Below are positions 1-64,000 of a stretch of 64,000 nt of DNA, piece by piece (position 1 is the stretch's first letter; each line of letters opens with the position of its first letter). Made by a program: the position numbers and the translations under genes. Under the pieces are notes generated by a model. It worked only from the letters and a program-made list of their open reading frames with translations, was not told the origin of the DNA and searched no databases. The stretch comes from Nitrospira sp. CG24B (GTDB taxonomy: Bacteria > Nitrospirota > Nitrospiria > Nitrospirales > Nitrospiraceae). The stretch spans positions 1,049,879-1,113,878 of the forward strand of contig NEWS02000004.1 of NCBI GenBank assembly GCA_002869845.2, written 5' to 3'.

Positions 1-563
1 TTCACGACGGCCACATCGGTCTTCGGATCGGTCCCGATCAGCTTCGCCTTAAATTCGCGCTTATCTGACAGCGTGACGCGAATTTCATCCGCCTTGCCGA
101 CCACATGATTGTTGGTGATGATGAGCCCGTGTGATTCAACGATCACGCCGGACCCAAGCCCTCGTTCTTTTCGCTCTTTCGGATGTTCAAACTTTTTGAA
201 AAACTCGTCGCCGAAAAACTTTCTAAACAAAGGGTCATCAAACGGCGCTGTCCCGGAGCCTTCAGAACGTCCGCTCTTGGTCGCGTAGATATTGACCACC
301 GCGGGTTTCACCGACTTGGCAATATCGACGAATGTTTGATTGCCCCCGCCCAAAACTGGTTGAGGAGCCGTAGACACGGGTCTAGCGATGGGGAGCGTCG
401 GAGCTATGGAAGATGCATCGGGAACCGCATGTCCCGCCGGCAACCAGCCGAGGTCCGACGCAACCACAAAACCTATAACAATCCCAACCGTTAACAAGGT
501 TGCGGCAACCATCCATCTTCTCATTCCGCGAGGCGGTTTGTGTTCAAAATCCACTTGATTCAT
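1..563 (-). CDS. HtrA/DegP-type periplasmic serine protease, N-terminal part (cut by window edge)
   Basis: About 187 residues are visible, read from an ATG at 563 to the left edge. The product starts with a charged N-terminus and one hydrophobic segment (about residues 18-35), an uncleaved anchor or signal peptide. A low-complexity linker rich in Pro, Ala and Gly follows, then the trypsin-like fold: TNNHVV carries the catalytic His and TDVAVV the catalytic Asp. The catalytic Ser and any PDZ domains lie outside the window. Known HtrA proteins degrade or refold misfolded envelope proteins. The spacing to the aldolase gene (36 bp) would allow co-transcription. DegP, DegQ and DegS types cannot be told apart from this fragment. 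Confidence 0.9.
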   Translation of the reverse strand, partial: MNQVDFEHKPPRGMRRWMVAATLLTVGIVIGFVVASDLGWLPAGHAVPDASSIAPTLPIARPVSTAPQPVLGGGNQTFVDIAKSVKPAVVNIYATKSGRSEGSGTAPFDDPLFRKFFGDEFFKKFEHPKERKERGLGSGVIVESHGLIITNNHVVGKADEIRVTLSDKREFKAKLIGTDPKTDVAVV

Positions 564-599
564 GATGCCATTTCGCTCGTGTCAATACTGCATGGGACG

Positions 600-1523
600 T
601 CACTTAATTTCGCCGCTGTAAATCCCCATGATCGTGTGAAGAAACTCGGTCGCCTCCGCCTTTGGACGCTGGAATGAATTCCGGCCAATGATCGAGCCAA
701 AGCCTCCACCATCGCGAATGGCTCGAGCCTCTTCGAATACGTTCTTATCCTCGCTCTTGGCCCCGCCCGAAAAGATGACGATCCGACGACCATCGAACGA
801 GCTCTGGACGACGTGCTTCACTCGCTCCGCCAGCGTCTTGATCGGAATTTGCGCCGATTCATACACCTTCTTGGCCGCAGCCTGTTCCAAATGCGCAGTC
901 GGCAATTTTACCTTGATAATGTGTGCGCCCAATTGAGCCGCAATCTGCGCCGCATACGCGACCACATCCATGGCCGTCTCACCTTCTTTACTCAACACCG
1001 ACCCTCGCGGATAGGACCACACGACCACCGCAAGGCCACTGTCTTTCGCTTCCTCGGCAATCACCTGCAATTGCTCATACATGGCGTTGCAATGGGAAGA
1101 ACCGGGATAGATCGTGAACCCGACGGCCGAACAACCCAACCGAAGCGCATCCCTCACACTACCAGTTACTGAGGGCAACGGATCCTTCTCATCATGCAGC
1201 ACATCGTGGTTGTTGAGTTTGAGAATGAGGGGAATCTGACCCGCAAACTCATTGACCCCGGCTTCTAGAAACCCCAGTGGGGCAGCATAAGCATTACATC
1301 CGGCATCAATCGCGAGCTGAAAGTGATAGTGCGGATTATAGCCGGATGGGTTCGGCGCAAAACTCCTCGCCGGCCCATGCTCGAATCCTTGATCCACCGG
1401 TAAAATGACCAACTTGCCGGTCCCCGCCAACTTACCTGACCGGAGTAGACGCGCGATGTTGGTCTTGGTCCCCGCGTTATCGCTCCCGTACCAACTCAGA
1501 ATTTCTTGAACCCGGTCTCTCAT
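600..1523 (-). CDS. Class I fructose-bisphosphate aldolase (DhnA/FbaB type)
   Basis: 307 residues, the usual length for the archaeal/DhnA-type class I aldolase. It interconverts fructose 1,6-bisphosphate with dihydroxyacetone phosphate and glyceraldehyde 3-phosphate in the cytoplasm. Visible family features are the PVDQGFEHGP segment near residue 45, the Lys of HIIKVKLPT as the likely Schiff-base lysine, and FSGGAKSED plus the GGGFGSIIGRN phosphate-binding segment near the C-terminus. The ATG at 1523 is preceded by a strong GGGAGG ribosome site. It lies just downstream of fructose-1,6-bisphosphatase, so the pair makes a gluconeogenic unit. This fits an autotroph supplying hexose phosphates to the polysaccharide genes nearby. 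Confidence 0.92.
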   Translation of the reverse strand: MRDRVQEILSWYGSDNAGTKTNIARLLRSGKLAGTGKLVILPVDQGFEHGPARSFAPNPSGYNPHYHFQLAIDAGCNAYAAPLGFLEAGVNEFAGQIPLILKLNNHDVLHDEKDPLPSVTGSVRDALRLGCSAVGFTIYPGSSHCNAMYEQLQVIAEEAKDSGLAVVVWSYPRGSVLSKEGETAMDVVAYAAQIAAQLGAHIIKVKLPTAHLEQAAAKKVYESAQIPIKTLAERVKHVVQSSFDGRRIVIFSGGAKSEDKNVFEEARAIRDGGGFGSIIGRNSFQRPKAEATEFLHTIMGIYSGEIK

Positions 1524-1564
1524 AGTTCCCTCCCAACAACATCACAGTACCATATACATGAGTG

Positions 1565-2569
1565 TCAGATGTTCCCCTGAATGTACGCTTCCGCTTGCTC
1601 GACGTCGCTGCGGCTTCCGATGATCAGCGGCACGCGCTGATGCAATTTCTTCGGCTCCACGTCCATAATTCTCGATGTGCCCGTTGAAGCTTTTCCCCCG
1701 GCCTGTTCGACGACAAAGGCCAGCGGATTCGCCTCGTAGAGCAGTCGCAGCTTCCCTTCTGGTTTATCGGTTTCGCCTGGATAGAGATAGATCCCGCCTC
1801 CGAGCAACAGGCGATGCACATCGGCCACCAAACAGCCCGAATACCGAGCGCTGTACGGACGACCGGTTGCCTTATCGCTGACCTTGAGCGAATCCACATA
1901 CTTCCTCGTTCCCTCCGACCACTTGTTATAGTTCCCTTCGTTGGCAGCGTAGACCTTGCCCTTGTCAGGAATTCTGACCTGCGCGTGGGAGAGAAGATAT
2001 TCTCCGATGCCGGGTTCAAGCGTAAATCCATATACGCCCTGCCCGACAGTGTACACCAGCATCGTGCTCGATCCGTACAGCAGGTAACCAGCCGCAACTT
2101 GTTCGGTTCCTCGACGGATCATTTCGCCTTCGGTGGGCAAACGATCGGTTCGATCATACTTGAGCACGGAAAAAATGGCCCCGAGCGGCATATTGTTGTC
2201 CGTATTGGAGGAGCCATCGAGAGGATCGAACAGCAGCATGTACTTCCCCTGCGGCCAATTGCCGGGCATTGAGATCGGCTTTTCCATTTCCTCCGAAGCT
2301 AAGGCGCAGACATAGCCGCTGTGCTGAAAGACCTTGACGAAGTCATCGTTGGCGATGGCGTCCAGTTTCTTGACCGTTTCTCCCTGCACGTTCGTGTCGC
2401 CGGTCGTTCCCAGAATGTTGATCAGCCCGGCGCGCCGTAGATCTTCAGAAATGAGCTTGCCGACCAGACCAATCTGGGTCAATAAACCGGAGAACTCCTC
2501 CGTCGCAGCTTGATGCGAGGCCTGATTCTGAGTGATAAAGCGGTTTAACGTAAGTGGAAATTCTCGCAT
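1565..2569 (-). CDS. fbp: Fructose-1,6-bisphosphatase class 1
   Basis: 334 residues from the ATG at 2569. A longer reading from TTG at 2611 adds 14 residues not typical of the family. The enzyme hydrolyses fructose 1,6-bisphosphate to fructose 6-phosphate. The metal-binding and catalytic signature is clear: FDPLDGSSN near residue 114, preceded by the conserved ASEE stretch. The C-terminal segment with LYEANPLAFVVEQAGG is also characteristic. It lies 41 bp upstream of the aldolase and 49 bp downstream of the DUF3108 gene. Fructose 6-phosphate is the precursor of mannose-, heptose- and hexosamine-derived sugars made by neighbouring genes. No clear Shine-Dalgarno precedes the chosen start. Confidence 0.95.
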   Translation of the reverse strand: MREFPLTLNRFITQNQASHQAATEEFSGLLTQIGLVGKLISEDLRRAGLINILGTTGDTNVQGETVKKLDAIANDDFVKVFQHSGYVCALASEEMEKPISMPGNWPQGKYMLLFDPLDGSSNTDNNMPLGAIFSVLKYDRTDRLPTEGEMIRRGTEQVAAGYLLYGSSTMLVYTVGQGVYGFTLEPGIGEYLLSHAQVRIPDKGKVYAANEGNYNKWSEGTRKYVDSLKVSDKATGRPYSARYSGCLVADVHRLLLGGGIYLYPGETDKPEGKLRLLYEANPLAFVVEQAGGKASTGTSRIMDVEPKKLHQRVPLIIGSRSDVEQAEAYIQGNI

Positions 2570-2618
2570 GATGGCGCCCAGTATAGCGGGTTTGACCCGT
2601 GCGAACAACAATCGATGT

Positions 2619-3404
2619 TCAATACTCTTGCTTTGGAGTAGCGGTTTCCGGAAAGCCGTCTACCAAATCAGCGACAATGGACCCGAGCACGACCTTCGCC
2701 TTCATCCGAAGAGGAGTCTTCCTGTCATCGTTGGTAACCCACACGCGGATGTTACCCTGATTCATGAACAGCCCATGGAACGGCATGATCACCAGCACCC
2801 GGACCGTCTCCGCCTTTCCCCAGGCCCCTTCAATGGTCTCGATCGCTTCGACAAGAACCTCGACCGGGCGATTTTTCTTATCGTGGTACACGTTCATTTT
2901 CAGTGAAGCTCCAGGATTCGGTGGCAAGACCGTCCGCGTATAATACAAGCATGACATGATATCCTGTGTCCCGGCTGGGATAGGAAGCGACTCCGTCGCC
3001 CCTCCTCTGACAGCCGTGACCGTGCCTTCTTTTTGATGGAAGACATACTCGATATCTTCCTTCTTTCTCCCTTCTCGCCGACGGAAGGTCATATGGTCCG
3101 GAGCCAGTGTCTCCAGATCCAGCTCCGACTCCACTCGATTATCCACCGGAAAGAACTTCGTGATGATCGGTGTCGAGTACGCCGTCCCCACCAACTTGGC
3201 AACCGGTCGATCGTTCGATCCCTCCATCTGAAACACTTCCATCACAGCAATCGCGGCTGTCATATTGAGCCAAGAAATCTCATATGTCAGCCGTTCGCCG
3301 GCCTGAAAAGGACGCTTGAGTTCGTCTTGAGCATCCGCTTCAATTGAACCAGCAGGTAAGAGCAGGAGTACCACGGCAACGACAATCAAAGCAGAACGGC
3401 ACAT
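2619..3404 (-). CDS. DUF3108 domain protein, exported
   Basis: 261 residues from the ATG at 3404. The product opens with a classical signal peptide: MCR, a long Val/Leu core and an AxA-like site at ADA near residue 26. A GTG at 3455 would add 17 residues in front of the signal and overlap the mutase gene by 7 bp, so I prefer the internal ATG. The mature part matches the DUF3108 pattern: F-x-x-GE-x-L-x-Y-x-I-x-W near its start, a central FRRREG segment, and a C-terminal region with VWVTNDDRKTPLR. The family is periplasmic or outer-membrane associated and of unknown function. Its place between manB-like and fbp genes does not settle its role. Confidence 0.75.
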   Translation of the reverse strand: MCRSALIVVAVVLLLLPAGSIEADAQDELKRPFQAGERLTYEISWLNMTAAIAVMEVFQMEGSNDRPVAKLVGTAYSTPIITKFFPVDNRVESELDLETLAPDHMTFRRREGRKKEDIEYVFHQKEGTVTAVRGGATESLPIPAGTQDIMSCLYYTRTVLPPNPGASLKMNVYHDKKNRPVEVLVEAIETIEGAWGKAETVRVLVIMPFHGLFMNQGNIRVWVTNDDRKTPLRMKAKVVLGSIVADLVDGFPETATPKQEY

Positions 3405-3448
3405 GCGGGAGACATCGGAAATTCGATCGGGCCAGGCCGTGGCAGCCA

Positions 3449-4849
3449 CTAACACCCGACCGCTCGTTTCGCCTCCAGGAGTTCCTCCTCGACGATCGCT
3501 CGAATGATGGTAAGCTGTGCAGAGGACGTCGCCTCAAATCTGAGCACCAAGGCTGGTTGCGTGTTGGAGGCCCGGATGAGCCCCCATCCATTATCAAATA
3601 TCCCACGGACACCGTCGATCGTAATCAAGTCTCGCAGCACCAGTTTGCTCGGCCCAAGGCCTTGCTTGCTCCGCAAATACTCCGAGAATCTCAGGCGAAC
3701 CCGCTCCACGACGTCGAATTTGACTGCATCAGGAAGGTCCACCCGGATCTCTGGAGTCACCACCGTTTTGGGCAAGTCAGCGACTAACGTGGACAGCGGG
3801 CGTTGAGTCTTCGCCAGGATTTCAACAAGCCGACACGACGCATAGACTGCATCGTCGTACCCAAAATATCGATCCGCGAAAAACATGTGTCCGGACATTT
3901 CACCGGCCAATACCGCTGATTCCTCTTTCATCTTTGCCTTGATCAGCGAATGGCCGGTCTTCCACATGATCCCACGCCCGCCTCGCTTGGCAATATCGTC
4001 ATAGAGACTTTGCGACGCCTTGACTTCGGAAATAATCGTACTGCCAGGTTGTGCGGCCAGGATCTCCCTCGAGTAGATGACTAACAAACGATCACCCCAC
4101 AGCACCTCCCCCTGCTCATCAATCGCCCCGATTCGGTCCGCATCCCCGTCATATCCGATCCCTACGTCAGCCCGATGACTTTTCACGGCCTGCATGAGGT
4201 CGGCGAGATTTTCAAGCACCGTAGGATCCGGATGATGGTTAGGAAAGCGTCCGTCAAGATCGCAATACAACCCGGTCACTTTGCAACCCAGCAATTCAAG
4301 AGCTTGTTTGGCAATCAGAGATGCTGCGCCGTTTCCACTATCGATCACGACATGCAGCTGGTTTGCGTGGACATGAGAGAAGCTTTTCTGGAGGTACGCC
4401 AGATAGTCAGGAATAATCGGATGCTCGGAGAGATGGCCGTTCCCCGATACGAATACCCCTGCCTCCATTACCCTTCGAAGTTCCTGGATTTCCTCTCCAT
4501 GAATGGCTGACTTGCCGACACAGATCTTAAAGCCGTTATACTCCGCCGCATTGTGGCTTCCGGTAATCATGATACCGCCGTCGACCGGCAGCGTGAACAA
4601 AGAAAAATACACGAGTGGTGAGGCGCAAAGACCAATATCGATCACATCGAGTCCGCCCGCGAGCAGTCCCTTGAGCAGCGCCTTGTGCAAGGACGGAGAA
4701 CTGAGCCGCCCGTCACGCCCCAGACTGATCGTCTTCACTCCACGCTTCACCCCATACGTGGCGTAGGCACGGCCCACCCGCTCAGCCAGATCCTCGGTCA
4801 ATTCGCTGCCGACAATTCCTCTCAGATCGTATTCGCGAAACAATCCCAT
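3449..4849 (-). CDS. Phosphomannomutase/phosphoglucomutase
   Basis: 466 residues, the usual AlgC/ManB length. It interconverts hexose 6-phosphate and hexose 1-phosphate, here probably mannose 6-phosphate to mannose 1-phosphate for GDP-mannose. The four mutase domains are recognisable: the phosphoserine loop TGSHNAAEYNG near residue 96, the Mg-binding DGDADR near residue 238, the sugar-specificity loop GEMSGH near residue 317 and a C-terminal phosphate-binding segment (RASNTQPALVLRFEA). It is downstream of the ManC-type gene with 74 bp between, a spacer containing a heptanucleotide inverted repeat. Phosphoglucomutase activity is equally possible. Confidence 0.93.
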   Translation of the reverse strand: MGLFREYDLRGIVGSELTEDLAERVGRAYATYGVKRGVKTISLGRDGRLSSPSLHKALLKGLLAGGLDVIDIGLCASPLVYFSLFTLPVDGGIMITGSHNAAEYNGFKICVGKSAIHGEEIQELRRVMEAGVFVSGNGHLSEHPIIPDYLAYLQKSFSHVHANQLHVVIDSGNGAASLIAKQALELLGCKVTGLYCDLDGRFPNHHPDPTVLENLADLMQAVKSHRADVGIGYDGDADRIGAIDEQGEVLWGDRLLVIYSREILAAQPGSTIISEVKASQSLYDDIAKRGGRGIMWKTGHSLIKAKMKEESAVLAGEMSGHMFFADRYFGYDDAVYASCRLVEILAKTQRPLSTLVADLPKTVVTPEIRVDLPDAVKFDVVERVRLRFSEYLRSKQGLGPSKLVLRDLITIDGVRGIFDNGWGLIRASNTQPALVLRFEATSSAQLTIIRAIVEEELLEAKRAVGC

Positions 4850-4861
4850 AGGTTCGTTATT

Positions 4862-4942
4862 CGTGAAGCGTGATTCGTGAAGCGCGGGAAGAAATCTCCG
4901 TCTTGGTCATCCCGATCGACGCTTCACGCTTCACGCTTTACG
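4862..4942. repeat. Imperfect inverted repeat built from TGAAGCG-like heptamers
   Basis: Left arm 4862-4884 and right arm 4920-4942 pair at 20 of 23 positions, with a 35-nt loop. Each arm is a short tandem of a heptanucleotide (TGAAGCG on one side, GCTTCAC on the other). The right arm covers the TGA stop of the manC-type gene (4924-4926), so the repeat supplies that protein's last residues. No T-run follows on the transcribed strand, so a simple terminator is not obvious. It looks like a dispersed palindromic repeat or an mRNA-stabilising hairpin. Confidence 0.7.
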
Positions 4943-6381
4943 CTCCTTCCGTAATCATCCTTAAACCGCACTATATCATCCTCACCGAGATACGGTCCGT
5001 TCTGTACTTCGATGATATGCACGATCTCTTTCCCAGGATTTTCTAATCGATGCTGTGTCTTCATCGGAATCGCCGCACTTTGTCCGACCTGCAAATCAAA
5101 GATTTCTACTCCTCTCGTGACACGCGCTATACCAGCTATCACAACCCAGTGCTCACTGCGTTGGCGATGGAGTTGGAGCGAAAGACGGCCTCCGGGATTC
5201 ACTGTGACGCGTTTCACTTTGAACCCAGGCCCCTCTTCCAACACGGTGTACGATCCCCAAGGCCGCTGAACTGTCAGGTGTTCCAAATGTTCAGGGGCTT
5301 GCTGCTGTTTCAGAATATCGACGATCTTCTTCACATCCTGCGCCCGCGCTTTGGGGCACACCAACGTCGCATCGGGGGTATCGACCACCACCATATCGTG
5401 TAACCCGATCGTTGCGACGACACGCCGATCCGCATAGACGATCGAGCGCGTACTCTCAAGATCGACCACTCGTCCGATCACCACATTGCCGGCCTTATTT
5501 TTCTCCGCCACTTCGTCCAGACTGCCCCAACTCCCGACATCTGACCATTGAAACATCACCGGCACCACGGCCGCCTTCGAGGACTGCTCCATGACACCGC
5601 TGTCGATTGAAACCGGCTTGATCGCGCGATAGACGTCATCAATCACCTGCGTGGATGCCCCGGTCACTTTCAGCTCCCTGATTCGATCCATCGCGGTCGC
5701 AATGGCCGGCTGATGCCGGCGGATCTCTTCCACAATCGTCGCGGCACGCCAGACAAACATGCCGCTGTTCCAAAAATACTGCCCCGCCTTGAGGTACTGG
5801 GCGGCCTTCGTGGCATTGGGTTTCTCCACGAATTTTTGCACACGGTATCCACGTAATTTCCCCTGCTTACCGAGCAGCATCTTGTCATTCGGCTTGATAT
5901 AGCCGTACCCGGTTTCGGGTCGGATCGGCTTGATCCCGAACGTCACCAGGTACCGCTCCACAGCCAATTGTGAGGCTAATTGAACCGCGGCTTCAAAGTC
6001 GCGCTGTCCCGTCACCACATGGTCAGCAGGGACCACCAACATAAGGCCATCCGGATCACGACCCAGCACTTCTATGGCGGCTAAGGCGATGGCAGGAGCG
6101 GTGTTTCGTCCTTCCGGCTCAAGCAGAAATCCATCCATCAGCTCATCTTTCCAATCGATCAGTTGCCCACGGATGAGATCAGCTTGCGCCGCATTCGTTG
6201 AAATAAGCACGTTGGCGGCCGGCGCGCAACCGAGGACACGTCGCATCGTCTGCTGAATCAAGGTATGCTCGCCACCGATCCGCAAGAGCTGCTTCGGAAA
6301 CAGATGACGGCTTAAGGGCCAAAATCTGGTCCCACTCCCTCCCGCCATGATCACCGGATATAGTGGGTATGTACGAGCCAT
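4924..6381 (-). CDS. manC: Mannose-1-phosphate guanylyltransferase / mannose-6-phosphate isomerase
   Basis: 485 residues, the length of bifunctional ManC/AlgA proteins. It makes GDP-mannose from GTP and mannose 1-phosphate; the C-terminal domain can also isomerise fructose 6-phosphate. The nucleotidyltransferase signature MAGGSGTRFWPLSR is near residue 13, the conserved FVEKP near 165 and the QWSDVGSW segment near 279. The C-terminal cupin, from about residue 365, has RPWGSY and the LQLHRQRSEHW metal site. It ends inside a palindromic repeat. A GAGAGG site precedes the ATG. It is 9 bp downstream of the KdsC-like gene and upstream of the mutase, forming a GDP-mannose cassette. Confidence 0.94.
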   Translation of the reverse strand: MARTYPLYPVIMAGGSGTRFWPLSRHLFPKQLLRIGGEHTLIQQTMRRVLGCAPAANVLISTNAAQADLIRGQLIDWKDELMDGFLLEPEGRNTAPAIALAAIEVLGRDPDGLMLVVPADHVVTGQRDFEAAVQLASQLAVERYLVTFGIKPIRPETGYGYIKPNDKMLLGKQGKLRGYRVQKFVEKPNATKAAQYLKAGQYFWNSGMFVWRAATIVEEIRRHQPAIATAMDRIRELKVTGASTQVIDDVYRAIKPVSIDSGVMEQSSKAAVVPVMFQWSDVGSWGSLDEVAEKNKAGNVVIGRVVDLESTRSIVYADRRVVATIGLHDMVVVDTPDATLVCPKARAQDVKKIVDILKQQQAPEHLEHLTVQRPWGSYTVLEEGPGFKVKRVTVNPGGRLSLQLHRQRSEHWVVIAGIARVTRGVEIFDLQVGQSAAIPMKTQHRLENPGKEIVHIIEVQNGPYLGEDDIVRFKDDYGRSVKREA

Positions 6382-6390
6382 GCCTCCCTC

Positions 6391-6951
6391 TCAATGCGTC
6401 TTGTTCGTATTCTTTGTCCCAGGACGAGCGAGGAGTATCATTTCTGCAAGTTCCCTCACCGCCCCCTCCCCACCCTTTTGTCGGCACACGTAGTCGACAA
6501 CCTTCAAGACTTGCGGAAGCCCATCCGCAGGAGCCGCTGAAAATCCCACCGCTTGCAAGGCCTCGATGTCGTTGACGTCATCGCCGATATACGCCACTTG
6601 TTGGAGTGAGATGCCATGTCGTGCCGCCATCTCTCGGATCACCGACAACTTGTCCATCACTCCTTGATGAAGTTCAGGAATCGCGAGTTTCTCCGCCCGG
6701 CGAGCAACCAATTTGGTTCGCTCCTGCGTCACAATTGCCGTGATAAGACCGGCCTTCTGCAGTAATTTGATCCCCATTCCATCGCGGGTGTTGAACTTCT
6801 TCCATTCATCACCCGACTCGGAATAGTACATACCGGCATCCGTGAGCACTCCGTCCACATCCGTCGCGAACAGGCGGATTTTCTGCAAGAGGCTTCTGAT
6901 CGATTTTTCCTGAGTTTTCGATTTCACGCGCTTGTCACAAGATGAGCTCAA
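6391..6951 (-). CDS. KdsC-family HAD phosphatase (Kdo-8-phosphate phosphatase type)
   Basis: 186 residues read from a TTG at 6951; a GTG at 6930 is an alternative, and the true start is unsure. The protein is a cap-less HAD phosphatase of the KdsC/YrbI group: DVDGVLTDAG motif near residue 34, SGDEWKKFNTRDG typical of the family, a Thr in the position of motif II, and the Mg-binding YIGDDVNDI near residue 124. KdsC makes free Kdo from Kdo 8-phosphate for the LPS inner core; relatives act on other acylneuraminate-type substrates. The WaaA Kdo transferase in this window fits a Kdo role. Confidence 0.82.
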   Translation of the reverse strand: MSSSCDKRVKSKTQEKSIRSLLQKIRLFATDVDGVLTDAGMYYSESGDEWKKFNTRDGMGIKLLQKAGLITAIVTQERTKLVARRAEKLAIPELHQGVMDKLSVIREMAARHGISLQQVAYIGDDVNDIEALQAVGFSAAPADGLPQVLKVVDYVCRQKGGEGAVRELAEMILLARPGTKNTNKTH

Positions 6952-7005
6952 CGACCAGGCAAGAATCGGCTACTATCTTAACGAGTCTCAGAACAGTTGA
7001 AAAGG

Positions 7006-7060
7006 CTTGAGTTCTAAGTCCATTGAGCCAGTCGTGTTGCACTTGGAGTTAGAACTCAAG
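7006..7060. terminator. Perfect 12-bp inverted repeat between two gene groups; possible terminator
   Basis: Arms CTTGAGTTCTAA (7006-7017) and TTAGAACTCAAG (7049-7060) are perfectly complementary with a 31-nt loop. On the transcribed minus strand the stem is followed by CCTTTTC, a weak T-run. It sits in the 104-bp spacer (6985-7088 and around) between the end of the long glycan locus and the kdsC-manC-manB group. It may end the long transcript. A TAAGAT hexamer (minus strand, 6975-6980) just downstream could be a -10 box for the next group, but I see no convincing -35. Confidence 0.45.
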
Positions 7061-7088
7061 GGAAAAATCAGCACTTGACATACAACAA

Positions 7089-8984
7089 CTATGAAACGCC
7101 TTGAGAGAGATCAGATTGAAAACTCGGCACAAGCCGCTTGAGATCTTGAAGCAATTCTTCTTCATCGCTTTTCGGAAGCATCGTCGGCAACGACTCCACC
7201 CATTCGCTCAGTTCGCCCACAGGAACAGGCGTCCCCACAGCTCGATGGATCTTGGGATGGGTCGTCGACTCGACTTGTACGCTGTCCTCAAACAGTTCTT
7301 CGTACAACTTTTCTCCTGGCCGCAGACCGGTAAAAACTATCTGGATATCCTTATCCGGGACCAGACCGGCCAATACGATCATATTTCTCGCCAGATCAAC
7401 GACTTTGATTTGTTCCCCCATATCGAGCACAAACACCTCTCCACCCTGCCCCATCACACTCGCCTGTAAAACCAACTGCACCGCCTCCGGAATGGTCATG
7501 AAAAATCGCTTGATCTCTGGATGAGTCACGGTCACCGGACCGCCCTTACGGATTTGCTCAGAAAACAGCGGCACCACACTCCCGTTGCTACCCAATACAT
7601 TGCCGAACCGCACAACCGTAAACTTGGTCAGGCCTGTTCGATTCAACTCCTGCATCACATGCTCGGCAATCCGCTTGGTTGCTCCCATAATGCTCGATGG
7701 GTTCACAGCCTTATCCGTGGAAATCAAGACAAATCGATCCACGCCTGCTTTCAACGCGGCTTCAGCAACCACACGAGTCCCGAGAACATTGTTGCGAATC
7801 GCCTCCTTCGGATTCAGTTCCATCAGTGGAACATGCTTGTGCGCCGCGGCATGAAACACGATATCGGGTCTAGCCCGTTGGAACACTTCCGACACGCGGT
7901 CGGGAACAGTGACATCTCCAATGACAGGGAAGATCGTCACGGCTGGGAAAGCTCCCTTCAACTCCAGCATGAGTGAATGAAGAGCGTTTTCATACCGCTC
8001 GAAGAGGACCAACGAATGGGGATTATACCGTGCGATTTGCCGGCACAACTCTGACCCGATCGAACCTCCCGCTCCAGTGACGAGCAACGTCTTTCCGGAT
8101 ATGAGAGGGTATAGTTCCTGGCGATCCGTCTGGACGGGCTCACGCTGCAGCAAATCGTCCAAACTCATCGGTCTCACTTGCTGCAGAGAGACGGGATCAT
8201 GCAATAATTGTTTGACATCGGGGAGGGTCTTAATCGGAGCTGTGCAACCGGCTGAAGCCGCCAGAATTTTTTGTTTCACCATAGTCGAGGCCGACGGTAT
8301 GGCGACGATGATCTCGTGCACCTCCAGCGCTTCCGCCGCCTTCTTGATATCAGCGATCGTTCCTACGACTGAGATTCCATGAATTTTCATTCGACGTTTG
8401 ATAGGATCATCATCCACGAACCCCACCGGACGGCAGTTATAGCCTCCGTCCGACAACATGTCCCTTACCAGCAACTCGCCCGCGTGCCCGGCACCGACGA
8501 TCAGCGCTCGTCTGGCGGTCGGCTCAATAATCCGTATCCATTCCCTGAACCATCGCACCATTACGCGAATACCGGCAAGATAGAGACCAGTGAGGAGTCC
8601 GGTTAAAATGATGATCGATCGCGGATATTCGGCCCACCGCAATGCCAGATGGCACAATCCGTAAAATGCAGCGGCGCCGACAAGCGCAGCCAAGAAAATG
8701 CGTCCCAAATCATGGAGACCGACATATCTCCATAGTCCCCGTTGAATTCCGAATACCCACAAGCTGCTTCCAAACACAAGTACAATACCGGGGAGATATC
8801 TCCACATGATGCGATCGTAGGACACCGGGATGTTGGCATCAAAGCGTAAGGCAAACGCCGAGAGGTTCGCAGCGACAATAAGGACGATCTCTATCCCGAG
8901 TACGAGCACTGAACGATAGCCCTGCATAATCTGTCCAAGCAGACTGTCGATCCTGTGAAGGAGAGTGCTCGTCACTTGCTTCAC
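7089..8984 (-). CDS. Membrane-bound UDP-GlcNAc 4,6-dehydratase (WbpM/PglF type)
   Basis: 631 residues from a GTG at 8984 that overlaps the upstream stop by 4 bp (GTGA) and has a GGAGG site 10 nt before it. The N-terminus has four hydrophobic segments (about residues 20-130), then a first Rossmann-like region (VGAGHAG near 165). The catalytic SDR domain starts at about 300 with TGAGGSIGSE. The usual Tyr of the YxxxK motif is replaced by Met (SSIMGATKR), the hallmark of this dehydratase group, with STDKAVNPS before it. The family removes water from UDP-GlcNAc to give the 4-keto-6-deoxy sugar used for QuiNAc, FucNAc or bacillosamine. With the SDR and WecA-like genes upstream it forms a WbpV-WbpL-WbpM set. 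Confidence 0.92.
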   Translation of the reverse strand: MKQVTSTLLHRIDSLLGQIMQGYRSVLVLGIEIVLIVAANLSAFALRFDANIPVSYDRIMWRYLPGIVLVFGSSLWVFGIQRGLWRYVGLHDLGRIFLAALVGAAAFYGLCHLALRWAEYPRSIIILTGLLTGLYLAGIRVMVRWFREWIRIIEPTARRALIVGAGHAGELLVRDMLSDGGYNCRPVGFVDDDPIKRRMKIHGISVVGTIADIKKAAEALEVHEIIVAIPSASTMVKQKILAASAGCTAPIKTLPDVKQLLHDPVSLQQVRPMSLDDLLQREPVQTDRQELYPLISGKTLLVTGAGGSIGSELCRQIARYNPHSLVLFERYENALHSLMLELKGAFPAVTIFPVIGDVTVPDRVSEVFQRARPDIVFHAAAHKHVPLMELNPKEAIRNNVLGTRVVAEAALKAGVDRFVLISTDKAVNPSSIMGATKRIAEHVMQELNRTGLTKFTVVRFGNVLGSNGSVVPLFSEQIRKGGPVTVTHPEIKRFFMTIPEAVQLVLQASVMGQGGEVFVLDMGEQIKVVDLARNMIVLAGLVPDKDIQIVFTGLRPGEKLYEELFEDSVQVESTTHPKIHRAVGTPVPVGELSEWVESLPTMLPKSDEEELLQDLKRLVPSFQSDLSQGVS

Positions 8985-10150
8985 GATTGAGAGACCTCCG
9001 CTCCCACACGCCACGTCCGATCGTGTTCGCTCAAGAGCATTGCCTCAGCTGCTGCAATCACACGACCGATTGACAGTCTCTGTAGGCAATCACTTAGACT
9101 ATTGATGTGGCGGTCGCAGCCTTCCCCAAGACACGGCACGCAATCCCCTTCCCCTTGGAGCAGAAACACATTTCCCTGCCGCTGCGACCCTTGTCTTCGC
9201 CATGGGCTTTGCACCGTTTCAGGAAAATCTTTCGGCCAGGGCCCCCACTTGACCGGATTCGATGGCCCAAACAACACGACGGTCGGCACACCCACGGCCG
9301 CCGCCATGTGACTGACAGCAGTATCTGTTCCGACGTACAAGGCCGCGCGGCTGAGCAAATAGCCAAGCGCCGGCAACGTTGCCTGACCAACCAGATTCAC
9401 CGCATCGGATAGCCCATGAATCACCTGCTCACAGGAGGTTTGTTGATCAGACACCCCTCCCGTCACAATGACCGTCATTCCCTGATCCGCTAACCACCGT
9501 CCAAGGGCAACCCAACCGGATGTCGTCCAGGTTTTGTATGCGAATTTTGGCGAGATATGCAGTACGGCATATCGAGGAGCGCCATTCATTCCTGGATATA
9601 CGTCGTGAATGGCTTTTTCATCTTCACGACTCCAACTGACGACGGGGGTTCTATGCGGTTCGATGTGTAACGAGGCGAGCAATCGGAGATTCATGACGAC
9701 GGTATGGGTATGGATATTGTCAAACGGTACCCATTCATCGAGCAACCTTCGTTTCCACCACGATTTACTGTCATCTAATAGAGTGCCGACACAATATCGT
9801 CCTGCCGCCCAGGTATGAACAGTCGGGCGGTCTCCGGCCAAGACCGACAAGGCCAGGTCGTATCGACGCCAGAGCGACCACAGCAATTCCAGATGAGGAC
9901 CAATCGCTGGGCGTTCGGCGATCGTCCAGATTCGATGGATGTCTGGGTTTGCGGCCACAACATCTTGCGTTCCTTCGAATACAAGCATGTCGATGGCGGC
10001 TTCCGAATAGGCGCGCTTGAGCGATCGCACAACCGGCGTCGCCAACAGGACATCTCCGATCCGGCGCGTACACACAATCAGTATGCGGCGTATGTCCCGC
10101 TTCATTTCATCACCATCACTCTCATCACAGAGCGCATCGCCGGTCGACAT
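8981..10150 (-). CDS. GT9 family glycosyltransferase (heptosyltransferase-like)
   Basis: 389 residues from an ATG overlapping the upstream stop as TGATG; an internal ATG at 10105 gives the canonical MKRDIRRILIV start. GT9 features are RRIGDVLLATPVV near the N-terminus, VLHISPKFAYKTW mid-protein, the GTDTAVSHMAAA donor-binding segment and VLFGPSNPVKWGPWP near residue 300. A Cys-rich tail (CVPCLGEGCDRH) is common in these enzymes. GT9 members transfer ADP-heptose or related sugars to LPS core. The gene is far from the core heptosyltransferases at 47-52 kb, so it may act on the O-chain or outer core. Confidence 0.88.
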   Translation of the reverse strand: MSTGDALCDESDGDEMKRDIRRILIVCTRRIGDVLLATPVVRSLKRAYSEAAIDMLVFEGTQDVVAANPDIHRIWTIAERPAIGPHLELLWSLWRRYDLALSVLAGDRPTVHTWAAGRYCVGTLLDDSKSWWKRRLLDEWVPFDNIHTHTVVMNLRLLASLHIEPHRTPVVSWSREDEKAIHDVYPGMNGAPRYAVLHISPKFAYKTWTTSGWVALGRWLADQGMTVIVTGGVSDQQTSCEQVIHGLSDAVNLVGQATLPALGYLLSRAALYVGTDTAVSHMAAAVGVPTVVLFGPSNPVKWGPWPKDFPETVQSPWRRQGSQRQGNVFLLQGEGDCVPCLGEGCDRHINSLSDCLQRLSIGRVIAAAEAMLLSEHDRTWRVGAEVSQS

Positions 10151-10965
10151 CAGAGACCACCACCCTGATCCAGACCAATGGCGGCTCGAACGGTCGACGA
10201 ACTCAATAGATCATCCAAGCGGTTCTGATTGTCGGGCAACCTCATACGATCCTGCTCTGGATGCCATAAATGAAACACGGTCGCAGCCATCCGCGCACTC
10301 TTATGCTTCACTCCGGCATGGAGAAGGCGAATAACCAAATCTGAATCTTCCAGTCCCCATCCTTCGTAAGATTCATCGAGTCCATTCACACGGATCAAGT
10401 CGGCCCGCCATGCAGAGAAATTGCACGTCTTGATGCCTTTCCAACGGCGCGGCATCCACTTTCGGAACGGACCATTCGGCAGCTGCATCAGCGGAAGCAC
10501 GCGATTGACGTCACGCCGGACCCAAGACAGTGCCCAATCCATTCCGTTCCACGCATGAATCGGCAGCCGCTGGTGAAGAACATGGCTCGTCAACCCGGCC
10601 GAGAGCAACACACGATTCGATCCGAGAAAGTACCCTGGCTCGGCCAATTGCTTATGGACTTGCACGAAATGACGAGACGGAACACAATCTCCGTCCGTGA
10701 AAATCACGTAGTCGGCGCTCGTCGACGCAACAGCGCGATTACGGATCGCTGCGGCCCGAAACCCCCGGTCCTCCTGCCATATATGCGTCAGTGAGAACGG
10801 AGCCCGTCGTGCAAATTCGCGCACGACCTCGGTTGTCTCTGCCTTTGAACCGTCATCTGCAACGACGATCCCGAAATCGTGATCGCTTTGTCCACAATAG
10901 CCTTCAAGGACAACTGCCAGAGCATCTGGGCGATTGTATGTCGTCACGATCACCGCTGTGTTCAT
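10150..10965 (-). CDS. GT2 family glycosyltransferase
   Basis: 271 residues. GT-A fold family 2: VIVTTYNRPDAL at the N-terminus, VVADDGS near residue 36, the DxD-type FTDGDCVPSR near 90, and a C-terminal GWGLEDSDLVIRL motif near residue 205 typical of members with a galactosyltransferase-like C-terminal region. It transfers a sugar from a nucleotide donor in the cytoplasm; donor and acceptor cannot be read from sequence. It overlaps the next gene upstream by 4 bp (10962-10965) and the gene downstream by 1 bp, so translation is probably coupled through this set. Confidence 0.88.
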   Translation of the reverse strand: MNTAVIVTTYNRPDALAVVLEGYCGQSDHDFGIVVADDGSKAETTEVVREFARRAPFSLTHIWQEDRGFRAAAIRNRAVASTSADYVIFTDGDCVPSRHFVQVHKQLAEPGYFLGSNRVLLSAGLTSHVLHQRLPIHAWNGMDWALSWVRRDVNRVLPLMQLPNGPFRKWMPRRWKGIKTCNFSAWRADLIRVNGLDESYEGWGLEDSDLVIRLLHAGVKHKSARMAATVFHLWHPEQDRMRLPDNQNRLDDLLSSSTVRAAIGLDQGGGL

Positions 10966-11762
10966 TTCGATGGTGAGTCACTGCGGCGTCGAAGAGGCGC
11001 CTGTTTGGGAAGCAGCCACATCTCCTGCTGTTCGAACCGCTTGGCATACCGATAAAATGTTCCCTCGAAATTTCCAAACGCAATGACAAAGCCGGGCCAG
11101 CCGTCCAAAAACCCTCGCTTCACCACATAATGTTTGATGAATGACCAGATGCCGTGAAACAACGCAGTCCCCATCGATACTCGTTGATCGGCGAGTTTCA
11201 GAACCCCAAGCGACGAATACCGGTTGGCCTTCTTGACAACCTCCTCGAAGTCCCTGAACGGGATCTGCCAAATCGCATGCTCCAGCCGACCGACTGGTTT
11301 GGCAGTCAGTAATTCATACCCCTCGTGGACGGGAGACTCCACGTATTTCATAGATCCTTTCCTGAACAATTGCGGTTGGCGAAAATTCGGATACCAGCCG
11401 GAATGTGTGATCCAGCGACCCATGAAATAATTCCGCCTCGGCACAAGATAGGCGTCGTGCGCGGGAGTTCCGGAAAGGATCATGAGAACTTCATCACGGA
11501 CCTCCGGTGTACACTGTTCGTCAGTATCGAGGCTAAAAATCCATTCATGCGTACAGGATTTGATGGCTTGATTTCGCAAATGGCCAAATCCATGGAATGG
11601 AATCTGGACCACGCGGGCTCCCAAGTCCTGTGCGATCCGAACCGTCTCGTCTGTACTAGCAGAGTCAGCCACGATAATTTCATCAGCCCACAGCACGCTG
11701 TTAATGGTATCAGCGATCTTCTTCGCTTCGTTGTAGGCGATGATATAAACTGAAATACTCAT
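10962..11762 (-). CDS. GT2 glycosyltransferase, WaaE/KdtX-like (LPS core)
   Basis: 266 residues. The start ISVYIIAYNEAKKIADTI, ADEIIVADSASTDET near residue 30, FGHLRNQAI near 60 and FSLDTDE near 75 are the pattern of WaaE-type LPS-core beta-glucosyltransferases. The GWYPNFRQPQLFRKG segment near residue 118 and a PVHEGYE motif are also typical. It most likely adds a hexose to the inner core or to a lipid-linked chain. It overlaps both flanking genes by 4 bp, so it belongs to a tightly coupled run with the O-antigen ligase upstream and another GT2 downstream. Confidence 0.87.
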   Translation of the reverse strand: MSISVYIIAYNEAKKIADTINSVLWADEIIVADSASTDETVRIAQDLGARVVQIPFHGFGHLRNQAIKSCTHEWIFSLDTDEQCTPEVRDEVLMILSGTPAHDAYLVPRRNYFMGRWITHSGWYPNFRQPQLFRKGSMKYVESPVHEGYELLTAKPVGRLEHAIWQIPFRDFEEVVKKANRYSSLGVLKLADQRVSMGTALFHGIWSFIKHYVVKRGFLDGWPGFVIAFGNFEGTFYRYAKRFEQQEMWLLPKQAPLRRRSDSPSK

Positions 11763-13021
11763 GTCCTGACATCCGGTTGCGGATCAGTCCCGGAATACAT
11801 GAGACCGGAGAACAAGCAGTAAAACAGTTTCTCGGTATGGTCATTGAGCGCGGGTTGGAAAAGACAGCCGATCGCGATGGTGACCACCACCCCTCTGGCA
11901 AGCAGTCCGTAGCTGACATCACCAACAGAGTACGCCGATCGCCATTGTTGGACAAAGAGCCAAAACAGCAGACCGAACCCGACAATGCCTACTTGCACCA
12001 TGACCAAAAGGTATTGGTTGTGCGGATGAGTTGGGACAGGCAGGCCAAGTTTTTGGACATGTTGAGCGTAGGCTTGTGTAAACCCTCCGGTACCGACGCC
12101 CATCAGAGGATGATCCTGAATAATCTCGACGGTGTAATGGAAAAATTCCATTCGTTCGGTCACCCCATCGTACGTAGCCGTCTGGGGATTCCATTGCGCG
12201 ACACCAGTGGCGACAAGGTCGACCCGATCATGGAACGAGGTGGAGACCTGATAGGCAGCCGAAAATGTCACGCTGAGAGCGATGGCCGCTGCCGCCATGC
12301 CGCGCCAGCCGAAATACATATGGAAGGCCACCATGGCAAGCCCGGCCAATACCATGTATCCGGTTCGGCCTTGCACCATCAATAGGACATTGATCGCAGC
12401 CAAGCATGCAGCCACCGCCCACCCCCAACGCGCCCATCGGCGTGAGGACTTCCATGCCAACACTCCGAACAACAGCACACCGAATGCCATAAGCAGGTTA
12501 TGGGTCGTGTGTCGTTTGAATATACAGGGGTCGGACACATTACAATCGAGGCGCTCGTGGATCGGTAAAATCCCCAAACCTAATACAAATGACAACACCA
12601 AGGTCACGACCAACGAGGCCGCCAAGGCGAGGATGGCCCGATTCTTTTCTTGGGCATCGATCATCATCGAAACCAACAGTGGAATGAGCAAAAGGTTGGC
12701 GTATTTCTTCACCCATAACGCTCGCTCCCCCAACTCTCCTCCTCCCCACAAAGTTCCCAGCAGCAACCAGGCAAACAACAAGAGCGCCGCCACTGCGACC
12801 GGCTTCGTCGTGATCCGACGAAGCCTTTCGCGCCACCCGCCGCTGATAGCCCAACACAGCACGAGCAGACCGATGAGGATACTGTCCGCCACCACCCACA
12901 GCGGGATCGTGAATCCAAGCGCAGTCGTCGCCCAACCTGCCGCTCGTCTCGCTTCTTTTTGCAAGCGATCAAAGCCCCAGCTCATTTCTTGCATTCGAAA
13001 ACAATCACAGATGTTCGACAA
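11759..13021 (-). CDS. O-antigen ligase family membrane protein (WaaL/Wzy-like)
   Basis: 420 residues with about ten to twelve hydrophobic segments. A large periplasmic loop (about residues 270-335) holds the Wzy_C features: EFFHYTVEIIQDHPLMGVGTG (the H-P-L-x-G-x-G core) and HPHNQYLLVMVQVG after it. This family includes WaaL ligases, which join undecaprenyl-linked O-chains to lipid A-core, and Wzy polymerases. The two cannot be separated by sequence reading; no second Wzy_C protein occurs in the window. Flanking core-type GT genes favour ligase. Confidence 0.85.
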   Translation of the reverse strand: MSNICDCFRMQEMSWGFDRLQKEARRAAGWATTALGFTIPLWVVADSILIGLLVLCWAISGGWRERLRRITTKPVAVAALLLFAWLLLGTLWGGGELGERALWVKKYANLLLIPLLVSMMIDAQEKNRAILALAASLVVTLVLSFVLGLGILPIHERLDCNVSDPCIFKRHTTHNLLMAFGVLLFGVLAWKSSRRWARWGWAVAACLAAINVLLMVQGRTGYMVLAGLAMVAFHMYFGWRGMAAAAIALSVTFSAAYQVSTSFHDRVDLVATGVAQWNPQTATYDGVTERMEFFHYTVEIIQDHPLMGVGTGGFTQAYAQHVQKLGLPVPTHPHNQYLLVMVQVGIVGFGLLFWLFVQQWRSAYSVGDVSYGLLARGVVVTIAIGCLFQPALNDHTEKLFYCLFSGLMYSGTDPQPDVRT

Positions 13022-13054
13022 AATGGAGCGCTGTCATGTTCGGGCAAGATCAAG

Positions 13055-14266
13055 CTACACTTTGACGGTGGCTCGTGGAGACTCTTGGGGCACTACAACG
13101 GGTACAGGAGTGCTGACACGAGTCGCAGCAAGACTGTGAGCCGTTCCGGAAGCGGTTCGTCGCTGTTCCACTTTATATACTAGTCTCCCAAGAACGAGAA
13201 AGACACCCACCCACACGCCAAGAATCACGAGCCTCCAGCTGTCCGTCGAGTGATGATACAAAACGGCCAGTCCTCCGCACAGCACCATGACTCCATACTC
13301 TGCAAGCACGGTCCGACGATGGGTCCATCCGCTCAAAACCAACCGCTGATAATAGTGTTCACGGTGAGCTTGCCAAATCTTTTTGCGACGGAGCACCCGC
13401 CGGATCAAAGTGATCGTTGCATCCACGATGAATGGAGAAAAGATCATGACCGGAACCCACACATCGAATATTCCGTCGCGAACCCCAAGGATTATCATGG
13501 TCCCCGCCGAGAATCCGAGCGTAATGCTCCCCGCATCGCCCATAAAAATACGTGCGGGTGGGAAATTATGAGTGAGAAATCCCAGAGCGCCCATCGCGAC
13601 GAACGTGGCGATGATGAGCATGACCGGATAGTTGGCCTGCCACCCAAAATATGCGAGAAATCCGAACCCAAAAAACGTCATTCCGCCCGCAAAGCCGTCC
13701 ATACCGTCCATAAAATTATAGAGGTTCGCCATCCACAGGAGGACAAGGACACTCACCGGAATTGCGGCCAGCCCTAACAGGATGGTCGGTCCTCCGGGTA
13801 TTGGGATGGAAGGCAAGATCAGGCGGACACCACCAATAATGATACACGCTGAGACGGCTTGGACACCCAATCGGAGAGCGGCGGAGAGACCGACACAGTC
13901 ATCAAGGAAGGACACGACAAAGATGAGGAGCATGGAAGCCACGATCCAGACACTCTCTGACGCCAGACCCTTCGGCAATACAGGTTTCGAGGGTTGAGTA
14001 ATCGCCAACACACTGGCCGCCAGAATGAGACTGATCACCACACTGCCGATGACGGCTAACCCCCCGGTCTGGGGGGTCGGCATGGAATGCAATGTCCGTT
14101 CATTAGGGCGAGACAGTATCGACAAAAACGATTTCGGCGAACATAAACGGTCTGTGAGCCACCAGGCCACCACAAAGGCAAAGATTCCTGGAATGGCAAC
14201 CATCATGATCGACATGGGTACGCCAGCGACTGATTGGCCTACCAAACTAAAAGGTTCTGTTGACAT
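13055..14266 (-). CDS. Polyprenyl-phosphate sugar-1-phosphate transferase (WecA/WbpL family)
   Basis: 403 residues, about eleven membrane segments. GT4/MraY family motifs are complete: DDCVGLSAALRL near residue 123 (Mg-binding DD), NLYNFMDGMDGFAGG near 180, FMGDAGSITLGF near 240 and the cytoplasmic HREHYYQRLV loop near 305. The enzyme starts O-chain synthesis by moving a HexNAc-1-phosphate to undecaprenyl phosphate. Together with the SDR upstream and the WbpM-like dehydratase downstream it resembles the WbpL set that primes with a 6-deoxy-HexNAc such as FucNAc or QuiNAc. The C-terminal tail after the last helix is polar and short. Confidence 0.92.
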   Translation of the reverse strand: MSTEPFSLVGQSVAGVPMSIMMVAIPGIFAFVVAWWLTDRLCSPKSFLSILSRPNERTLHSMPTPQTGGLAVIGSVVISLILAASVLAITQPSKPVLPKGLASESVWIVASMLLIFVVSFLDDCVGLSAALRLGVQAVSACIIIGGVRLILPSIPIPGGPTILLGLAAIPVSVLVLLWMANLYNFMDGMDGFAGGMTFFGFGFLAYFGWQANYPVMLIIATFVAMGALGFLTHNFPPARIFMGDAGSITLGFSAGTMIILGVRDGIFDVWVPVMIFSPFIVDATITLIRRVLRRKKIWQAHREHYYQRLVLSGWTHRRTVLAEYGVMVLCGGLAVLYHHSTDSWRLVILGVWVGVFLVLGRLVYKVEQRRTASGTAHSLAATRVSTPVPVVVPQESPRATVKV

Positions 14267-14412
14267 AGGAGACCCTACCGTCCTCGGGGGAAGCTCTATG
14301 GCTCATTCTTACATGGGAATCAAGACGTATGAGCCTGCGAGCGCTGAGCTGACGGAAGACGTTCCACATAACTCAGACATGAGCGACATCGGAGCTCGGC
14401 GGATGAGATAGT

Positions 14413-15405
14413 TCAACAGTCCACACGTGTCACTCCGCGATAAAACGCGATCAGCTCGGGGACCGCTGTCTCGAAGGAACACATAGGTCGATAATCTAAT
14501 TCACGTGTGATAGCGGCCGAACTATACCAGGCACAGCCGATAAGCTTTGTCAGATGCTCAGTCGTCAAGGGAGCGGGGCAACTACTGATAGCCTGAAGCA
14601 TATCACCGCATCGCGCGCCGCCCTTGAGGATCCAGAGCGGAACCCGCCATTGAGGATGAGGCTTCCCTAATCCGGCCCGCAACCAGTCATAGAGGTCGGT
14701 CATGCAATAGGGCTGGCTATCGGTGACGATATACGTTGCTCGATTAAAACACGACACACGAAGACACCGCAACACCGACTGTACAAAATTCTCAACATGC
14801 AAAAGACTTCGTACTGCGGAGAGACGAGGTAAGACCGGAAACCTCCCATGATCGATCGCTTCAATCATCCGATAGAGGTTGCCTTTCTTTGTCGGACCAT
14901 AGACCATCGGAAGACGGAGCGAGACAGCAGTGAGGCCATGTCGCTCCACATACTCCGAAACAAGTTGCTCTGCCTGCCATTTTGACCGGCCATAGGGAGT
15001 CTGTGGATCAGGTACCTGCGATTCATCAATACATCCATCCGTCTCTTCGCCAAAGACTTTGACTGAGCTTGCAAACACAATTCGGTTCACCCTGGACCTC
15101 ACGGCCGCATCCAGGACGTGCCTCGTGCCTTCGACGTTGACGGCTTCATAGTCCTTCTCTGCTCCGGAATCATCGATGGCATGGACTTTCGCCGCCAGAT
15201 GCACGATGGCTCCGCAGTCGCTCGCCATTTCCTCGGTTTGCAATGAACGACAGATGTCCGCGACTATCGTCTCGCTTCCCGATGGGAACGAGAGACTTTG
15301 GTTCGGTTCGCGAACGACCGCGCGCACCTGGCATCCCGATTGACAGAGCTTCTGAACAAGAGCTGATCCTAAAAATCCCGAGGCGCCTGTCACCAGAACC
15401 CGCAT
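14413..15405 (-). CDS. NAD-dependent epimerase/dehydratase (WbpV-like 4-reductase/epimerase)
   Basis: 330 residues of the extended SDR family: TGASGFLGSAL at the N-terminus, VHLAAKVHAI near residue 68, SSVKVFGEE near 111 and the catalytic YGRSKWQAE (YxxxK) near 136. By context it probably reduces or epimerises the 4-keto sugar from the WbpM-like enzyme to give the 6-deoxy-HexNAc donor for the WbpL-like transferase, which starts 146 bp downstream. A general UDP-glucose 4-epimerase role is the alternative. The 146-bp spacer after it (14267-14412) holds no gene I can support. Confidence 0.82.
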   Translation of the reverse strand: MRVLVTGASGFLGSALVQKLCQSGCQVRAVVREPNQSLSFPSGSETIVADICRSLQTEEMASDCGAIVHLAAKVHAIDDSGAEKDYEAVNVEGTRHVLDAAVRSRVNRIVFASSVKVFGEETDGCIDESQVPDPQTPYGRSKWQAEQLVSEYVERHGLTAVSLRLPMVYGPTKKGNLYRMIEAIDHGRFPVLPRLSAVRSLLHVENFVQSVLRCLRVSCFNRATYIVTDSQPYCMTDLYDWLRAGLGKPHPQWRVPLWILKGGARCGDMLQAISSCPAPLTTEHLTKLIGCAWYSSAAITRELDYRPMCSFETAVPELIAFYRGVTRVDC

Positions 15406-15456
15406 GTTACATCAATCAGTCCGATCAACCCCTAGCATTTCGGCAGATGGACTCCC

Positions 15457-16599
15457 TCAAGCGCGGCTCTTTTGGAGCAGCTCGTGATATAGAGCCAAGG
15501 TTTGCCGAATCACGATAGTCGATGAAAATTCCTTCACCACAATATCCCTCCCTCGACGACCCAACTCCTGCCTCAACTCCGGATTTTCCAATAACAATAT
15601 GATCGCGTCTGCTAACGCAATGGCGTTCCTTGGAGGAATGAGAAGGCCGTTTACACGATGTCGGACGACTTCACGACAACCCGGAACATCGGTAGCAATA
15701 ATAGGTTTGCCACATGCGGCCGCCTCCAGCAGACTCACGGGTAACCCTTCACGATAGGACGGCAATACGACTACGGTCGCATGTCCCAATACGTCCGGCA
15801 TGTCGCTTCGGTGTCCCCACCACTCTATCACCCCTTCTTCCTGCCATTGATGCAATTGCCTCGACTGAATGCTTGCGGGATTGTCTTCGTCACATCGCCC
15901 AGCAAGCACAAAACGAACTCCTGGTTTCTGCCGTCTTACCAGCCGCGCGGCTTCCAGAAATTCTCCCACACCCTTATCCCTCAACATTCGACAGGGCAAG
16001 AGAATAATGTGGTCACTGCTCTCATTGGAGATCGGCCTAAACCTATCGGTATCGACTCCCGTCCCTGGAATCACCCGTGTTTGACTTTCCAGCACAACGT
16101 GATCACGTACTAACTGAGCTTGATCCTCTTCATTCTGAAACACGGCAAGCGAGCCGGCGGATTTGCAGGCCGCACTCAACCCGAACTTTAAGAACAGACG
16201 GAGCAGCTTCGCCCTCAACTCGTCGCTTGTGTAGGCATACCCTAATCCGGCAAAAACGTTGATGACGGAAGGAACGTCTGCGAGACGAGCGGCAATAGAC
16301 CCATAGAGAATCGGCTTGATGGCCACGTGATAGACGAGATCGGGTTTTTGAGCTCGATAGAGCCGAGCCAACTCCACGACTGCCAGAAACTCTCGCATCG
16401 GATTCACGCTTCGGCGAAGAAGGTTGATGGGGAAAAGTTTAAACCCTTGTCGGCTGATCTCCGGATCGTGCTCCTGAACTCGCATAGCGAGCAATACCTC
16501 GAATCCTGCATCCCGCGCTGCTTGTGCCAACCTTATCCAATGCAGCCGGAAATACCAGTCTTCAGTGATGAGATACAACAGGCGCGGACGATCGCTCAT
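15457..16599 (-). CDS. GT4 family glycosyltransferase (PglA-like)
   Basis: 380 residues, GT-B fold. Signs are YLITEDWYFRLHW at the start, NVFAGLGYAYTS near residue 97 (a pattern of GTs that act on undecaprenyl-linked QuiNAc/bacillosamine), a phosphate-binding PGTGVDTDRF near 180 and the donor-site EGLPVSLLEAAACGKPI near 285 (EX7E). It is likely to add the second sugar to the undecaprenyl-PP-HexNAc made by the WbpL-like enzyme. The adjacent SDR supports an early step. Exact donor is unknown. Confidence 0.87.
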   Translation of the reverse strand: MSDRPRLLYLITEDWYFRLHWIRLAQAARDAGFEVLLAMRVQEHDPEISRQGFKLFPINLLRRSVNPMREFLAVVELARLYRAQKPDLVYHVAIKPILYGSIAARLADVPSVINVFAGLGYAYTSDELRAKLLRLFLKFGLSAACKSAGSLAVFQNEEDQAQLVRDHVVLESQTRVIPGTGVDTDRFRPISNESSDHIILLPCRMLRDKGVGEFLEAARLVRRQKPGVRFVLAGRCDEDNPASIQSRQLHQWQEEGVIEWWGHRSDMPDVLGHATVVVLPSYREGLPVSLLEAAACGKPIIATDVPGCREVVRHRVNGLLIPPRNAIALADAIILLLENPELRQELGRRGRDIVVKEFSSTIVIRQTLALYHELLQKSRA

Positions 16600-16663
16600 G
16601 AGAGCTCAACCAACCTTGCAACATCAATACGTATCAGGGTTGATCTTGCCAATTGCGTCGACC

Positions 16664-17707
16664 CTAGAGATGCGCCTCAGCTCCACAAACTGAACCACTT
16701 GCAGTAATTTCTTTTTGTAGTTTTTCGGAAATGCGCTGAGCCAGTACGCTGTAGCCGAGATCTGTAAGGTGAACGTCGTCCACAAAAACCGTGCTTGACA
16801 TCCCGTTATAGATATAGCGTCCATCCAGATATTGAACTCTGTCCATATCAGCAAGTTCTCGAAGTCTCTGATCCGTCCCTTCATACAAATGTTTAACCTG
16901 CTTTTCCCTATATTTGAAAAGGTCAAATGCTGCCTCGGTTTCCGATGGTGGACTCTTGAAACCTGAAAATGGTTGAAGAACCATGAGCCGTTTTGCGCCT
17001 AGTCCCTTTGCTAGGACGTTCAGACTATGCTGCGCTTCGATGTATATCGGTATGGCGTCGTCGTAAAAATCCACACCAAGGATATTTTGTTTTTGCCAGA
17101 ATCTTACCATCCCATTATAGAATTGGGATTGTCCTAAAATATAGTAAATAGGGGCGAAGAACGGCTGAGTGAGAAAGAGTTCATAGGCGTCATTCAGATA
17201 AAATCCACCCGCCTTCTGGACCCGCAAACGATGGACGAGATCATTCGCCCCATCTAACGAAACAATGATATGGGGTGCTACTTTAGGACCCCATATTGAA
17301 GCCACGATGACCTCTTGTCTGGCTTCGTAGCCGCCGGTTCCAACATTGAGAACTTGAAATTGTTTTCTGGTAAATGGTTTGTTGAATTCCTCTTCGAGCA
17401 CTGCTATCGGAAATCCCTGCGCGACAGATCCTCCAACTAATAGGACACGACAGATATTGGATTCTCTAATGTCCTCCTTATCGGAAAATTCTTGATCCCA
17501 GTCCGGCCCATACATGACGAACGGTTTATAGGATAGATACATGGTTCTCTCTGTCATGCCGGCCGAGTGACTTTTTCTTGTCCAGCCGATATAGAGGCGC
17601 GCCGCACCTTCTAGAAGCATGAGCAAAAAAATTAAAACTAGAACGTTCACCAGAATAAGGAAGCCGATTCCGCGCGATGATTCTTGGCTACCCTGTGTCA
17701 CTATCAT
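16664..17707 (-). CDS. Membrane-anchored SGNH/GDSL-hydrolase-like protein
   Basis: 347 residues: one N-terminal transmembrane segment (about 14-35) followed by a periplasmic SGNH fold. LLVGGSVAQGFP near residue 90 holds the nucleophile Ser (block I), NVGTGGYEARQ near 120 the Gly, SLDGANDL near 150 the Asn, and DDVHLTDLGY near 314 the Asp-His pair. Such proteins in glycan loci are O-acetyl transferases or esterases acting on the exported chain. The gene looks more A+T-rich than its neighbours, suggesting separate acquisition. Substrate is unknown. Confidence 0.75.
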   Translation of the reverse strand: MIVTQGSQESSRGIGFLILVNVLVLIFLLMLLEGAARLYIGWTRKSHSAGMTERTMYLSYKPFVMYGPDWDQEFSDKEDIRESNICRVLLVGGSVAQGFPIAVLEEEFNKPFTRKQFQVLNVGTGGYEARQEVIVASIWGPKVAPHIIVSLDGANDLVHRLRVQKAGGFYLNDAYELFLTQPFFAPIYYILGQSQFYNGMVRFWQKQNILGVDFYDDAIPIYIEAQHSLNVLAKGLGAKRLMVLQPFSGFKSPPSETEAAFDLFKYREKQVKHLYEGTDQRLRELADMDRVQYLDGRYIYNGMSSTVFVDDVHLTDLGYSVLAQRISEKLQKEITASGSVCGAEAHL

Positions 17708-17713
17708 CTCCTC

Positions 17714-18625
17714 TTAGTCTGGAGCATGCTGCACATGCGTCTGTGTAAGAACAGACGGATCGAGCGACAACCCCGTCCATACCGATTGCCACTGGTCTCT
17801 CTCTGCTTGACCAACGGAGCCCCAGGACCTGTGAGATCCGCTCCCAACCGTGCGACCCAACTGGAGAACCACGTCTCTTGCAAAAGCAACGCTATGCACA
17901 CCCACACCCATCATCGCCCACCGTAATGAGGAGCAGTCCTGCACCCTTGCAAGAAGCCGACGACAATAGTTGAGCCGACCACGACCCAGCTTTCCAGCTT
18001 TGATTTCAGTCATGCGATAGCCCAAGAGCACTTCCTCCAACGCGGCAAAGCGACTGTGGGAAAAGGATTGAAGCAGGAGTGCTTGATCTTCACACCGACT
18101 ATCTTGATCAGAATAGGGATGCGCGAGAAACCAGGCCCGCTTGCCCATCCATGTCGGATGGGCAAGCGGAAATCCCCACCATGGTCTACGGCAAACAGTC
18201 TCATGTGAGCTTGCCGTTGGGTAGCAGCTGATGATCTCGCCTTCTCCCTTGAAAATCACAGCGCCGGTCCCTAGCAGATCAATGTCCCGATGCGCTTCAA
18301 GAAACCGCACCTGCCGTTCAAGCCGCCGAGGATACGACACGTCATCGGCATCCATCCGGGCAACATACTGTCCTTTCGCCAGACGCATACATTGATTCAA
18401 CCGCGACGCCAGGCCCATATTCCCGGATGGTTCCTGAATGAATCGGACTCGGGGGTCCTTCACCTGCATCACACGTTCCGCCGTCCGATCGGTTGAACCA
18501 TCGTCGACAACGATCAGTTCCCAGTCTTGATACGTTTGGGTAAGAATCGACCGCAACGCAAGGTCGATGGTCCCAGACGCGTTGTACGCCGACATCACCA
18601 CTGTGACCAGAGGGCTCGCATTCAT
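17714..18625 (-). CDS. GT2 family glycosyltransferase
   Basis: 303 residues from the ATG at 18625. An upstream ATG at 18754 would begin inside a dispersed intergenic repeat and add 43 residues unlike any GT2, so I reject it. Motifs: LVTVVMSAYNASGTIDLALR at the start, VVDDGSTDRTAE near residue 38, QYVARMDADDVSYPRRL near 85 (DxD). This matches the SpsA-like/WcaA group. The C-terminal half has a conserved WGFPLAHPTWMGKR segment. It probably adds one sugar to the O-chain. Confidence 0.87.
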   Translation of the reverse strand: MNASPLVTVVMSAYNASGTIDLALRSILTQTYQDWELIVVDDGSTDRTAERVMQVKDPRVRFIQEPSGNMGLASRLNQCMRLAKGQYVARMDADDVSYPRRLERQVRFLEAHRDIDLLGTGAVIFKGEGEIISCYPTASSHETVCRRPWWGFPLAHPTWMGKRAWFLAHPYSDQDSRCEDQALLLQSFSHSRFAALEEVLLGYRMTEIKAGKLGRGRLNYCRRLLARVQDCSSLRWAMMGVGVHSVAFARDVVLQLGRTVGSGSHRSWGSVGQAERDQWQSVWTGLSLDPSVLTQTHVQHAPD

Positions 18626-18658
18626 GTATAGTGGATCATCGACAAATTGCGTTGATGC

Positions 18659-18780
18659 TGGATGTTCAAAAAGGTCTTCCAGCGAGGCCGCAGTGAGCGA
18701 AAGGCCGAGACATACGTGGTTGGTACGTTGAGGTCTTGAGCAATACGAGAACAAAGCCGGAGAGCTTTTTCAACATCCTG
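18659..18780 (-). repeat. Dispersed intergenic repeat, copy A (about 121 bp)
   Basis: Ends are near-perfect inverted repeats: GGATGTTCAAAAAG (18660-18673) against CTTTTTCAACATCC (18765-18778), one mismatch. The body is similar to copies B (37674-37794) and C (38388-38469), including CAGCGAGGCCGCAG and GGTACGTTGAG. It starts directly after the TAA of the glycosyltransferase at 18781. In the minus-strand RNA the ends would fold into a 14-bp stem. No ORF is carried, so it is MITE- or REP-like. Confidence 0.85.
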
Positions 18781-19995
18781 TTAACTTTCCCTGTAAAACA
18801 TCCGACCAGGCCAGCCGGCGGCGCTGTAGGTCCAGGCTCCCCGCAAGCGCCAGGACAACTCGAAGGCCAGCCGACGCGCGGCACGAGCACCCCGTCGTTT
18901 CCCCCAGATCAACGCAGCGCATGAAACACATAGAGTCCTGAGCCATGCTAACCATGGGCCAGTCTTGTGCTGGCTGGCCACTCGCTCAAAGCTCGGCCAA
19001 TCGATGGATCGGATGGGTTGCTGCGTAGCTCGTTGAGCCAGTTTCTCGAGCAACTCCTCAAATCGCCGATCATACGTATGCTCCTTTCGGACTCGTTCGA
19101 ATCCTCGGTATGCAATAGCATCTCGTTGTTCAGGATTGGCCAGGAAATAATTAATGCGCTCGGCGAGTTCATCCGGACCATCGAATACAATGATTTCTTC
19201 ACCGATGCGAAAGTACTCTTCAAGATACTGAGCGGGTTCAGTGAGCAGGCACCCGCCTGCACCTGGCACTTCGAATACGCGCGCCTTGATTTGGCGGCTA
19301 CGGTACGGCAGCAGCCCACGAAATTGAATGCCCGAGTCTCCGAAGTTTAGGGTGAGCACGGACTCACGGTAGATACGCAGAAGATCCGTGGCAGAAACTG
19401 GCCCTGCAGGCCAACCGTGACCGAAGCACTCGACCTGGATGCCTCTGGCTCGTAGAATTTCGATCCACTTGCTTCTGTTGCCATACGCACTGCCCACGAA
19501 CGTCACAGGGTGCGTACACTGCTGGGCAGGCAGCGGCTCAACCAACGTGTCACGGCTTGCCCCCCATTGAGTCAACACAAAGTTGTCTAACTTATTGTAG
19601 TGGGCTTTCTTGACTGCCTTCGGATAGGTGGTCGCATAGCAGTCGACATGCGGGGCCACGAAGCGCGAAAACTGTTCATATTTCCAGGAGTCGTCCGTGC
19701 CCCAGTTGATGATCACAACGGACCCGTTCGCCCGAACAAGGTCCAACGTCTCCCGCCACAATTCATAACTCAGGAGCACACAAAAGATGACGTCCGGTTG
19801 TTCCTGATCGACTCGGCGCAGAAATGCTCGATTCAATTCCGCAAAGTCACAATAGGCGGAACGATCCCAGGAATCAAAAAACGACACGTCATGCCCCAGT
19901 GCCCGAAATGCAGGCAGGAAATTTGCGTACTCGTACCCATCCCCGCGGAGAGGATCACCATAGTTGTGCCGGCCAAAAACACAGAAAATGCGCAT
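18781..19995 (-). CDS. CgeB-like glycosyltransferase (GT-B, group 1 C-terminal domain)
   Basis: 404 residues from the ATG at 19995. The N-terminal half (FCVFGRHNYGD; INWGTDDSWKYEQF near residue 95) is the pattern of spore-protein-CgeB-type glycosyltransferases. The C-terminal half has a TFVGSAYGNRSKW segment near 165, RVFEVPGAGGCLLTEP near 240 and YRGFERVRKEHTYDRRFEEL near 305, typical of the Glyco_trans_1_2 domain. It is likely a cytoplasmic transferase for the O-chain. A dispersed repeat abuts its stop codon. The 132-bp spacer upstream holds no visible feature. Confidence 0.8.
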   Translation of the reverse strand: MRIFCVFGRHNYGDPLRGDGYEYANFLPAFRALGHDVSFFDSWDRSAYCDFAELNRAFLRRVDQEQPDVIFCVLLSYELWRETLDLVRANGSVVIINWGTDDSWKYEQFSRFVAPHVDCYATTYPKAVKKAHYNKLDNFVLTQWGASRDTLVEPLPAQQCTHPVTFVGSAYGNRSKWIEILRARGIQVECFGHGWPAGPVSATDLLRIYRESVLTLNFGDSGIQFRGLLPYRSRQIKARVFEVPGAGGCLLTEPAQYLEEYFRIGEEIIVFDGPDELAERINYFLANPEQRDAIAYRGFERVRKEHTYDRRFEELLEKLAQRATQQPIRSIDWPSFERVASQHKTGPWLAWLRTLCVSCAALIWGKRRGARAARRLAFELSWRLRGAWTYSAAGWPGRMFYRES

Positions 19996-20127
19996 CAATG
20001 GAACGTTCTCTTGGAGGAGTGGGTAAGATATATAAACCCTTCACCGACACATGCTTCGGAAAGAGCACATACATTGCCCTCACAAGCTATACGGCAAGTC
20101 CGCATCAAATACTGGCTCACAAAGACA

Positions 20128-20877
20128 CTACGCCCTTGTGGAAACGCGTTTGCAGGTCTGGAGTAATTTCCGATTTGTCCACGCATGGCGATCAACAGCA
20201 ATCGTATTGATATAGGTATCTGCATAAATCAAATAATCATTTTGCTGCAAAATGCTCTGCAGTTCGCTAATTTTCTCCTCGCCCCCATCTTCCGTATAGG
20301 TCAGCGTCTCGACACAGAACACCTTCGGCCTGAACCGCTCGAAATCAAAACCTTTCAGTATCGATAGATCCATCCCTTCTACATCAATCGACACAAAATC
20401 CGGCACTGATTCGAAGTACTCCTCAAGAACTTGGTTGACTGTTTTAATCTCCACCGGAATCACACGCTCAATCTGTTCTGTCCCATAAGCCTGATACCGC
20501 TCGGCCTCCTCACGGGAAAAGGTATTGAGCGTTGACGTGGTCATCAAGAAAAGATCTGCAGTACCAGGCACATTTCCAATGCCCACCGGCAAGCAGATAT
20601 CACGAGGGCGAACTTGTTGGAATGCCCTCAGGGCATTCGGGTCCGGTTCAACGCATACACCACGACCACCCTGCCTATAGAAATAGTATGTGTTGCTGAG
20701 GTATCGAGGATGATGTGCGCCAATATCAAGATAGGACACTTGACCGACATCGAGCACGGCCAAGACATAATCAACGATGAGATCTTCCCCACACTGAGCG
20801 TATGAGACCTTTTCAGATCCGATTGCCCAATTGGCCAAATGACTGAGCCGCCGCCTCAGCCGACTAACTAGCCCCAT
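20128..20877 (-). CDS. FkbM family SAM-dependent methyltransferase
   Basis: 249 residues. Features of the FkbM family: SYAQCGEDLIVDYVL near residue 25, YLDIGAHHPRYLSNTYYFY near 50 (SAM motif I), CVEPDPNALRAF near 76, and FVSIDVEGMDLSILKGFDFE near 161, which is diagnostic. FkbM enzymes O-methylate sugars or polyketides. Here it probably caps or decorates the O-chain. It is the third of three consecutive methyltransferase genes in transcriptional order; the 130-bp spacer (20878-21007) before it shows nothing I can name. Confidence 0.88.
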   Translation of the reverse strand: MGLVSRLRRRLSHLANWAIGSEKVSYAQCGEDLIVDYVLAVLDVGQVSYLDIGAHHPRYLSNTYYFYRQGGRGVCVEPDPNALRAFQQVRPRDICLPVGIGNVPGTADLFLMTTSTLNTFSREEAERYQAYGTEQIERVIPVEIKTVNQVLEEYFESVPDFVSIDVEGMDLSILKGFDFERFRPKVFCVETLTYTEDGGEEKISELQSILQQNDYLIYADTYINTIAVDRHAWTNRKLLQTCKRVSTRA

Positions 20878-21007
20878 AGCCCCCGTTCCTCACATTCATG
20901 GACCGTTTCTCCATAGGTCAGTGATCTGGAAGAGATGGACAGGGCGTAGGAGAACCACAACATCTCACAATCATATTCAGCCCTATTCCCAAAGACACCG
21001 AACACTT

Positions 21008-21763
21008 TCACAGTGAACAGGCCGTAGGAGCCCGCCGCGCCGTCACATGGTAGCCAACCGTAAAACGCCTCTCTCGGTCGAACTGATCAAGCCATCTGCA
21101 TAACACAGGGACGATCAAGCCAAGGACAGGAACCAGCACGACCCACATCGGAAGCCAGAGCAGCCGAATCCCCACCGGGAGATTCGTACTCCACGGACTG
21201 GTCGCTTGAATAAACCGTAATGATTCCTGTCCGAAAAATCGAAAGGATCCTTCGTTCGGCTCAACGGTGATTTTCTCAAATCCAGCCTCCGTCAGAAAGC
21301 GCTCGTACCACCAGGGTGTATAACCACCATAATAATGGTAGGGCTCTTGATGAATTCCTGATCCAAGCGGCGCGGTGAGAACGAGTGTTCCTCCTGGCTG
21401 GAGAATTCTTGCCAGTTCATAGACCACTCGAATGGGCTCAGGATGATGCTCGAGCACCTCTGTACAAAGCACCACCCCAAAGCTGCCATCAGGGACTGGA
21501 ATGGCCGTCACATCCGATACGAAATCAAGTGCCCCATAACCGCCATGTCGAAGCTGCTCGCCCCGCAAAGGCGCGAGGTCCTGGGTACGATAGTCGCAGT
21601 GTGCGAACAGCTCACGATACGGGCAGGACCCGGCGCCGACATCCAGCACTCTGGTGCCATTCGGCACCAACGACGCCTGTTGTGCGATCCATCGATCACG
21701 CCGTACGACGTTATAGGCAAACAGCTCGCTCTGAGCCAGCCAGGCTCGTAGACCGCTACCCAC
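21008..21763 (-). CDS. Class I SAM-dependent methyltransferase
   Basis: 251 residues. Methyltransf_11-type Rossmann fold: RVLDVGAGSCPYRELF near residue 38 (motif I), LDFVSDVTAIPVPDGSF near 76, LCTEVLEHHPEP near 98, and PGGTLVLTAPLGSG near 120. A hydrophobic stretch near residue 195-220 (LPMWVVLVPVLGLIVPVL) suggests membrane association, unusual for such enzymes and consistent with work on lipid-linked substrates. It overlaps the preceding gene by 8 bp. The methyl acceptor is unknown, presumably a sugar hydroxyl or carboxyl. Confidence 0.83.
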   Translation of the reverse strand: MGSGLRAWLAQSELFAYNVVRRDRWIAQQASLVPNGTRVLDVGAGSCPYRELFAHCDYRTQDLAPLRGEQLRHGGYGALDFVSDVTAIPVPDGSFGVVLCTEVLEHHPEPIRVVYELARILQPGGTLVLTAPLGSGIHQEPYHYYGGYTPWWYERFLTEAGFEKITVEPNEGSFRFFGQESLRFIQATSPWSTNLPVGIRLLWLPMWVVLVPVLGLIVPVLCRWLDQFDRERRFTVGYHVTARRAPTACSL

Positions 21764-22520
21764 GTGCCTTCACAAATTCAAAAAGACCGCACCCATACTC
21801 CAGATTGTCGGCCGCTTCCGGCGAAATCTCCTCGTTGAACCGCCCCACATCGTCAACGAGAGAAAAAGTCTTGAGCTGGAGTTCTTGGAAAAAACCCCGG
21901 ACCGTGCTTGGCGAAAATACTCGATGCGCATTGAAACACACCCGCTCACGTCCAACCGGCACCGAGAGGAAGAGCCTCCCACCCGGTTTCAATACCCGCT
22001 GTAGCTCCGTGGCTGCCAGCCGGCTCCCCTCAGGGTTGATGGGGTCACCGTATCGACCAAGTCCCACATGCTCAAGGACATGAAGACAGGACAATGACGT
22101 GATGCTTCCGGCACGAAAGGGCAACTGAACGATATCTCCACCCAGCGGGAGGAAGTTCGAAAGGTGAACGCGGAGCGGCCGATAATCGACAAAAATGGTC
22201 TTTGTAGTCGCGCTTAATACATTGATCATCATCACGCTCGAACCGATGTCGACATGAAAGGGAGGCATCACGTCGTGCAGGCGCCGCGCAAGCCATGCAG
22301 CTTGAAAAAAATAATGTGGATCGAACGGTGTGTCCACGACACGATCAGCGAGACATGGATACGAATCGCGAAACGAGATCTGTTGTGTGGCAACCATCTT
22401 GTTATAGATATTCCATTCCACGAAATAGCGAGGCAATGCGCCAATGCTGGTAAAGAGGCGAGGGCCAAGAAACGCCGCACCCCACCGAACGATTGCACTG
22501 TTGCGGAAATGATGTCTCAC
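21756..22520 (-). CDS. DUF268-like SAM-dependent methyltransferase
   Basis: 254 residues. The pattern HVDIGSSVMMINVL near residue 88, IFVDYRPLRV near 110, LSCLHVLEHVGLGRYGDPIN near 145, LKPGGRLFLSVPVGRERV near 185 and FNAHRVFSP near 207 is that of the DUF268 group of predicted methyltransferases found in polysaccharide loci. Unlike its neighbour it lacks a long hydrophobic stretch. It probably modifies a sugar of the surface glycan. It overlaps the next methyltransferase by 8 bp, so the two are coupled. Confidence 0.78.
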   Translation of the reverse strand: MRHHFRNSAIVRWGAAFLGPRLFTSIGALPRYFVEWNIYNKMVATQQISFRDSYPCLADRVVDTPFDPHYFFQAAWLARRLHDVMPPFHVDIGSSVMMINVLSATTKTIFVDYRPLRVHLSNFLPLGGDIVQLPFRAGSITSLSCLHVLEHVGLGRYGDPINPEGSRLAATELQRVLKPGGRLFLSVPVGRERVCFNAHRVFSPSTVRGFFQELQLKTFSLVDDVGRFNEEISPEAADNLEYGCGLFEFVKARG

Positions 22521-22589
22521 GAAGGCGATAGGGAAACGATCATCGTTAATAGAAGCAGCGCGAGAACAGCGGTGAGCGATAGAGATCCA

Positions 22590-23555
22590 CTAGTGGCATA
22601 CTCGATCGGTGATACTCCAGTATTCAAAAACATCATGAGGAAATGGCCTCTCCCGCTCAAACCTCTGTGCCATGGCAGAATAGCTCACAAGGTCTCTCAT
22701 ATAGAGCGACTTCCAGTCAGCGACGCACTGTTGCACTCTACTCACCCAATCATGATCCAGAATATCCAACTGGGTACAACATGAGGCTATACGAGAGGCA
22801 TCTTGTGTACCCAATGAGATCGTGGCTCTCCCCGTTTGAAGCCCGGCAGCGATCCGCATCAGTGACAACCATTGCCATCCTTCCCGCTGTGGAATATTGA
22901 CGATCACTTTCCCTGATCGATTGATGGCGTTGCGGCGATTCCTTGAAATAAATTGCCGAGGACAGGCCACCGACAAGCCCCCCTTCTCCAACAACGCGAG
23001 CAATTTTGTCCGATATTCCGTCATGGCCCCGGTAAACACAAGGTCGTGAACGGTATCAAACGCCTTACCAACCACTTCGCATGGACCATCCCCAAGGGCA
23101 GGAAACGGGATCGTGCGCACGTCTAGACCTGGCAACATGACCGATATGTTTCGTAATTCAGGCAAGTCGCCTAAGACAAAGAAACACCGTAGATAGGGCA
23201 AGCACTCCGTGAGATACCTGATCCGCTTCAAAATCGTGGCCGAATGCATATAATCGTTCTGACTACCAAGGGGGGCACCGTGGAAATAGATCTGGCCATG
23301 TTGGAAATCCAAATGCTCGGTCATGATCACTGCGACTCGTTTTCGTGATGATCGGCAAAAATCCAGTAATACATCTCTACTCTTTTCGGTGGGAAAACCT
23401 TCAATGACAACATTCAGAGACGACCGGCGTGGCTGTCTTCCGACGGAAACCGGATAGCCGTGTTGTCGGAAAGCAGTGACCGCAAAGCTCACCTGGTCGC
23501 CAATCCCATACAATTGATGATTATAGACCCAACAATGGATCGAGGGCTTCTTCAA
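22590..23555 (-). CDS. Glycosyltransferase-like protein, family not recognised
   Basis: 321 residues from a TTG at 23555, which overlaps the upstream TGA as TTGA and has GAGG six nt before it. A longer reading from 23615 would overlap by 64 bp. I do not recognise a named family. A GT-B-like C-terminal half is suggested by DLVFTGAMTEYRTKLLALLE near residue 190, NIPQREGWQWLSLMRI near 230 and a donor-site-like GLQTGRATIS near 247. The N-terminal half has YNHQLYGIGDQ. Immediate coupling to the long GT4 upstream suggests a joint role. A non-catalytic partner is possible. Confidence 0.6.
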   Translation of the reverse strand: MKKPSIHCWVYNHQLYGIGDQVSFAVTAFRQHGYPVSVGRQPRRSSLNVVIEGFPTEKSRDVLLDFCRSSRKRVAVIMTEHLDFQHGQIYFHGAPLGSQNDYMHSATILKRIRYLTECLPYLRCFFVLGDLPELRNISVMLPGLDVRTIPFPALGDGPCEVVGKAFDTVHDLVFTGAMTEYRTKLLALLEKGGLSVACPRQFISRNRRNAINRSGKVIVNIPQREGWQWLSLMRIAAGLQTGRATISLGTQDASRIASCCTQLDILDHDWVSRVQQCVADWKSLYMRDLVSYSAMAQRFERERPFPHDVFEYWSITDRVCH

Positions 23556-25783
23556 CGGGTGCCTCGTCTTGCCGCTTCGATAGAATCGACGGGATTCCTC
23601 CAGTCTTGGAGCCACGCCGCCTCGGCAGTGAGTGCGCTCAGAATTTTGCGCTGAACCTCTTCAAGCGAGAGGCCTGAAAAAGAGGGGATAGATCGTTTTG
23701 AGAGCACTTGTGCTTGTGCAAATTCGCCTTCGCTTTGCAAGATGGCATGGAATTCCTTCCCTTGACGGACTATGTTGAAATTATGAAAACCCTCCAAAAC
23801 GACCTGGACCGGTTCAGCCTCTTCTTCGCAGGCGACCGACTTCAACGCCGGAAGGCTTGCGGCAATACTTCGGAGCACCTCACTGACAGAATCCCCACGA
23901 TGACATGAGGAATAGCCACCGGCCTCGGCCTTCTCCGGAGAAAACTCCCCTTCCCGCTGAAGAATGGCATAGTATCGATCATGATGACGAATAATGTTGT
24001 AGCCGGTTACTCCCTGACGAACGAGCTCGATCTCGGGTACTGCCTGAGGCCTGAAAAACCTGAACCCTCCATGCCGGCGATACACCGCGAGGACTTGGGC
24101 GGCATACTGGTACAAGGCAGGAAATGGCCTGAGAGTTTTGGAAATCCATTGAACCAACCTGCGCCGCAATCCTTCGCGTCGCCCTCCGAGCGGATGAAGG
24201 TATATTCCTTCCAGTTCTTCCAAGGTATTGGCGTACATCCCAGGCGGAGCGTCGTTTTTACAATACTGGGCTAATACCGACCAGTCATTCAGCTCGATGC
24301 GAGGATTTCCATACGTCTGGATCATGGCGCCGCTCAATTCCCATACCATGCCGAACTCCGTCTTAATTCGTAACATCGGCTGTGGAGGGCTTTCAAACAC
24401 TCGTGCCCAGCCATGATTCTGAATCGTACAATCGCTCAAGGCCAATTTCAGATTGTCGGAAGCAACTTCTGTTAGGTCAGACGTTCCTCTGAATTTCGTG
24501 TAGAGATCAGAAACCGAGCCCCAGAAGTTCTCGGCAAAACTCCGCCCTAGAAACTGCTGTTGCGCATGGACGATGGTGCGCCTGTGCATGTCCCAATATG
24601 CGTCATGATCTTCAAGAAGCCAGCATATGCGGGTGGTCAGTTGCTCCACAAGAAAACGATCAAGCTCCGGCCTTCGATAATAGTGGTCGACCAACATGCC
24701 TGTTAGCGCGTCTTTCTGCCAGACCTCATTTCGCACGCCGCGCAGAACAATCCCATTTTCCTCATCATGAACGAATACCGAGGTCCCCACAGTGTCAGTC
24801 ACGATTGGAATCGCTCCCGCCCTCATGGCCTCCATAATCGAGACAGAATGCAGAACCACACTGGGAAGCATGAGAAAATGCGCGCCGGCCATTAAAGACT
24901 GTATTTCATGGCTGGTCAGATAGCCTTGATCCCAGACGATACTTCGGCCGATCTCACCTTTGACCCAGGAGACATCAACGCCATATTCGCGCAATTCGAC
25001 ATCGCCGGGCATTGTGCTACGAAGCATCAGAAGGCCGTCTCGACCACTGGCTACAATCTCTTTCCAGAACCGTAAGACAAGATGCCCGCCTCGGCGAAAG
25101 AAATTCGCTGAATTCTGGTTGGCAGAGTTGATAAACAAGAATCGCGGTCTAGAAAGCGATGGCTTTTGCTCAGGTTCGTGCATAGAGAACGCATTGGCAC
25201 TTAACCCCATTCTTGAGGAAAACAACTTCCCGTCGATGGCCGGGTCGGAGAAAAACGAGCTCAGCGCATGAAGCGTGTCCGGTACATGGGAAAAGATTCC
25301 GAGACACAGAGGATTCGAAAAAATGCTTCGATAATGCTCCTTGAGTTCTTCATGGTTTTCAACATTGCCGCTTCCTTGCTGAGCAAACGGGAACAGAACT
25401 GGCGCAAACGACTCGCAGTGAAAGACAAATGGTCGTTTGAGGGAGGGAAATGGAGCGGTATGATGAAATTCCAGGTCCCCCTTGAGAGCGGTTGTCAGAA
25501 CGTGATCAGGGGGCCAGAAATACTCTTGATATCTCTTTGCAATAGAACTTCCATCACCTCGATCGTGACGATGCGCTTCCCACTTTGCTCTCTCTACCAC
25601 AGTCCTGCGCACAGAAGAATCATCCCGGAACTTGCGATAGAGCTTGACATTATCCCAGGCGGAAAGTTTGATATTCTCCGAAACATGATCGAACAATGCC
25701 CGATAGATCGGATGAAATCCATCCAATGGAATGTAGTGGCTAAGACTCCAAGGAATCGAGACGTTTAAGAGAGGACTGGGCAT
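23552..25783 (-). CDS. Long GT4-like glycosyltransferase with two C-terminal YN-motif repeats
   Basis: 743 residues. Residues about 120-420 contain a GT-B-like region: RFLFINSANQNSANFFRRGG near 214 and a donor-site segment SVSIMEAMRAGAIPIVTD near 314. Residues 435-560 are not recognised. The C-terminus has two copies of an unnamed domain, about 585-643 and 659-716, with cores GYNIIRHHDRYYAILQREGEF and the parallel FNIVRQGKEFHAILQSEGEF (each given only to its core). The same domain recurs in the GT2 at 30959 and the radical SAM protein at 26779. The donor is unknown. The 126 bp before the gene (25784-25909) hold no supported feature. Confidence 0.72.
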   Translation of the reverse strand: MPSPLLNVSIPWSLSHYIPLDGFHPIYRALFDHVSENIKLSAWDNVKLYRKFRDDSSVRRTVVERAKWEAHRHDRGDGSSIAKRYQEYFWPPDHVLTTALKGDLEFHHTAPFPSLKRPFVFHCESFAPVLFPFAQQGSGNVENHEELKEHYRSIFSNPLCLGIFSHVPDTLHALSSFFSDPAIDGKLFSSRMGLSANAFSMHEPEQKPSLSRPRFLFINSANQNSANFFRRGGHLVLRFWKEIVASGRDGLLMLRSTMPGDVELREYGVDVSWVKGEIGRSIVWDQGYLTSHEIQSLMAGAHFLMLPSVVLHSVSIMEAMRAGAIPIVTDTVGTSVFVHDEENGIVLRGVRNEVWQKDALTGMLVDHYYRRPELDRFLVEQLTTRICWLLEDHDAYWDMHRRTIVHAQQQFLGRSFAENFWGSVSDLYTKFRGTSDLTEVASDNLKLALSDCTIQNHGWARVFESPPQPMLRIKTEFGMVWELSGAMIQTYGNPRIELNDWSVLAQYCKNDAPPGMYANTLEELEGIYLHPLGGRREGLRRRLVQWISKTLRPFPALYQYAAQVLAVYRRHGGFRFFRPQAVPEIELVRQGVTGYNIIRHHDRYYAILQREGEFSPEKAEAGGYSSCHRGDSVSEVLRSIAASLPALKSVACEEEAEPVQVVLEGFHNFNIVRQGKEFHAILQSEGEFAQAQVLSKRSIPSFSGLSLEEVQRKILSALTAEAAWLQDWRNPVDSIEAARRGTR

Positions 25784-25909
25784 TTTATGTTATGTCGCCG
25801 GTTCATCGGCCAAGAGATGTACCAGACTGCACAACCAGCTTCGGCCGTAGACTAAGAAACTAGTCGTTCTTTTCGCCGCCACACCCCAGGCTCTTCCAGA
25901 TGTGGTGCG

Positions 25910-26782
25910 TTAGTGCACGGCCAAAAGTGGTTGGGGATATTCTTGAGTATATGCAAATGCGAGGTGGCGCCCATCACGATTGAAGAAGAACCCATTAGGA
26001 CCACCCGGCGGGTGTGACAGTAGAACCAGTACCATGCTGACTACGGCATAAGGGCTTTCCGTCGATCCCTGATTCATTTCCGTACGGGCTTCGCCGGGCA
26101 CCAACACATTGATCTGAACATCCTTGCTCGGATACCTCAACACACATTCGGCCGCAAGAGATGCCCCCAGCGTATTGAGAGCCGACTTACTGACATTATA
26201 TGGGCCGAAACCGGGCGTCGATGCCCAGCCCGCGAAAGAGGACAGAAAGAGAATCCGAAAACCATCGCCATGACCTAAGAGCGGCATGGCTGCCTTACAC
26301 GTTAACCATTGACCTGTCACGTTCGTTGTCAGGAGGTCCGTCCAAGCGACCGCACTTTGACCAGTGAGTGGGAATGCAGCCTCTCCTGATTGAGGAAGGG
26401 CGGCGCTGTTCACCAACCCATAGAGGCTAGGGGTAACGAGCTGGATATTTCTCACCGCACGGGCAAGATCGTCCTCCGATCTAATATCCACCGGAACAGC
26501 GATACAGCGCCTGACATCGATACCAAGCGCTGCGCCCTCGTCCACCGCTTCACGTAATTTCTCGATTCGTCGCCCTGAAATAAAGACCCGAGCTCCTGCA
26601 GCAGCAAGCGCCAGCGCAATGCACCGCCCATATCCGGTGCCCGCGCCCGTTATCCAAAAATCTCTTCCCTTAAGCCGCTCCCATCTCGTTTGCGGCAAGC
26701 CGAAACGATGTTCCCGCCAAGAAGCCGGATGGACGTTTTGCACAATGCCTGGCGTTACAATGTTTTTCTGGAACAACCTCAT
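25910..26782 (-). CDS. SDR family NAD(P)-dependent oxidoreductase
   Basis: 290 residues, classical SDR: WITGAGTGYGRCIALALAAA near residue 43 (TGxxxGxG), NSAALPQSG near 126 (N-A-A), FLSSFAGW near 187 and the catalytic YNVSKSALN near 203. The PGEART segment after it is the usual PG motif. The extra N-terminal 35 residues and the C-terminal NGFFFNRDG tail suggest a sugar-modifying role rather than fatty-acid metabolism. It overlaps the radical SAM gene by 4 bp (ATGA), so it may reduce a keto sugar or act on the product of that enzyme. Substrate is inference only. Confidence 0.8.
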   Translation of the reverse strand: MRLFQKNIVTPGIVQNVHPASWREHRFGLPQTRWERLKGRDFWITGAGTGYGRCIALALAAAGARVFISGRRIEKLREAVDEGAALGIDVRRCIAVPVDIRSEDDLARAVRNIQLVTPSLYGLVNSAALPQSGEAAFPLTGQSAVAWTDLLTTNVTGQWLTCKAAMPLLGHGDGFRILFLSSFAGWASTPGFGPYNVSKSALNTLGASLAAECVLRYPSKDVQINVLVPGEARTEMNQGSTESPYAVVSMVLVLLSHPPGGPNGFFFNRDGRHLAFAYTQEYPQPLLAVH

Positions 26783-29700
26783 ACTTCAACGGCACTACAC
26801 GACCTGTTATTGTTTTGGCCTAGCGCCAGGATTTCATTTTCAACAGCATCACGGGATACGTCGCGAATGACCCCCGGCATCTCAATGACGTCGATCTCGG
26901 TCAGATCAATAGAACCTAACGCATGCGGCATACCATAGATCCAACCTTCATAGGAGATGACGTCGTAGCCTTCCTCCGGCATGGCACGAAGTAAAACAGG
27001 TGATTTCGTAAAACCAGACGCGCGGGAGCGACCGCCAGTTGCGGCGACAGGGATCTCCCCCGCTCCCCCTCTGATTTTCAGAATCATCCCGTCAACTTCA
27101 GCAATGGTTTCTCCGACCAGCATGCCGGGAATCGACGCGAGCAAGCCGGAATCCCATTCCACATAGGCCCCATGGGGCACCCCGTAGAACAGACCGTCAA
27201 ATTTCACGAGGTTGTAATTGCCGATGGTCCACAACAATTCCGGTTGAGCATTCTTAGTCGCGACGGAGAGGATAGCGAAATCTTCTCCATGCACCGGCAC
27301 TCCGGACGATGTTTGGGCACCGGCACCCCGTCCGGTCACAAGGCGTATGATACGCTTCAGCGGCTCTTTAACATAGGCGACAGCTACCGCGTGCGGGAGC
27401 AGACGGGCAAGTTGCAGATCACTCAGATACCCTCCGGTTCCGCTGTTAAAACGTTCCTGACGGATGAGACGCCGAAGCTCCTCTTCAAATGATGGAGGCA
27501 GCAGCTCGGCCATCTGACGCCATACGCTGACATTGCGTTTGCTTTCTCCCGTGCTCTTGGATTTTCTTTCGATCGATGATCTCCGCCCAAACGGATTTTT
27601 TAAGGCTTCCTGATCCACGGCAATATACATCTTGCCGAATTGCAGAATACGAGGTTTGCTGGGGATCGTAGCGGATTCAGACATGTCGCCCACGCTATCC
27701 ACTCGCATGTAGGATCCGGACGCGCGCTGCTTCTTTTGATCATCGTAATGACCGCGTGAATTCGCCCATCGACCACTCTCTTCAATAACCGCGACAAGCT
27801 CCTCTTCGGTTGGATACCGTAGAATTCCCGCGATTGCGTCCGACTCAGGGCTTGTCACGTCAACACTGCTCAGTGCGGCGGGAACGCCATAGTACCAGCC
27901 GTTGTAGAAAAGGATCACATGCGTGTCCATTTTACGCACCATGCGGGGCGATTCTCCCGCGATCCCGAATAACGGAGGCTCCGCCAACGGTTTGTCGGCA
28001 TCCAACGTTTGAGTATCTTGCGCAGGGTACATAGGAAGTGCTTTTGCTGGACGCGCCGGGGTTTCCTCAGCGAGAGGCGACCGCTGGCTGGCAACTTCAA
28101 GCGCCCGCTCCTCTTCCGTAGGACTCGGGATATTTCCGGCATCTTTACCCCCCGCCACTTCAAATTCTCCGGCGCTGATTGCGTCGCCATTCGCTGAACC
28201 GGTTCGCGCTTTGTCGCGATTGAATTTGACGTCCTCAATTACCCGATGGGCCCAAGCTCCCACATTAAATCCCGCATCGTAGAGGGCAAGGACGATACGC
28301 TCAAACCGCTCTTTTCGTACCTGAGCGTCGATGTACGGATCGGTGCTGTGCCACTGGTCTGCGGGAAGAGCTCTCGGATACTTCTCGTACATTATTTCCT
28401 GAGGTTCCTTCAACACAATGTTATGGGAGGCCGGATCAATCCAGTAAACGCTGCCGTTCACCAAGATCAGCGGGTTGATGTTCGCCAGCCGACCGATATA
28501 CTTGCGATTCTTGAGAATGAGATCAATCCCCTCTTCCACGTCTTGATCCGTTTCTCCCGGAACGCCGATGACCCAGTTAACCTCGGTAAAGATCCCCACC
28601 TCCCAGCAGTCCTTTAGGTTCTGGGTGATCATGTCAGTCGTGTATCCCTTCATCTGCAGCCGTAACGTGCGCTCTGAAAAAGCGTCGATCCCGAAACGAA
28701 GCGCGACAAAATTGGCCTCCCGCAGCTTCTCGAAGAAGGCCCGGTTTTGCTTCCTGTTGACGCGGAGCTGGCCGGTGAGTTTTACCTTCCGATGAAGACC
28801 ACGACGAATAATCTCATCACAAATCTCCATGACTCGCTCGGGCATACCGCCAAGGTCGCTCTCGTTAAACATGAACAGATGGCAGCCCTGTCCGACCAAC
28901 CACTCCAGTTCATCCACAAAGTTTTCCTTGGTACGAATGCGCCAGTAGAACCGTTCGGCGCAGAACGTACAGCGCGACCAGCGACAACCCCGGCTTGCGA
29001 TAATGGGCGTCAATTGGTAGTCATTGAAGTTTCTGTACACGCTCAGGTCGCACCACTCGTACTTGGGGAATTCGATCTGATCGAGGTTATGAATCATCGG
29101 CGCCGGAATATAAGAATATTCGGGCGTATCGAAACGGGACAGTACACCCGGCTGATTGAACGGCCGCTCACCCCCGGCCAATGCCTCTAACAGCGGACCC
29201 GCCGTGAGGTCTGCTTCGCCGATGCACATGTAGTCGCATTCCGGAAATGCGCGAAGGCCGACATCCGCGTTGTAGCAACTGAACCCGCCCACCACAATTA
29301 TGATATCGGGTAACTGAGCCCTGACGCCGAGCGCAACCGCCCGCGCCGCCGCCTCATTGCATCCTTGGATCGAAAGCCCGAGTACTTTTGGCCGCGCTGC
29401 AACCAAAGCCGCGATCGTCTCGTCGATGACCGGCCTGAAGAACTCCAATACTTCGTTGCGCCCGGTTGGACCGGAAGCCCCTCCCCCTGTCGCAGTCCAC
29501 AGATCGTAGTGCTCCGCCTGCCAAGGATCCTCCGGCAAAGCCAAATCACCAGGCAGCGTGATGCAGCCACCCATGTCAAAGAGCCGGTGAATATGAAACC
29601 GATGGTAGGAGATAATGTCGAGATCGACAATCTGAAAAGATACCGCGGTCTTCTTCAGGGCATTGTTCAAATATCCCAATCCATTGGGCATCAAGGACAG

Positions 29701-30261
29701 GTTACGTGAGGGGCAGTCGACAATAGCCACGTCCAGATCCTTCCTGAACTGGACCTCTGGGAGTTCGATCGGATAAATATTGCGTGGTAACGGCGTCCAT
29801 CCGCGGGCCGGGATGACGTCGGGCGCAACCTCCGCCAAAACCGTGAGATCGACTATGGGGATCGATTGAGGCAACTGCCTCATCATCTGCATGCGTGATA
29901 ACGCCAACGTTTCGCAGAGGAACGCTGTTTGCGTTTCGACGGGCAACGCCCCAAGCGTGATACTGGCTAAGCCATGCAGCTGGTGCATCTCTGAAAGATT
30001 TTCGTACAACACAACGCCGATAATCCGAGCATTGAGGCTTGGGACATGCTGCAACAGGTAATCTACAAACCTCTTCGAACCAACCAGGGTAAGGCCTGGC
30101 AATGTCATGAGATGCGCCCCAAGCGCACACAGACACGCCACATCATCTGACCCATTGTCGAAGGCGAAGCATTGGTGAGGACTGAACGTGACACGTGCCC
30201 CCTCAACCTTGGCAGTTGCATGGCCTTTCTTAAGAGTCAAAACGACGGCTGTATCGGTCAT
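26779..30261 (-). CDS. Giant B12-binding-type radical SAM protein with C-terminal YN-motif repeats
   Basis: 1160 residues from the ATG at 30261, preceded by GAGG. Order: an unrecognised N-terminal region (1-170); a cobalamin-binding-like Rossmann region (about 175-365; VLGLSIQGCNEA near 293, VVGGFSCYN near 324) without a DxHxxG; a radical SAM domain (about 415-640) with Cys 426, 431 and 434 in CRWSRCTFC, spacing CX4CX2C instead of CX3CX2C; a low-complexity linker (about 690-760); then repeats of the unnamed YN domain at about 763-829, 1007-1062 and 1088-1147, with a degenerate one near 870-892. It probably methylates or rearranges a glycan or lipid. It sits between the TIR gene and an SDR. 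Confidence 0.8.
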   Translation of the reverse strand: MTDTAVVLTLKKGHATAKVEGARVTFSPHQCFAFDNGSDDVACLCALGAHLMTLPGLTLVGSKRFVDYLLQHVPSLNARIIGVVLYENLSEMHQLHGLASITLGALPVETQTAFLCETLALSRMQMMRQLPQSIPIVDLTVLAEVAPDVIPARGWTPLPRNIYPIELPEVQFRKDLDVAIVDCPSRNLSLMPNGLGYLNNALKKTAVSFQIVDLDIISYHRFHIHRLFDMGGCITLPGDLALPEDPWQAEHYDLWTATGGGASGPTGRNEVLEFFRPVIDETIAALVAARPKVLGLSIQGCNEAAARAVALGVRAQLPDIIIVVGGFSCYNADVGLRAFPECDYMCIGEADLTAGPLLEALAGGERPFNQPGVLSRFDTPEYSYIPAPMIHNLDQIEFPKYEWCDLSVYRNFNDYQLTPIIASRGCRWSRCTFCAERFYWRIRTKENFVDELEWLVGQGCHLFMFNESDLGGMPERVMEICDEIIRRGLHRKVKLTGQLRVNRKQNRAFFEKLREANFVALRFGIDAFSERTLRLQMKGYTTDMITQNLKDCWEVGIFTEVNWVIGVPGETDQDVEEGIDLILKNRKYIGRLANINPLILVNGSVYWIDPASHNIVLKEPQEIMYEKYPRALPADQWHSTDPYIDAQVRKERFERIVLALYDAGFNVGAWAHRVIEDVKFNRDKARTGSANGDAISAGEFEVAGGKDAGNIPSPTEEERALEVASQRSPLAEETPARPAKALPMYPAQDTQTLDADKPLAEPPLFGIAGESPRMVRKMDTHVILFYNGWYYGVPAALSSVDVTSPESDAIAGILRYPTEEELVAVIEESGRWANSRGHYDDQKKQRASGSYMRVDSVGDMSESATIPSKPRILQFGKMYIAVDQEALKNPFGRRSSIERKSKSTGESKRNVSVWRQMAELLPPSFEEELRRLIRQERFNSGTGGYLSDLQLARLLPHAVAVAYVKEPLKRIIRLVTGRGAGAQTSSGVPVHGEDFAILSVATKNAQPELLWTIGNYNLVKFDGLFYGVPHGAYVEWDSGLLASIPGMLVGETIAEVDGMILKIRGGAGEIPVAATGGRSRASGFTKSPVLLRAMPEEGYDVISYEGWIYGMPHALGSIDLTEIDVIEMPGVIRDVSRDAVENEILALGQNNNRSCSAVEV

Positions 30262-30464
30262 CACTTACCTCACATCAAAGTTAAAGAATCGATACTTCAA
30301 CACGACCCGGCCCTGCGCGCGATTTATCCCTTCCAACGGTAAACGATGGGAGCGAGCGAATACAGACAACATGCGTACGGATGCTCTCTCAAATAACTTT
30401 CAGCCTGTTCCCATTCGGGTCATCATCAACTTTTATCGTCATCCACCGAGGCGTCACAGCCAAA

Positions 30465-30926
30465 TCATCGCCCTACAGGCTGAGTTGCATATTTGGGAAG
30501 AGATCGCACTTCATCGATGGTGGCGATCAATCGTGCTCCGTCCCACCCGCTGGTGGCGTCGCACAACGCCGCCAGTTCATCCGGTATCGAATTTTTGTTG
30601 ATCGCGGGCATCGCGATAATGGGCTTATTGTGCTTCTTCGCCATTTCGACTTCCATATCAACCCAAACTCGGGCGCTCCGAATCTCATACACCCCGGCAA
30701 GCAGCACAACAACATGCACGGGAATAATCTGGCTTTCCAGAGAAGTTCGAATAAATCGGCCTCCTGCTTCCGTATTCGGACTTATTGCTGGGTCATGCCA
30801 CGGCAAGCTGAAATTCCGCCACAGGAGCCCCGGTATCTTGTCCATCAGTTCGGTATATTTCGTCCAATCCTCATGAAAACGCCAGGCATGAGTAATAAAG
30901 AGGTCATAGGTTTTTGAATTCCCCAT
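30465..30926 (-). CDS. TIR-like protein of the MTH538/ThsB group
   Basis: 153 residues, a stand-alone TIR-like fold (DUF1863/MTH538 type). Signs: YDLFITHAWRFHEDW at residue 7, WRNFSLPWHDP near 36, LESQIIPVHVVVLLAGVYE near 62, VDMEVEMAKKHNKPIIAM near 88 and a final TSGWDGARLIATIDEV near 125. ThsB proteins of Thoeris anti-phage defence have this layout and make a cyclic-ADP-ribose-type signal from NAD. No SIR2/SLOG ThsA partner is visible in the window. It lies 32 bp after a GT2 gene and 204 bp before the radical SAM gene; that spacer (30262-30464) holds no other supported gene. The TIR could instead use a nucleotide sugar or NAD in glycan chemistry. Confidence 0.8.
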   Translation of the reverse strand: MGNSKTYDLFITHAWRFHEDWTKYTELMDKIPGLLWRNFSLPWHDPAISPNTEAGGRFIRTSLESQIIPVHVVVLLAGVYEIRSARVWVDMEVEMAKKHNKPIIAMPAINKNSIPDELAALCDATSGWDGARLIATIDEVRSLPKYATQPVGR

Positions 30927-30958
30927 TATGAGCGTTCCCGAATCGATCGCTACCTGGT

Positions 30959-32230
30959 CTAACCCCTAGATGCCACGTGGACTTTTTCTAGAATCACTTC
31001 GTAGTTTTTGGCAACCAGTAGATCCGGGTGAACCCTTCCTTCGTCCGTCGACAAATCGAGATGGCCAATACTCTTTGGCACAGCAAAATACTCATCTTTG
31101 AATTTTACGAGGTTGTACCTCTTTACAGAGCACAGGAGCGTCGGAGCGTCTGCCGGCACTTCATAATTGATTCGACGTGGAAGGATGCGATCTTGATACA
31201 TGGCTCGAAGTCTTCCCGCGACGCGTGGTCCTAGGAACGAAACAATACCTTTGCGAAAGGGAATCCAGACACGATCTGCAAGATACTGCCCGATGATTTC
31301 TTTCGCCAGTGATAGCCATAACGACCACACCGCCAAAAATGAATAGCCGCTTTGCTCAGTTAAGTCGGCATACCGAGTTTCAAGCTCGGAACCGATGCGC
31401 CGATTCCGCATCCGCAAAGCCCAGATATTGCGATTTTCACGAAGCGGTTGAAATCGACCTGTGGAAAACGCTTCCACAGCCGTCAGCGCGTGGCCATTAA
31501 TATGTGGGTACGCCTTTTCCAGCAGCTGTTTCAGCGAAGCCCGCTGGCCATTTGTGCCAATTGGGTCCGGATGAGCGAAGTGCCACAGCGCCACAGCCTC
31601 ATCATGCCACACTTCCTGCCAACCGGCATTGATCAGGCGCCACCCCAAATCATAAGGCCCACATAGATAGCCTCGATAACTGGGATGTTCATCAAAACCT
31701 CCGAATCGGATCGCGTCGGCTCGACGCACAGTCATACATGCACCCTCATTGACAATGAGAGGCCACCATTGCCAGCGCTCGCTATCCTTGAGTGTCTCAG
31801 TGTCGGCCAGACCTTCGGGATAGAGGAGAGACGTGCGCCATTCATAGTGCATAAGCACCAGTGGAACAGCCGATCCCCCGGACTCCATCTGAAATGAACG
31901 AAACACGGAACGCACGAAATCAGGGGGAAACACCGCATCACTATCGCATACACAGATCAATTCACCACGCGCATGCAACAAGCCGGCGTTATAACCGACA
32001 TGTTTGTGATAGATACCCTGTTGGTTGCACGTGATGACGACATCTGCCTTCTTCAACACTTCGTCGACGACGCGGTCATAGACTTCCACCCATATCAGCT
32101 CATACTGATCTTTCGGCACATCTTGTTGTAGCAGCCAATCCAGGGTGGTGAACCTCTCGCGACATCCCCAATCTAATAGAATGATGGATAGGCGGGGAGA
32201 GGAAGCCGATACGCTTTTGTGAACGATCAT
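30959..32230 (-). CDS. GT2 glycosyltransferase with one C-terminal YN-motif domain
   Basis: 423 residues from the ATG at 32230 (AGGA ten nt before it); a TTG at 32302 would add 24 residues. The GT2 domain (about 1-260) has LSIILLDWGCRERF at 14, NAGLLHARGELICVCDSDAV near 81 (DxD), and GGFDEHPSYRGYLCGPYDLGW near 177. Residues 260-360 are basic with a possible membrane-associated helix (about 298-322). The last 60 residues carry the YN domain (about 363-418; core RYNLVKFKDEYFAVPKSIGH), the clearest match to copies in the radical SAM and long GT4 proteins. Upstream (32231-32476, 246 bp) I see no gene or clear signal. Confidence 0.8.
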   Translation of the reverse strand: MIVHKSVSASSPRLSIILLDWGCRERFTTLDWLLQQDVPKDQYELIWVEVYDRVVDEVLKKADVVITCNQQGIYHKHVGYNAGLLHARGELICVCDSDAVFPPDFVRSVFRSFQMESGGSAVPLVLMHYEWRTSLLYPEGLADTETLKDSERWQWWPLIVNEGACMTVRRADAIRFGGFDEHPSYRGYLCGPYDLGWRLINAGWQEVWHDEAVALWHFAHPDPIGTNGQRASLKQLLEKAYPHINGHALTAVEAFSTGRFQPLRENRNIWALRMRNRRIGSELETRYADLTEQSGYSFLAVWSLWLSLAKEIIGQYLADRVWIPFRKGIVSFLGPRVAGRLRAMYQDRILPRRINYEVPADAPTLLCSVKRYNLVKFKDEYFAVPKSIGHLDLSTDEGRVHPDLLVAKNYEVILEKVHVASRG

Positions 32231-32476
32231 CGAAATAATATCCTGAGAAGGTCTATTTAACGAGCACAACAATTGAGGCGTACAATCATCTACTTCGCTC
32301 AATTGCTAGAACTAGAATGGAGAGCAAAACGATTCTCAGCGACTTTCGCTCTGGGCTTGAAAGCGCATGAATACGACACCGAATAATGAGCTTGAGAAGT
32401 TCACTTCAATGCGCTCAGCCTCTATCGAACATTCAAATGGCGCAAAATGGCTTCTTCAACAGTCTTGCTCGTGCGA
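32231..32476. other. 246-bp spacer without a supported gene
   Basis: Between the wzt-like gene and the GT2 start. Short ORFs here overlap the wzt end in another frame and show no family. I see no hairpin with a T-run and no copy of the 120-bp repeat. An in-frame TTG at 32302 for the GT2 gene lies in it and cannot be fully excluded. Confidence 0.4.
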
Positions 32477-33811
32477 TCAAGATCGCGAATAAAACTGTTC
32501 CTCAAGGACCTCGAAGGTTGTCGCAAGATCGACAAGACCGTCAAATGGTCGATCGCGATCCAAGCACACCAAGCAGTGCGCGATCGATCGGCGAACATCC
32601 AACACACATCCACCCCGTGTGCCATCTACCTGCATCACACCAAGATCAAGAAAGTAATCTCCAGGACTTATACTAAGAACGAATGCAAATTTAAAGACCC
32701 GTGTCTCTCCGCCAGAGATTGGCTTTAATTGTTCTCCCATAATGATTGTATTTGTGGCATAGACATATATCCCCTCCACCGTCTTGATGCAAAATCCAAC
32801 TGCGGGTTCCTGTACATCTCTAAAGAATGCCGCCTTCACATAAATGTGAAGCATGGATCGGAAAGAGACGTCGACGACATCCCACAAGCCTTCACATTGG
32901 AGTGCATAATCTACGATCTTAGCGTCGCCGTTACCAAATCGCGTCTCGGTCTTATTGTAGCTTTTCCGGCCATGACAAACATCCTCCATCGAGTGTGTAC
33001 TTGCCATTTCCGAAACCACCCTATTTACACCACCTATCTCTTCTCTTATCGTGGTGCTTTGTGAGCCTTCCGATGAGCTATTCCTGCCGAAGAGCAGTTC
33101 ATGATACTTATCGACAATCAACCCAGGCTCTCCGGTTGCTATCATCTTCCCATGATCCAGCAAAACCGCCTGCTGCGCATAAGTTGTAACCAACGCCATA
33201 CTGTGAGTAACGAACAAGATCGTGATACCTCGCTCGCGCAAGGCCGACAAATGCTCATAACATTTATGTTGAAACTTCGCATCTCCTACCGCCAATGCCT
33301 CATCAATTATCAGAACATCAGGGTCTACGTGAATCGTGGCTGCAAACGCTGCCCGCACAAACATCCCCGATGAATATGTTTTGACGGGCTGATCGAAAAA
33401 CTCCCCGATGTCGGCAAACGCTTGGATGTGCGGCATGCGCTCGATCATCTCATCACGAGGGATTCCAAGTAATGCGCCATTCAGCATCACATTGTCACGT
33501 CCTGTGAAATCGGGATTGAACCCAGCTCCGAGCTCGAGCAATGCCGCAACTCTCCCATTCACAGCCACGCTGCCGTTTGTAGGTTGGACTATTCCCGCAA
33601 TGATCTGAAGAAGAGTGGATTTTCCTGATCCGTTTCGTCCGATAATTCCGATGGTCTTCCCCTTGGAGATATCAATGCTGACCTCATTGAGAGCCAAAAA
33701 CTCTCGGTGATACCGTTTCCGAAATGGATGGAACGTCTCGAAAAGTCGCTCCTGTGGAGAAGCGAAAAGCCTGAATTTTTTAGATACGTTCCTAACTGAA
33801 ATTGCAATCAT
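32477..33811 (-). CDS. wzt: O-antigen ABC transporter ATP-binding protein (Wzt-like)
   Basis: 444 residues. The nucleotide-binding domain (about 1-245) has Walker A GRNGSGKST near 58, the Q-loop-like region before YSSGMFVRAAFAAT (signature, near 145) and Walker B VLIIDEAL near 168, followed by the switch His in FVTHSM near 203. The extra C-terminal domain (about 265-440), with GDYFLDLGV, is the Wzt-type carbohydrate-binding domain that recognises the terminal residue of a finished O-chain. It is 18 bp downstream of the permease. This implies export of a complete, end-modified glycan; the methyltransferases nearby are candidates for the capping. Confidence 0.9.
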   Translation of the reverse strand: MIAISVRNVSKKFRLFASPQERLFETFHPFRKRYHREFLALNEVSIDISKGKTIGIIGRNGSGKSTLLQIIAGIVQPTNGSVAVNGRVAALLELGAGFNPDFTGRDNVMLNGALLGIPRDEMIERMPHIQAFADIGEFFDQPVKTYSSGMFVRAAFAATIHVDPDVLIIDEALAVGDAKFQHKCYEHLSALRERGITILFVTHSMALVTTYAQQAVLLDHGKMIATGEPGLIVDKYHELLFGRNSSSEGSQSTTIREEIGGVNRVVSEMASTHSMEDVCHGRKSYNKTETRFGNGDAKIVDYALQCEGLWDVVDVSFRSMLHIYVKAAFFRDVQEPAVGFCIKTVEGIYVYATNTIIMGEQLKPISGGETRVFKFAFVLSISPGDYFLDLGVMQVDGTRGGCVLDVRRSIAHCLVCLDRDRPFDGLVDLATTFEVLEEQFYSRS

Positions 33812-33829
33812 CTGATGATGTAGGCGGCG

Positions 33830-34672
33830 CTACATTACGTCGGCGAATTGCGGCTTGAGTCGGCTAAACACGTAGGAGCCCGTTAGAAGCAAAAAGAGTG
33901 CAACGCTCCAAAAGTACACAGTCTGGCCAGCATCCGGCAACTGATGGGAGAGCAACACGCCACGATACCCCTGAATAATGTAGTCGAGAGGGTTATACCT
34001 CAAGATCGGTTGGTACTGTTCTGGCAGATTATCGGGTGACCAGACGATGGGGGTCGCCCAAAACAAGAGGTTCAACCCAATACCAAGCCCATGAGAGATG
34101 TCCCTATAGAATACTTGGATAGCTGATAGGAGCCAGCCTAACCCTACAACGAGGACACAGGTGCAGAAAACAAAGTAGAGCATCAGGAGCATAGAGAGAT
34201 GAAACGTAACGTGATAGTACGCCAACATCCCAGCCAAGAGAACCGTGAAGACCCCGTGGGGTACTAGACTTGCCGTCAGATGGACTGCTGCGAGAACTTC
34301 CGAAGGGAAGACGGTCTTCTTGATAAAATGGGCGTTCCGGACGACGGAATCCGTGATCGAGGTCAGCGATTCGTTAAAAAACAGCCACGGCACAAAACCA
34401 GAGACAAACCAAAGTATGAATGGTGTATTGCCTGGCCCCTGAGATCGAAATCCAATGGCAAAGACAAAATAGAATATGAATATGACGGCTACCGGATGTG
34501 CAAACGTCCATACAATCCCGGCCAGCGTCCCCGCGTACCTGCCCTGCAGATCTCGAGCCGCCAGGGCAAGAATCATCGTCCGGTAGCGATACAGATTCCG
34601 AAACAGCTGAAGAATCAGTACCACCTGCCGTTCGGTGAGGTATGGATATCTATTCGATTGAGCTGACTGCAC
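33830..34672 (-). CDS. wzm: O-antigen ABC transporter permease (Wzm-like)
   Basis: 280 residues from a GTG at 34672. Six membrane segments of the ABC-2 type: LALAARDLQGRYAGTLAG (coupling region) near 35, VWTFAHPVAVIFIFYFVFAI, WFVSGFVPWLFFNESL near 88, and the conserved VRNAHFIKKTVFP near 113. Near the C-terminus RYNPLDYIIQGYRGVLL is typical of polysaccharide exporters. It works with the adjacent ATPase to move lipid-linked glycan across the inner membrane. The pair appears A+T-richer than neighbouring genes by eye. Confidence 0.9.
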   Translation of the reverse strand: MQSAQSNRYPYLTERQVVLILQLFRNLYRYRTMILALAARDLQGRYAGTLAGIVWTFAHPVAVIFIFYFVFAIGFRSQGPGNTPFILWFVSGFVPWLFFNESLTSITDSVVRNAHFIKKTVFPSEVLAAVHLTASLVPHGVFTVLLAGMLAYYHVTFHLSMLLMLYFVFCTCVLVVGLGWLLSAIQVFYRDISHGLGIGLNLLFWATPIVWSPDNLPEQYQPILRYNPLDYIIQGYRGVLLSHQLPDAGQTVYFWSVALFLLLTGSYVFSRLKPQFADVM

Positions 34673-34711
34673 AATATGCTGCTTCGGCGATCTGCGATAG
34701 ACATGCGAATT

Positions 34712-35650
34712 TTACACATTCCCATACCGCGTGTTCTTGATCATCGTGTATCCCTTGATCAAGTCGCTGATTCCAGCATCGAGCGAAAACATCGGCGTGA
34801 AACCAGTGGCTTCGATTTTGGCGTTGGACACGATATAGTTCCGTTGATCCGGGTCCTTGCCGACCGGAGCATCGAGGAACACGAAGTCCGGCACCTGCTT
34901 CTGGATGTGTTCACAGAGCTCTCGCTTCGACACATTGGCATCGGACAGACCGACGTTGTAGATCTGGCCTTTCATCTTGTCGAAGTTTGACATGGCATGT
35001 TGGAACACGCGCGAGACGTCACGCACATGGACGTAATTGCGCTTGAAGGAACTTTCAAACAACACCACGAAGCGATCGTGGACGGCCCGGTACGTAAAAT
35101 CGTTCACCAGCAGATCGATCCGCATGCGCGGCGACATCCCAAACACCGTGGCCAGGCGAAAACTGATCGCGTTCTCCCGCTGCATCAGCTCTTTCTCAAT
35201 GCCGACTTTTTCCTTTGCATAGATCGAAATTGGATTGAGTGGCGACTCTTCGGTGCAGAAGTTATTCTTGTCCCCGGTGCCGTAGGCGCTGTTGGTCGTG
35301 GGCATCAGGACCATCTGCTGCTTCGACAGCAGCTTCAGCATCAGAACTATGGCGTCATGGTTGACCGTGGTTGCGCCCACCGGATCCTGGCTGCACATCG
35401 GCGCCCCCACCAGCGCGGCTAACGGAATCACAATATCGGCCTTCTTGATCAATGGAGCCATGACACTTTCAATCCGGATATCGCCTCTCACGACCGAAAA
35501 GTTGGGATGATGGCATATATGGTTGAGACTGGACTGCTTGTACATGAAGCTGTCCAACACCGTCACCTTGTGGCCGAGCTGAAGAAGATCTGGGACCATG
35601 ATAGAGCCAAGATAACCCGCGCCGCCCGTGACAAGGATGTTGAAATTCAT
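34712..35650 (-). CDS. NAD-dependent sugar epimerase/dehydratase (extended SDR)
   Basis: 312 residues from the ATG at 35650, with AAAGGA eight nt before it; an upstream ATG at 35680 is less likely. Motifs: ILVTGGAGYLGSIM at 4, VIPLAALVGAP near 78, PTTNSAYG near 118 and YAKEKVGIEKE (YxxxK) near 143. A C-terminal RNYIVSNAKIEATGF segment is typical of nucleotide-sugar epimerases. It sits next to the ColD-like and HddC-like genes and so is a candidate 4-ketoreductase or epimerase for the deoxyheptose-type donor. Specificity is inferred from context only. Confidence 0.82.
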   Translation of the reverse strand: MNFNILVTGGAGYLGSIMVPDLLQLGHKVTVLDSFMYKQSSLNHICHHPNFSVVRGDIRIESVMAPLIKKADIVIPLAALVGAPMCSQDPVGATTVNHDAIVLMLKLLSKQQMVLMPTTNSAYGTGDKNNFCTEESPLNPISIYAKEKVGIEKELMQRENAISFRLATVFGMSPRMRIDLLVNDFTYRAVHDRFVVLFESSFKRNYVHVRDVSRVFQHAMSNFDKMKGQIYNVGLSDANVSKRELCEHIQKQVPDFVFLDAPVGKDPDQRNYIVSNAKIEATGFTPMFSLDAGISDLIKGYTMIKNTRYGNV

Positions 35651-35692
35651 AGATCTGTCCTTTTCTGTTGATTGAACCATGATCGCACAAGC

Positions 35693-36394
35693 CTAGCCCG
35701 CTAGCAGGGTGGCGGCTCGATGATAGTCGTCGGGCACTCCGATGTCGATAAACGTCCGCGTGAATTCAAGTCCAAATAACCTCTGGCCGGCGGCGAGCGC
35801 GCCTGGAAACAGGTCGTTTTCTAAGGACAGCTTTTCACCGAAAGTCCGAGCCCCGGACAGTACGCGTGGGTGCACCCAATAGACTCCCCCGTTGGCAAGG
35901 CGAGGCCCTTGCTCTACGCCAGATTTCAGCGACGTAATCCGTCCCTCAGACGACAGCTCGATGCCCATGTACCGCCCCTGCTCACTCGTTCTAAACAAGG
36001 ACAAGCACCAGTCTGCGTCATGTTCCAGGGCATAGGCATTTAATACACTCCAGTCCACCCCGAAGTAGGTGTCTCCATTCAGAAGCACAAACGGCTCTCG
36101 AAGGCCAGTTTTCTCTGCGGCAAGCAGAAACGCACCGCCAGTACCTAATGGCTGTTCCTCAATAGCGTATTCCAGGTCCACACCTTTGTATCGAGGCCCA
36201 AAATGCTCCGTGATAGCTTCATGTCGGTACCCGACAGACAACACGAATCGGCTTACCCCCTGGCTGATCCAATAATCGAGTTGATATTCAAGAAAGGGGC
36301 GTCCGCTGATCGGAGCCATGGGCTTCGGAAGGTCGGGCACGGCACTGCGCAACCTAGTCCCTAGCCCGCCGGCAAGAATCACGGCCGAGGGCAT
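35693..36394 (-). CDS. Sugar-1-phosphate nucleotidyltransferase (HddC-like)
   Basis: 233 residues. The nucleotidyltransferase signature VILAGGLGTRLRS is at residue 5, PKPMAPISGRPFLEYQLD near 24, LLNGDTYF near 103 and FIDIGVPDDYHRA near the C-terminus. This short, domain-less form with the RPFLEY variant is typical of HddC-type D-glycero-D-manno-heptose 1-phosphate guanylyltransferases. The kinase of the same pathway (HddA-like) lies at 40149, supporting GDP-heptose synthesis. A glucose- or other hexose-1-phosphate transferase is the alternative. Confidence 0.78.
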   Translation of the reverse strand: MPSAVILAGGLGTRLRSAVPDLPKPMAPISGRPFLEYQLDYWISQGVSRFVLSVGYRHEAITEHFGPRYKGVDLEYAIEEQPLGTGGAFLLAAEKTGLREPFVLLNGDTYFGVDWSVLNAYALEHDADWCLSLFRTSEQGRYMGIELSSEGRITSLKSGVEQGPRLANGGVYWVHPRVLSGARTFGEKLSLENDLFPGALAAGQRLFGLEFTRTFIDIGVPDDYHRAATLLAG

Positions 36395-36401
36395 GACAGT
36401 C

Positions 36402-37571
36402 TCACGCGGAGTTTAGTACCTTGCACAACTCATCGATCTCCTCATCGCGAAGATCCGGATAGTTCCCGATGTAGAAACCGTAGAAATGAACATGCTCGGT
36501 TTCCGGAAAGTGCAGATGGTGATCGTTCGGCACAACGCCTTTGAGATACGGCTGGCGAATTTGATTGCCTCCACCCGCACTCCCACGCCGAAACTCGATG
36601 CCCCCCTCGCGCATCACTCTCATGAGGCGTTCGACCAATGCGTTGTCCGGACGTGTCAGAATGAGATTGAACGCGTAATTACTTGACCCTTCAACCTTGA
36701 AATCGGTGCGGTATCGATCGGAATCGAGCTGCCGAAGAAACCGTAGGAGGTTTTCCGTCCGACGCTTCACGTTACGATCCAGACGCTTCAGTTGGCTTCG
36801 ACCCAGGATGCCGCCGATCTCCGTATTCCTAGTGTTATAGGCCGGAAATGCAAAAATGAAATCAGGATTCAATTCCGGATTGGCGGATCGGTAGGCCCCT
36901 TGGACCGCTGGATCGGTGGCCTCTCGGACCATGCCATGAGACCGCAACATACGAACCTGCTGATACACCTCCTGATCATTCGTGCAGATCATACCTCCCT
37001 CAATCGTGCTCATATGGTGCGCGTAGTAGAAGGAGAAATTCGAGATCCATCCAAAACTCCCCAACTTCCGGCCATGGTGCGTGGCCCCATGGGACTCGCA
37101 CACGTCCTCAATCAGTGGAACACGCCGCTGCTGCAACTCGTTCAATAGCCGGTCCTCCAGTCCATCAAAGCCTTGCACGTGTGTCAGAAAGACTGCGCGG
37201 GTTCGTTCCGTGATCGCGGCCAAAATCTTGTCCGGATGCATCCCCAGGGTTCGAGGATCGATATCAACAAAGACCGGCGTGAATCCATTCTGCAAGACCG
37301 ACGCAATATCGGAGACCCACGCTAACGGCGGCACAATCACCTCTCCGCCCTCGGGGTAACGGATTTTCAGGACGGCCATCGTCAAGAGATTCGCCGACGC
37401 TCCGGAATTGACGAAGACACTGTGCGTCACTCCCAGCCACGCCGACCATTCGGCCTCAAACGCCCGCACATTCGAACCGTGCGTCAGGATCGGATCTTCC
37501 TGTTTGAGATGCTCGATCACCGCATCCAGATCTTCACGAAGTATATTGTTGCGCATCAACGGATATTTCAT
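36402..37571 (-). CDS. DegT/StrS-fold PLP enzyme with active-site His (ColD/RfbH-type 3-dehydratase)
   Basis: 389 residues of the DegT/DnrJ/EryC1 fold: LTHGSNVRAFEAEWS near 29, NSGASANLLTM near 56, EDVCESHGATHHGRKLGSFG near 155. The decisive site is NFSFYYAHHMSTIEGGM near 178: where aminotransferases have the PLP lysine this protein has His. That substitution is known in ColD and RfbH, which remove the 3-hydroxyl of a 4-keto-6-deoxy nucleotide sugar rather than transfer an amino group. So a 3-deoxy sugar is expected. It is flanked by the split thiamine enzyme and the HddC-like gene. Substrate (GDP-hexose or GDP-heptose) is inference. Confidence 0.85.
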   Translation of the reverse strand: MKYPLMRNNILREDLDAVIEHLKQEDPILTHGSNVRAFEAEWSAWLGVTHSVFVNSGASANLLTMAVLKIRYPEGGEVIVPPLAWVSDIASVLQNGFTPVFVDIDPRTLGMHPDKILAAITERTRAVFLTHVQGFDGLEDRLLNELQQRRVPLIEDVCESHGATHHGRKLGSFGWISNFSFYYAHHMSTIEGGMICTNDQEVYQQVRMLRSHGMVREATDPAVQGAYRSANPELNPDFIFAFPAYNTRNTEIGGILGRSQLKRLDRNVKRRTENLLRFLRQLDSDRYRTDFKVEGSSNYAFNLILTRPDNALVERLMRVMREGGIEFRRGSAGGGNQIRQPYLKGVVPNDHHLHFPETEHVHFYGFYIGNYPDLRDEEIDELCKVLNSA

Positions 37572-37673
37572 AAATACCTACTCACACCCCTCGGAAGCAT
37601 CCGATACAAATTGCACCACTCCGCAACCAGACGCCGCTATCAGACATTTTTAAAACCACTCTTGCCTGATCGC

Positions 37674-37794
37674 AGGATGGTCAAAAAGGCCGTCCAGCAA
37701 GGCCGCAACGAGTGAAGAGGCGAGACGTACGCTTCGGTACGTTGAGCCTCTGAGCGATGCGAGAACGAAGCTGGCAGACTTTTTCAACATCCCG
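37674..37794 (-). repeat. Dispersed intergenic repeat, copy B (about 120 bp)
   Basis: Same orientation as copies A and C. Ends GGATGGTCAAAAAG (from 37675) and CTTTTTCAACATCC (to 37792) are inverted. The interior has GCAAGGCCGCAACGAG and a CGTAC-GCTTCG-GTACG hairpin (about 37726-37742). It stops right before the TAG of the thiamine-enzyme beta gene at 37795. It carries no ORF. Confidence 0.85.
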
Positions 37795-38331
37795 CTATTT
37801 CTCGTTGTAGTAATCGCCATACTCGACAATGATGGTGCTGCGTCCATCGTCACGCAACAGGGCCCACTCATAGGCCGGAAAGACATCTTTTGGTTCTTCC
37901 AGCCGGATGATCTCGATCGTACTGCACATCAGGCGGATCGCCTCGGTGAAGTCACCCACATGCTGATGCTGCGGGTGGAGCGGACGCTGAGCCCCGATCC
38001 CCGTCCGGATAATGGCCTTGCTTTTGTACCCGCCGTTGGACATCACCTGAATTTTGTCTAAATGATTGACCAACTGATTAACGGCCAAGAGCAGGAAATT
38101 CCATCGCGGGAAAATGCTCACGGGAACGAGCCCGCTCAGGGCCAAACCGGTCGTCATTCCCATCTGCATCTCCTCGGCAACCGGAAGCTCGATCAAACGA
38201 TCGGAGGGCACCTCCTTGAGCGTGTTGCTCATCGCCGTTCCAGCAACAGACACCGCTTGTCCGAGAAAAACCGTCCGCGAATCCTGCGCCAGGAAATTCA
38301 TCGACCGCTGAAGTTCATCAAAATATTTCAT
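37795..38331 (-). CDS. Thiamine-diphosphate enzyme, beta-type (pyrimidine) subunit
   Basis: 178 residues. It corresponds to only the pyrimidine-binding domain of E1-beta or transketolase; the C-terminal transketolase domain is absent. ELPVAEEMQMGMTTGLALSG near 48 contains the conserved Glu that activates thiamine diphosphate, and PVSIFPRWNFLLLAVNQLVN near 71 is family-like. AAGGTGAGAC gives a good ribosome site. It is encoded 138 bp after the alpha-type gene; the pair resembles the small split E1-like enzymes that add a two-carbon unit to deoxy-sugars (as in avilamycin eurekanate synthesis) more than pyruvate dehydrogenase. It is flanked by repeat copies B and C. Confidence 0.75.
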   Translation of the reverse strand: MKYFDELQRSMNFLAQDSRTVFLGQAVSVAGTAMSNTLKEVPSDRLIELPVAEEMQMGMTTGLALSGLVPVSIFPRWNFLLLAVNQLVNHLDKIQVMSNGGYKSKAIIRTGIGAQRPLHPQHQHVGDFTEAIRLMCSTIEIIRLEEPKDVFPAYEWALLRDDGRSTIIVEYGDYYNEK

Positions 38332-38387
38332 GTCTCACCTTAGAAGGCAGTTGAAAAGCTTTTGGGTAGTCGAAAATCCTGGCGTGT

Positions 38388-38469
38388 AGGATGTTCAAAA
38401 AGGGCGTCCAGCAAGGCCACAGCCAGCGAAGAGGCGAGAACGAAGCTGGAGAACTTTTTCAACATCCTG
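38388..38469 (-). repeat. Dispersed intergenic repeat, copy C (82 bp, internally deleted)
   Basis: Ends match copies A and B (GGATGTTCAAAAAG from 38389; CTTTTTCAACATCC to 38467). About 38 bp present in copy B between two GCGAGA direct repeats are missing, removing the inner CGTAC/GTACG hairpin; this is what a deletion between the GCGAGA repeats would give. It abuts the TAA of the alpha-type thiamine gene (38470). Confidence 0.85.
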
Positions 38470-39069
38470 TTAGAACTGAACCCGCACGCCGGCGCCCGCA
38501 TGCGGATACTTCGTTTCATAGCGGTAGTAGCTGATGTACTCGTCGGCTGCGTCTTCAAAACTCAGGCGAGGCTGATTCCAGGCTTCTCTGGTATCGGTAC
38601 AGACTGATTTTGCGTTGTCCTCAATAATGAAGTGGATCGGCAAGCAGTGGTTTCGGCTGTACTTGATCGCCTCGTGCGCAATCCCTGTCTCCGCTGTCAT
38701 ATCACCCATGAAGCAATAGACTTTGGCATCCTCCCCACGCCGCTGAATCGACATCGCCGCGCCGACGGCGATCGGCAAGACACCACCCACAATGGCCGAG
38801 GAGAACACACGCTGCTCCGGGAAGCAGAGGGAAATCGACCGACCGGCCACGATCTCATCTCGGACAGAATCTTTCGGGACCCCCTTCAACAAGCACTGAT
38901 AATGCGAACGCCACGAGCAAAATACCCAGTCCTGAGCGCGAATATTGCGAAACACTCGGATCATCGCTTCTTCATTTCCAAAATACAGATGAATGGGCGC
39001 GCGAATCTTTCCTGCATTGAACAACGTGGCAATTTCTTCTTCAAATGCGATTAACTCGTCTTTCGTCAT
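38470..39069 (-). CDS. Thiamine-diphosphate enzyme, alpha-type (diphosphate-binding) subunit
   Basis: 199 residues, much shorter than pyruvate dehydrogenase E1-alpha (over 320). The thiamine-diphosphate motif is visible as GDMTAETGIAHEAIKYSRNH near 133 continued to IIEDN near 160. Upstream are SWRSHYQCLLKGVP near 52 and VGGVLPIAVGAAMSIQRRG near 105, the E1-alpha order. A GGGGAG site precedes the ATG. With the beta-type gene it should form a two-subunit carboligase or decarboxylase using pyruvate or an alpha-keto acid. The ColD-type gene downstream supplies a plausible 4-keto-3-deoxy acceptor. Confidence 0.75.
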   Translation of the reverse strand: MTKDELIAFEEEIATLFNAGKIRAPIHLYFGNEEAMIRVFRNIRAQDWVFCSWRSHYQCLLKGVPKDSVRDEIVAGRSISLCFPEQRVFSSAIVGGVLPIAVGAAMSIQRRGEDAKVYCFMGDMTAETGIAHEAIKYSRNHCLPIHFIIEDNAKSVCTDTREAWNQPRLSFEDAADEYISYYRYETKYPHAGAGVRVQF

Positions 39070-39169
39070 CTCCCCATCCTTCGCATGCTGCGCACAGATG
39101 CGCAGACAGTTAGTGCCGTATCTCTGACCATCTCACCGCGCAACGCACCAGACGACAATGCCCATTCGA

Positions 39170-40144
39170 TTATCTGCGAACCTCCGGCATGGGTCCGGTC
39201 GCCGTCTCAACCTGCCTCACATACCACCGGTAGGTCTCCGCCAAGCCCTCGGCAAGCCCAATGTGCGGTTTCCATCCAAGCGACTGGATCCGCGTGCTAT
39301 CAAGTAGTTTCCGAGGAGCGCCGTCGGGCTTTGTCCGATCCCATTCCAGTTCCCCTCGATAGCCGACGACGCGGGCTATCATCTCTGCCAGTTCCTTAAT
39401 TGAGACATCCTGTCCCACCCCGATGTTGAGGGGAAGCTCGACGGCAAGTTCGTCTTGACTCAAGAGATGCACACACGCATCAGCGATATCGTCTGCATGG
39501 ATGAACTCCCGTCTCGGCGAGCCGCTTCCCCATAAGGCGACCGATTCGGCCCCACTCACCTTGGCCTGATGAAAGCGTGCCATCAGCGCGGACAAGACAT
39601 GGGCTGATTTCGGATCAAAATTGTCGTGCGGCCCATAGGCGCTATTCGGGATCACCGGAATGAAACGGGTTGCATGGTCTTGCTTGTTATACGCCAGACA
39701 CAGATACGTCCCTGCGAGCTTCGAAATCGCGTACGGCAAGCTCGTCGGTTCAGGCTTGCCCGATAAGAGCGCATGTTCAGCCATCGGCTGGGAGCATTCT
39801 CTGGGATACATGCAGGAAGAGCCGAAAAGAATCAGCCGCTGCACGCCGGCCCGACGCGCAGCCATCAGCACATTGAGCTGAATGGCCATATTCTCATCCA
39901 TGAAATCAGCGGGACATGTCTGATTCTCCATTATTCCGCCGACTCGTCCGGCAGCGAGAATCACATACTTCGGATGGACCTCCTCAAAGAACTCAGAAAC
40001 CTGCCTGGCATCCCGCAGATCCACTTCACTGCGCTGTCTGGTGATCGGAGTGCGATACCCATCCCGCTCCAACCGCCGAACGACCGCCGAGCCGATAAGC
40101 CCGGCATGGCCTGCAACATAGATGATGGCATCCCGGTGCATCAT
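39170..40144 (-). CDS. GDP-L-fucose synthase-like epimerase/reductase (WcaG/ColC type)
   Basis: 324 residues from adjacent ATG codons at 40144/40141. Motifs: IIYVAGHAGLIGSAVVRRL at 5, VDLRDARQVSEFF near 41, GGIMENQTCPADFMDENM near 69, SSCMYPRECSQPM near 105 and YAISKLAGTYLC near 134 (YxxxK). These are WcaG signatures, shared with ColC, which epimerises and reduces GDP-4-keto-3,6-dideoxy-mannose. A GDP-mannose 4,6-dehydratase (Gmd) is not in the window, so the substrate is supplied from elsewhere or is a heptose derivative. It starts 5 nt after the HddA stop. Confidence 0.85.
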   Translation of the reverse strand: MMHRDAIIYVAGHAGLIGSAVVRRLERDGYRTPITRQRSEVDLRDARQVSEFFEEVHPKYVILAAGRVGGIMENQTCPADFMDENMAIQLNVLMAARRAGVQRLILFGSSCMYPRECSQPMAEHALLSGKPEPTSLPYAISKLAGTYLCLAYNKQDHATRFIPVIPNSAYGPHDNFDPKSAHVLSALMARFHQAKVSGAESVALWGSGSPRREFIHADDIADACVHLLSQDELAVELPLNIGVGQDVSIKELAEMIARVVGYRGELEWDRTKPDGAPRKLLDSTRIQSLGWKPHIGLAEGLAETYRWYVRQVETATGPMPEVRR

Positions 40145-40148
40145 CACT

Positions 40149-41150
40149 TCAGGAAAGACCATTGGGTTGGTATAACACGACGCGACTGCCTGAGTTTTCA
40201 AACCGGAACGGCACATGCACCAGATGCTTTAACCGTTCCTGAACCTTGGATTGGAGCTCAGGTTTCACGAACAACAGCAGAAACCCCCCGCCGCCGGCGC
40301 CAAGAATTTTCCCGCCCACAGCGCCCACCCTCATCGCTTCCTCATACAGATGGTCGATCTCTGGCGTGGAGACCCTGTCGGAAAGGCTACGCTTACAGAG
40401 CCAGCTCTGATGAAGCAACCTGCCGACTTCCTCGATTGGTATCCTGGGGTTCTGAAGGATCATGATGGCTTCATCGACCATCTCCTTCATGCGATGGAGC
40501 TCTGCCTCCCGATTCTTGAAGTTATCGATCTTTGATTTGGCGACCTCCGACGCGATTCGTGAGAATCCGGTAAAACACAGCATCAGATGTGATTGAAACT
40601 CATGCAACCGGTCCTTCGCCAGGATAATAGGTGAAACCTGGAAGGTATCGTTCCGCTTAAAGTCGATTCGATTGAACCCTCCGAATGCAGCCGAGATCTG
40701 ATCTTGCGACCCGACATTCTCCTTAATGATGTGCTGCTCCATATTGATCGCTTGGGCGGCGAGCTCGTCTTTCGGAATGTATCTGCCCCGCAAGGCTGCT
40801 AGCGCATGAATCAAGCCAACCGTAAACGACGAACTGGAGCCGAGGCCCGATCGTGCAGGCAAATCGCCGTCGTGATGAATTTCGAGCCCCTGATCATCGC
40901 ACCCTGCCCAGCCAAGAATGGCGCGGACTGCCGGGTGCTTGATCTCCTCAACACGGCGTACATTCTCAATAATCGAATAGACAATGCGGTGCTTATGCTC
41001 GAAAAAAGGCGGGAGATACCGGCAGCTGATATGGCAATATTTATCGATCGAGGTCGCCAGTACAACTCCGCCATGCTCCTGATACCAAGCCGGATAGTCG
41101 GTGCCGCCGCCGAAAAATGAAATGCGGAAGGGTGTCCTCGTAATGATCAT
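40149..41150 (-). CDS. GHMP kinase, D-glycero-D-manno-heptose 7-phosphate kinase type (HddA-like)
   Basis: 333 residues from the ATG at 41150 (AGGA before it); a longer start at 41180 adds ten residues. It opens with MIITRTPFRISFFGGGTDYP, the HddA start pattern, has the ATP-binding PARSGLGSSSSFTVG near 96 and the C-terminal KILGAGGGGFLLLFV near 285. HddA phosphorylates heptose 7-phosphate at C1, the step before GmhB removes the 7-phosphate and HddC adds GMP. HddC-like and GmhB-type domains are both in the window (35693 and the fusion at 50597), whereas the isomerase GmhA is not. It points to GDP-D-glycero-D-manno-heptose. Confidence 0.85.
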   Translation of the reverse strand: MIITRTPFRISFFGGGTDYPAWYQEHGGVVLATSIDKYCHISCRYLPPFFEHKHRIVYSIIENVRRVEEIKHPAVRAILGWAGCDDQGLEIHHDGDLPARSGLGSSSSFTVGLIHALAALRGRYIPKDELAAQAINMEQHIIKENVGSQDQISAAFGGFNRIDFKRNDTFQVSPIILAKDRLHEFQSHLMLCFTGFSRIASEVAKSKIDNFKNREAELHRMKEMVDEAIMILQNPRIPIEEVGRLLHQSWLCKRSLSDRVSTPEIDHLYEEAMRVGAVGGKILGAGGGGFLLLFVKPELQSKVQERLKHLVHVPFRFENSGSRVVLYQPNGLS

Positions 41151-41198
41151 GCCGGAAGATCCTGCGTTTTCCCCATACACCTAGACATAGAATTCGAA

Positions 41199-42755
41199 TC
41201 AATCCCCGAGTAATTTCCGACGCAACCGGACCTTGGCCATGGCTTCGACGTTTGCCCGCTCGTTCTCTCCGAACTTCGTTTCAACCAATCTCAGGTACGC
41301 GGGATTCGAAAAGTACCGTTGCCATGCCTCATCCCGAAACTTCAGCACCTCCGTCGCCGTGGCATGCTTTGTCGGAAGAGGCTGACTATCGTACGACAGG
41401 AACGCGTACCCGCTATAGCTCTCCGGCAGCTTCCACCCTTGTTGTTTAGCCATGTGGTACATCGGACTTCCCGGCAAGGCTTGACAGGGATACATATTGG
41501 CCATTTCAGTGTTCAGTTCAAGCGCTAAATCCAAAGTCTCCCCCATCGTCTCCAGCGTATCGTCAGGAAATCCAAAAATGTAGTTACTGATGATGTTCAT
41601 CCCCTCGGCCCGAACTTTATCGCACACCGCCCGGATATTGACTTCTTGGAAAGATCCCTTCGAGACCTCTTGCCGCACCGTTTGGTTGCCGGCTTCAATC
41701 CCAAGCGCCAGCCAATTGATGCCGGCTCGCTTAAACAGGTCGATATATTCGTGGCGTACCGTATCGACTCTGGCGTAGGCCCACATCCGCAAAGCCAAAT
41801 TGCGTTGGATAATGTCCTGCAACAGAGGCTCGTAGTACTTCCGATTCAAGAAGAACATTTCGTCGCTGATGCGGATAGTTTCCACCCCCATCTCCGCCAG
41901 CTTCTCCAGCTCTCCGGCAATGAGCTTCGCGCTCCAGAAACGCATGCCACGGGACTGCGTCGCATCAACCGAACTGCCATTATCGACACGGTTGATGATG
42001 TTGATCATGCAGAAATCACAGGCAAACGTGCATCCCAAGGATGTGTAGATCGCTGCGAAGGGCGTACGCTTCTCATGATCGAACTCAGCGTGCCAAAAAT
42101 GCGCCCGATACAAATCCAGCGGACGCGTCCGGTATGGGAGGAGATCCCACGCGTAGCCAGGCATATCAATGTCCATTCGATCTTGCGGGACGACTGCTTG
42201 CGGCTCATTCAAGATCGGCTGGCGCATTTCCCTGCGATCGCCTGTCTTATACCCAATCCCCTTCACGGCCTCCAGGCCAAAGCGGAGGTCAGTGCGCAGA
42301 AGATTGTGCAGCGCATACACACCTTCGTTCAGGAGCACGAAATCGACGAATGGAAGCTGCAAGACATCCATCGGCAACGCGCTGGTGTGAGACCCCACGA
42401 AACAGACCGGGAGATCGGGATGCTGTTGCTTGAGTTCGTTCGCCAGCGCGCTGGCCCCGATCATGCCAGTAGTTCCAGAATTTGGATTTTGTCCGTATAC
42501 CACGAAAACGATCAGGCGAGGGCTCGCACTCTGAATTCGACTCACGGCTTCGGACAACGATAACTTCTCGGCGTCACAATCTAGAATCGCCACGCCGAAG
42601 CCCTTCGCTCGACATGACTGAGCAAGCAATAGTGCCCATGTCGGAGGTTCAATTGCCGAATAGGTCTTTGCCAATCCTTGATACGCTTGCAACGACGAAT
42701 CGGCGTTCACGAAGAGCACATCCAGCTGTTTAGACGTCATACGAGACATGGACAT
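41199..42755 (-). CDS. B12-binding-domain radical SAM protein
   Basis: 518 residues from the ATG at 42755; GTG at 42770 and ATGs at 42749 and 42740 are alternatives. An N-terminal cobalamin-binding-like domain (about 10-150; VFVVYGQNPNSG near 80, SHTSALP near 118) is followed by the radical SAM domain with canonical CTFACDFC (CX3CX2C) near 245, the GIEAGNQ segment near 365 and ISNYIFGFPDD near 405. Family members methylate unactivated carbons or rearrange carbon skeletons. Next to a deoxyheptose cassette, C-methylation or carbon rearrangement of a sugar is a reasonable guess. It is 48 bp upstream of HddA. Confidence 0.85.
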   Translation of the reverse strand: MSMSRMTSKQLDVLFVNADSSLQAYQGLAKTYSAIEPPTWALLLAQSCRAKGFGVAILDCDAEKLSLSEAVSRIQSASPRLIVFVVYGQNPNSGTTGMIGASALANELKQQHPDLPVCFVGSHTSALPMDVLQLPFVDFVLLNEGVYALHNLLRTDLRFGLEAVKGIGYKTGDRREMRQPILNEPQAVVPQDRMDIDMPGYAWDLLPYRTRPLDLYRAHFWHAEFDHEKRTPFAAIYTSLGCTFACDFCMINIINRVDNGSSVDATQSRGMRFWSAKLIAGELEKLAEMGVETIRISDEMFFLNRKYYEPLLQDIIQRNLALRMWAYARVDTVRHEYIDLFKRAGINWLALGIEAGNQTVRQEVSKGSFQEVNIRAVCDKVRAEGMNIISNYIFGFPDDTLETMGETLDLALELNTEMANMYPCQALPGSPMYHMAKQQGWKLPESYSGYAFLSYDSQPLPTKHATATEVLKFRDEAWQRYFSNPAYLRLVETKFGENERANVEAMAKVRLRRKLLGD

Positions 42756-42882
42756 CCCTACCGCTGCCACTCCTCAACGTGCCGCAGAACATCCCTCGCT
42801 AAGAGGGTTTTGTCATCATGCCAGTCAGACCCCACAACTGCAACCGCGAGAGGGCTCATTCGTGAGGGATAGCACTGTCCAC

Positions 42883-43818
42883 TCAGCAAAATATTCGCTC
42901 CTTGAGCTTCAATACCAACGTATACGGATCGAGTCGAACGAAACGGGAACGGAGTAATCGATGTCGCCATATACTTCTCCTCAGCGAGTGAAGCTCACGC
43001 GGTTGCACCTGCCCAATCACATGCGACGTGCCATTCCGGAAACGATGCGTCGTTCGCCCACTGAGGATGCTCTTACCGTACTCTTTCACAGCCTTGCGGT
43101 ATGCAACTTCCGCCGGCTTCTCCACCGCACTCAATCGTTGACTCCGTTGATCATGATGTGTCCTGCCGAAGTTTGCGACCACTGGGATAAAGTACGGGCT
43201 ATACCCTTCCGTAACAAACCGGTACATGAAACCGAGATGTGGGCAGGTTCTGAACCAACCACTCGACCGCGTATCGGGGAACCACGCCCGAATCACCTCA
43301 CTCCTCACGCAATAGTTTCCTTCAGGTAAAGGGAAGCCACCTACAAGCCAAAAGGCGAGAAAGTCCTGTTTCTGCGGAGGCGGGTCTGCGAAGAAATCTT
43401 GAAACGAAACATTTAGTAATTCCCCCTCCTCGGACATCGCCTGACCAAATCCCCATACCAACGAGACCTCCTCATCCTTTTCAAGAACCTCGATACATTT
43501 TCTGAACCAATTCGGATCGAGAAAACCATCCGAGACGCAGCACTGAATAATGTACCGCCCTCGCGCCATGGCCAAGGCTTTTTGATAGGCCTCCACGACG
43601 TGCTCATCCCGCTCAGAGATCCACCGGACATGGGGAAACTCTTTGAGAATCTCTACTGTCCCATCTGATGATCCTCCATCAACAACAATGTGCTCAATGC
43701 TTCGGAAAGTCTGCGCCGCCACACTTTCGATCGTTTGCCGGAGAAAACGTCCATGGTTGAGGGACGGAGTCACAATCGAGAGCACTGGCTGCGCAACATC
43801 GATAAGATCCTCACTCAT
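42883..43818 (-). CDS. GT2 family glycosyltransferase
   Basis: 311 residues from the ATG at 43818, which has CAGG five to eight nt before it; an ATG at 43830 adds four residues. VLSIVTPSLNHGRFLRQTIE near 12, HIVVDGGSSDGTVEIL near 44, and GRYIIQCCVSDGFLDPNWF near 88 (the DxD position reads SDG) match the WcaE/Bgl-type GT2 group. The C-terminus is basic with an LRRSIWRHR stretch. It lies between the flippase and the radical SAM gene. Donor and acceptor are unknown. Confidence 0.85.
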   Translation of the reverse strand: MSEDLIDVAQPVLSIVTPSLNHGRFLRQTIESVAAQTFRSIEHIVVDGGSSDGTVEILKEFPHVRWISERDEHVVEAYQKALAMARGRYIIQCCVSDGFLDPNWFRKCIEVLEKDEEVSLVWGFGQAMSEEGELLNVSFQDFFADPPPQKQDFLAFWLVGGFPLPEGNYCVRSEVIRAWFPDTRSSGWFRTCPHLGFMYRFVTEGYSPYFIPVVANFGRTHHDQRSQRLSAVEKPAEVAYRKAVKEYGKSILSGRTTHRFRNGTSHVIGQVQPRELHSLRRSIWRHRLLRSRFVRLDPYTLVLKLKERIFC

Positions 43819-43922
43819 CTTAGCCTGCATGATCAAACGGACAAACAGGACATAGGCAGCTCTCGGTTCGAATCGAATCTACCGTTACAGGCGGAAAGCA
43901 TTCGTCTGTAAGGGCGCTCTAC

Positions 43923-45410
43923 TTACGGACAAGACCTAGTTTCCTCACAGATTCCACTTCCCTCAGGGCGACTCTGACGGAGCCATTCTTTTGCCATGAC
44001 GTACTGCAGAAGCACCATGGCGAACCCAGAGATGACCAGCGCGATCATGGCCTTGCCTTCAGATAACTCCCCAAATCCAATACCCATCATACGTCCCAGG
44101 AGACACAATGGAACAGCTAATGCTGCCGCATACAGAATTCGCCGAACCGGCCATACCACTGGCAACGCGCGACGACTGATGGGAATCACCGCAGTAAATG
44201 CAGCCCCTGCAGCCGCTAGGAGGGCCAACGCCGTCCCCAACAGGGGCTCAGAGGGAGCGAGAAGGTAGACGAGCGTAGGAGCGACGAGCGCGCCGATCAT
44301 GACAGGTAAGATGTTGACAGTCATATCGACTTTTGCCAAACCAAGCTGGTGAAGCGTCGAGGAGATAGCCCGAAACGTTTCCGTCAATGCGGGCCAGATA
44401 AGAATCGACGCAATCACTTGAAACTGCTCTCCCAGGAGAAGCTTCACCAGAAATGTTGCGTTCCCGATGAGGAATGCACCAAACAAAATGACGGCAGGAA
44501 TATAGGCTGCTGCATAGTCATTCCATGCCCTTGCGATGCCCTCAATATTCTGCCCCTTCAGTGCTCGAAACATAGTTGGGCTGTAAAACTCGTTGAAGAG
44601 ACTCTCGAAGGTCTGCATAGGCACTGAGCAGATCATATATCCGGCTGCAAACAACCCAACAGTCGTAATATCGGTGACCCAGCTAAGCACAAACCGATAA
44701 CTTTGCGTCTGGATCCAGAAAAACAGGAACGCGATCGCCTGCGGCCCCACAAACATGGACATCGTCTTCCAATCGAATGGAAGCACATCCGGCAGACGAG
44801 ATGCACTCACCGGAACAGCCCCTCTGGCATACCGATCTAGCAGCACATAGGAAAGGGAGGAGAGGAGAAATCCGAAAAAAATTCCAAGCAACCATAGCTC
44901 AGGACTTGCCTCCTGTTTCGACCACCCTATTGCGAAGAGGAGCCCTCCCCACGCCGCGATGTTCACGAACAAGACATAGAGAAATCGATGGCCTATAAGA
45001 TTCAGCCCTGAACTCCCCATCGTGTGGAGTGCAAAGCCTACCGTATAGAGCACGACTAATCCTCCAACCCAGACTGGAGCCATTCCTGAAACGACCATCA
45101 GCTGCGTCTGAATCGCCCACGCGACAGAACCACATGCCAGAGCCACAGCGAGGATAATAAGCAGATAGGAGCCCAGCCTTTGACTTAATATTCCCGCATC
45201 CATCCACTCAAGGCACCCACGACCGATATAGGCCGTCATAGGCATTAACAAGGCAGACGTTCCAAGGATAGCAAGGCTCATCAGCTGGTTCATGCTTCCA
45301 ACTTCACCGGGCGACAACACCGTCGTCGCGGTCTTGATGGTGATAAGCCCAGCAAGGACTTGGAGCGCTCGTCCAAGACCAAGAATGATGATGTCACGAA
45401 ATGGTGTCAC
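43923..45410 (-). CDS. Wzx-like polysaccharide flippase (MVF/MATE superfamily)
   Basis: 495 residues with about 12-14 hydrophobic segments spread over the length and no catalytic motifs, as in Wzx/MurJ-type lipid-linked oligosaccharide flippases. The first segment follows FRDIIILGLGRALQVLAG; conserved polar loops include FNEFYSPTMFRALKGQN near 265. It sits 12 bp downstream of the NUDIX gene. A Wzx-type flippase alongside the Wzm/Wzt pair means the locus has two glycan export routes. Weak sequence conservation in this family limits certainty. Confidence 0.82.
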   Translation of the reverse strand: MTPFRDIIILGLGRALQVLAGLITIKTATTVLSPGEVGSMNQLMSLAILGTSALLMPMTAYIGRGCLEWMDAGILSQRLGSYLLIILAVALACGSVAWAIQTQLMVVSGMAPVWVGGLVVLYTVGFALHTMGSSGLNLIGHRFLYVLFVNIAAWGGLLFAIGWSKQEASPELWLLGIFFGFLLSSLSYVLLDRYARGAVPVSASRLPDVLPFDWKTMSMFVGPQAIAFLFFWIQTQSYRFVLSWVTDITTVGLFAAGYMICSVPMQTFESLFNEFYSPTMFRALKGQNIEGIARAWNDYAAAYIPAVILFGAFLIGNATFLVKLLLGEQFQVIASILIWPALTETFRAISSTLHQLGLAKVDMTVNILPVMIGALVAPTLVYLLAPSEPLLGTALALLAAAGAAFTAVIPISRRALPVVWPVRRILYAAALAVPLCLLGRMMGIGFGELSEGKAMIALVISGFAMVLLQYVMAKEWLRQSRPEGSGICEETRSCP

Positions 45411-45422
45411 GACGAAGCTATC

Positions 45423-45917
45423 CTATCGCAGGACTCCGCATCGCCCTTCGGATGCGTCGGCAAGGGGTTGCCGCGCCGGAGGCACAATCTGTTCCGGCAA
45501 TTGAGATGGGGAGAAAAACTGTACCTCTTCACTCTCATGACTACATACGATTCGTCCGGACAACACTCGCGCGCCAACGACGACATCGACCAGTTGAACC
45601 ACATCGCCATTGTCCGGATAGGTCACGATGCGACCAGCAGGGTCTGAATACACGCCGATCAGATGCGTGACTTCCACGGTGAGGCCAGTCTCTTCCCGCA
45701 CCTCTCGCACTGCCGCGTCAATGAGCGACTCACCCGGCTCGACCTTGCCTCCAGGCAATCCCCACCATCCGCAATCGCGACGTTTTTCCAACAGTATGGC
45801 TTCTTCTGGCCCTCGAACGACCACGCCGACTCCCACGCGCACTCGCATCCCCTCTACAACGGTATTCCCATACATTGCGCAAATCTCGAACTGGTTCATA
45901 CAGACGGTCCCAACCAT
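45423..45917 (-). CDS. NUDIX hydrolase
   Basis: 164 residues. The NUDIX box is intact: GGKVEPGES at about 58 continued by REVREETGL (GX5EX7REUXEEXGU). The first 25 residues precede the VRVGVGVVV strand that opens the fold. NUDIX enzymes cleave nucleotide diphosphates; in LPS loci some act on GDP-mannose or ADP-/GDP-sugars, perhaps balancing donor pools. It is the first enzyme gene after the NusG-like regulator (103 bp) and 12 bp before the flippase. The exact substrate cannot be read. Confidence 0.82.
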   Translation of the reverse strand: MVGTVCMNQFEICAMYGNTVVEGMRVRVGVGVVVRGPEEAILLEKRRDCGWWGLPGGKVEPGESLIDAAVREVREETGLTVEVTHLIGVYSDPAGRIVTYPDNGDVVQLVDVVVGARVLSGRIVCSHESEEVQFFSPSQLPEQIVPPARQPLADASEGRCGVLR

Positions 45918-46019
45918 GCTCTTTAGAATTTGGCCGAGCTGGTCAGGCTCTTCATAGCAACCGACGAAATGGATTACGTTATTGCAGGAAGAAGCGCGTC
46001 CGGTTCGACTACAGGCCTC

Positions 46020-46547
46020 TCACACCGGCAGCACATCATTCACATCGATTTCGACGACCGCCGCTTGTTGAATCAGGTGCACTCCGATAACCAAGCGGTG
46101 TCGTTTCTCTTTTCGCATCAGAATTCCGAGAACCCCCTGCAGGGGGCCACGAACGACTTCCACCTTCATGCCTTCATGGAGATAGGGATGTGGATCGTAC
46201 GGGAGGACGCTCGTCATGAGACGGCGGAGCGCATCAATTTCCTGCTCTGGGATCGGTTCAGGACGACTTCCGCTGCCGACGATTTCAACCACACCTGTCG
46301 TCTGTTGTACCGGTGTCTTCTCCTGCTGAGAAAACCGCACGAAACAATAGCCGGAAAACAATGGGATCTCGATTTCCTTCTTTCGATCCTTCCACTGGCT
46401 CAGCCGTTTGACCGTCGGAAGCAACGGCTCGATTCCTTGTTTGTCCAACTGATCCCGCACTAGTTTTTCGTGACGAGACTTAGTACGTAGGGCATACCAG
46501 TGGAGACTGCTGATTTGACTGGGCTCCTTGTCCCTATACGTTGTCAT
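46020..46547 (-). CDS. NusG/RfaH-like transcription antiterminator (UpxY type)
   Basis: 175 residues. The NusG N-terminal domain is clear: WYALRTKSRHEKLVRDQL at 15, IEIPLFSGYCFVRF near 55 (the conserved PLFPGY-like site) and TTGVVEIVGSG near 84. The C-terminal KOW-type domain begins near residue 125 (EGMKVEVVRGPLQGVLGIL). Such specialised NusG paralogues let RNA polymerase read long polysaccharide operons. It precedes about 39 kb of same-strand glycan genes and follows a winged-helix regulator by 57 bp, so it is the likely operon-specific processivity factor. Confidence 0.9.
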   Translation of the reverse strand: MTTYRDKEPSQISSLHWYALRTKSRHEKLVRDQLDKQGIEPLLPTVKRLSQWKDRKKEIEIPLFSGYCFVRFSQQEKTPVQQTTGVVEIVGSGSRPEPIPEQEIDALRRLMTSVLPYDPHPYLHEGMKVEVVRGPLQGVLGILMRKEKRHRLVIGVHLIQQAAVVEIDVNDVLPV

Positions 46548-46604
46548 CGGACACAGCTTCGCCCTCTCACTTACAGTGCATAGAAAACGGTCGCCTAACG
46601 GTGC

Positions 46605-47192
46605 CTACATCGTAGGAGTCAGCGCGATGACCTTGCTATCCGGAACCTGACACTGTCCGAGTGTTGTCCGGTGTCCCGCCGTTTGGTCAAAATCCGCCAG
46701 CAACACCACATCGAACTCCCATCCGCTCAACGCCTCTGGCTGCCAAACCGGATAGGACAAGAACGACTCCTGCTGGTTATCATCGACAAATCCAACCAAA
46801 GTCATATGCATTTCTCGGAGCGACAGATAGGCCATCTCCGCAAGTTCACCAGTTCCATAGATGACGACGCGTTTCGTTCCGTTGTTGGCTGCCTGAGACA
46901 GCGTTTCTCGTAGCCGCGCGCGCATATCACGGTAATGAGACAGGGAATACTCCATATAGAGGTAGGCCAGTCTGGATTTCTCGGCAAACCCTTGCGGAGT
47001 CAGCAAATACCGAACTCGGTGTGAGGGAATCGTCGTGATCTTGATATACCCCTTCCGCGCCAATCGCTTGAGATAGAGATTGGTCAGCCCCAGAGCGACT
47101 CCTAGCTTAGTCGAGAGAGACCGCTGTGTGACCGCACCATCACGCTCCACCTCAGCCAGCAAGAGAAGATCTCGTTGCCCTTGGAAATTCAT
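46605..47192 (-). CDS. Winged-helix regulator with Rossmann-like effector domain
   Basis: 195 residues from the ATG at 47192. The ORF runs 90 residues further upstream but that part overlaps the preceding gene's end and looks non-coding. Residues 1-75 form a MarR-like winged helix (RSLSTKLGVALGLTNLYLKRL near 24, the wing near 52-65). Residues 105-195 look like a nucleotide-binding Rossmann fold: VVIYGTGELAEMAYLSL near 109, VGFVDDNQ near 133, VVLLADFD near 162. The combination suggests control of the glycan locus by a nucleotide or sugar-nucleotide ligand. I know the arrangement only loosely, next to NusG-like genes. Confidence 0.75.
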   Translation of the reverse strand: MNFQGQRDLLLLAEVERDGAVTQRSLSTKLGVALGLTNLYLKRLARKGYIKITTIPSHRVRYLLTPQGFAEKSRLAYLYMEYSLSHYRDMRARLRETLSQAANNGTKRVVIYGTGELAEMAYLSLREMHMTLVGFVDDNQQESFLSYPVWQPEALSGWEFDVVLLADFDQTAGHRTTLGQCQVPDSKVIALTPTM

Positions 47193-47223
47193 AGAGTTAG
47201 CGTGCCATCCTCCAACGTTCAGG

Positions 47224-47252
47224 ATATGAACATAGAAGCGCAGTTGAGTCAA
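47224..47252 (-). promoter_or_regulatory. Possible promoter before the winged-helix gene
   Basis: On the minus strand TTGACT (47247-47252) lies 17 nt before TCATAT (47224-47229). The -35 matches 5 of 6 and the -10 only 3 of 6. It sits in the 103-bp spacer between the GT9 gene and the regulator, where an operon start is expected. Only the position and -35 make it credible. Confidence 0.3.
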
Positions 47253-47295
47253 GAGCGACACCTGGCGACAACTCTTCCACCCCCGATGGACCGGC

Positions 47296-48315
47296 CTATA
47301 GATGAAGTACGGTAAGCGCTGACGGGGCCTCTGAAACTTTGGAGACGAGGGACGTGACAGTTGCAACCGTGAATCGATCAAGACAATCCCAATAGGGACA
47401 GACCTCCCCGATACATTTATCGCAAGTAGGAACATCGGGACGCAGCAAGACTCCCATCCCAAGCGGTTTCCATCTCACCGGTAAATTGTTTCGTCGAGGA
47501 TCAAACAAGGTGACCGTGGGGATACCCAGAGCTGCAGCCAGGTGCGCTGGGCCTGTCGCTCCTGAGACGACGACATGCGCATTGGCGATCACCGACATCA
47601 GCTCTCGCAGCGACAGTTTCCCCATAAGATCTACTGCCTCTGAAGGGAACGCCGTAGGCAACGACAGACCTTTCCCAAACTCTCTTCGTTCCTGATCGCT
47701 GCCTGTCAGCACCACACCATATCCTCTGTCTGTCAATGTCAAGACCAGGTCACGATACTGCTCCAGTCGCCAGCGACGTGCGGAAATTCCTCCCGGATGG
47801 ACCACGACGCGAGGGCTCGGCAATCCCGACCACCGAGATGACCCGGCTGCTCGTTCGGCCTCGGTCAGAGTCAGCACCGGGTGGCTCACAGGCTGAGGGC
47901 ACAACCCCAACCCCTTCAACATGTCAACGTTGTACTCCGATTCATGCTTGGAAAAATCACTGCGATGTTCATAGATATGACGATTGGCTAACAGGCTATA
48001 CCACCGGTAGCCAGTGGCAACACGAATCGGGACACCAGCCACCCATGCGGCCCACATCAGACGGCGAAACGGCTTCAAAAAAATAGCTGCCTCAACTCCC
48101 TGCGAAAAGGCGTGACGGAGTTCCTTCCATGGGTCTGTGAAGCGAATCGTCTGCACATAGTCCACGTCGGGATGCCGATCAAGAAGGGGCGCGACGGTAG
48201 GGCTGGTGAGAAACCCGATCCTAACCCCAGGCACAAGCCGCCTGAGTTGGGTCGCGACGGGAAGAGAGAGCAAGACGTCGCCGATGCCGTCCGGGCGAAC
48301 GATCAGGACATTCAT
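47296..48315 (-). CDS. GT9 family heptosyltransferase-like glycosyltransferase
   Basis: 339 residues from the ATG at 48315, overlapping the upstream stop by 4 bp (ATGA); longer readings begin at 48321 or 48390. MNVLIVRPDGIGDVLLSLPV is the GT9 N-terminal motif; GFLTSPTVAPLL near 38, VVHPGGISARRWRLEQYRDL near 176, SGATGPAHLAAALGIP near 254 and a Cys-rich KCIGEVCPYWDC near 305 follow. It should act on LPS inner core with the adjacent heptosyltransferases. Confidence 0.88.
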   Translation of the reverse strand: MNVLIVRPDGIGDVLLSLPVATQLRRLVPGVRIGFLTSPTVAPLLDRHPDVDYVQTIRFTDPWKELRHAFSQGVEAAIFLKPFRRLMWAAWVAGVPIRVATGYRWYSLLANRHIYEHRSDFSKHESEYNVDMLKGLGLCPQPVSHPVLTLTEAERAAGSSRWSGLPSPRVVVHPGGISARRWRLEQYRDLVLTLTDRGYGVVLTGSDQERREFGKGLSLPTAFPSEAVDLMGKLSLRELMSVIANAHVVVSGATGPAHLAAALGIPTVTLFDPRRNNLPVRWKPLGMGVLLRPDVPTCDKCIGEVCPYWDCLDRFTVATVTSLVSKVSEAPSALTVLHL

Positions 48316-49385
48316 TGACATGGTACGTGAGCCGTCAACATCAACTGCGCAACCTGGATCACTTGGGCCGGCGTGACGGCATGAAGACATTCCATTTCTG
48401 GATTATGCCGGCACACACGACTGAAGCAGGGGCTGCAGGGAACCTGACCCGATAGTACATGATGGCCTGTCCCATACGGGCCGGTCCGCGCCGCACTGGT
48501 CGGTCCAAACATCGCAATCACCGGAATCCCAAGCGCCGCAGCGATGTGCATGGGACCGGAATCATTCGTGATCATGGCGGTCGAGGTCGAAAGCAGTGCC
48601 GGCAGGCACCCCAATGGGATATCACCGCACAGGTCGATGAACGGAGACTTGGTCAAGACTTTCAACTTCTTCGTAAATGCACGCTCTTCGGAGCCGCCAA
48701 TCATCACAAGCGGATCATGACGTGCCTCGTACAGCTGATCGACAACGGCAGCGAAGGACTCAATCGGCCAGCGTTTTGTCGGCCACCGCGCCCCAATATT
48801 CATGGCGATCCATGGCCTGTCTACCGAAAAGCCTCTTTGCTCAGCAATTTCCCGAACAGCTGCCATATCCTCCTCCAGCAACTTAAATCCAAATCGCGGC
48901 TTGTCCGGTGGAGGCGCTCCTAACGCAGCGGCAACCGAAAGATATCGGTCAACGGCATGGACATCGGGACTAAGAACTGGCACACGCCGCGTATAGAACC
49001 ATGGGCTTCCTTCTCTCCCATTCGCAAATCCAATACGCACCGGAGCGCCGCTGATCCATGCCAGGATGCCACTGCGAAATAGCCCTTGCAAATCGATACC
49101 GAGGTCGAACCGCTGTGCGCGCAGTGCCCGGCCTTCCCTGATCCAACTTCCCACCGTCATATCAACCGGCCAGACACGGTCGATTCCTTCCGCCCGTTCG
49201 ACAAGGTCCGCCCACTGGCGCTTCACCACCCAGGTCAGATGCGATCCCGGCCATTGTGCTTTGATCGCCGAGACGACTGGCAATGCATGCACGATATCGC
49301 CGAGAGAACTGGGCTTGATCAACAGGATGCGGGCATTCTTCAACACCGATGAGAAGCGACTATTGAGAGGGTTGATAGATGACAC
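48312..49385 (-). CDS. LPS heptosyltransferase, WaaC-like (GT9)
   Basis: 357 residues from a GTG at 49385 with AAGG seven nt before it. ILLIKPSSLGDIVHALPVV near 20 is the WaaC pattern (K-x-S-S-x-G-D), with LTWVVKRQWADLVE near 50, IGFANGREGSPWFY near 115, MNIGARWPTKRWP near 192 and TNDSGPMHIAAALGIPV near 270. WaaC adds the first heptose to Kdo. It is immediately upstream of another GT9 gene (4-bp overlap). Confidence 0.88.
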   Translation of the reverse strand: MSSINPLNSRFSSVLKNARILLIKPSSLGDIVHALPVVSAIKAQWPGSHLTWVVKRQWADLVERAEGIDRVWPVDMTVGSWIREGRALRAQRFDLGIDLQGLFRSGILAWISGAPVRIGFANGREGSPWFYTRRVPVLSPDVHAVDRYLSVAAALGAPPPDKPRFGFKLLEEDMAAVREIAEQRGFSVDRPWIAMNIGARWPTKRWPIESFAAVVDQLYEARHDPLVMIGGSEERAFTKKLKVLTKSPFIDLCGDIPLGCLPALLSTSTAMITNDSGPMHIAAALGIPVIAMFGPTSAARTGPYGTGHHVLSGQVPCSPCFSRVCRHNPEMECLHAVTPAQVIQVAQLMLTAHVPCQ

Positions 49386-49472
49386 CGGAGGACCTTCCAG
49401 CGAACCCTGCGCGTCAATACCTAAAAATGACGCAAGACCACGCGTGATGATCCTTGCATCGTCCGAATCCGT

Positions 49473-50474
49473 TCATCCGCGTCCCACGGAATGGGAGCGA
49501 AGCTGAGGCGAATAGAGGGTGTCGAGCAATGCCTTACCGCTCTTTGCGTCCGCCGTTTCACGCCTCTCTTCAAATGATCGGCAGAGGCGCTGCCAAGCCC
49601 GCAGGTACGGCACAGGCGTCAAGTGGCGTCGCACATTGCTATGCTGATGCACGATCCTCGAGATCCATTCGCAATTCCCGGGGATCGAGGCGTCGTAACG
49701 ATCTTGGACCAGCGGCTCCATGCGCGACAGAAACATCGTGATGTTCCCACCATCGCGAGAGATCAGATGCTTGGCCTCGTACAACCCGTGTTTCCTAGCC
49801 AGCCTGCGCAATGACACCACATTGAAGTTATACAGATGGGCTTCATGGAACGTGCTGTACGGAGCCTGGCAGGTCGCCTCGACATTCGGCACTTCCACCA
49901 CAAGTGTGCCGTCCGGTTTCAGCCAGGATCGGAGCAGTGCCAAAATGGAACCCGGATCTTCTGTATGTTCGAGTACGTGCCAAATCGTCACCACATCGAA
50001 CGATTCGAGTCCAAACGTCGCGTCTTGCGCGAACCCGAGCTGAACCGTGAGCCCATATTCCCGTATGGAATAGTCGGCATACCCTCTATTCGGTTCAATC
50101 CCGTTCACGCCATGTCCCAACGATTGAAGGAGATAGGCGAACTCTCCTCCGCCCGTACCGACATCGAGAATGGCTTTTCGACTCGACAGCAACGACTCGA
50201 TCTTCTCGAATCGCGACAAGGCCACTTTCCCGGCCCGCAAGACATGTTTTGGTCTCGGGCTGTAGGTGTCTTTATAGGAAAGGCGGTACTCCTCCTCGTA
50301 AAACCGCCTGGCATCATGGGGGCGTGGATCCGACCATACGAGCCCACATGCTTGACAGATGACGGTCCGCAACGGCTTCCCGCTTCGACTTCTGTCCGAA
50401 AGAATCGACACCTCGGTGCCGCCACAGAGATTACACGGAATGGAACACGCGTTCAGGAGCTGGTTCGCTGCCAT
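49473..50474 (-). CDS. SAM-dependent methyltransferase with N-terminal zinc ribbon
   Basis: 333 residues. The first 45 residues carry two Cys pairs (CNLCGG and CQACGL), a zinc-ribbon-like element. The Methyltransf_23-type domain follows: AILDVGTGGGEFAYLL near 101, GIEPNRGYADYS near 124, IWHVLEHTEDPGS near 162 and PDGTLVVEVPNVE near 185. The C-terminal third contains EAHLYNFNVVSLRRLARKHG near 208. GAGAGGGG gives a good ribosome site. It is embedded among core heptosyltransferases, so a core-sugar methylation is the simplest idea. Confidence 0.83.
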   Translation of the reverse strand: MAANQLLNACSIPCNLCGGTEVSILSDRSRSGKPLRTVICQACGLVWSDPRPHDARRFYEEEYRLSYKDTYSPRPKHVLRAGKVALSRFEKIESLLSSRKAILDVGTGGGEFAYLLQSLGHGVNGIEPNRGYADYSIREYGLTVQLGFAQDATFGLESFDVVTIWHVLEHTEDPGSILALLRSWLKPDGTLVVEVPNVEATCQAPYSTFHEAHLYNFNVVSLRRLARKHGLYEAKHLISRDGGNITMFLSRMEPLVQDRYDASIPGNCEWISRIVHQHSNVRRHLTPVPYLRAWQRLCRSFEERRETADAKSGKALLDTLYSPQLRSHSVGRG

Positions 50475-50596
50475 CTACCCCTCTCACTGAGGAACATAGC
50501 CGACTCAATTGCGCGTCGAGTGCCGCTATAACTTACGCCGGCTCTCCAACCAAGACAAGATTGGGCCGAACACAGCCGCTCCACTCCAACAGGTAT

Positions 50597-52342
50597 TCAC
50601 GGATGTGCGACCTGCCGCTCACGGATCTGTCCGGATACCCTGTTTGCATCGGACAGGAGCCAGTTTGCAGCCTCCGTCAGCGAGGATGCGATCCGGTCCG
50701 GAGCTGCCCCTGAGACGTTCAGTCCTTCTGCGTCCTGCGGGGAAACGACTCCCGTCGTCACTAAGATACTGCGCGCCCCGACCCGCTTCGCCAATTCGAT
50801 ATCACGCAAATGATCGCCGATCAGATAAGAACGATCGAGATTTACCCCGCACTCTCGCACCGCTTGGTCAATCATCCCACGGTTCGGCTTTCGACACTCG
50901 CACCCGTCGTCAGGATGGTGAGGACAGAAATAGATCGCGTCGAGTGTCACTCCCGCGCCATCGAGAAGACGCTTCAGTTTCATGTGCACGGCATCGAGAT
51001 CCTTGCGCGACAAGAGTCCTCGCGCAATTCCCGATTGATTGGTGACGACGATCAATCGGGCACCAGCCTGCTTCAGACGCGCGAGCGCCTCGGACACCCC
51101 GGAAAACAACTCAAACTGATCGGGAGACTTGATATAGCCGGGATCGGGATTGAGCGTTCCGTCTCGATCGAGAAAGATGGTGTAGCCGGAAAGAATGTCA
51201 GTCTGGTCTCTCTTGTCTATCCGGTCTATCTGGCCAGTCCGATCCTCACCAGACAGACCAGATGGACCTCTTCGACCAGATAGACAAGACAGACCGCTCA
51301 GCTGTTGCACTGCCGCTTCATAGACTCGGTCAACGGGGATGCGCGTCATGCAACGGTGATCGATCGGGCATTCCCTGAGGAGGCAGGGCGCACAGTCTAC
51401 GGCTTCCCGCACAATCGATCGCTCTTGCCCATAGGGCGCGGTGGTCTGTGAATCCGTAGGACCAAACACCGCCACGACCGGCACACCACACGCGGCAGCG
51501 ATATGCATCGGCCCTGTATCATTGGTAACGAGTAGCCGACATCGCTTGACCGCCGCCATCAACTCACGAATGGTCGTGGCACCCGACAGCACCACTGATC
51601 GCCTATTGATTCGAGCGGCGATGTCCTTTCCCAAGGACTCCTCTCCCCTTGCCCCCAGAATGACCACGACCACCTGTGCACTCTCGTCCTGCCCTATTCG
51701 TTCCGCAAGCCGCTGCGCGACTTCAGCGAATCGCTCAGGCAACCAACGCTTTGCACTTCCGTAGGTCGACCCTGGATTGATGCCAATCACGACATCTGAC
51801 ACACCGATACCGGCCCCAGCGAGACTGATATCCAACTGACGACTCTCGTCTGCTGTCACAACGAGCGTCGGCAAGGAAGCCCCGCCAGACAGCCCTAAGG
51901 GCTTCAATAGGTTCCAATAGTACTCGACTTGATGGACTGCATCACGACGACTCGGCACGGCAACAGGCGTGGTCAGAAAAAAGACTCGTCCATCAGTGGC
52001 ATAGCCATATCGCTCCGGAATACCCGCAAGCCACGCGAGAAATGCCGCCTCGAAGGCGTTCTGAAAGAGCACTACCAGATCGAAGCCATGCTGCCGCAAC
52101 GTACCCGCCAGCGACCATTTTCCAGAAAGCCCCGCGTGAGGCCCCTTGTCATCGTACACCACGACTCGACTCAGCTCTGGAGCCGCGCTGAACAGCTCGG
52201 CGACGGCCGGCTTGGCAAGCATCGTGATCTCCGCTTCCGGGAACAGTGACCGCAGCCCGCGAATAGCCGGCTCGCACATCACGGCATCGCCGATCCAATT
52301 CGGCGCCCGCACCAAGATGTTCCGAGGCAGATCTCTACGCAC
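50597..52342 (-). CDS. Fusion: heptosyltransferase II (GT9) + GmhB-type heptose bisphosphate phosphatase
   Basis: 581 residues from a GTG at 52342. The GT9/WaaF part (about 1-350) has ILVRAPNWIGDAVMCEPAIR at 9, GSTYGSAKRWLPERFAE near 200, TNDTGPMHIAAACGVPVVA near 275 and a CAPCLLRECPIDHRC tail. The linker (about 350-390) is Ser/Gly/Arg/Asp-rich and encoded by a DNA palindrome. The HAD part (about 392-560) has FLDRDGTLNPDPGY, VVTNQSGIARG, FCPHHPDDGCECRKP (zinc Cys/His) and LIGDHLRDIELAK, as in GmhB. So one chain would make heptose 1-phosphate and transfer heptose. It overlaps lpxK by 8 bp. Confidence 0.9.
   Translation of the reverse strand: MRRDLPRNILVRAPNWIGDAVMCEPAIRGLRSLFPEAEITMLAKPAVAELFSAAPELSRVVVYDDKGPHAGLSGKWSLAGTLRQHGFDLVVLFQNAFEAAFLAWLAGIPERYGYATDGRVFFLTTPVAVPSRRDAVHQVEYYWNLLKPLGLSGGASLPTLVVTADESRQLDISLAGAGIGVSDVVIGINPGSTYGSAKRWLPERFAEVAQRLAERIGQDESAQVVVVILGARGEESLGKDIAARINRRSVVLSGATTIRELMAAVKRCRLLVTNDTGPMHIAAACGVPVVAVFGPTDSQTTAPYGQERSIVREAVDCAPCLLRECPIDHRCMTRIPVDRVYEAAVQQLSGLSCLSGRRGPSGLSGEDRTGQIDRIDKRDQTDILSGYTIFLDRDGTLNPDPGYIKSPDQFELFSGVSEALARLKQAGARLIVVTNQSGIARGLLSRKDLDAVHMKLKRLLDGAGVTLDAIYFCPHHPDDGCECRKPNRGMIDQAVRECGVNLDRSYLIGDHLRDIELAKRVGARSILVTTGVVSPQDAEGLNVSGAAPDRIASSLTEAANWLLSDANRVSGQIRERQVAHP
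51205..51295. repeat. Inverted repeat within the fusion's linker region
   Basis: Arms 51205-51226 and 51274-51295 pair at 20 of 22 positions around a 47-nt spacer that repeats CCAGA/GACAGACC-type words. It codes the linker between the GT9 and GmhB domains. The look is that of an intergenic palindrome that has become in-frame coding sequence. Confidence 0.75.
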
Positions 52343-53426
52343 GAACTTCTACCTGTTCAGTCTCATCGGTTAACAACCCATCGATCAATCCATACAGCCG
52401 CGCTTCTCCGCGCACGACTTCCGTCCTCAGTCGAAGCATCCACCAGGGATCATTGGGCCGGAGGAAGGAGGACAGTTTTCCGCCGTCCTTCTCGGTCGTT
52501 AAGACAATCTCGCTCCCATTGGTCTGCGCAGTGGCGCGGATCTGTCTGATCTCATCGTCACTGTAGCGATGATGATCTTCAAAAGAGGTCTCACCCAGGA
52601 TCTCTACTCCAATAGATTCGGCTGATCGGCGGAACGAGTAGCTATTCCCGATCCCGCTTACCAGCCACGCCTTTTTCTTTCGGCCCCAGCCAACCGATTG
52701 TTGCCCCCCCGAAACAACCGCTATAAGGAACTCCGGTCGAAACACGACTTCAATGGCGTCCTCAGATGGGCAGACAACCGCTCGCAATCGACTATGAATC
52801 GCTTCCACATCTTGCCGTGAATCGGCGCGGGTAATCATGACGGCACTCGCTCGATCCAGCTCCTGTAAGGGTTCCCGTAGCCGTCCCGCCGGAAGCAGCG
52901 CATCCAGTCCTACCGCATCGGTGGCATCCAGCAACACCAGGTCAACATCACGGTGAAGGGCCCGATGCTGAAAGCCATCATCGAGTACAATGCAGTCGAC
53001 GGGATACCGTTCCAACACCCACCGACCAAGCGCGACCCGATCAGCCCCCACCGCCACAACCGCGCGCGGACAACGCTGCGCCATGAGAAACGGTTCGTCC
53101 CCGGCCTCCGATGGACTAGCCAACGTTCGTGATCCATCGGACACCAATAGATAGGGCACCGTGCTCGTCCGTTTGTACCCGCGGCTCAAGATCGCTACCC
53201 TCTGCCCTTTGGCCAACAGCCATTCTGTGAGGAGAATGACGACGGGAGTTTTTCCAGTCCCTCCCACCGTAAGATTGCCTACGCTCACCACCCGGCAGGG
53301 CAGCCGTGTGGTCGTAAGCCAACCGTTCCGATAGCACCACAGCCGACATCGGATAATGAGGCCGTACAACCCGGCAACCCAATACAGCCCTTTGAGGACC
53401 GGTTGTCCAGGATGCAAGAATGCCAT
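52335..53426 (-). CDS. lpxK: Tetraacyldisaccharide 4'-kinase
   Basis: 363 residues from the ATG at 53426, which lies one nt after the waaA stop. The ORF can be extended by 63 residues to 53615 but that would overlap waaA by nearly 190 bp and lacks family similarity. An N-terminal membrane-associated helix ([18 protein letters not shown] near 14) precedes Walker [16 protein letters not shown] near 45, AILSRGYKR near 76, [20 protein letters not shown] near 148 and the C-terminal [10 protein letters not shown] near 270. LpxK phosphorylates the 4'-position of lipid A. Confidence 0.93.
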
Positions 53427-53427
53427 G

Positions 53428-54765
53428 TCAGTGTTTGGCCATAAGAGGTCCCGGCCTCGTTGCCACACACGAGTCGGAATACGATGGAGCCGTACGGAGG
53501 CAGGTTTCAATAAATTCCAGACTCCGCGTGAGCGCGCCTTGGTTGTCCAACACCACCTGTCTTGCAACCTGCCCCACCCGATGTCGAGTTTCAGGCTGAC
53601 CGAGCCATTCTTCAAGAGAGGTCACGAGGTCCTCCACTCCCATCACACGGCGACCTCCTCCAGCCTCTGATAACAGTGCCGCGACCTCGGCGCAATGGTC
53701 CGTATAGGGCCCAAACATGACGGGGATACCCCACACAGCGGGTTCCAACAAATTGTGCCCCCCCACGGGAACCAGAGTCCCACCGACAAATGCCACGACA
53801 GCGTCTCGATATGCGCGAGACAACTCTCCTCTCGTATCCAAAATGATCACGCGCGGGCCAGATTGCTTCTCCTGAATCCGACTCCTCCGCTGCACGGCAA
53901 ATCCGGCTTCCCTTAACAGGGCTTCGACTCGATCCGCTCGCTCGATATGGCGCGGCGCCAACATCAACACGGTTGTGGGATAGGCCTTCACGATGTGTCG
54001 GTAGGCCGAAACCAGCAGTTCCTCTTCTCCAGCGTGTGTGCTACCCGCGAGTATCAATTGTTCATGCTCATCGAGCCCAAAGCGCTGACGGAGCGATTCC
54101 TGTGAGCGAACGTCCGGGAGAGGCTGATCAAACTTGATATTACCGGTCACATGAACGCGCAACGGCTCAGCCCCCAGCGCAACAATACGCTGTCGATCCC
54201 TCTCAGATTGCATGAGACAGAGCGTCAGATCTTGAAGCACGGACCGATAGAAGGAGCGGATCCCGGGTAGATCCTGACGGCGAAACGACCGGGAAGACAA
54301 GCGACCATTCACCAAGACAGAGGGCACACCCTGTTTTCGTAACGTCCACAGGAGGTTCGGCCATAGTTCGGTCTCGACGAACACATACAGCACTGGCTGC
54401 AGACGTCGGACCATTCCAGCCACGGCCCAGGAAAAATCAAGTGGAGCGTATCGATGTTCAGCGATGCCCCCTAACCGTTGTTCGACCGCCTCACGTCCGG
54501 TCTCGGTGACCGTCGTCACGATGTAGCGACACTCCGGATGCTGCGCGTGCAGTGCCTTCACAAGCGGCGCTGCCGCCACCACTTCACCGAGCGACACCGC
54601 ATGCACCCAAATAAGGGGCTGAGGCGACCCGCTGCCGTTGGGAGAGTGGCCCGGCCAACCCATCCGCTGGGAAAATCCCGCTCGGCAACGTGGCTTAGCG
54701 AGGAGAATGCCCACGATCACAGGGGCAGCGAGAAGAAGGCCGATGTTATAGAGAAGCTTCCACAT
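53428..54765 (-). CDS. waaA: 3-deoxy-D-manno-octulosonic acid (Kdo) transferase
   Basis: 445 residues from the ATG at 54765; a GTG at 54774 adds three. N-terminal membrane anchor (LLYNIGLLLAAPVIVGILL), IWVHAVSLGEVVAAAPLV near 48 (WaaA motif with the acidic catalytic Glu), YVFVETELWPNLLW near 125, LAGSTHAGEEELLVSAY near 234 and GGTLVPVGGHNLLEPAVWG near 325 (conserved GGHN-E). WaaA adds Kdo to lipid IVA. It sits between the DUF374 gene and lpxK. Confidence 0.94.
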   Translation of the reverse strand: MWKLLYNIGLLLAAPVIVGILLAKPRCRAGFSQRMGWPGHSPNGSGSPQPLIWVHAVSLGEVVAAAPLVKALHAQHPECRYIVTTVTETGREAVEQRLGGIAEHRYAPLDFSWAVAGMVRRLQPVLYVFVETELWPNLLWTLRKQGVPSVLVNGRLSSRSFRRQDLPGIRSFYRSVLQDLTLCLMQSERDRQRIVALGAEPLRVHVTGNIKFDQPLPDVRSQESLRQRFGLDEHEQLILAGSTHAGEEELLVSAYRHIVKAYPTTVLMLAPRHIERADRVEALLREAGFAVQRRSRIQEKQSGPRVIILDTRGELSRAYRDAVVAFVGGTLVPVGGHNLLEPAVWGIPVMFGPYTDHCAEVAALLSEAGGGRRVMGVEDLVTSLEEWLGQPETRHRVGQVARQVVLDNQGALTRSLEFIETCLRTAPSYSDSCVATRPGPLMAKH

Positions 54766-54847
54766 GGCAAACACCGCTGACCGTCACTCGACCAGCGTCA
54801 TACGTTGAACAACCTGAAACATTCGCCTCTGGGACGGCACGTGACGG

Positions 54848-55518
54848 TTAACGCATGACATCTTGTTCCGCCTGCTCCGTCAGTCGGTTGAGGACCGTTT
54901 CAAGCTCCAGCCGAGTCGCCTCAAGCGAGACGTCATCGGCTTCGCGCGAGACCCAGAGCGGATTGCCGTAGAGAAATAGCCCTCGGGAAAACGGGTACGG
55001 GACCATATAACGATCCCAGCTCGCAAAGAGTTTTTTTTTGAGCAGGCAAAGACAAACGGCACAACCGGAAACCCCGTCGCCTTGGCCAACTGAATCACGC
55101 CCAGCTTCGCCACCTGCCTCGGCCCCTTTGGTCCATCCGGCGTGACCGCAACATCACGCCCGGATCGGCCCACCCTGATCAGAGCGCGTAGCGCGCCGGC
55201 ACCTCCACGCGTGCTCGACCCACGAACTGCCCCATGCCCGAACCGCGCAATGATCCGCGCAATGATTTCCCCGTCGCCATGTTGACTGATCAGCACATGC
55301 GAACCAGTGCCTCGGTAGCCGAACAGCATCATCAACTGTTGCGCGTGCCAGAAGGCAAGAATGACGTGACGTCCATCTCGATACAGCGCATCAACCTCTT
55401 CATGCCCACGCGTTTCAAAGCGCATGGAGCGCGCAATGCACCGGATCGCGGCGGCGGCAACCGGCGGCAGAAGCGACACTTTAGCCCAACGGCTACAGGC
55501 TTTCGTGAAATCAGACAC
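54848..55518 (-). CDS. DUF374 lysophospholipid acyltransferase-like protein, interrupted by a frameshift in an A9 run
   Basis: As read from 55518 the frame closes at 54880 after 212 residues, but its last 50 residues look unlike the family. Residues 1-160 match DUF374: HVILAFWHAQQLMMLFGYRG near 48, ISQHGDGEIIARIIARFG near 77, RGSSTRGGAGALRALIR near 97 and VTPDGPKGPRQVAKLGVI near 126. At 55031-55039 nine A's (minus strand) follow. Beyond it a second frame continues family-like sequence (FASWDRYMVPYPFSRGLFLY) to a TAA at 54848, giving about 222 residues. One inserted or two deleted A would join them. Either transcriptional slippage, a true mutation or an assembly error is possible. Family members acylate lipid A or phospholipids. 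Confidence 0.8.
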
Positions 55519-57256
55519 TGGTCACATCCTGGAACTGCATGGCATGCAGACGGTGATAGACGCCTCCCTGCCGAAGCAGATCCTCGTGCGAGCCTATTTC
55601 GACGACCGTCCCACGGTCTAACACCACAATGCGATCCGCATTTTGAATCGTGGACAGCCGGTGAGCAATCACCAACGTCGTCCGATTCTTCATTAAGTTC
55701 GCTAAGGCCAACTGCACGATCCGTTCAGACTCCGTATCTAACGCCGACGTCGCTTCATCTAGGATCAGCAACGGTGGATCGCGAAGCAGCGCGCGAGCGA
55801 TGGCCAGACGCTGACGCTCGCCCCCCGAGAGCTTGAGTCCCCGTTCTCCGATGAGGGCATCATACCCGTCGGGAATCCGAAGAATGAAGTCATGCGCATA
55901 GGCCAGTTTGGCCGCCTGTTCAATATCCGCCTGACTAGCCCCTGTTCGTCCGAAGGCGATGTTGTTCCGGATGGTATCATCGAACAGCACAATCTCTTGC
56001 GACACGATCCCGATATGGGCCCGTAATGACTGTAATTCATACGAGTCAAGCGGAACTCCGTCGATCAGAATGCGGCCTGTGGTCGGCTCATAGAACCGCG
56101 GCAACAAACTGACTAACGTGGTCTTTCCACTTCCACTGCTCCCGACGAGCGCAATCACTTCACCCGGTCTAATGGTGAGATCGACCTTGGTCAGCGCGGG
56201 AATCTTCTGGCTCTCATATCGCAACGAGACACCCTGGAATTCAATGGCACGGTGGATCCCAGCCAACGGGACCATGCCCTGGGTCTGTGCCTGTTCCGTC
56301 TTCATGTCCAACACATCAAAGACGCGTTCAGCCGCAGCCAGTGCTTGCTGGATCAGATTGTTGGCACCAGACAACTTCCGAACCGGAGTATAGGCCAATA
56401 ACATGGCGGCCATAAACGAAAAGAACGCGCCGGGCGTCATCGTCCCGTTGATGACGAGATAGCCGCCATACCAAATAATGACCGCGATACTGATCACGCC
56501 GATGACTTCCATATGCGAATGGCCGATCGACCAGACCTGATTCGTTTTCAAGGTGGTGGCCAGAAAGGCCTGGTTCCGCGCTTGAAATCGCTCGGCTTCT
56601 GCGTCTTCACGACCGAAGGCCTTCACGACCCTGATGCCGGCAAACGTTTCTTGGAGCGTTGAAGACATATCGCCCATCTGGGCTTGTCCACTCGCCGCCA
56701 ATTTCTTCAACCGTTTCCCCACTCGAACCATCGTCAGCCCAGCAAGTGGAATCACGATCAGCGAGATGCCCGCCAACTTCCAGTCCTGATAGAGAATCAC
56801 GCCGACCATCGCCAGAAATGTCAGGGCATTTTGAAACATGTCCTTGATGACACTCGACGCCGCATTCGCCATCAACCCGACATCGTTCACGATCCGCGAC
56901 ACCAAACGACCCGACGTGTTGGAGTCGTGAAATCCGATCGGCATGCGCATGAGCTGCTGAAACAACTCTTGCCGAATGTCTGCCACCACCCGATTCCCCA
57001 CATACGCCATCAGGTACCCGACGCCATAGCTGAAGAGGGCCTTCACTGCCGCAACGGCCAATATCGCCAGCGGCAAGACCAGCAGCAACTGTTCATTTTT
57101 TTCGATGAAGATCCCGTCGAGCACTGGACGTGCCAACCAGGCATACACCCCGGTCAAGATCGCTACCATGCCAGAGCAGGCGAACCCACCCAAAAACCTC
57201 ACCCGATACGGGCGAACATACCGCATGAGCCGCTTAAACCGCTCTACTCCCGACAT
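55511..57256 (-). CDS. msbA: Lipid A export ABC transporter, MsbA type
   Basis: 581 residues, a full half-transporter. Six membrane helices span about 1-300 (LVNR-type GRLVSRIVNDVGLMANAASS near 118). The ATPase has Walker A ALVGSSGSGKTTLVSLLPRF near 370, the A-loop RYESQKIPAL just before it, signature LSGGERQRLAIARALLRDP near 478, Walker B LLILDEATSALD near 500 and the switch His in VIAHRLSTIQ near 530. It flips lipid A-core to the periplasmic face. It overlaps the DUF374 gene by 8 bp and lpxB by 13 bp. Confidence 0.92.
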   Translation of the reverse strand: MSGVERFKRLMRYVRPYRVRFLGGFACSGMVAILTGVYAWLARPVLDGIFIEKNEQLLLVLPLAILAVAAVKALFSYGVGYLMAYVGNRVVADIRQELFQQLMRMPIGFHDSNTSGRLVSRIVNDVGLMANAASSVIKDMFQNALTFLAMVGVILYQDWKLAGISLIVIPLAGLTMVRVGKRLKKLAASGQAQMGDMSSTLQETFAGIRVVKAFGREDAEAERFQARNQAFLATTLKTNQVWSIGHSHMEVIGVISIAVIIWYGGYLVINGTMTPGAFFSFMAAMLLAYTPVRKLSGANNLIQQALAAAERVFDVLDMKTEQAQTQGMVPLAGIHRAIEFQGVSLRYESQKIPALTKVDLTIRPGEVIALVGSSGSGKTTLVSLLPRFYEPTTGRILIDGVPLDSYELQSLRAHIGIVSQEIVLFDDTIRNNIAFGRTGASQADIEQAAKLAYAHDFILRIPDGYDALIGERGLKLSGGERQRLAIARALLRDPPLLILDEATSALDTESERIVQLALANLMKNRTTLVIAHRLSTIQNADRIVVLDRGTVVEIGSHEDLLRQGGVYHRLHAMQFQDVTSV

Positions 57257-58374
57257 GCCGCTACTATCACCTCTGCCGCTCGGACGGACGCGCCTGGTTC
57301 ACCCAACGCGTCTCGTACTTCTGCCAAGCTCCGCTTCATTTCCGCATAGACTGCGGGATCCTCTAAGATCCGCAGCGCCTCCTCGTAGAGCCGCTGACCA
57401 GTGGCCTCATCCTGCAACAACTCCGGCACGACGGATCGACCTGCCACCAAATTCACGAGTCCAATCCATTTGACCCGGAGAAAGAAACTTGCGATCCAAA
57501 ATTCCAATTCCGACGTTCGATAGATCAGCACCATAGGAGTGCCTACGACGGCTGCTTGCAACGTGGCTGTCCCCGACGCCACCAGCACCACATCGGATAC
57601 GGCCATCACTTCACTGGCTTGTTCTTTGACCAGGGTGACAGGAACCGAACTGTGCCGCAAGAGCGGCTGCAGCAGATTATCCTGAATAGTGGAGGCCTGC
57701 GCCAAGATAAACTTTGTTTTTGGCGCCCGGTGAGCCAATTGCTCTGCGGCCCTGATCAGGATCGGCAACAGAGCCTGTACCTCATGCGCGCGACTCCCCG
57801 GCAACAAGCCAATTACCCGCTCATCCTGAGCAAAGCCAAATCTGCTGCGCAGCGCCGTCCGATCGTAAGATCCTTCGACTGCATCCAGGATGGGATGACC
57901 GACAAATGTACAGCGCATACCCGCGCTGTCATAGAGGGGTTTTTCAAAAGGCAGAATGACCAACACCTGATCGACTCGTTTCTTGATCCAGTACATCCGC
58001 CAGGCCCCCCAGGCCCAAATCTGCGGCGCAACATAATAGAACACGCGCAACCCAGCGCCCTTGGCGAAATAGGCGTACCGTAAGTTTAATCCGGGGTTAT
58101 CGACAAAGATGACCGCAGCCCATGGTTCGGACCGAAACAACCGGCGCATGAAGAAAAACCGGCGCATGATCGCCACTAACACCAAGGGCCCAACCATCCC
58201 CATCACATCGAACTGCCCCATTTTGCAGACCAATTGCACGCCAGCTGCCTCCATCGCTGTCCCTCCGATCCCAGCCAACGAGACCTGAGGGTCCTTGGCT
58301 CTGAGCGCCTTGGCCAGATTGGCTCCGTGGAGGTCGCCGGAAGCTTCACCAGTAATGATCAGAATACGCGCCAT
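57244..58374 (-). CDS. lpxB: Lipid-A-disaccharide synthase
   Basis: 376 residues from the ATG at 58374. A 72-residue extension to 58590 has no LpxB similarity and overlaps the oxidoreductase end. ILIITGEASGDLHGANLAKAL at 4 (given as its core), GIGGTAMEAAGVQL near 40, FVDNPGLNLRYAYFAKG near 88 and YYVAPQIWAWG near 110 are diagnostic, as are LLPGSRAHEV near 190 and SGTATLQAAVVGTPMVLIYR near 285. LpxB joins UDP-2,3-diacylglucosamine and lipid X. It follows the MocA-type gene after 85 bp. Confidence 0.94.
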   Translation of the reverse strand: MARILIITGEASGDLHGANLAKALRAKDPQVSLAGIGGTAMEAAGVQLVCKMGQFDVMGMVGPLVLVAIMRRFFFMRRLFRSEPWAAVIFVDNPGLNLRYAYFAKGAGLRVFYYVAPQIWAWGAWRMYWIKKRVDQVLVILPFEKPLYDSAGMRCTFVGHPILDAVEGSYDRTALRSRFGFAQDERVIGLLPGSRAHEVQALLPILIRAAEQLAHRAPKTKFILAQASTIQDNLLQPLLRHSSVPVTLVKEQASEVMAVSDVVLVASGTATLQAAVVGTPMVLIYRTSELEFWIASFFLRVKWIGLVNLVAGRSVVPELLQDEATGQRLYEEALRILEDPAVYAEMKRSLAEVRDALGEPGASVRAAEVIVAACRE

Positions 58375-58459
58375 GACGATGTATTGGAGCACAGACAGTG
58401 ATTGCGATTCGATGCACGCGGCTGAGAAGGCACCTGACGGTTGATTCGTGGAGATGGTC

Positions 58460-59407
58460 TCATGTCTGCTGATATACAGACATTTCCATCGCCGACAGCA
58501 CACGATGGGCCAGCTCCAGAGCAGCGACCCCGTCCTCGCCAGACACGACTGGGCGAGATTCTGAACGAATCGCATGGAGAAACGATTCAAGCTGTTGTTT
58601 CAGCGGCTCACCGTCTCCGGCTTGTAGCTCTTCAACTGCCACCGTGGGCTTCCCGCCAGGCTCAACCGATCGGCGTCCGATCACGCCCTGGCGGGACTGA
58701 AAATCGATCGATACACACCCATCGCCTTGGAATACATGCCATTGTCGCGTTGCCTTTGGTGAGATTCGACTTGCGGTAAGATTGACGACACACCCACTCC
58801 TAAACTGAATACGTGCATGAGACACATCACTGGTCGAGGAGAGCACCGTCACTCCAGCAGCCCGCACATCTTCGACAGGACCTGGATCGAATGACAGCAC
58901 CAAGTCAAGGTCATGAATCATCAAATCCAGGACGACATCAACGTCGGTGCCACGCCCGCTGTAGGTCCCCAGTCGATAACATTCAAATAACACAGGTTTC
59001 CGAATATATGGCCTCATCACCTGCATGATAGGGTTGAAACGCTCACTATGTCCCACTTGCAGCGTACATCGATTGCGTGTTGCCAGCCCCACCAGCTCCC
59101 GTGCCTCAACCGGCAGAACGGCGATCGGTTTCTCCACCAGCACATGTTTCCCGGCTTCAAGACAGGCTTTGGTCACGGAATAGTGACTGGATGTGGGGAC
59201 GGCGATACTAACGACCTCGACCTGCTTCAAAAAATCTGGCAGATCACTGAAGACCTGTGCGCCATGCTTCTGGGCAATGACAGAGGCTCGCCCCAGGTCT
59301 TGGTCGATCACGCCGACCAGTGTCGAATCTGGCAAGGAGGCATAGAGGCGTGCATGGTGTTGACCGAGATGCCCGACCCCGATGACACCGGCACGGAGCT
59401 TGACCAT
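58460..59407 (-). CDS. Gfo/Idh/MocA family oxidoreductase
   Basis: 315 residues. The NAD-binding domain has GVIGVGHLGQHHARLYASLP at 7, VVSIAVPTSSHYSVTKACLE near 67 and HVLVEKPIAVLPVEA near 88 (EKP). The C-terminal domain with GHSERFNPIMQ near 118 and DLMIHDLDLVLS near 161 is typical. The position between lpxI and lpxB is repeated in other bacteria and recalls GnnA, which oxidises UDP-GlcNAc at C3 to make 2,3-diamino lipid A. The partner aminotransferase GnnB is not visible. A hairpin precedes it. Confidence 0.85.
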   Translation of the reverse strand: MVKLRAGVIGVGHLGQHHARLYASLPDSTLVGVIDQDLGRASVIAQKHGAQVFSDLPDFLKQVEVVSIAVPTSSHYSVTKACLEAGKHVLVEKPIAVLPVEARELVGLATRNRCTLQVGHSERFNPIMQVMRPYIRKPVLFECYRLGTYSGRGTDVDVVLDLMIHDLDLVLSFDPGPVEDVRAAGVTVLSSTSDVSHARIQFRSGCVVNLTASRISPKATRQWHVFQGDGCVSIDFQSRQGVIGRRSVEPGGKPTVAVEELQAGDGEPLKQQLESFLHAIRSESRPVVSGEDGVAALELAHRVLSAMEMSVYQQT

Positions 59408-59432
59408 ACACCTCTTGGACTGAATTTGGGGA

Positions 59433-59484
59433 ATCTCTTGATCGATTGATGTATTGAGTTTCTGAAATCAATCGATGAAGAGAT
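59433..59484. repeat. Inverted repeat (18-bp arms, one mismatch) between lpxI and the oxidoreductase
   Basis: Arms 59433-59450 and 59467-59484 pair at 17 of 18 positions around a 16-nt loop; the inner ten bases ATCGATTGAT/ATCAATCGAT are perfect. It occupies the 105-bp spacer. No T-run follows on the transcribed strand, so it may be an attenuator or RNA-processing stem rather than a terminator. Confidence 0.75.
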
Positions 59485-59512
59485 CGTCAGATTCCAAAAC
59501 TTTTTTGTTGAC

Positions 59513-60367
59513 TCAGGTCGCCGGGCTCGGCTCCTCTTCGCGAGTGAGGCCAACGACGGCGATACCGGCTTCCTCCGCAGTGCGGAGAAGCGATTCTCGA
59601 TCCAGCATCACGGATCGGCCTGCCTCAACGGCCAGTACCGATGCCTTGACGGATCGCATGACCTCGATCGTCCTGGGACCCACGGCCGGCAGGTCAAACC
59701 GAAGATCCTGCTGCGGCTTGCTCCGCTTCACCACGACCGCGCCATCCTTGGCCAGTTCACCGCCACGTTTAATCGCTTCATCGGTCCCTTCGACCGCTTC
59801 AACCGCCACAACAACACGGTCTTTGATCACGACGCATTGGCCGATGTCGAGGCGCCCCGTCTCTTTAGCCACGTCCCAGCCATAACGGATGTCCACCCAC
59901 TCCTTCTTAGTCGGTTGACGCGACGTGAGCGTCCCTTCCTCAACCAAAATCCCTTCCAGACCGAACGTCGACTCACAAATGGTGATGCCATCCTTCTCGA
60001 GTTCTGCAGCAAGTGCGCGTAGAATATCGTCATCCTTCCAGAGGGCCAATTTCGTGGCGAGCGCGAGCACGCGAAAATCAGGACGGGCATGGCTATAGAC
60101 ATGCGTTTTCTTGATGCCTCCCAGCATGACCACATTCCGGACGCCGTCGGCCTTGAACGCGTTGATCAACTTGTTGAGCTGGCCGATCTTGACCCAATGG
60201 ATCCGATCGACATGCTGTTCGAGCTCCGGTTCGGTTTCCCCCTCATGAGCCACCGCATACACTTGAAGACCCATCTTGCGAGCGTTATCCGCAAAGATGA
60301 TCGGAAATCGTCCGTTCCCGGCGATCACCCCGATTCGACCGTCCGCTATAGGCATGGCCAGAGTCAT
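59513..60367 (-). CDS. lpxI: UDP-2,3-diacylglucosamine pyrophosphatase, LpxI type
   Basis: 284 residues, DUF1009/LpxI. GVIAGNGRFPIIFADNARKMG near 13 (given as its core), RNVVMLGGIKKTHVY near 77, DDDILRALAAELEKDG near 112 and the C-terminal catalytic region DLPAVGPRTIEVMRS near 225 followed by VLAVEAGRSVMLD are typical. LpxI hydrolyses UDP-2,3-diacyl-GlcN to lipid X and is an alternative to LpxH. It starts 13 bp after the lpxA stop. Confidence 0.92.
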   Translation of the reverse strand: MTLAMPIADGRIGVIAGNGRFPIIFADNARKMGLQVYAVAHEGETEPELEQHVDRIHWVKIGQLNKLINAFKADGVRNVVMLGGIKKTHVYSHARPDFRVLALATKLALWKDDDILRALAAELEKDGITICESTFGLEGILVEEGTLTSRQPTKKEWVDIRYGWDVAKETGRLDIGQCVVIKDRVVVAVEAVEGTDEAIKRGGELAKDGAVVVKRSKPQQDLRFDLPAVGPRTIEVMRSVKASVLAVEAGRSVMLDRESLLRTAEEAGIAVVGLTREEEPSPAT

Positions 60368-60380
60368 AGTGGCTGAGAGC

Positions 60381-61199
60381 TCACACCGGTTGATCGAACT
60401 CGCGCTCTAGGTCAGGGCTGACAGCCCTTGAGATGCCACGTTTGGTTCCCTCCATAAACGTGAGAATCTTGGCCACATCGGCCTGTCCCTTAAACTCCTT
60501 TTTAGCCAATCGAATCGCCTCGGCTGTCCGGTGGCCCGATCGGAAAAGCAAGTCAAATGCCTTCTTCAACAAAGCGATCCGGTCCACCGAGAAACCGTGC
60601 CGTTGCAAGCCAACCGAGTTGAGGCCGTACAGATGCGCGCGATACCCGCCGGCTGCGAACGCAAACGGTGGGATATCCTGGCCGATCGCACAGCACCCTC
60701 CGATCATCACATAGTCTCCGATACGCACAAACTGAAGCACGCCGGTCAAGCCACCGATGACCGAGTGATCACCGATGGTAATATGCCCTGCCAGGCTTGC
60801 CGCATTGGCCATAATAATATGGTCGCCGAGCCGGCAATCGTGGGCCACATGCACGTAGGCCATCAGAATGCCCTTGGACCCGAGAGAGGTCACACCCCCT
60901 CCCTGGACGGTGCCTCGGTTGATCGTGACATATTCGCGGATGATGTTGTCATGGCCGATGACGACCTTGGTCGGTTCCCCTTTATAGCCAAGATGCTGTG
61001 GAGGCCCTCCGATCGAAGCAAACGGATGCACTTCATTCCGCTCCCCGATTTCCGTCCACCCATCGATCGTCGCATGGGAAAGAAGTCGGCTCCCCTTTCC
61101 GATCACGACGTGCTCCCCCACGACGCAAAACGGCCCAACTTCTACATCATGATCAAGGCTCGCCTTGGGATGAATGATCGCTGTTGGATGTATCTTCAC
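60381..61199 (-). CDS. lpxA: Acyl-ACP:UDP-N-acetylglucosamine O-acyltransferase
   Basis: 272 residues, left-handed beta-helix with hexapeptide repeats through about residue 190 (for example IIHPKASLDHDVEVGPFCVV at the start). The catalytic His lies in YVHVAHDCRLGDHIIMANA near 116, and GYRAHLYGLNSVGLQRHGFS near 195 begins the C-terminal helical domain. LpxA starts lipid A synthesis. It is 114 bp downstream of fabZ with no lpxD in between; the spacer (61200-61313) shows nothing else. Confidence 0.94.
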   Translation of the reverse strand: MKIHPTAIIHPKASLDHDVEVGPFCVVGEHVVIGKGSRLLSHATIDGWTEIGERNEVHPFASIGGPPQHLGYKGEPTKVVIGHDNIIREYVTINRGTVQGGGVTSLGSKGILMAYVHVAHDCRLGDHIIMANAASLAGHITIGDHSVIGGLTGVLQFVRIGDYVMIGGCCAIGQDIPPFAFAAGGYRAHLYGLNSVGLQRHGFSVDRIALLKKAFDLLFRSGHRTAEAIRLAKKEFKGQADVAKILTFMEGTKRGISRAVSPDLEREFDQPV

Positions 61200-61313
61200 G
61201 CATGCCCCCTTTTACTAGCGTCAACCGTCACCGACCATTGGGCGACTGCCGGATCACTGCATGGCCCACACGCCGACCGTACGCTTCAGGAATCGAGTAA
61301 TACTCAACCCGGC

Positions 61314-61766
61314 TTATTTCGTGTCCGTCTTCTCGTCCATCACCATCGCCGTCACGACGGCTTCACAGACCAACTCATTATCTACGTAGGCTTTCCCTTG
61401 CATTTTCCAGAATGGCGGACGCTTCTTGATGACCTCGATTTCAATACGCAGTTGATCGCCCGGGACCACCGGTCGCCTGAACTTGGCCTCCTCAATACCC
61501 GTGAGATACATAATGGTTTTTCCGACTGTCCCTCCCGACTTGAAGACCAGCACACCACCCACCTGGGCCATGGCTTCGACAATCAGCACCCCCGGCATCA
61601 CCGGGCGGCCTGGAAAGTGTCCTTGAAAGAACGGCTCATTGATCGTCACGTTTTTGATGCCGATGATGCTTTTATGCGGTTCAAACTCTTTGACTCGATC
61701 CACCAGCAAGAACGGATACCGGTGGGGAAGTAACGCCTGAATCTCAGCCTGCTCGACTACTGCCAT
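61314..61766 (-). CDS. fabZ: 3-hydroxyacyl-ACP dehydratase
   Basis: 150 residues. [19 protein letters not shown] near 12, the catalytic [20 protein letters not shown] near 45 (His and the following Glu/Pro region) and a C-terminal [16 protein letters not shown] segment are FabZ hallmarks. A GAGGAGG site lies eight nt before the ATG. It dehydrates 3-hydroxyacyl-ACP, the branch point between lipid A acyl chains and fatty acids. Confidence 0.95.
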
Positions 61767-61804
61767 GGGCTCTGCCTCCTCTCCGTCCAGAATAGGGCTA
61801 CCGT

Positions 61805-62347
61805 CTACGGATTCTGCCGATCAAATTCCTTGATGATCGAATCTGTCACATCCAACGCTGGCTGATGATAGAGGACAATGCGGATGAGCGCTTCATTGCC
61901 CCTGTCGAGGATAGCCGTATATCCCTCTTTCTGAGCCACAGCCTGCGCGGCAGCGGCAACTTTCTGCGCATATTCCACGACCATTTCGCGCTGTTTTTGC
62001 TGAACTTCACGATTGAACTCTTGAAGCCGGCGCTGAAACGCTTCCATCTTGCCGCGCAACTGCTCCTCTTTTTCTTGCCGTGCCTGGTCAGCAAGCTTGA
62101 CGTTCGGATCTTGTAAGGACTGCTCCAAGTCCTTCAACTCTTGCTCATCGGCCTGAATGATCTTTTGTCTGGTCATGGAGTATCCCTTCACCTCTTCCAA
62201 GGCCAGCTTCCCAGCCTTGGTTCGCTCTATCACCATCTGCTGATCCATGACCCCGACCCGAACCACCTCTCCTGCATGGAGCGGCGCAACTCCCTGCGCC
62301 AGCAATACCGCGATGCCTAGCCATGTCGCCCTCGCTGCACCCGTCAT
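61805..62347 (-). CDS. OmpH/Skp family periplasmic chaperone (first of the pair to be listed)
   Basis: 180 residues. An N-terminal signal (about 1-26, ending AxA-like at PLHAGE) precedes [20 protein letters not shown], then a long coiled coil (about 50-130; Lys/Glu/Gln-rich) and a C-terminal [29 protein letters not shown] fold segment (abridged in meaning: VD-type strand followed by helix). Skp/OmpH proteins hold outer-membrane proteins for BamA. GGGAGGTGG gives a strong ribosome site. Confidence 0.88.
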
Positions 62348-62366
62348 AACCCACCTCCCTCAGACA

Positions 62367-62912
62367 CTAGGGGTATTCTCGATTGAACTCTTCGATGACC
62401 TGGCCTGAAATGTCCAGACCTTCTTCATGATAGATCGTTGGACCACCCTTACTCCTATCCACAATAACCTGCAATCCAAGACGCTTGGCGACTTTCGCGA
62501 CAACCGTTTCGCTCTTGTCACGAAATCCTTCCAGCACGTCTTTTTGTTTTTCTTGGACTTCCCGATTCAATTCCGAGGCCTTTTGCTGGTACTCCTGCAT
62601 GCGCCGGCGAAACAGTTCTTCCCGCTCTCGTTTCGCGGTGGGGCTCAGAACGGAGGACTGTTTGACAAAGTCCTCTTCCATCCGCCGTAACTCCTTTTCC
62701 TCCAATTCCATCAGCGCCTGTCGATTTTTCGAAAAGCCGGCCAGGTTCTCCTTCACCTTCTTGCCCGCGCTCGTCTCGCTGAGCAAGCGCTGTAAATTAA
62801 TCACCGCCACCTTCCCGTCGATTTTTCCTCCGCCTCCGGCGCATCCTCCACTCAGAGCCAGCATGACGGCGACCGCAGCCGACATCGCCGTCCATTCGAT
62901 CCGTTCCGCCAC
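62367..62912 (-). CDS. OmpH/Skp-like lipoprotein chaperone
   Basis: 181 residues from a GTG at 62912 with AAGGGG nine nt before it; the ORF extends to 63089 but that adds unlikely sequence overlapping bamA. The first 27 residues form a lipoprotein signal (LALSGGC lipobox), after which VAVINLQRLLSETSAGKKVK begins the Skp fold; the coiled coil spans about 55-135 and the C-terminus has LQVIVDRSKGGPTIYHEEGL. It probably works with BamA, immediately upstream, and the second OmpH. Confidence 0.85.
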   Translation of the reverse strand: MAERIEWTAMSAAVAVMLALSGGCAGGGGKIDGKVAVINLQRLLSETSAGKKVKENLAGFSKNRQALMELEEKELRRMEEDFVKQSSVLSPTAKREREELFRRRMQEYQQKASELNREVQEKQKDVLEGFRDKSETVVAKVAKRLGLQVIVDRSKGGPTIYHEEGLDISGQVIEEFNREYP

Positions 62913-62958
62913 GTGCGTCCACCCCTTCTCGTTGCAACGTACCACGCCAAAACCCCGA

Positions 62959-64000
62959 CTAGAATAAGGTCCCGATCGTAAACTCGAACACGCCAAATCG
63001 CTCACCGGTCCGTTTATCAAGATTGATCCCATAGGCGACACGCAACGGCCCAAACGGAGAGATCCAGCGCCCTTCGAGACCAGCCGCACTCCTCAGATCG
63101 AGCGACAAGGGTTCATCGTCGTCAAACCCTTTTCCGTAGTCAAAAAAGAGCACGCCGTTCAATTTCGCCTCGGACGAGATCGTAAAGATCAGCTCGTTGC
63201 TGAAGATTAATTGTTTGGCCGCGCCGAATGGAGCACGAGTCGTGGGGACCGTGGGACCAGCCCGACCGAAGGCAAACCCACGCATGGTATTGATGCCGCC
63301 CACGAAGAACCGTTCATTCAAAGGAATCTGTGTCCCACCGAGCGCGATGACCTCTCCGAAACGAGCCCGCAACGAAATCCTCATATCCAGTGGAAGGGGT
63401 GTGACCTTGATGACGTCCACATGGTACTTGATGAAGTTATTGCTCCCGCCCATATAGGGCGTTCCGATATCAAATCCTCCACCGATGCGCCAACCGGATC
63501 TCGGATCAAGGTAGTAGTCTCTGGTATCCCGGAACAAAGCAAACCGAAAGCCTGTCGACGATCGGGTCCCTAACTGTCGACACACGATGGGGACCAAATC
63601 AGGACAGATACCGAGCTGAGGGTCCTTAAACGTGATTTGTTCTCCAAAGATGCTGACACTCCCTGTCACATATTCCGATAACCAACGGCCGAGTGTCACG
63701 TTTCCACCGGTCCGTTCCTCAAAATAGGACAGGTAATTCGTGATACTGCGGTAGCCGTCTATTTGCAATGAGGTCAAGGAGTCATTCAAATAGGGATTGC
63801 GGAAGGTAATGGACCCGAGACTTCTTCGCTGGCCCAGTTGCCCGCGGATGCGACCCATATAGCCGTATCCACCCAAATTCCCTTGGGTAATATCGGCGAT
63901 CGCCACCAGTCGATCCAGCGTACTGAACCCACCGCCGAGGCTGAACATCCCCGTCGGTTTTTCCTTCACCCGCACGTTCAGATCGACTTTGTCTGGCGCG
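62959..64000 (-). CDS. bamA: Outer-membrane assembly factor BamA, C-terminal part (cut by window edge)
   Basis: About 346 residues are visible, continuing past 64000. It begins at the end of the last POTRA domain (DKVDLNVRVKEKPTG), then the beta-barrel: GGFSTLDRLVAI, SWRIGGGFDIGTPY-like strands, and LNERFFVGGINTMRGF, the VRGF/IRGF-like motif in the loop that enters the barrel. The C-terminus FEFTIGTLF ends in the Phe expected of an outer-membrane protein. BamA inserts barrel proteins into the outer membrane; OmpH genes follow it directly. Confidence 0.93.
   Translation of the reverse strand, partial: APDKVDLNVRVKEKPTGMFSLGGGFSTLDRLVAIADITQGNLGGYGYMGRIRGQLGQRRSLGSITFRNPYLNDSLTSLQIDGYRSITNYLSYFEERTGGNVTLGRWLSEYVTGSVSIFGEQITFKDPQLGICPDLVPIVCRQLGTRSSTGFRFALFRDTRDYYLDPRSGWRIGGGFDIGTPYMGGSNNFIKYHVDVIKVTPLPLDMRISLRARFGEVIALGGTQIPLNERFFVGGINTMRGFAFGRAGPTVPTTRAPFGAAKQLIFSNELIFTISSEAKLNGVLFFDYGKGFDDDEPLSLDLRSAAGLEGRWISPFGPLRVAYGINLDKRTGERFGVFEFTIGTLF

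What the first reader, a model, noticed from the sequence alone, without database searches (positions are those of the whole stretch)
23552..32230. Unnamed ~55-residue domain repeated in three different enzymes
The GT2 (30959-32230), the radical SAM protein (26779-30261) and the long GT4 (23552-25783) share a C-terminal module not explained by their catalytic domains. Its core is [YF]N[LI][VI], then about five residues, [YF][YFH][AG][VIM], then in several copies a G-x-x-D-L-T/S-like stretch, a PG[MV]L/I-like turn and a C-terminal amphipathic helix. Copies: GT2 one (30977-31144); radical SAM three plus a degenerate one (26821-27000, 27076-27243, 27775-27975); GT4 two (23636-23809, 23855-24031). 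I do not recognise a Pfam family. A common module on a glycosyltransferase, a radical SAM enzyme and a second glycosyltransferase in one operon suggests a docking or substrate-binding tag that assembles a multi-enzyme complex on one glycan or lipid carrier. Shared sequence is seen; the function is inference.
Basis: partly seen in the sequence, partly recalled or inferred. Interest (0 to 1): 0.82.

Follow-up and report, generated by a model that had tools for sequence, protein, structure and literature searches.

The report
New recruitment module of glycan enzymes
A small protein domain that no database we searched describes is repeated on many different enzymes, and sometimes on the export pump, of the same sugar-polymer assembly lines in about ten bacterial phyla, so it is probably the part that holds these enzymes on their common substrate or on each other.

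Summary
Six copies of one ~56-residue domain lie on a GT2, a B12-type radical SAM enzyme and a GT4 in a Nitrospira glycan cluster. A profile built only from copies in other phyla and other enzyme classes recovers all six (20-60 bits; decoys at most 5.7). No Pfam, NCBIfam, PHROG or PDB-sequence family matches it. AlphaFold gives a compact beta-beta-beta-(helix)-beta-helix fold (pLDDT 91) with no close PDB match.

The domain is much wider than the window. It occurs patchily in Nitrospirota, Nitrospinota, Omnitrophota, Pseudomonadota, Cyanobacteria, Planctomycetes and others. Hosts are GT2, GT4, GT2-GT4 fusions, two radical SAM types, sulfotransferases, methyltransferases, an acyltransferase, an APS kinase and the exporter ATPase Wzt, where it is inserted at the hinge before the carbohydrate-binding domain. 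Arrays reach 16 copies; two-module proteins without an enzyme exist. Wzt_C genes lie within 10 kb of a module 14 times of 32 (0.28 expected).

Best reading: a pathway-wide recruitment module that tethers assembly and tailoring enzymes and the exporter to one lipid-linked glycan. Whether it grips the glycan or a protein is not settled. Azospirillum lipoferum 4B is a named test case.

The parts
30959..32302 (-). GT2-type glycosyltransferase (447 aa from TTG) with one C-terminal module
   Evidence: PF00535 E 2.5e-6, PF13506 E 5.6e-6; module aa 387-442
30977..31144 (-). module copy on GT2
   Evidence: 50-56 bits with profiles from other phyla and other host classes; AF2 pLDDT 90.8, pTM 0.77
26779..30264 (-). 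B12-binding radical SAM protein (1161 aa) with three modules
   Evidence: PF04055 E 1.1e-14, PF02310 E 4.2e-6; nearest NCBIfam TIGR03975 at 108 bits, below its cut-off 281.85
27784..27948 (-). rSAM module 1 (aa 773-827)
   Evidence: strand/helix order
27595..27654 (-). degenerate rSAM copy, hairpin only (aa ~871-890)
   Evidence: strands at model residues 183-187 and 190-194, low confidence
27082..27243 (-). rSAM module 2 (aa 1008-1061)
26830..27000 (-). rSAM module 3 (aa 1089-1145), the best conserved across phyla (65-75% to outside Nitrospira)
23552..25783 (-). GT4-like glycosyltransferase (743 aa) with two C-terminal modules
   Evidence: PF13692 E 8.8e-5, just below cut-off
23861..24031 (-). 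GT4 module 1 (aa 585-641)
23639..23806 (-). GT4 module 2 (aa 660-715), absent from some orthologues
   Evidence: orthologues with one copy only
30465..30926 (-). TIR-like protein between GT2 and rSAM, conserved neighbour, no module
   Evidence: PF08937 E 3.7e-5; 52-98% identical homologues in module loci, several in other phyla
25910..26782 (-). SDR-family dehydrogenase between rSAM and GT4, conserved neighbour, no module
   Evidence: PF00106 E 1.4e-30; 50-97% homologues in module loci, next to the rSAM in most
32477..33811 (-). Wzt ATPase (NBD + Wzt_C) without the module; its relatives in L068, L071 and L072 carry the module in the hinge
   Evidence: PF00005, PF14524; alignment
33830..34672 (-). 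Wzm exporter membrane subunit
   Evidence: PF01061 E 4.2e-19

Best explanation
The module is an undescribed, independently folding recruitment domain of glycan-assembly systems, many of which export through Wzm/Wzt ABC transporters. It sits on flexible linkers or in arrays, in one to sixteen copies, on the enzymes that build and decorate one lipid-linked glycan at the cytoplasmic face, and in some genomes on the exporter ATPase. By binding something these proteins share, it keeps successive enzymes on the same molecule until export. The most likely shared ligand is the glycan (or its lipid-linked base); arrays would give avidity for a repeating chain. Shown: a common domain, a fold model, the hosts, clustering with the exporter, conservation by position. 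Inferred: cytoplasmic action, recruitment, and the glycan as ligand. I put the general recruitment role at about 0.75 and the glycan as direct ligand at about 0.45.
For: Hosts of unlike chemistry but one pathway type: GT2, GT4, GT2-modules-GT4, B12-rSAM, SPASM-rSAM, sulfotransferase, Methyltransf_24 and other methyltransferases, Acyl_transf_3, Wzt, adenylyl-sulfate kinase. In Wzt of L068, L071 and L072 the module is inserted between NBD and Wzt_C and is absent at that point in the window Wzt. Wzt_C lies within 10 kb of a module in 14 of 32 cases, expected 0.28. Genomes mostly have none or several copies: 13 of 14 strongly hit genomes in an even phylum sample have two or more. Module-only (145 aa, two copies) and module-plus-coiled-coil proteins exist. 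Arrays of 9, 11 and 16 copies. The GT2 copy folds alone with high confidence, and the rSAM copies are separated by stretches mostly under pLDDT 50. N11 85%, aromatics at 10, 15, 19 and 20, G27 83%, D30 75%: with alternating strands both sheet faces keep conserved aromatics, so one exposed face is a likely binding surface (inference). All nine genomes with this rSAM among 59 relatives are module genomes.
Against: No binding or interaction data. Modules on different enzymes of one genome are not significantly more alike than modules from different genomes (79 of 1000 permutations reach the observed value), so no locus-specific code is seen. The three rSAM modules differ from each other (31% identity) yet keep their identity across phyla (64%), which suits distinct partners better than one common glycan. 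The window's own Wzt has no module. Eleven of the 24 genomes checked show no Wzt_C within 10 kb of a module (some assemblies are fragmented). Clustering with Wzt may only reflect that all these genes are glycan genes.
Confidence: 0.5

Rival explanations
1. Protein-protein docking module: copies bind each other (homotypic) or a protein scaffold such as the module-plus-coiled-coil proteins, and so build a multi-enzyme complex. The glycan is not touched by the module.
For: Position-specific conservation of the three rSAM modules across phyla; two-module proteins and a module-plus-coiled-coil protein without enzyme; none-or-several distribution; known Wzm/Wzt-dependent O-antigen systems do form multiprotein complexes on a coiled-coil protein (PMC11231755).
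Against: No candidate partner common to all loci was found: hosts and neighbours differ between loci. Sixteen similar copies on one rSAM are hard to explain by pairwise docking.
Confidence: 0.33
2. Intramolecular or regulatory domain: each module packs on or gates its own enzyme, or binds a small ligand such as a nucleotide sugar. Sharing between enzymes is then domain shuffling with no joint function.
For: Position-specific conservation; the module lies right at the hinge of Wzt, where it could act on the ATPase.
Against: Low-confidence linkers around modules, varying copy number in orthologues (GT4 with one or two copies), module-only proteins, co-occurrence on several enzymes of one locus.
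Confidence: 0.12
3. Chance resemblance or a compositional repeat, not a domain.
For: Low identity between window copies, mostly 11-29%.
Against: Independent profile test, 364 profile matches, in 55 of 56 pattern loci, confident fold.
Confidence: 0.01

Closest known systems
RiPP recognition element (RRE, PqqD-like) domains (PMC12710340)
   Same: Small recognition domain shared by unlike tailoring enzymes, radical SAM enzymes among them, or standing alone, that brings them to one common substrate.
   Different: RREs bind leader peptides; here the hosts are glycan enzymes. No copy matched a PqqD-type family in Pfam. Analogy of working only.
Wzt C-terminal carbohydrate-binding domain (PF14524; PMC9445017)
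   Same: Non-catalytic domain in Wzm/Wzt glycan export; our module sits directly before it in some Wzt proteins.
   Different: Wzt_C is a ~143-position jelly-roll found on the exporter that reads the chain cap; the module is ~56 aa, with three strands, one short strand and a helix, and is on enzymes as well. Both occur in the same protein.
WbdD/WbdA-type assembly complexes with coiled-coil ruler (PMC11231755)
   Same: Multi-enzyme assembly of ABC-exported O-antigens; some module hosts are methyltransferases with coiled coils.
   Different: There the contacts are specific to each pair; here one domain family is spread over the pathway.
MmoD, inhibitory subunit of soluble methane monooxygenase (PDB 6d7k_D)
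   Same: Best structural neighbour: Z 4.4, 48 residues, 2.0 A.
   Different: Z is in the range of common arrangements; no sequence match. Not evidence of kinship.

Membership tests
Any Pfam-A family | significant match of the module to a model | tested here: not met
   149 diverse copies, best E 0.023 with no model hit by more than one copy
Any NCBIfam family | significant match of the module to a model | tested here: not met
   149 copies, best E 0.0083, unrelated models
RRE / PqqD | matches the PqqD-type profile | tested here: not met
   not among Pfam matches of 149 copies; divergent RREs are known to escape profiles (PMC12710340), so this covers the profile only
RRE / PqqD | binds a leader peptide of a precursor gene in the locus | not tested
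   no search for precursor peptides was made
RRE / PqqD | winged-helix fold | tested here: inconclusive
   model has three strands, a short helix, a fourth strand and one long C-terminal helix; no direct superposition was made
Wzt_C carbohydrate-binding domain | matches PF14524 | tested here: not met
   no copy matches; PF14524 matches a separate stretch (371-509) of the same protein, module at 261-320
Carbohydrate-binding module (functional class) | binds a carbohydrate | not testable with these tools
   needs a binding assay
MmoD fold family | same fold beyond common arrangement | tested here: inconclusive
   Z 4.4, next 3.0; Foldseek no E <= 0.001
B12-binding radical SAM, TIGR03975 (window rSAM host) | score above 281.85 bits | tested here: not met
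   107.7 bits

The most novel reading that the evidence does not exclude
A general, so far unnamed tethering system of bacterial glycan assembly: one domain family marks polymerases, radical SAM and sulfate tailoring enzymes and the exporter of a pathway, and physically channels a lipid-linked glycan from enzyme to enzyme to the pump, comparable in reach to RREs in peptide pathways.
Probability: 0.4. Interest if true: 0.88.

Novelty: new variant of a known kind. Interest (0 to 1): 0.74.

Why it matters
How the many enzymes of a pathway stay on one growing glycan is known for only a few O-antigen systems. A portable, recognisable domain on several of them at once would make the question testable by deletion and pull-down, would serve as a genome-mining handle for unusual (radical SAM-modified, sulfated) surface glycans in uncultured phyla, and could be used to bring enzymes together by design.

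Tried and rejected
The module is not found in viral contigs with the pattern nor in phage records by tblastn. PDB sequence searches gave nothing significant; Foldseek gave nothing at E <= 0.001 and VIA-align nothing above Z 4.4, which does not show that the fold is new. The longer rSAM model is poor overall (pLDDT 53, pTM 0.27); only the strand/helix order of the modules was used. A locus-specific code was tested and not found. Literature searches for a repeated domain in such clusters found no paper. Pseudomonas O-antigen papers were listed but not read, so no link is claimed. One pattern locus (L095) had no module.

Full report
WHAT WAS CLAIMED. I checked the sequence, then looked for the module elsewhere.

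The six copies lie at the stated places. Inside the window the similarity is weak: with one host left out, the remaining copies find GT2 at E 8e-6 and the others at about 0.2. With outside copies it is unambiguous: profiles from 118-122 copies in other phyla, leaving out either the radical SAM hosts or the GT hosts, score all six at 20-60 bits, against at most 5.7 bits in 20 shuffles of each window ORF. In the window's own genome six module matches were found, all in this cluster.

NO KNOWN FAMILY. 149 diverse copies (alignment A4) match no Pfam model and no NCBIfam model. PDB sequences give nothing, PHROGs nothing (on 25 copies). AlphaFold2 on the GT2 copy gives pLDDT 90.8 and pTM 0.77 with strands 11-16, 19-24, 27-32, a short helix, strand 52-54 and helix 57-68. 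The three rSAM copies show the same order, joined by stretches of mostly very low confidence. Foldseek finds no PDB match at E <= 0.001; the best aligned chain is MmoD, Z 4.4, too weak to use.

WHO CARRIES IT. The window belongs to the genus Nitrospira (titles of L117, L120, L125 and L127; kinship and identical contig places). A DNA pattern for a common form found 56 loci in the collection of 84,980 species genomes; 55 hold the module by profile. By record title they come from Nitrospirota, Nitrospinota, Omnitrophota, Gamma-, Beta- and Alphaproteobacteria, 'Deltaproteobacteria', Myxococcales, Cyanobacteria, Planctomycetes, Lentisphaerota, Acidobacteria and KSB1. Two Azospirillum plasmids carry it too. 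It is patchy: 14 strong genomes of 296 in Nitrospirota, 3 of 77 in Nitrospinota, two of these being seeds, 1 of 146 in Cyanobacteria, the seed itself. Of the 14 strong Nitrospirota genomes 13 hold two or more copies.

HOST PROTEINS. GT2; GT4; GT2-modules-GT4 fusions; GT2-GT2-modules-methyltransferase; B12-binding radical SAM; SPASM radical SAM; sulfotransferases; Methyltransf_24 and other methyltransferases, some with coiled coils; an Acyl_transf_3 acyltransferase; an F5/8C-domain protein; an annotated adenylyl-sulfate kinase; Wzt ATPases; a protein of two modules and a coiled coil; 145-residue proteins of two modules and nothing else, each next to a SPASM radical SAM protein with 4 or 16 modules. 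Copy number runs from 1 to 16. In three Wzt proteins the module is inserted between the ATPase domain and Wzt_C, where the window's Wzt has none.

LINK TO EXPORT. In 24 module genomes, 14 of 32 Wzt_C matches lie within 10 kb of a module, in 13 genomes; 0.28 are expected if positions were random (the module list was cut, so the 14 is a lower bound). Both are glycan genes, so the figure shows shared loci, not contact.

THE WINDOW'S CASSETTE. GT2, TIR-like protein, rSAM and SDR stand together in Nitrospira, Methylomonas, Rhodocyclaceae and another betaproteobacterium. The rSAM catalytic part is 85-88% identical between Nitrospira and gamma/betaproteobacteria (77% to Bradyrhizobium), modules 36-75%, the linker before module 3 0-25%. 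Each rSAM module keeps its identity by position: 64% same position, 31% different position. Among 59 relatives all nine genomes with this rSAM are module genomes.

MECHANISM. Shown: a portable, folding domain spread over the enzymes of glycan loci and, in part, the exporter; flexible spacing; arrays; enzyme-free forms. Inferred: it recruits these proteins to something they share. The glycan as ligand is favoured by arrays, by the Wzt site, by conserved aromatics and Asn on a three-stranded sheet, and by the lack of a common partner protein. Protein docking is favoured by position-specific conservation and by known complexes (PMC11231755). A test for locus-specific likeness was inconclusive. 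I hold recruitment at about 0.75 and the glycan as direct ligand at about 0.45.

COMPARISON. It works most like the RRE of peptide pathways (PMC12710340) but is not one by profile. It is not Wzt_C, with which it shares proteins. As a pathway-wide module in glycan assembly I found no precedent in the papers searched, which cover open-access literature only.

Noticed in passing
window 30465-30926: A TIR-like protein (ThsB_TIR, PF08937) sits between GT2 and rSAM and is conserved with them (52-98%) in several phyla; a TIR-type fold in a glycan cassette is unusual and its role is unknown.
   Followed up: partly
window 27655-27783 (rSAM aa 828-870): Directly after rSAM module 1 a motif WANSRGxYDDQKKQRxxGSYMRADS is conserved across phyla (42-72% identity), better than the low-confidence stretch that follows.
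   Followed up: partly
window 28198-30264 (rSAM catalytic part): 85-88% identity of the rSAM core between Nitrospira and gamma/betaproteobacteria, high for different phyla: suggests horizontal transfer of the cassette and one conserved substrate.
   Followed up: partly
L134:7380-11894: SPASM radical SAM protein of 1504 aa with 16 tandem modules in a Nitrospinae MAG, preceded by a 145-aa two-module protein.
   Followed up: yes
window 22590-23615: 341-aa protein without Pfam match that overlaps the GT4 gene and has homologues beside the GT4 in Nitrospira and two Pseudomonas loci (45-97% identity).
   Followed up: partly
window 36402-39069: DegT aminotransferase beside a split TPP enzyme (Transket_pyr and E1_dh); the Azospirillum module locus L138 also has DegT and a transketolase C-terminal protein, hinting at a shared unusual sugar.
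   Followed up: no
L137 and G335 (Lentisphaerota strain zth2): Module copies are scattered over the chromosome here instead of lying in one cluster.
   Followed up: no
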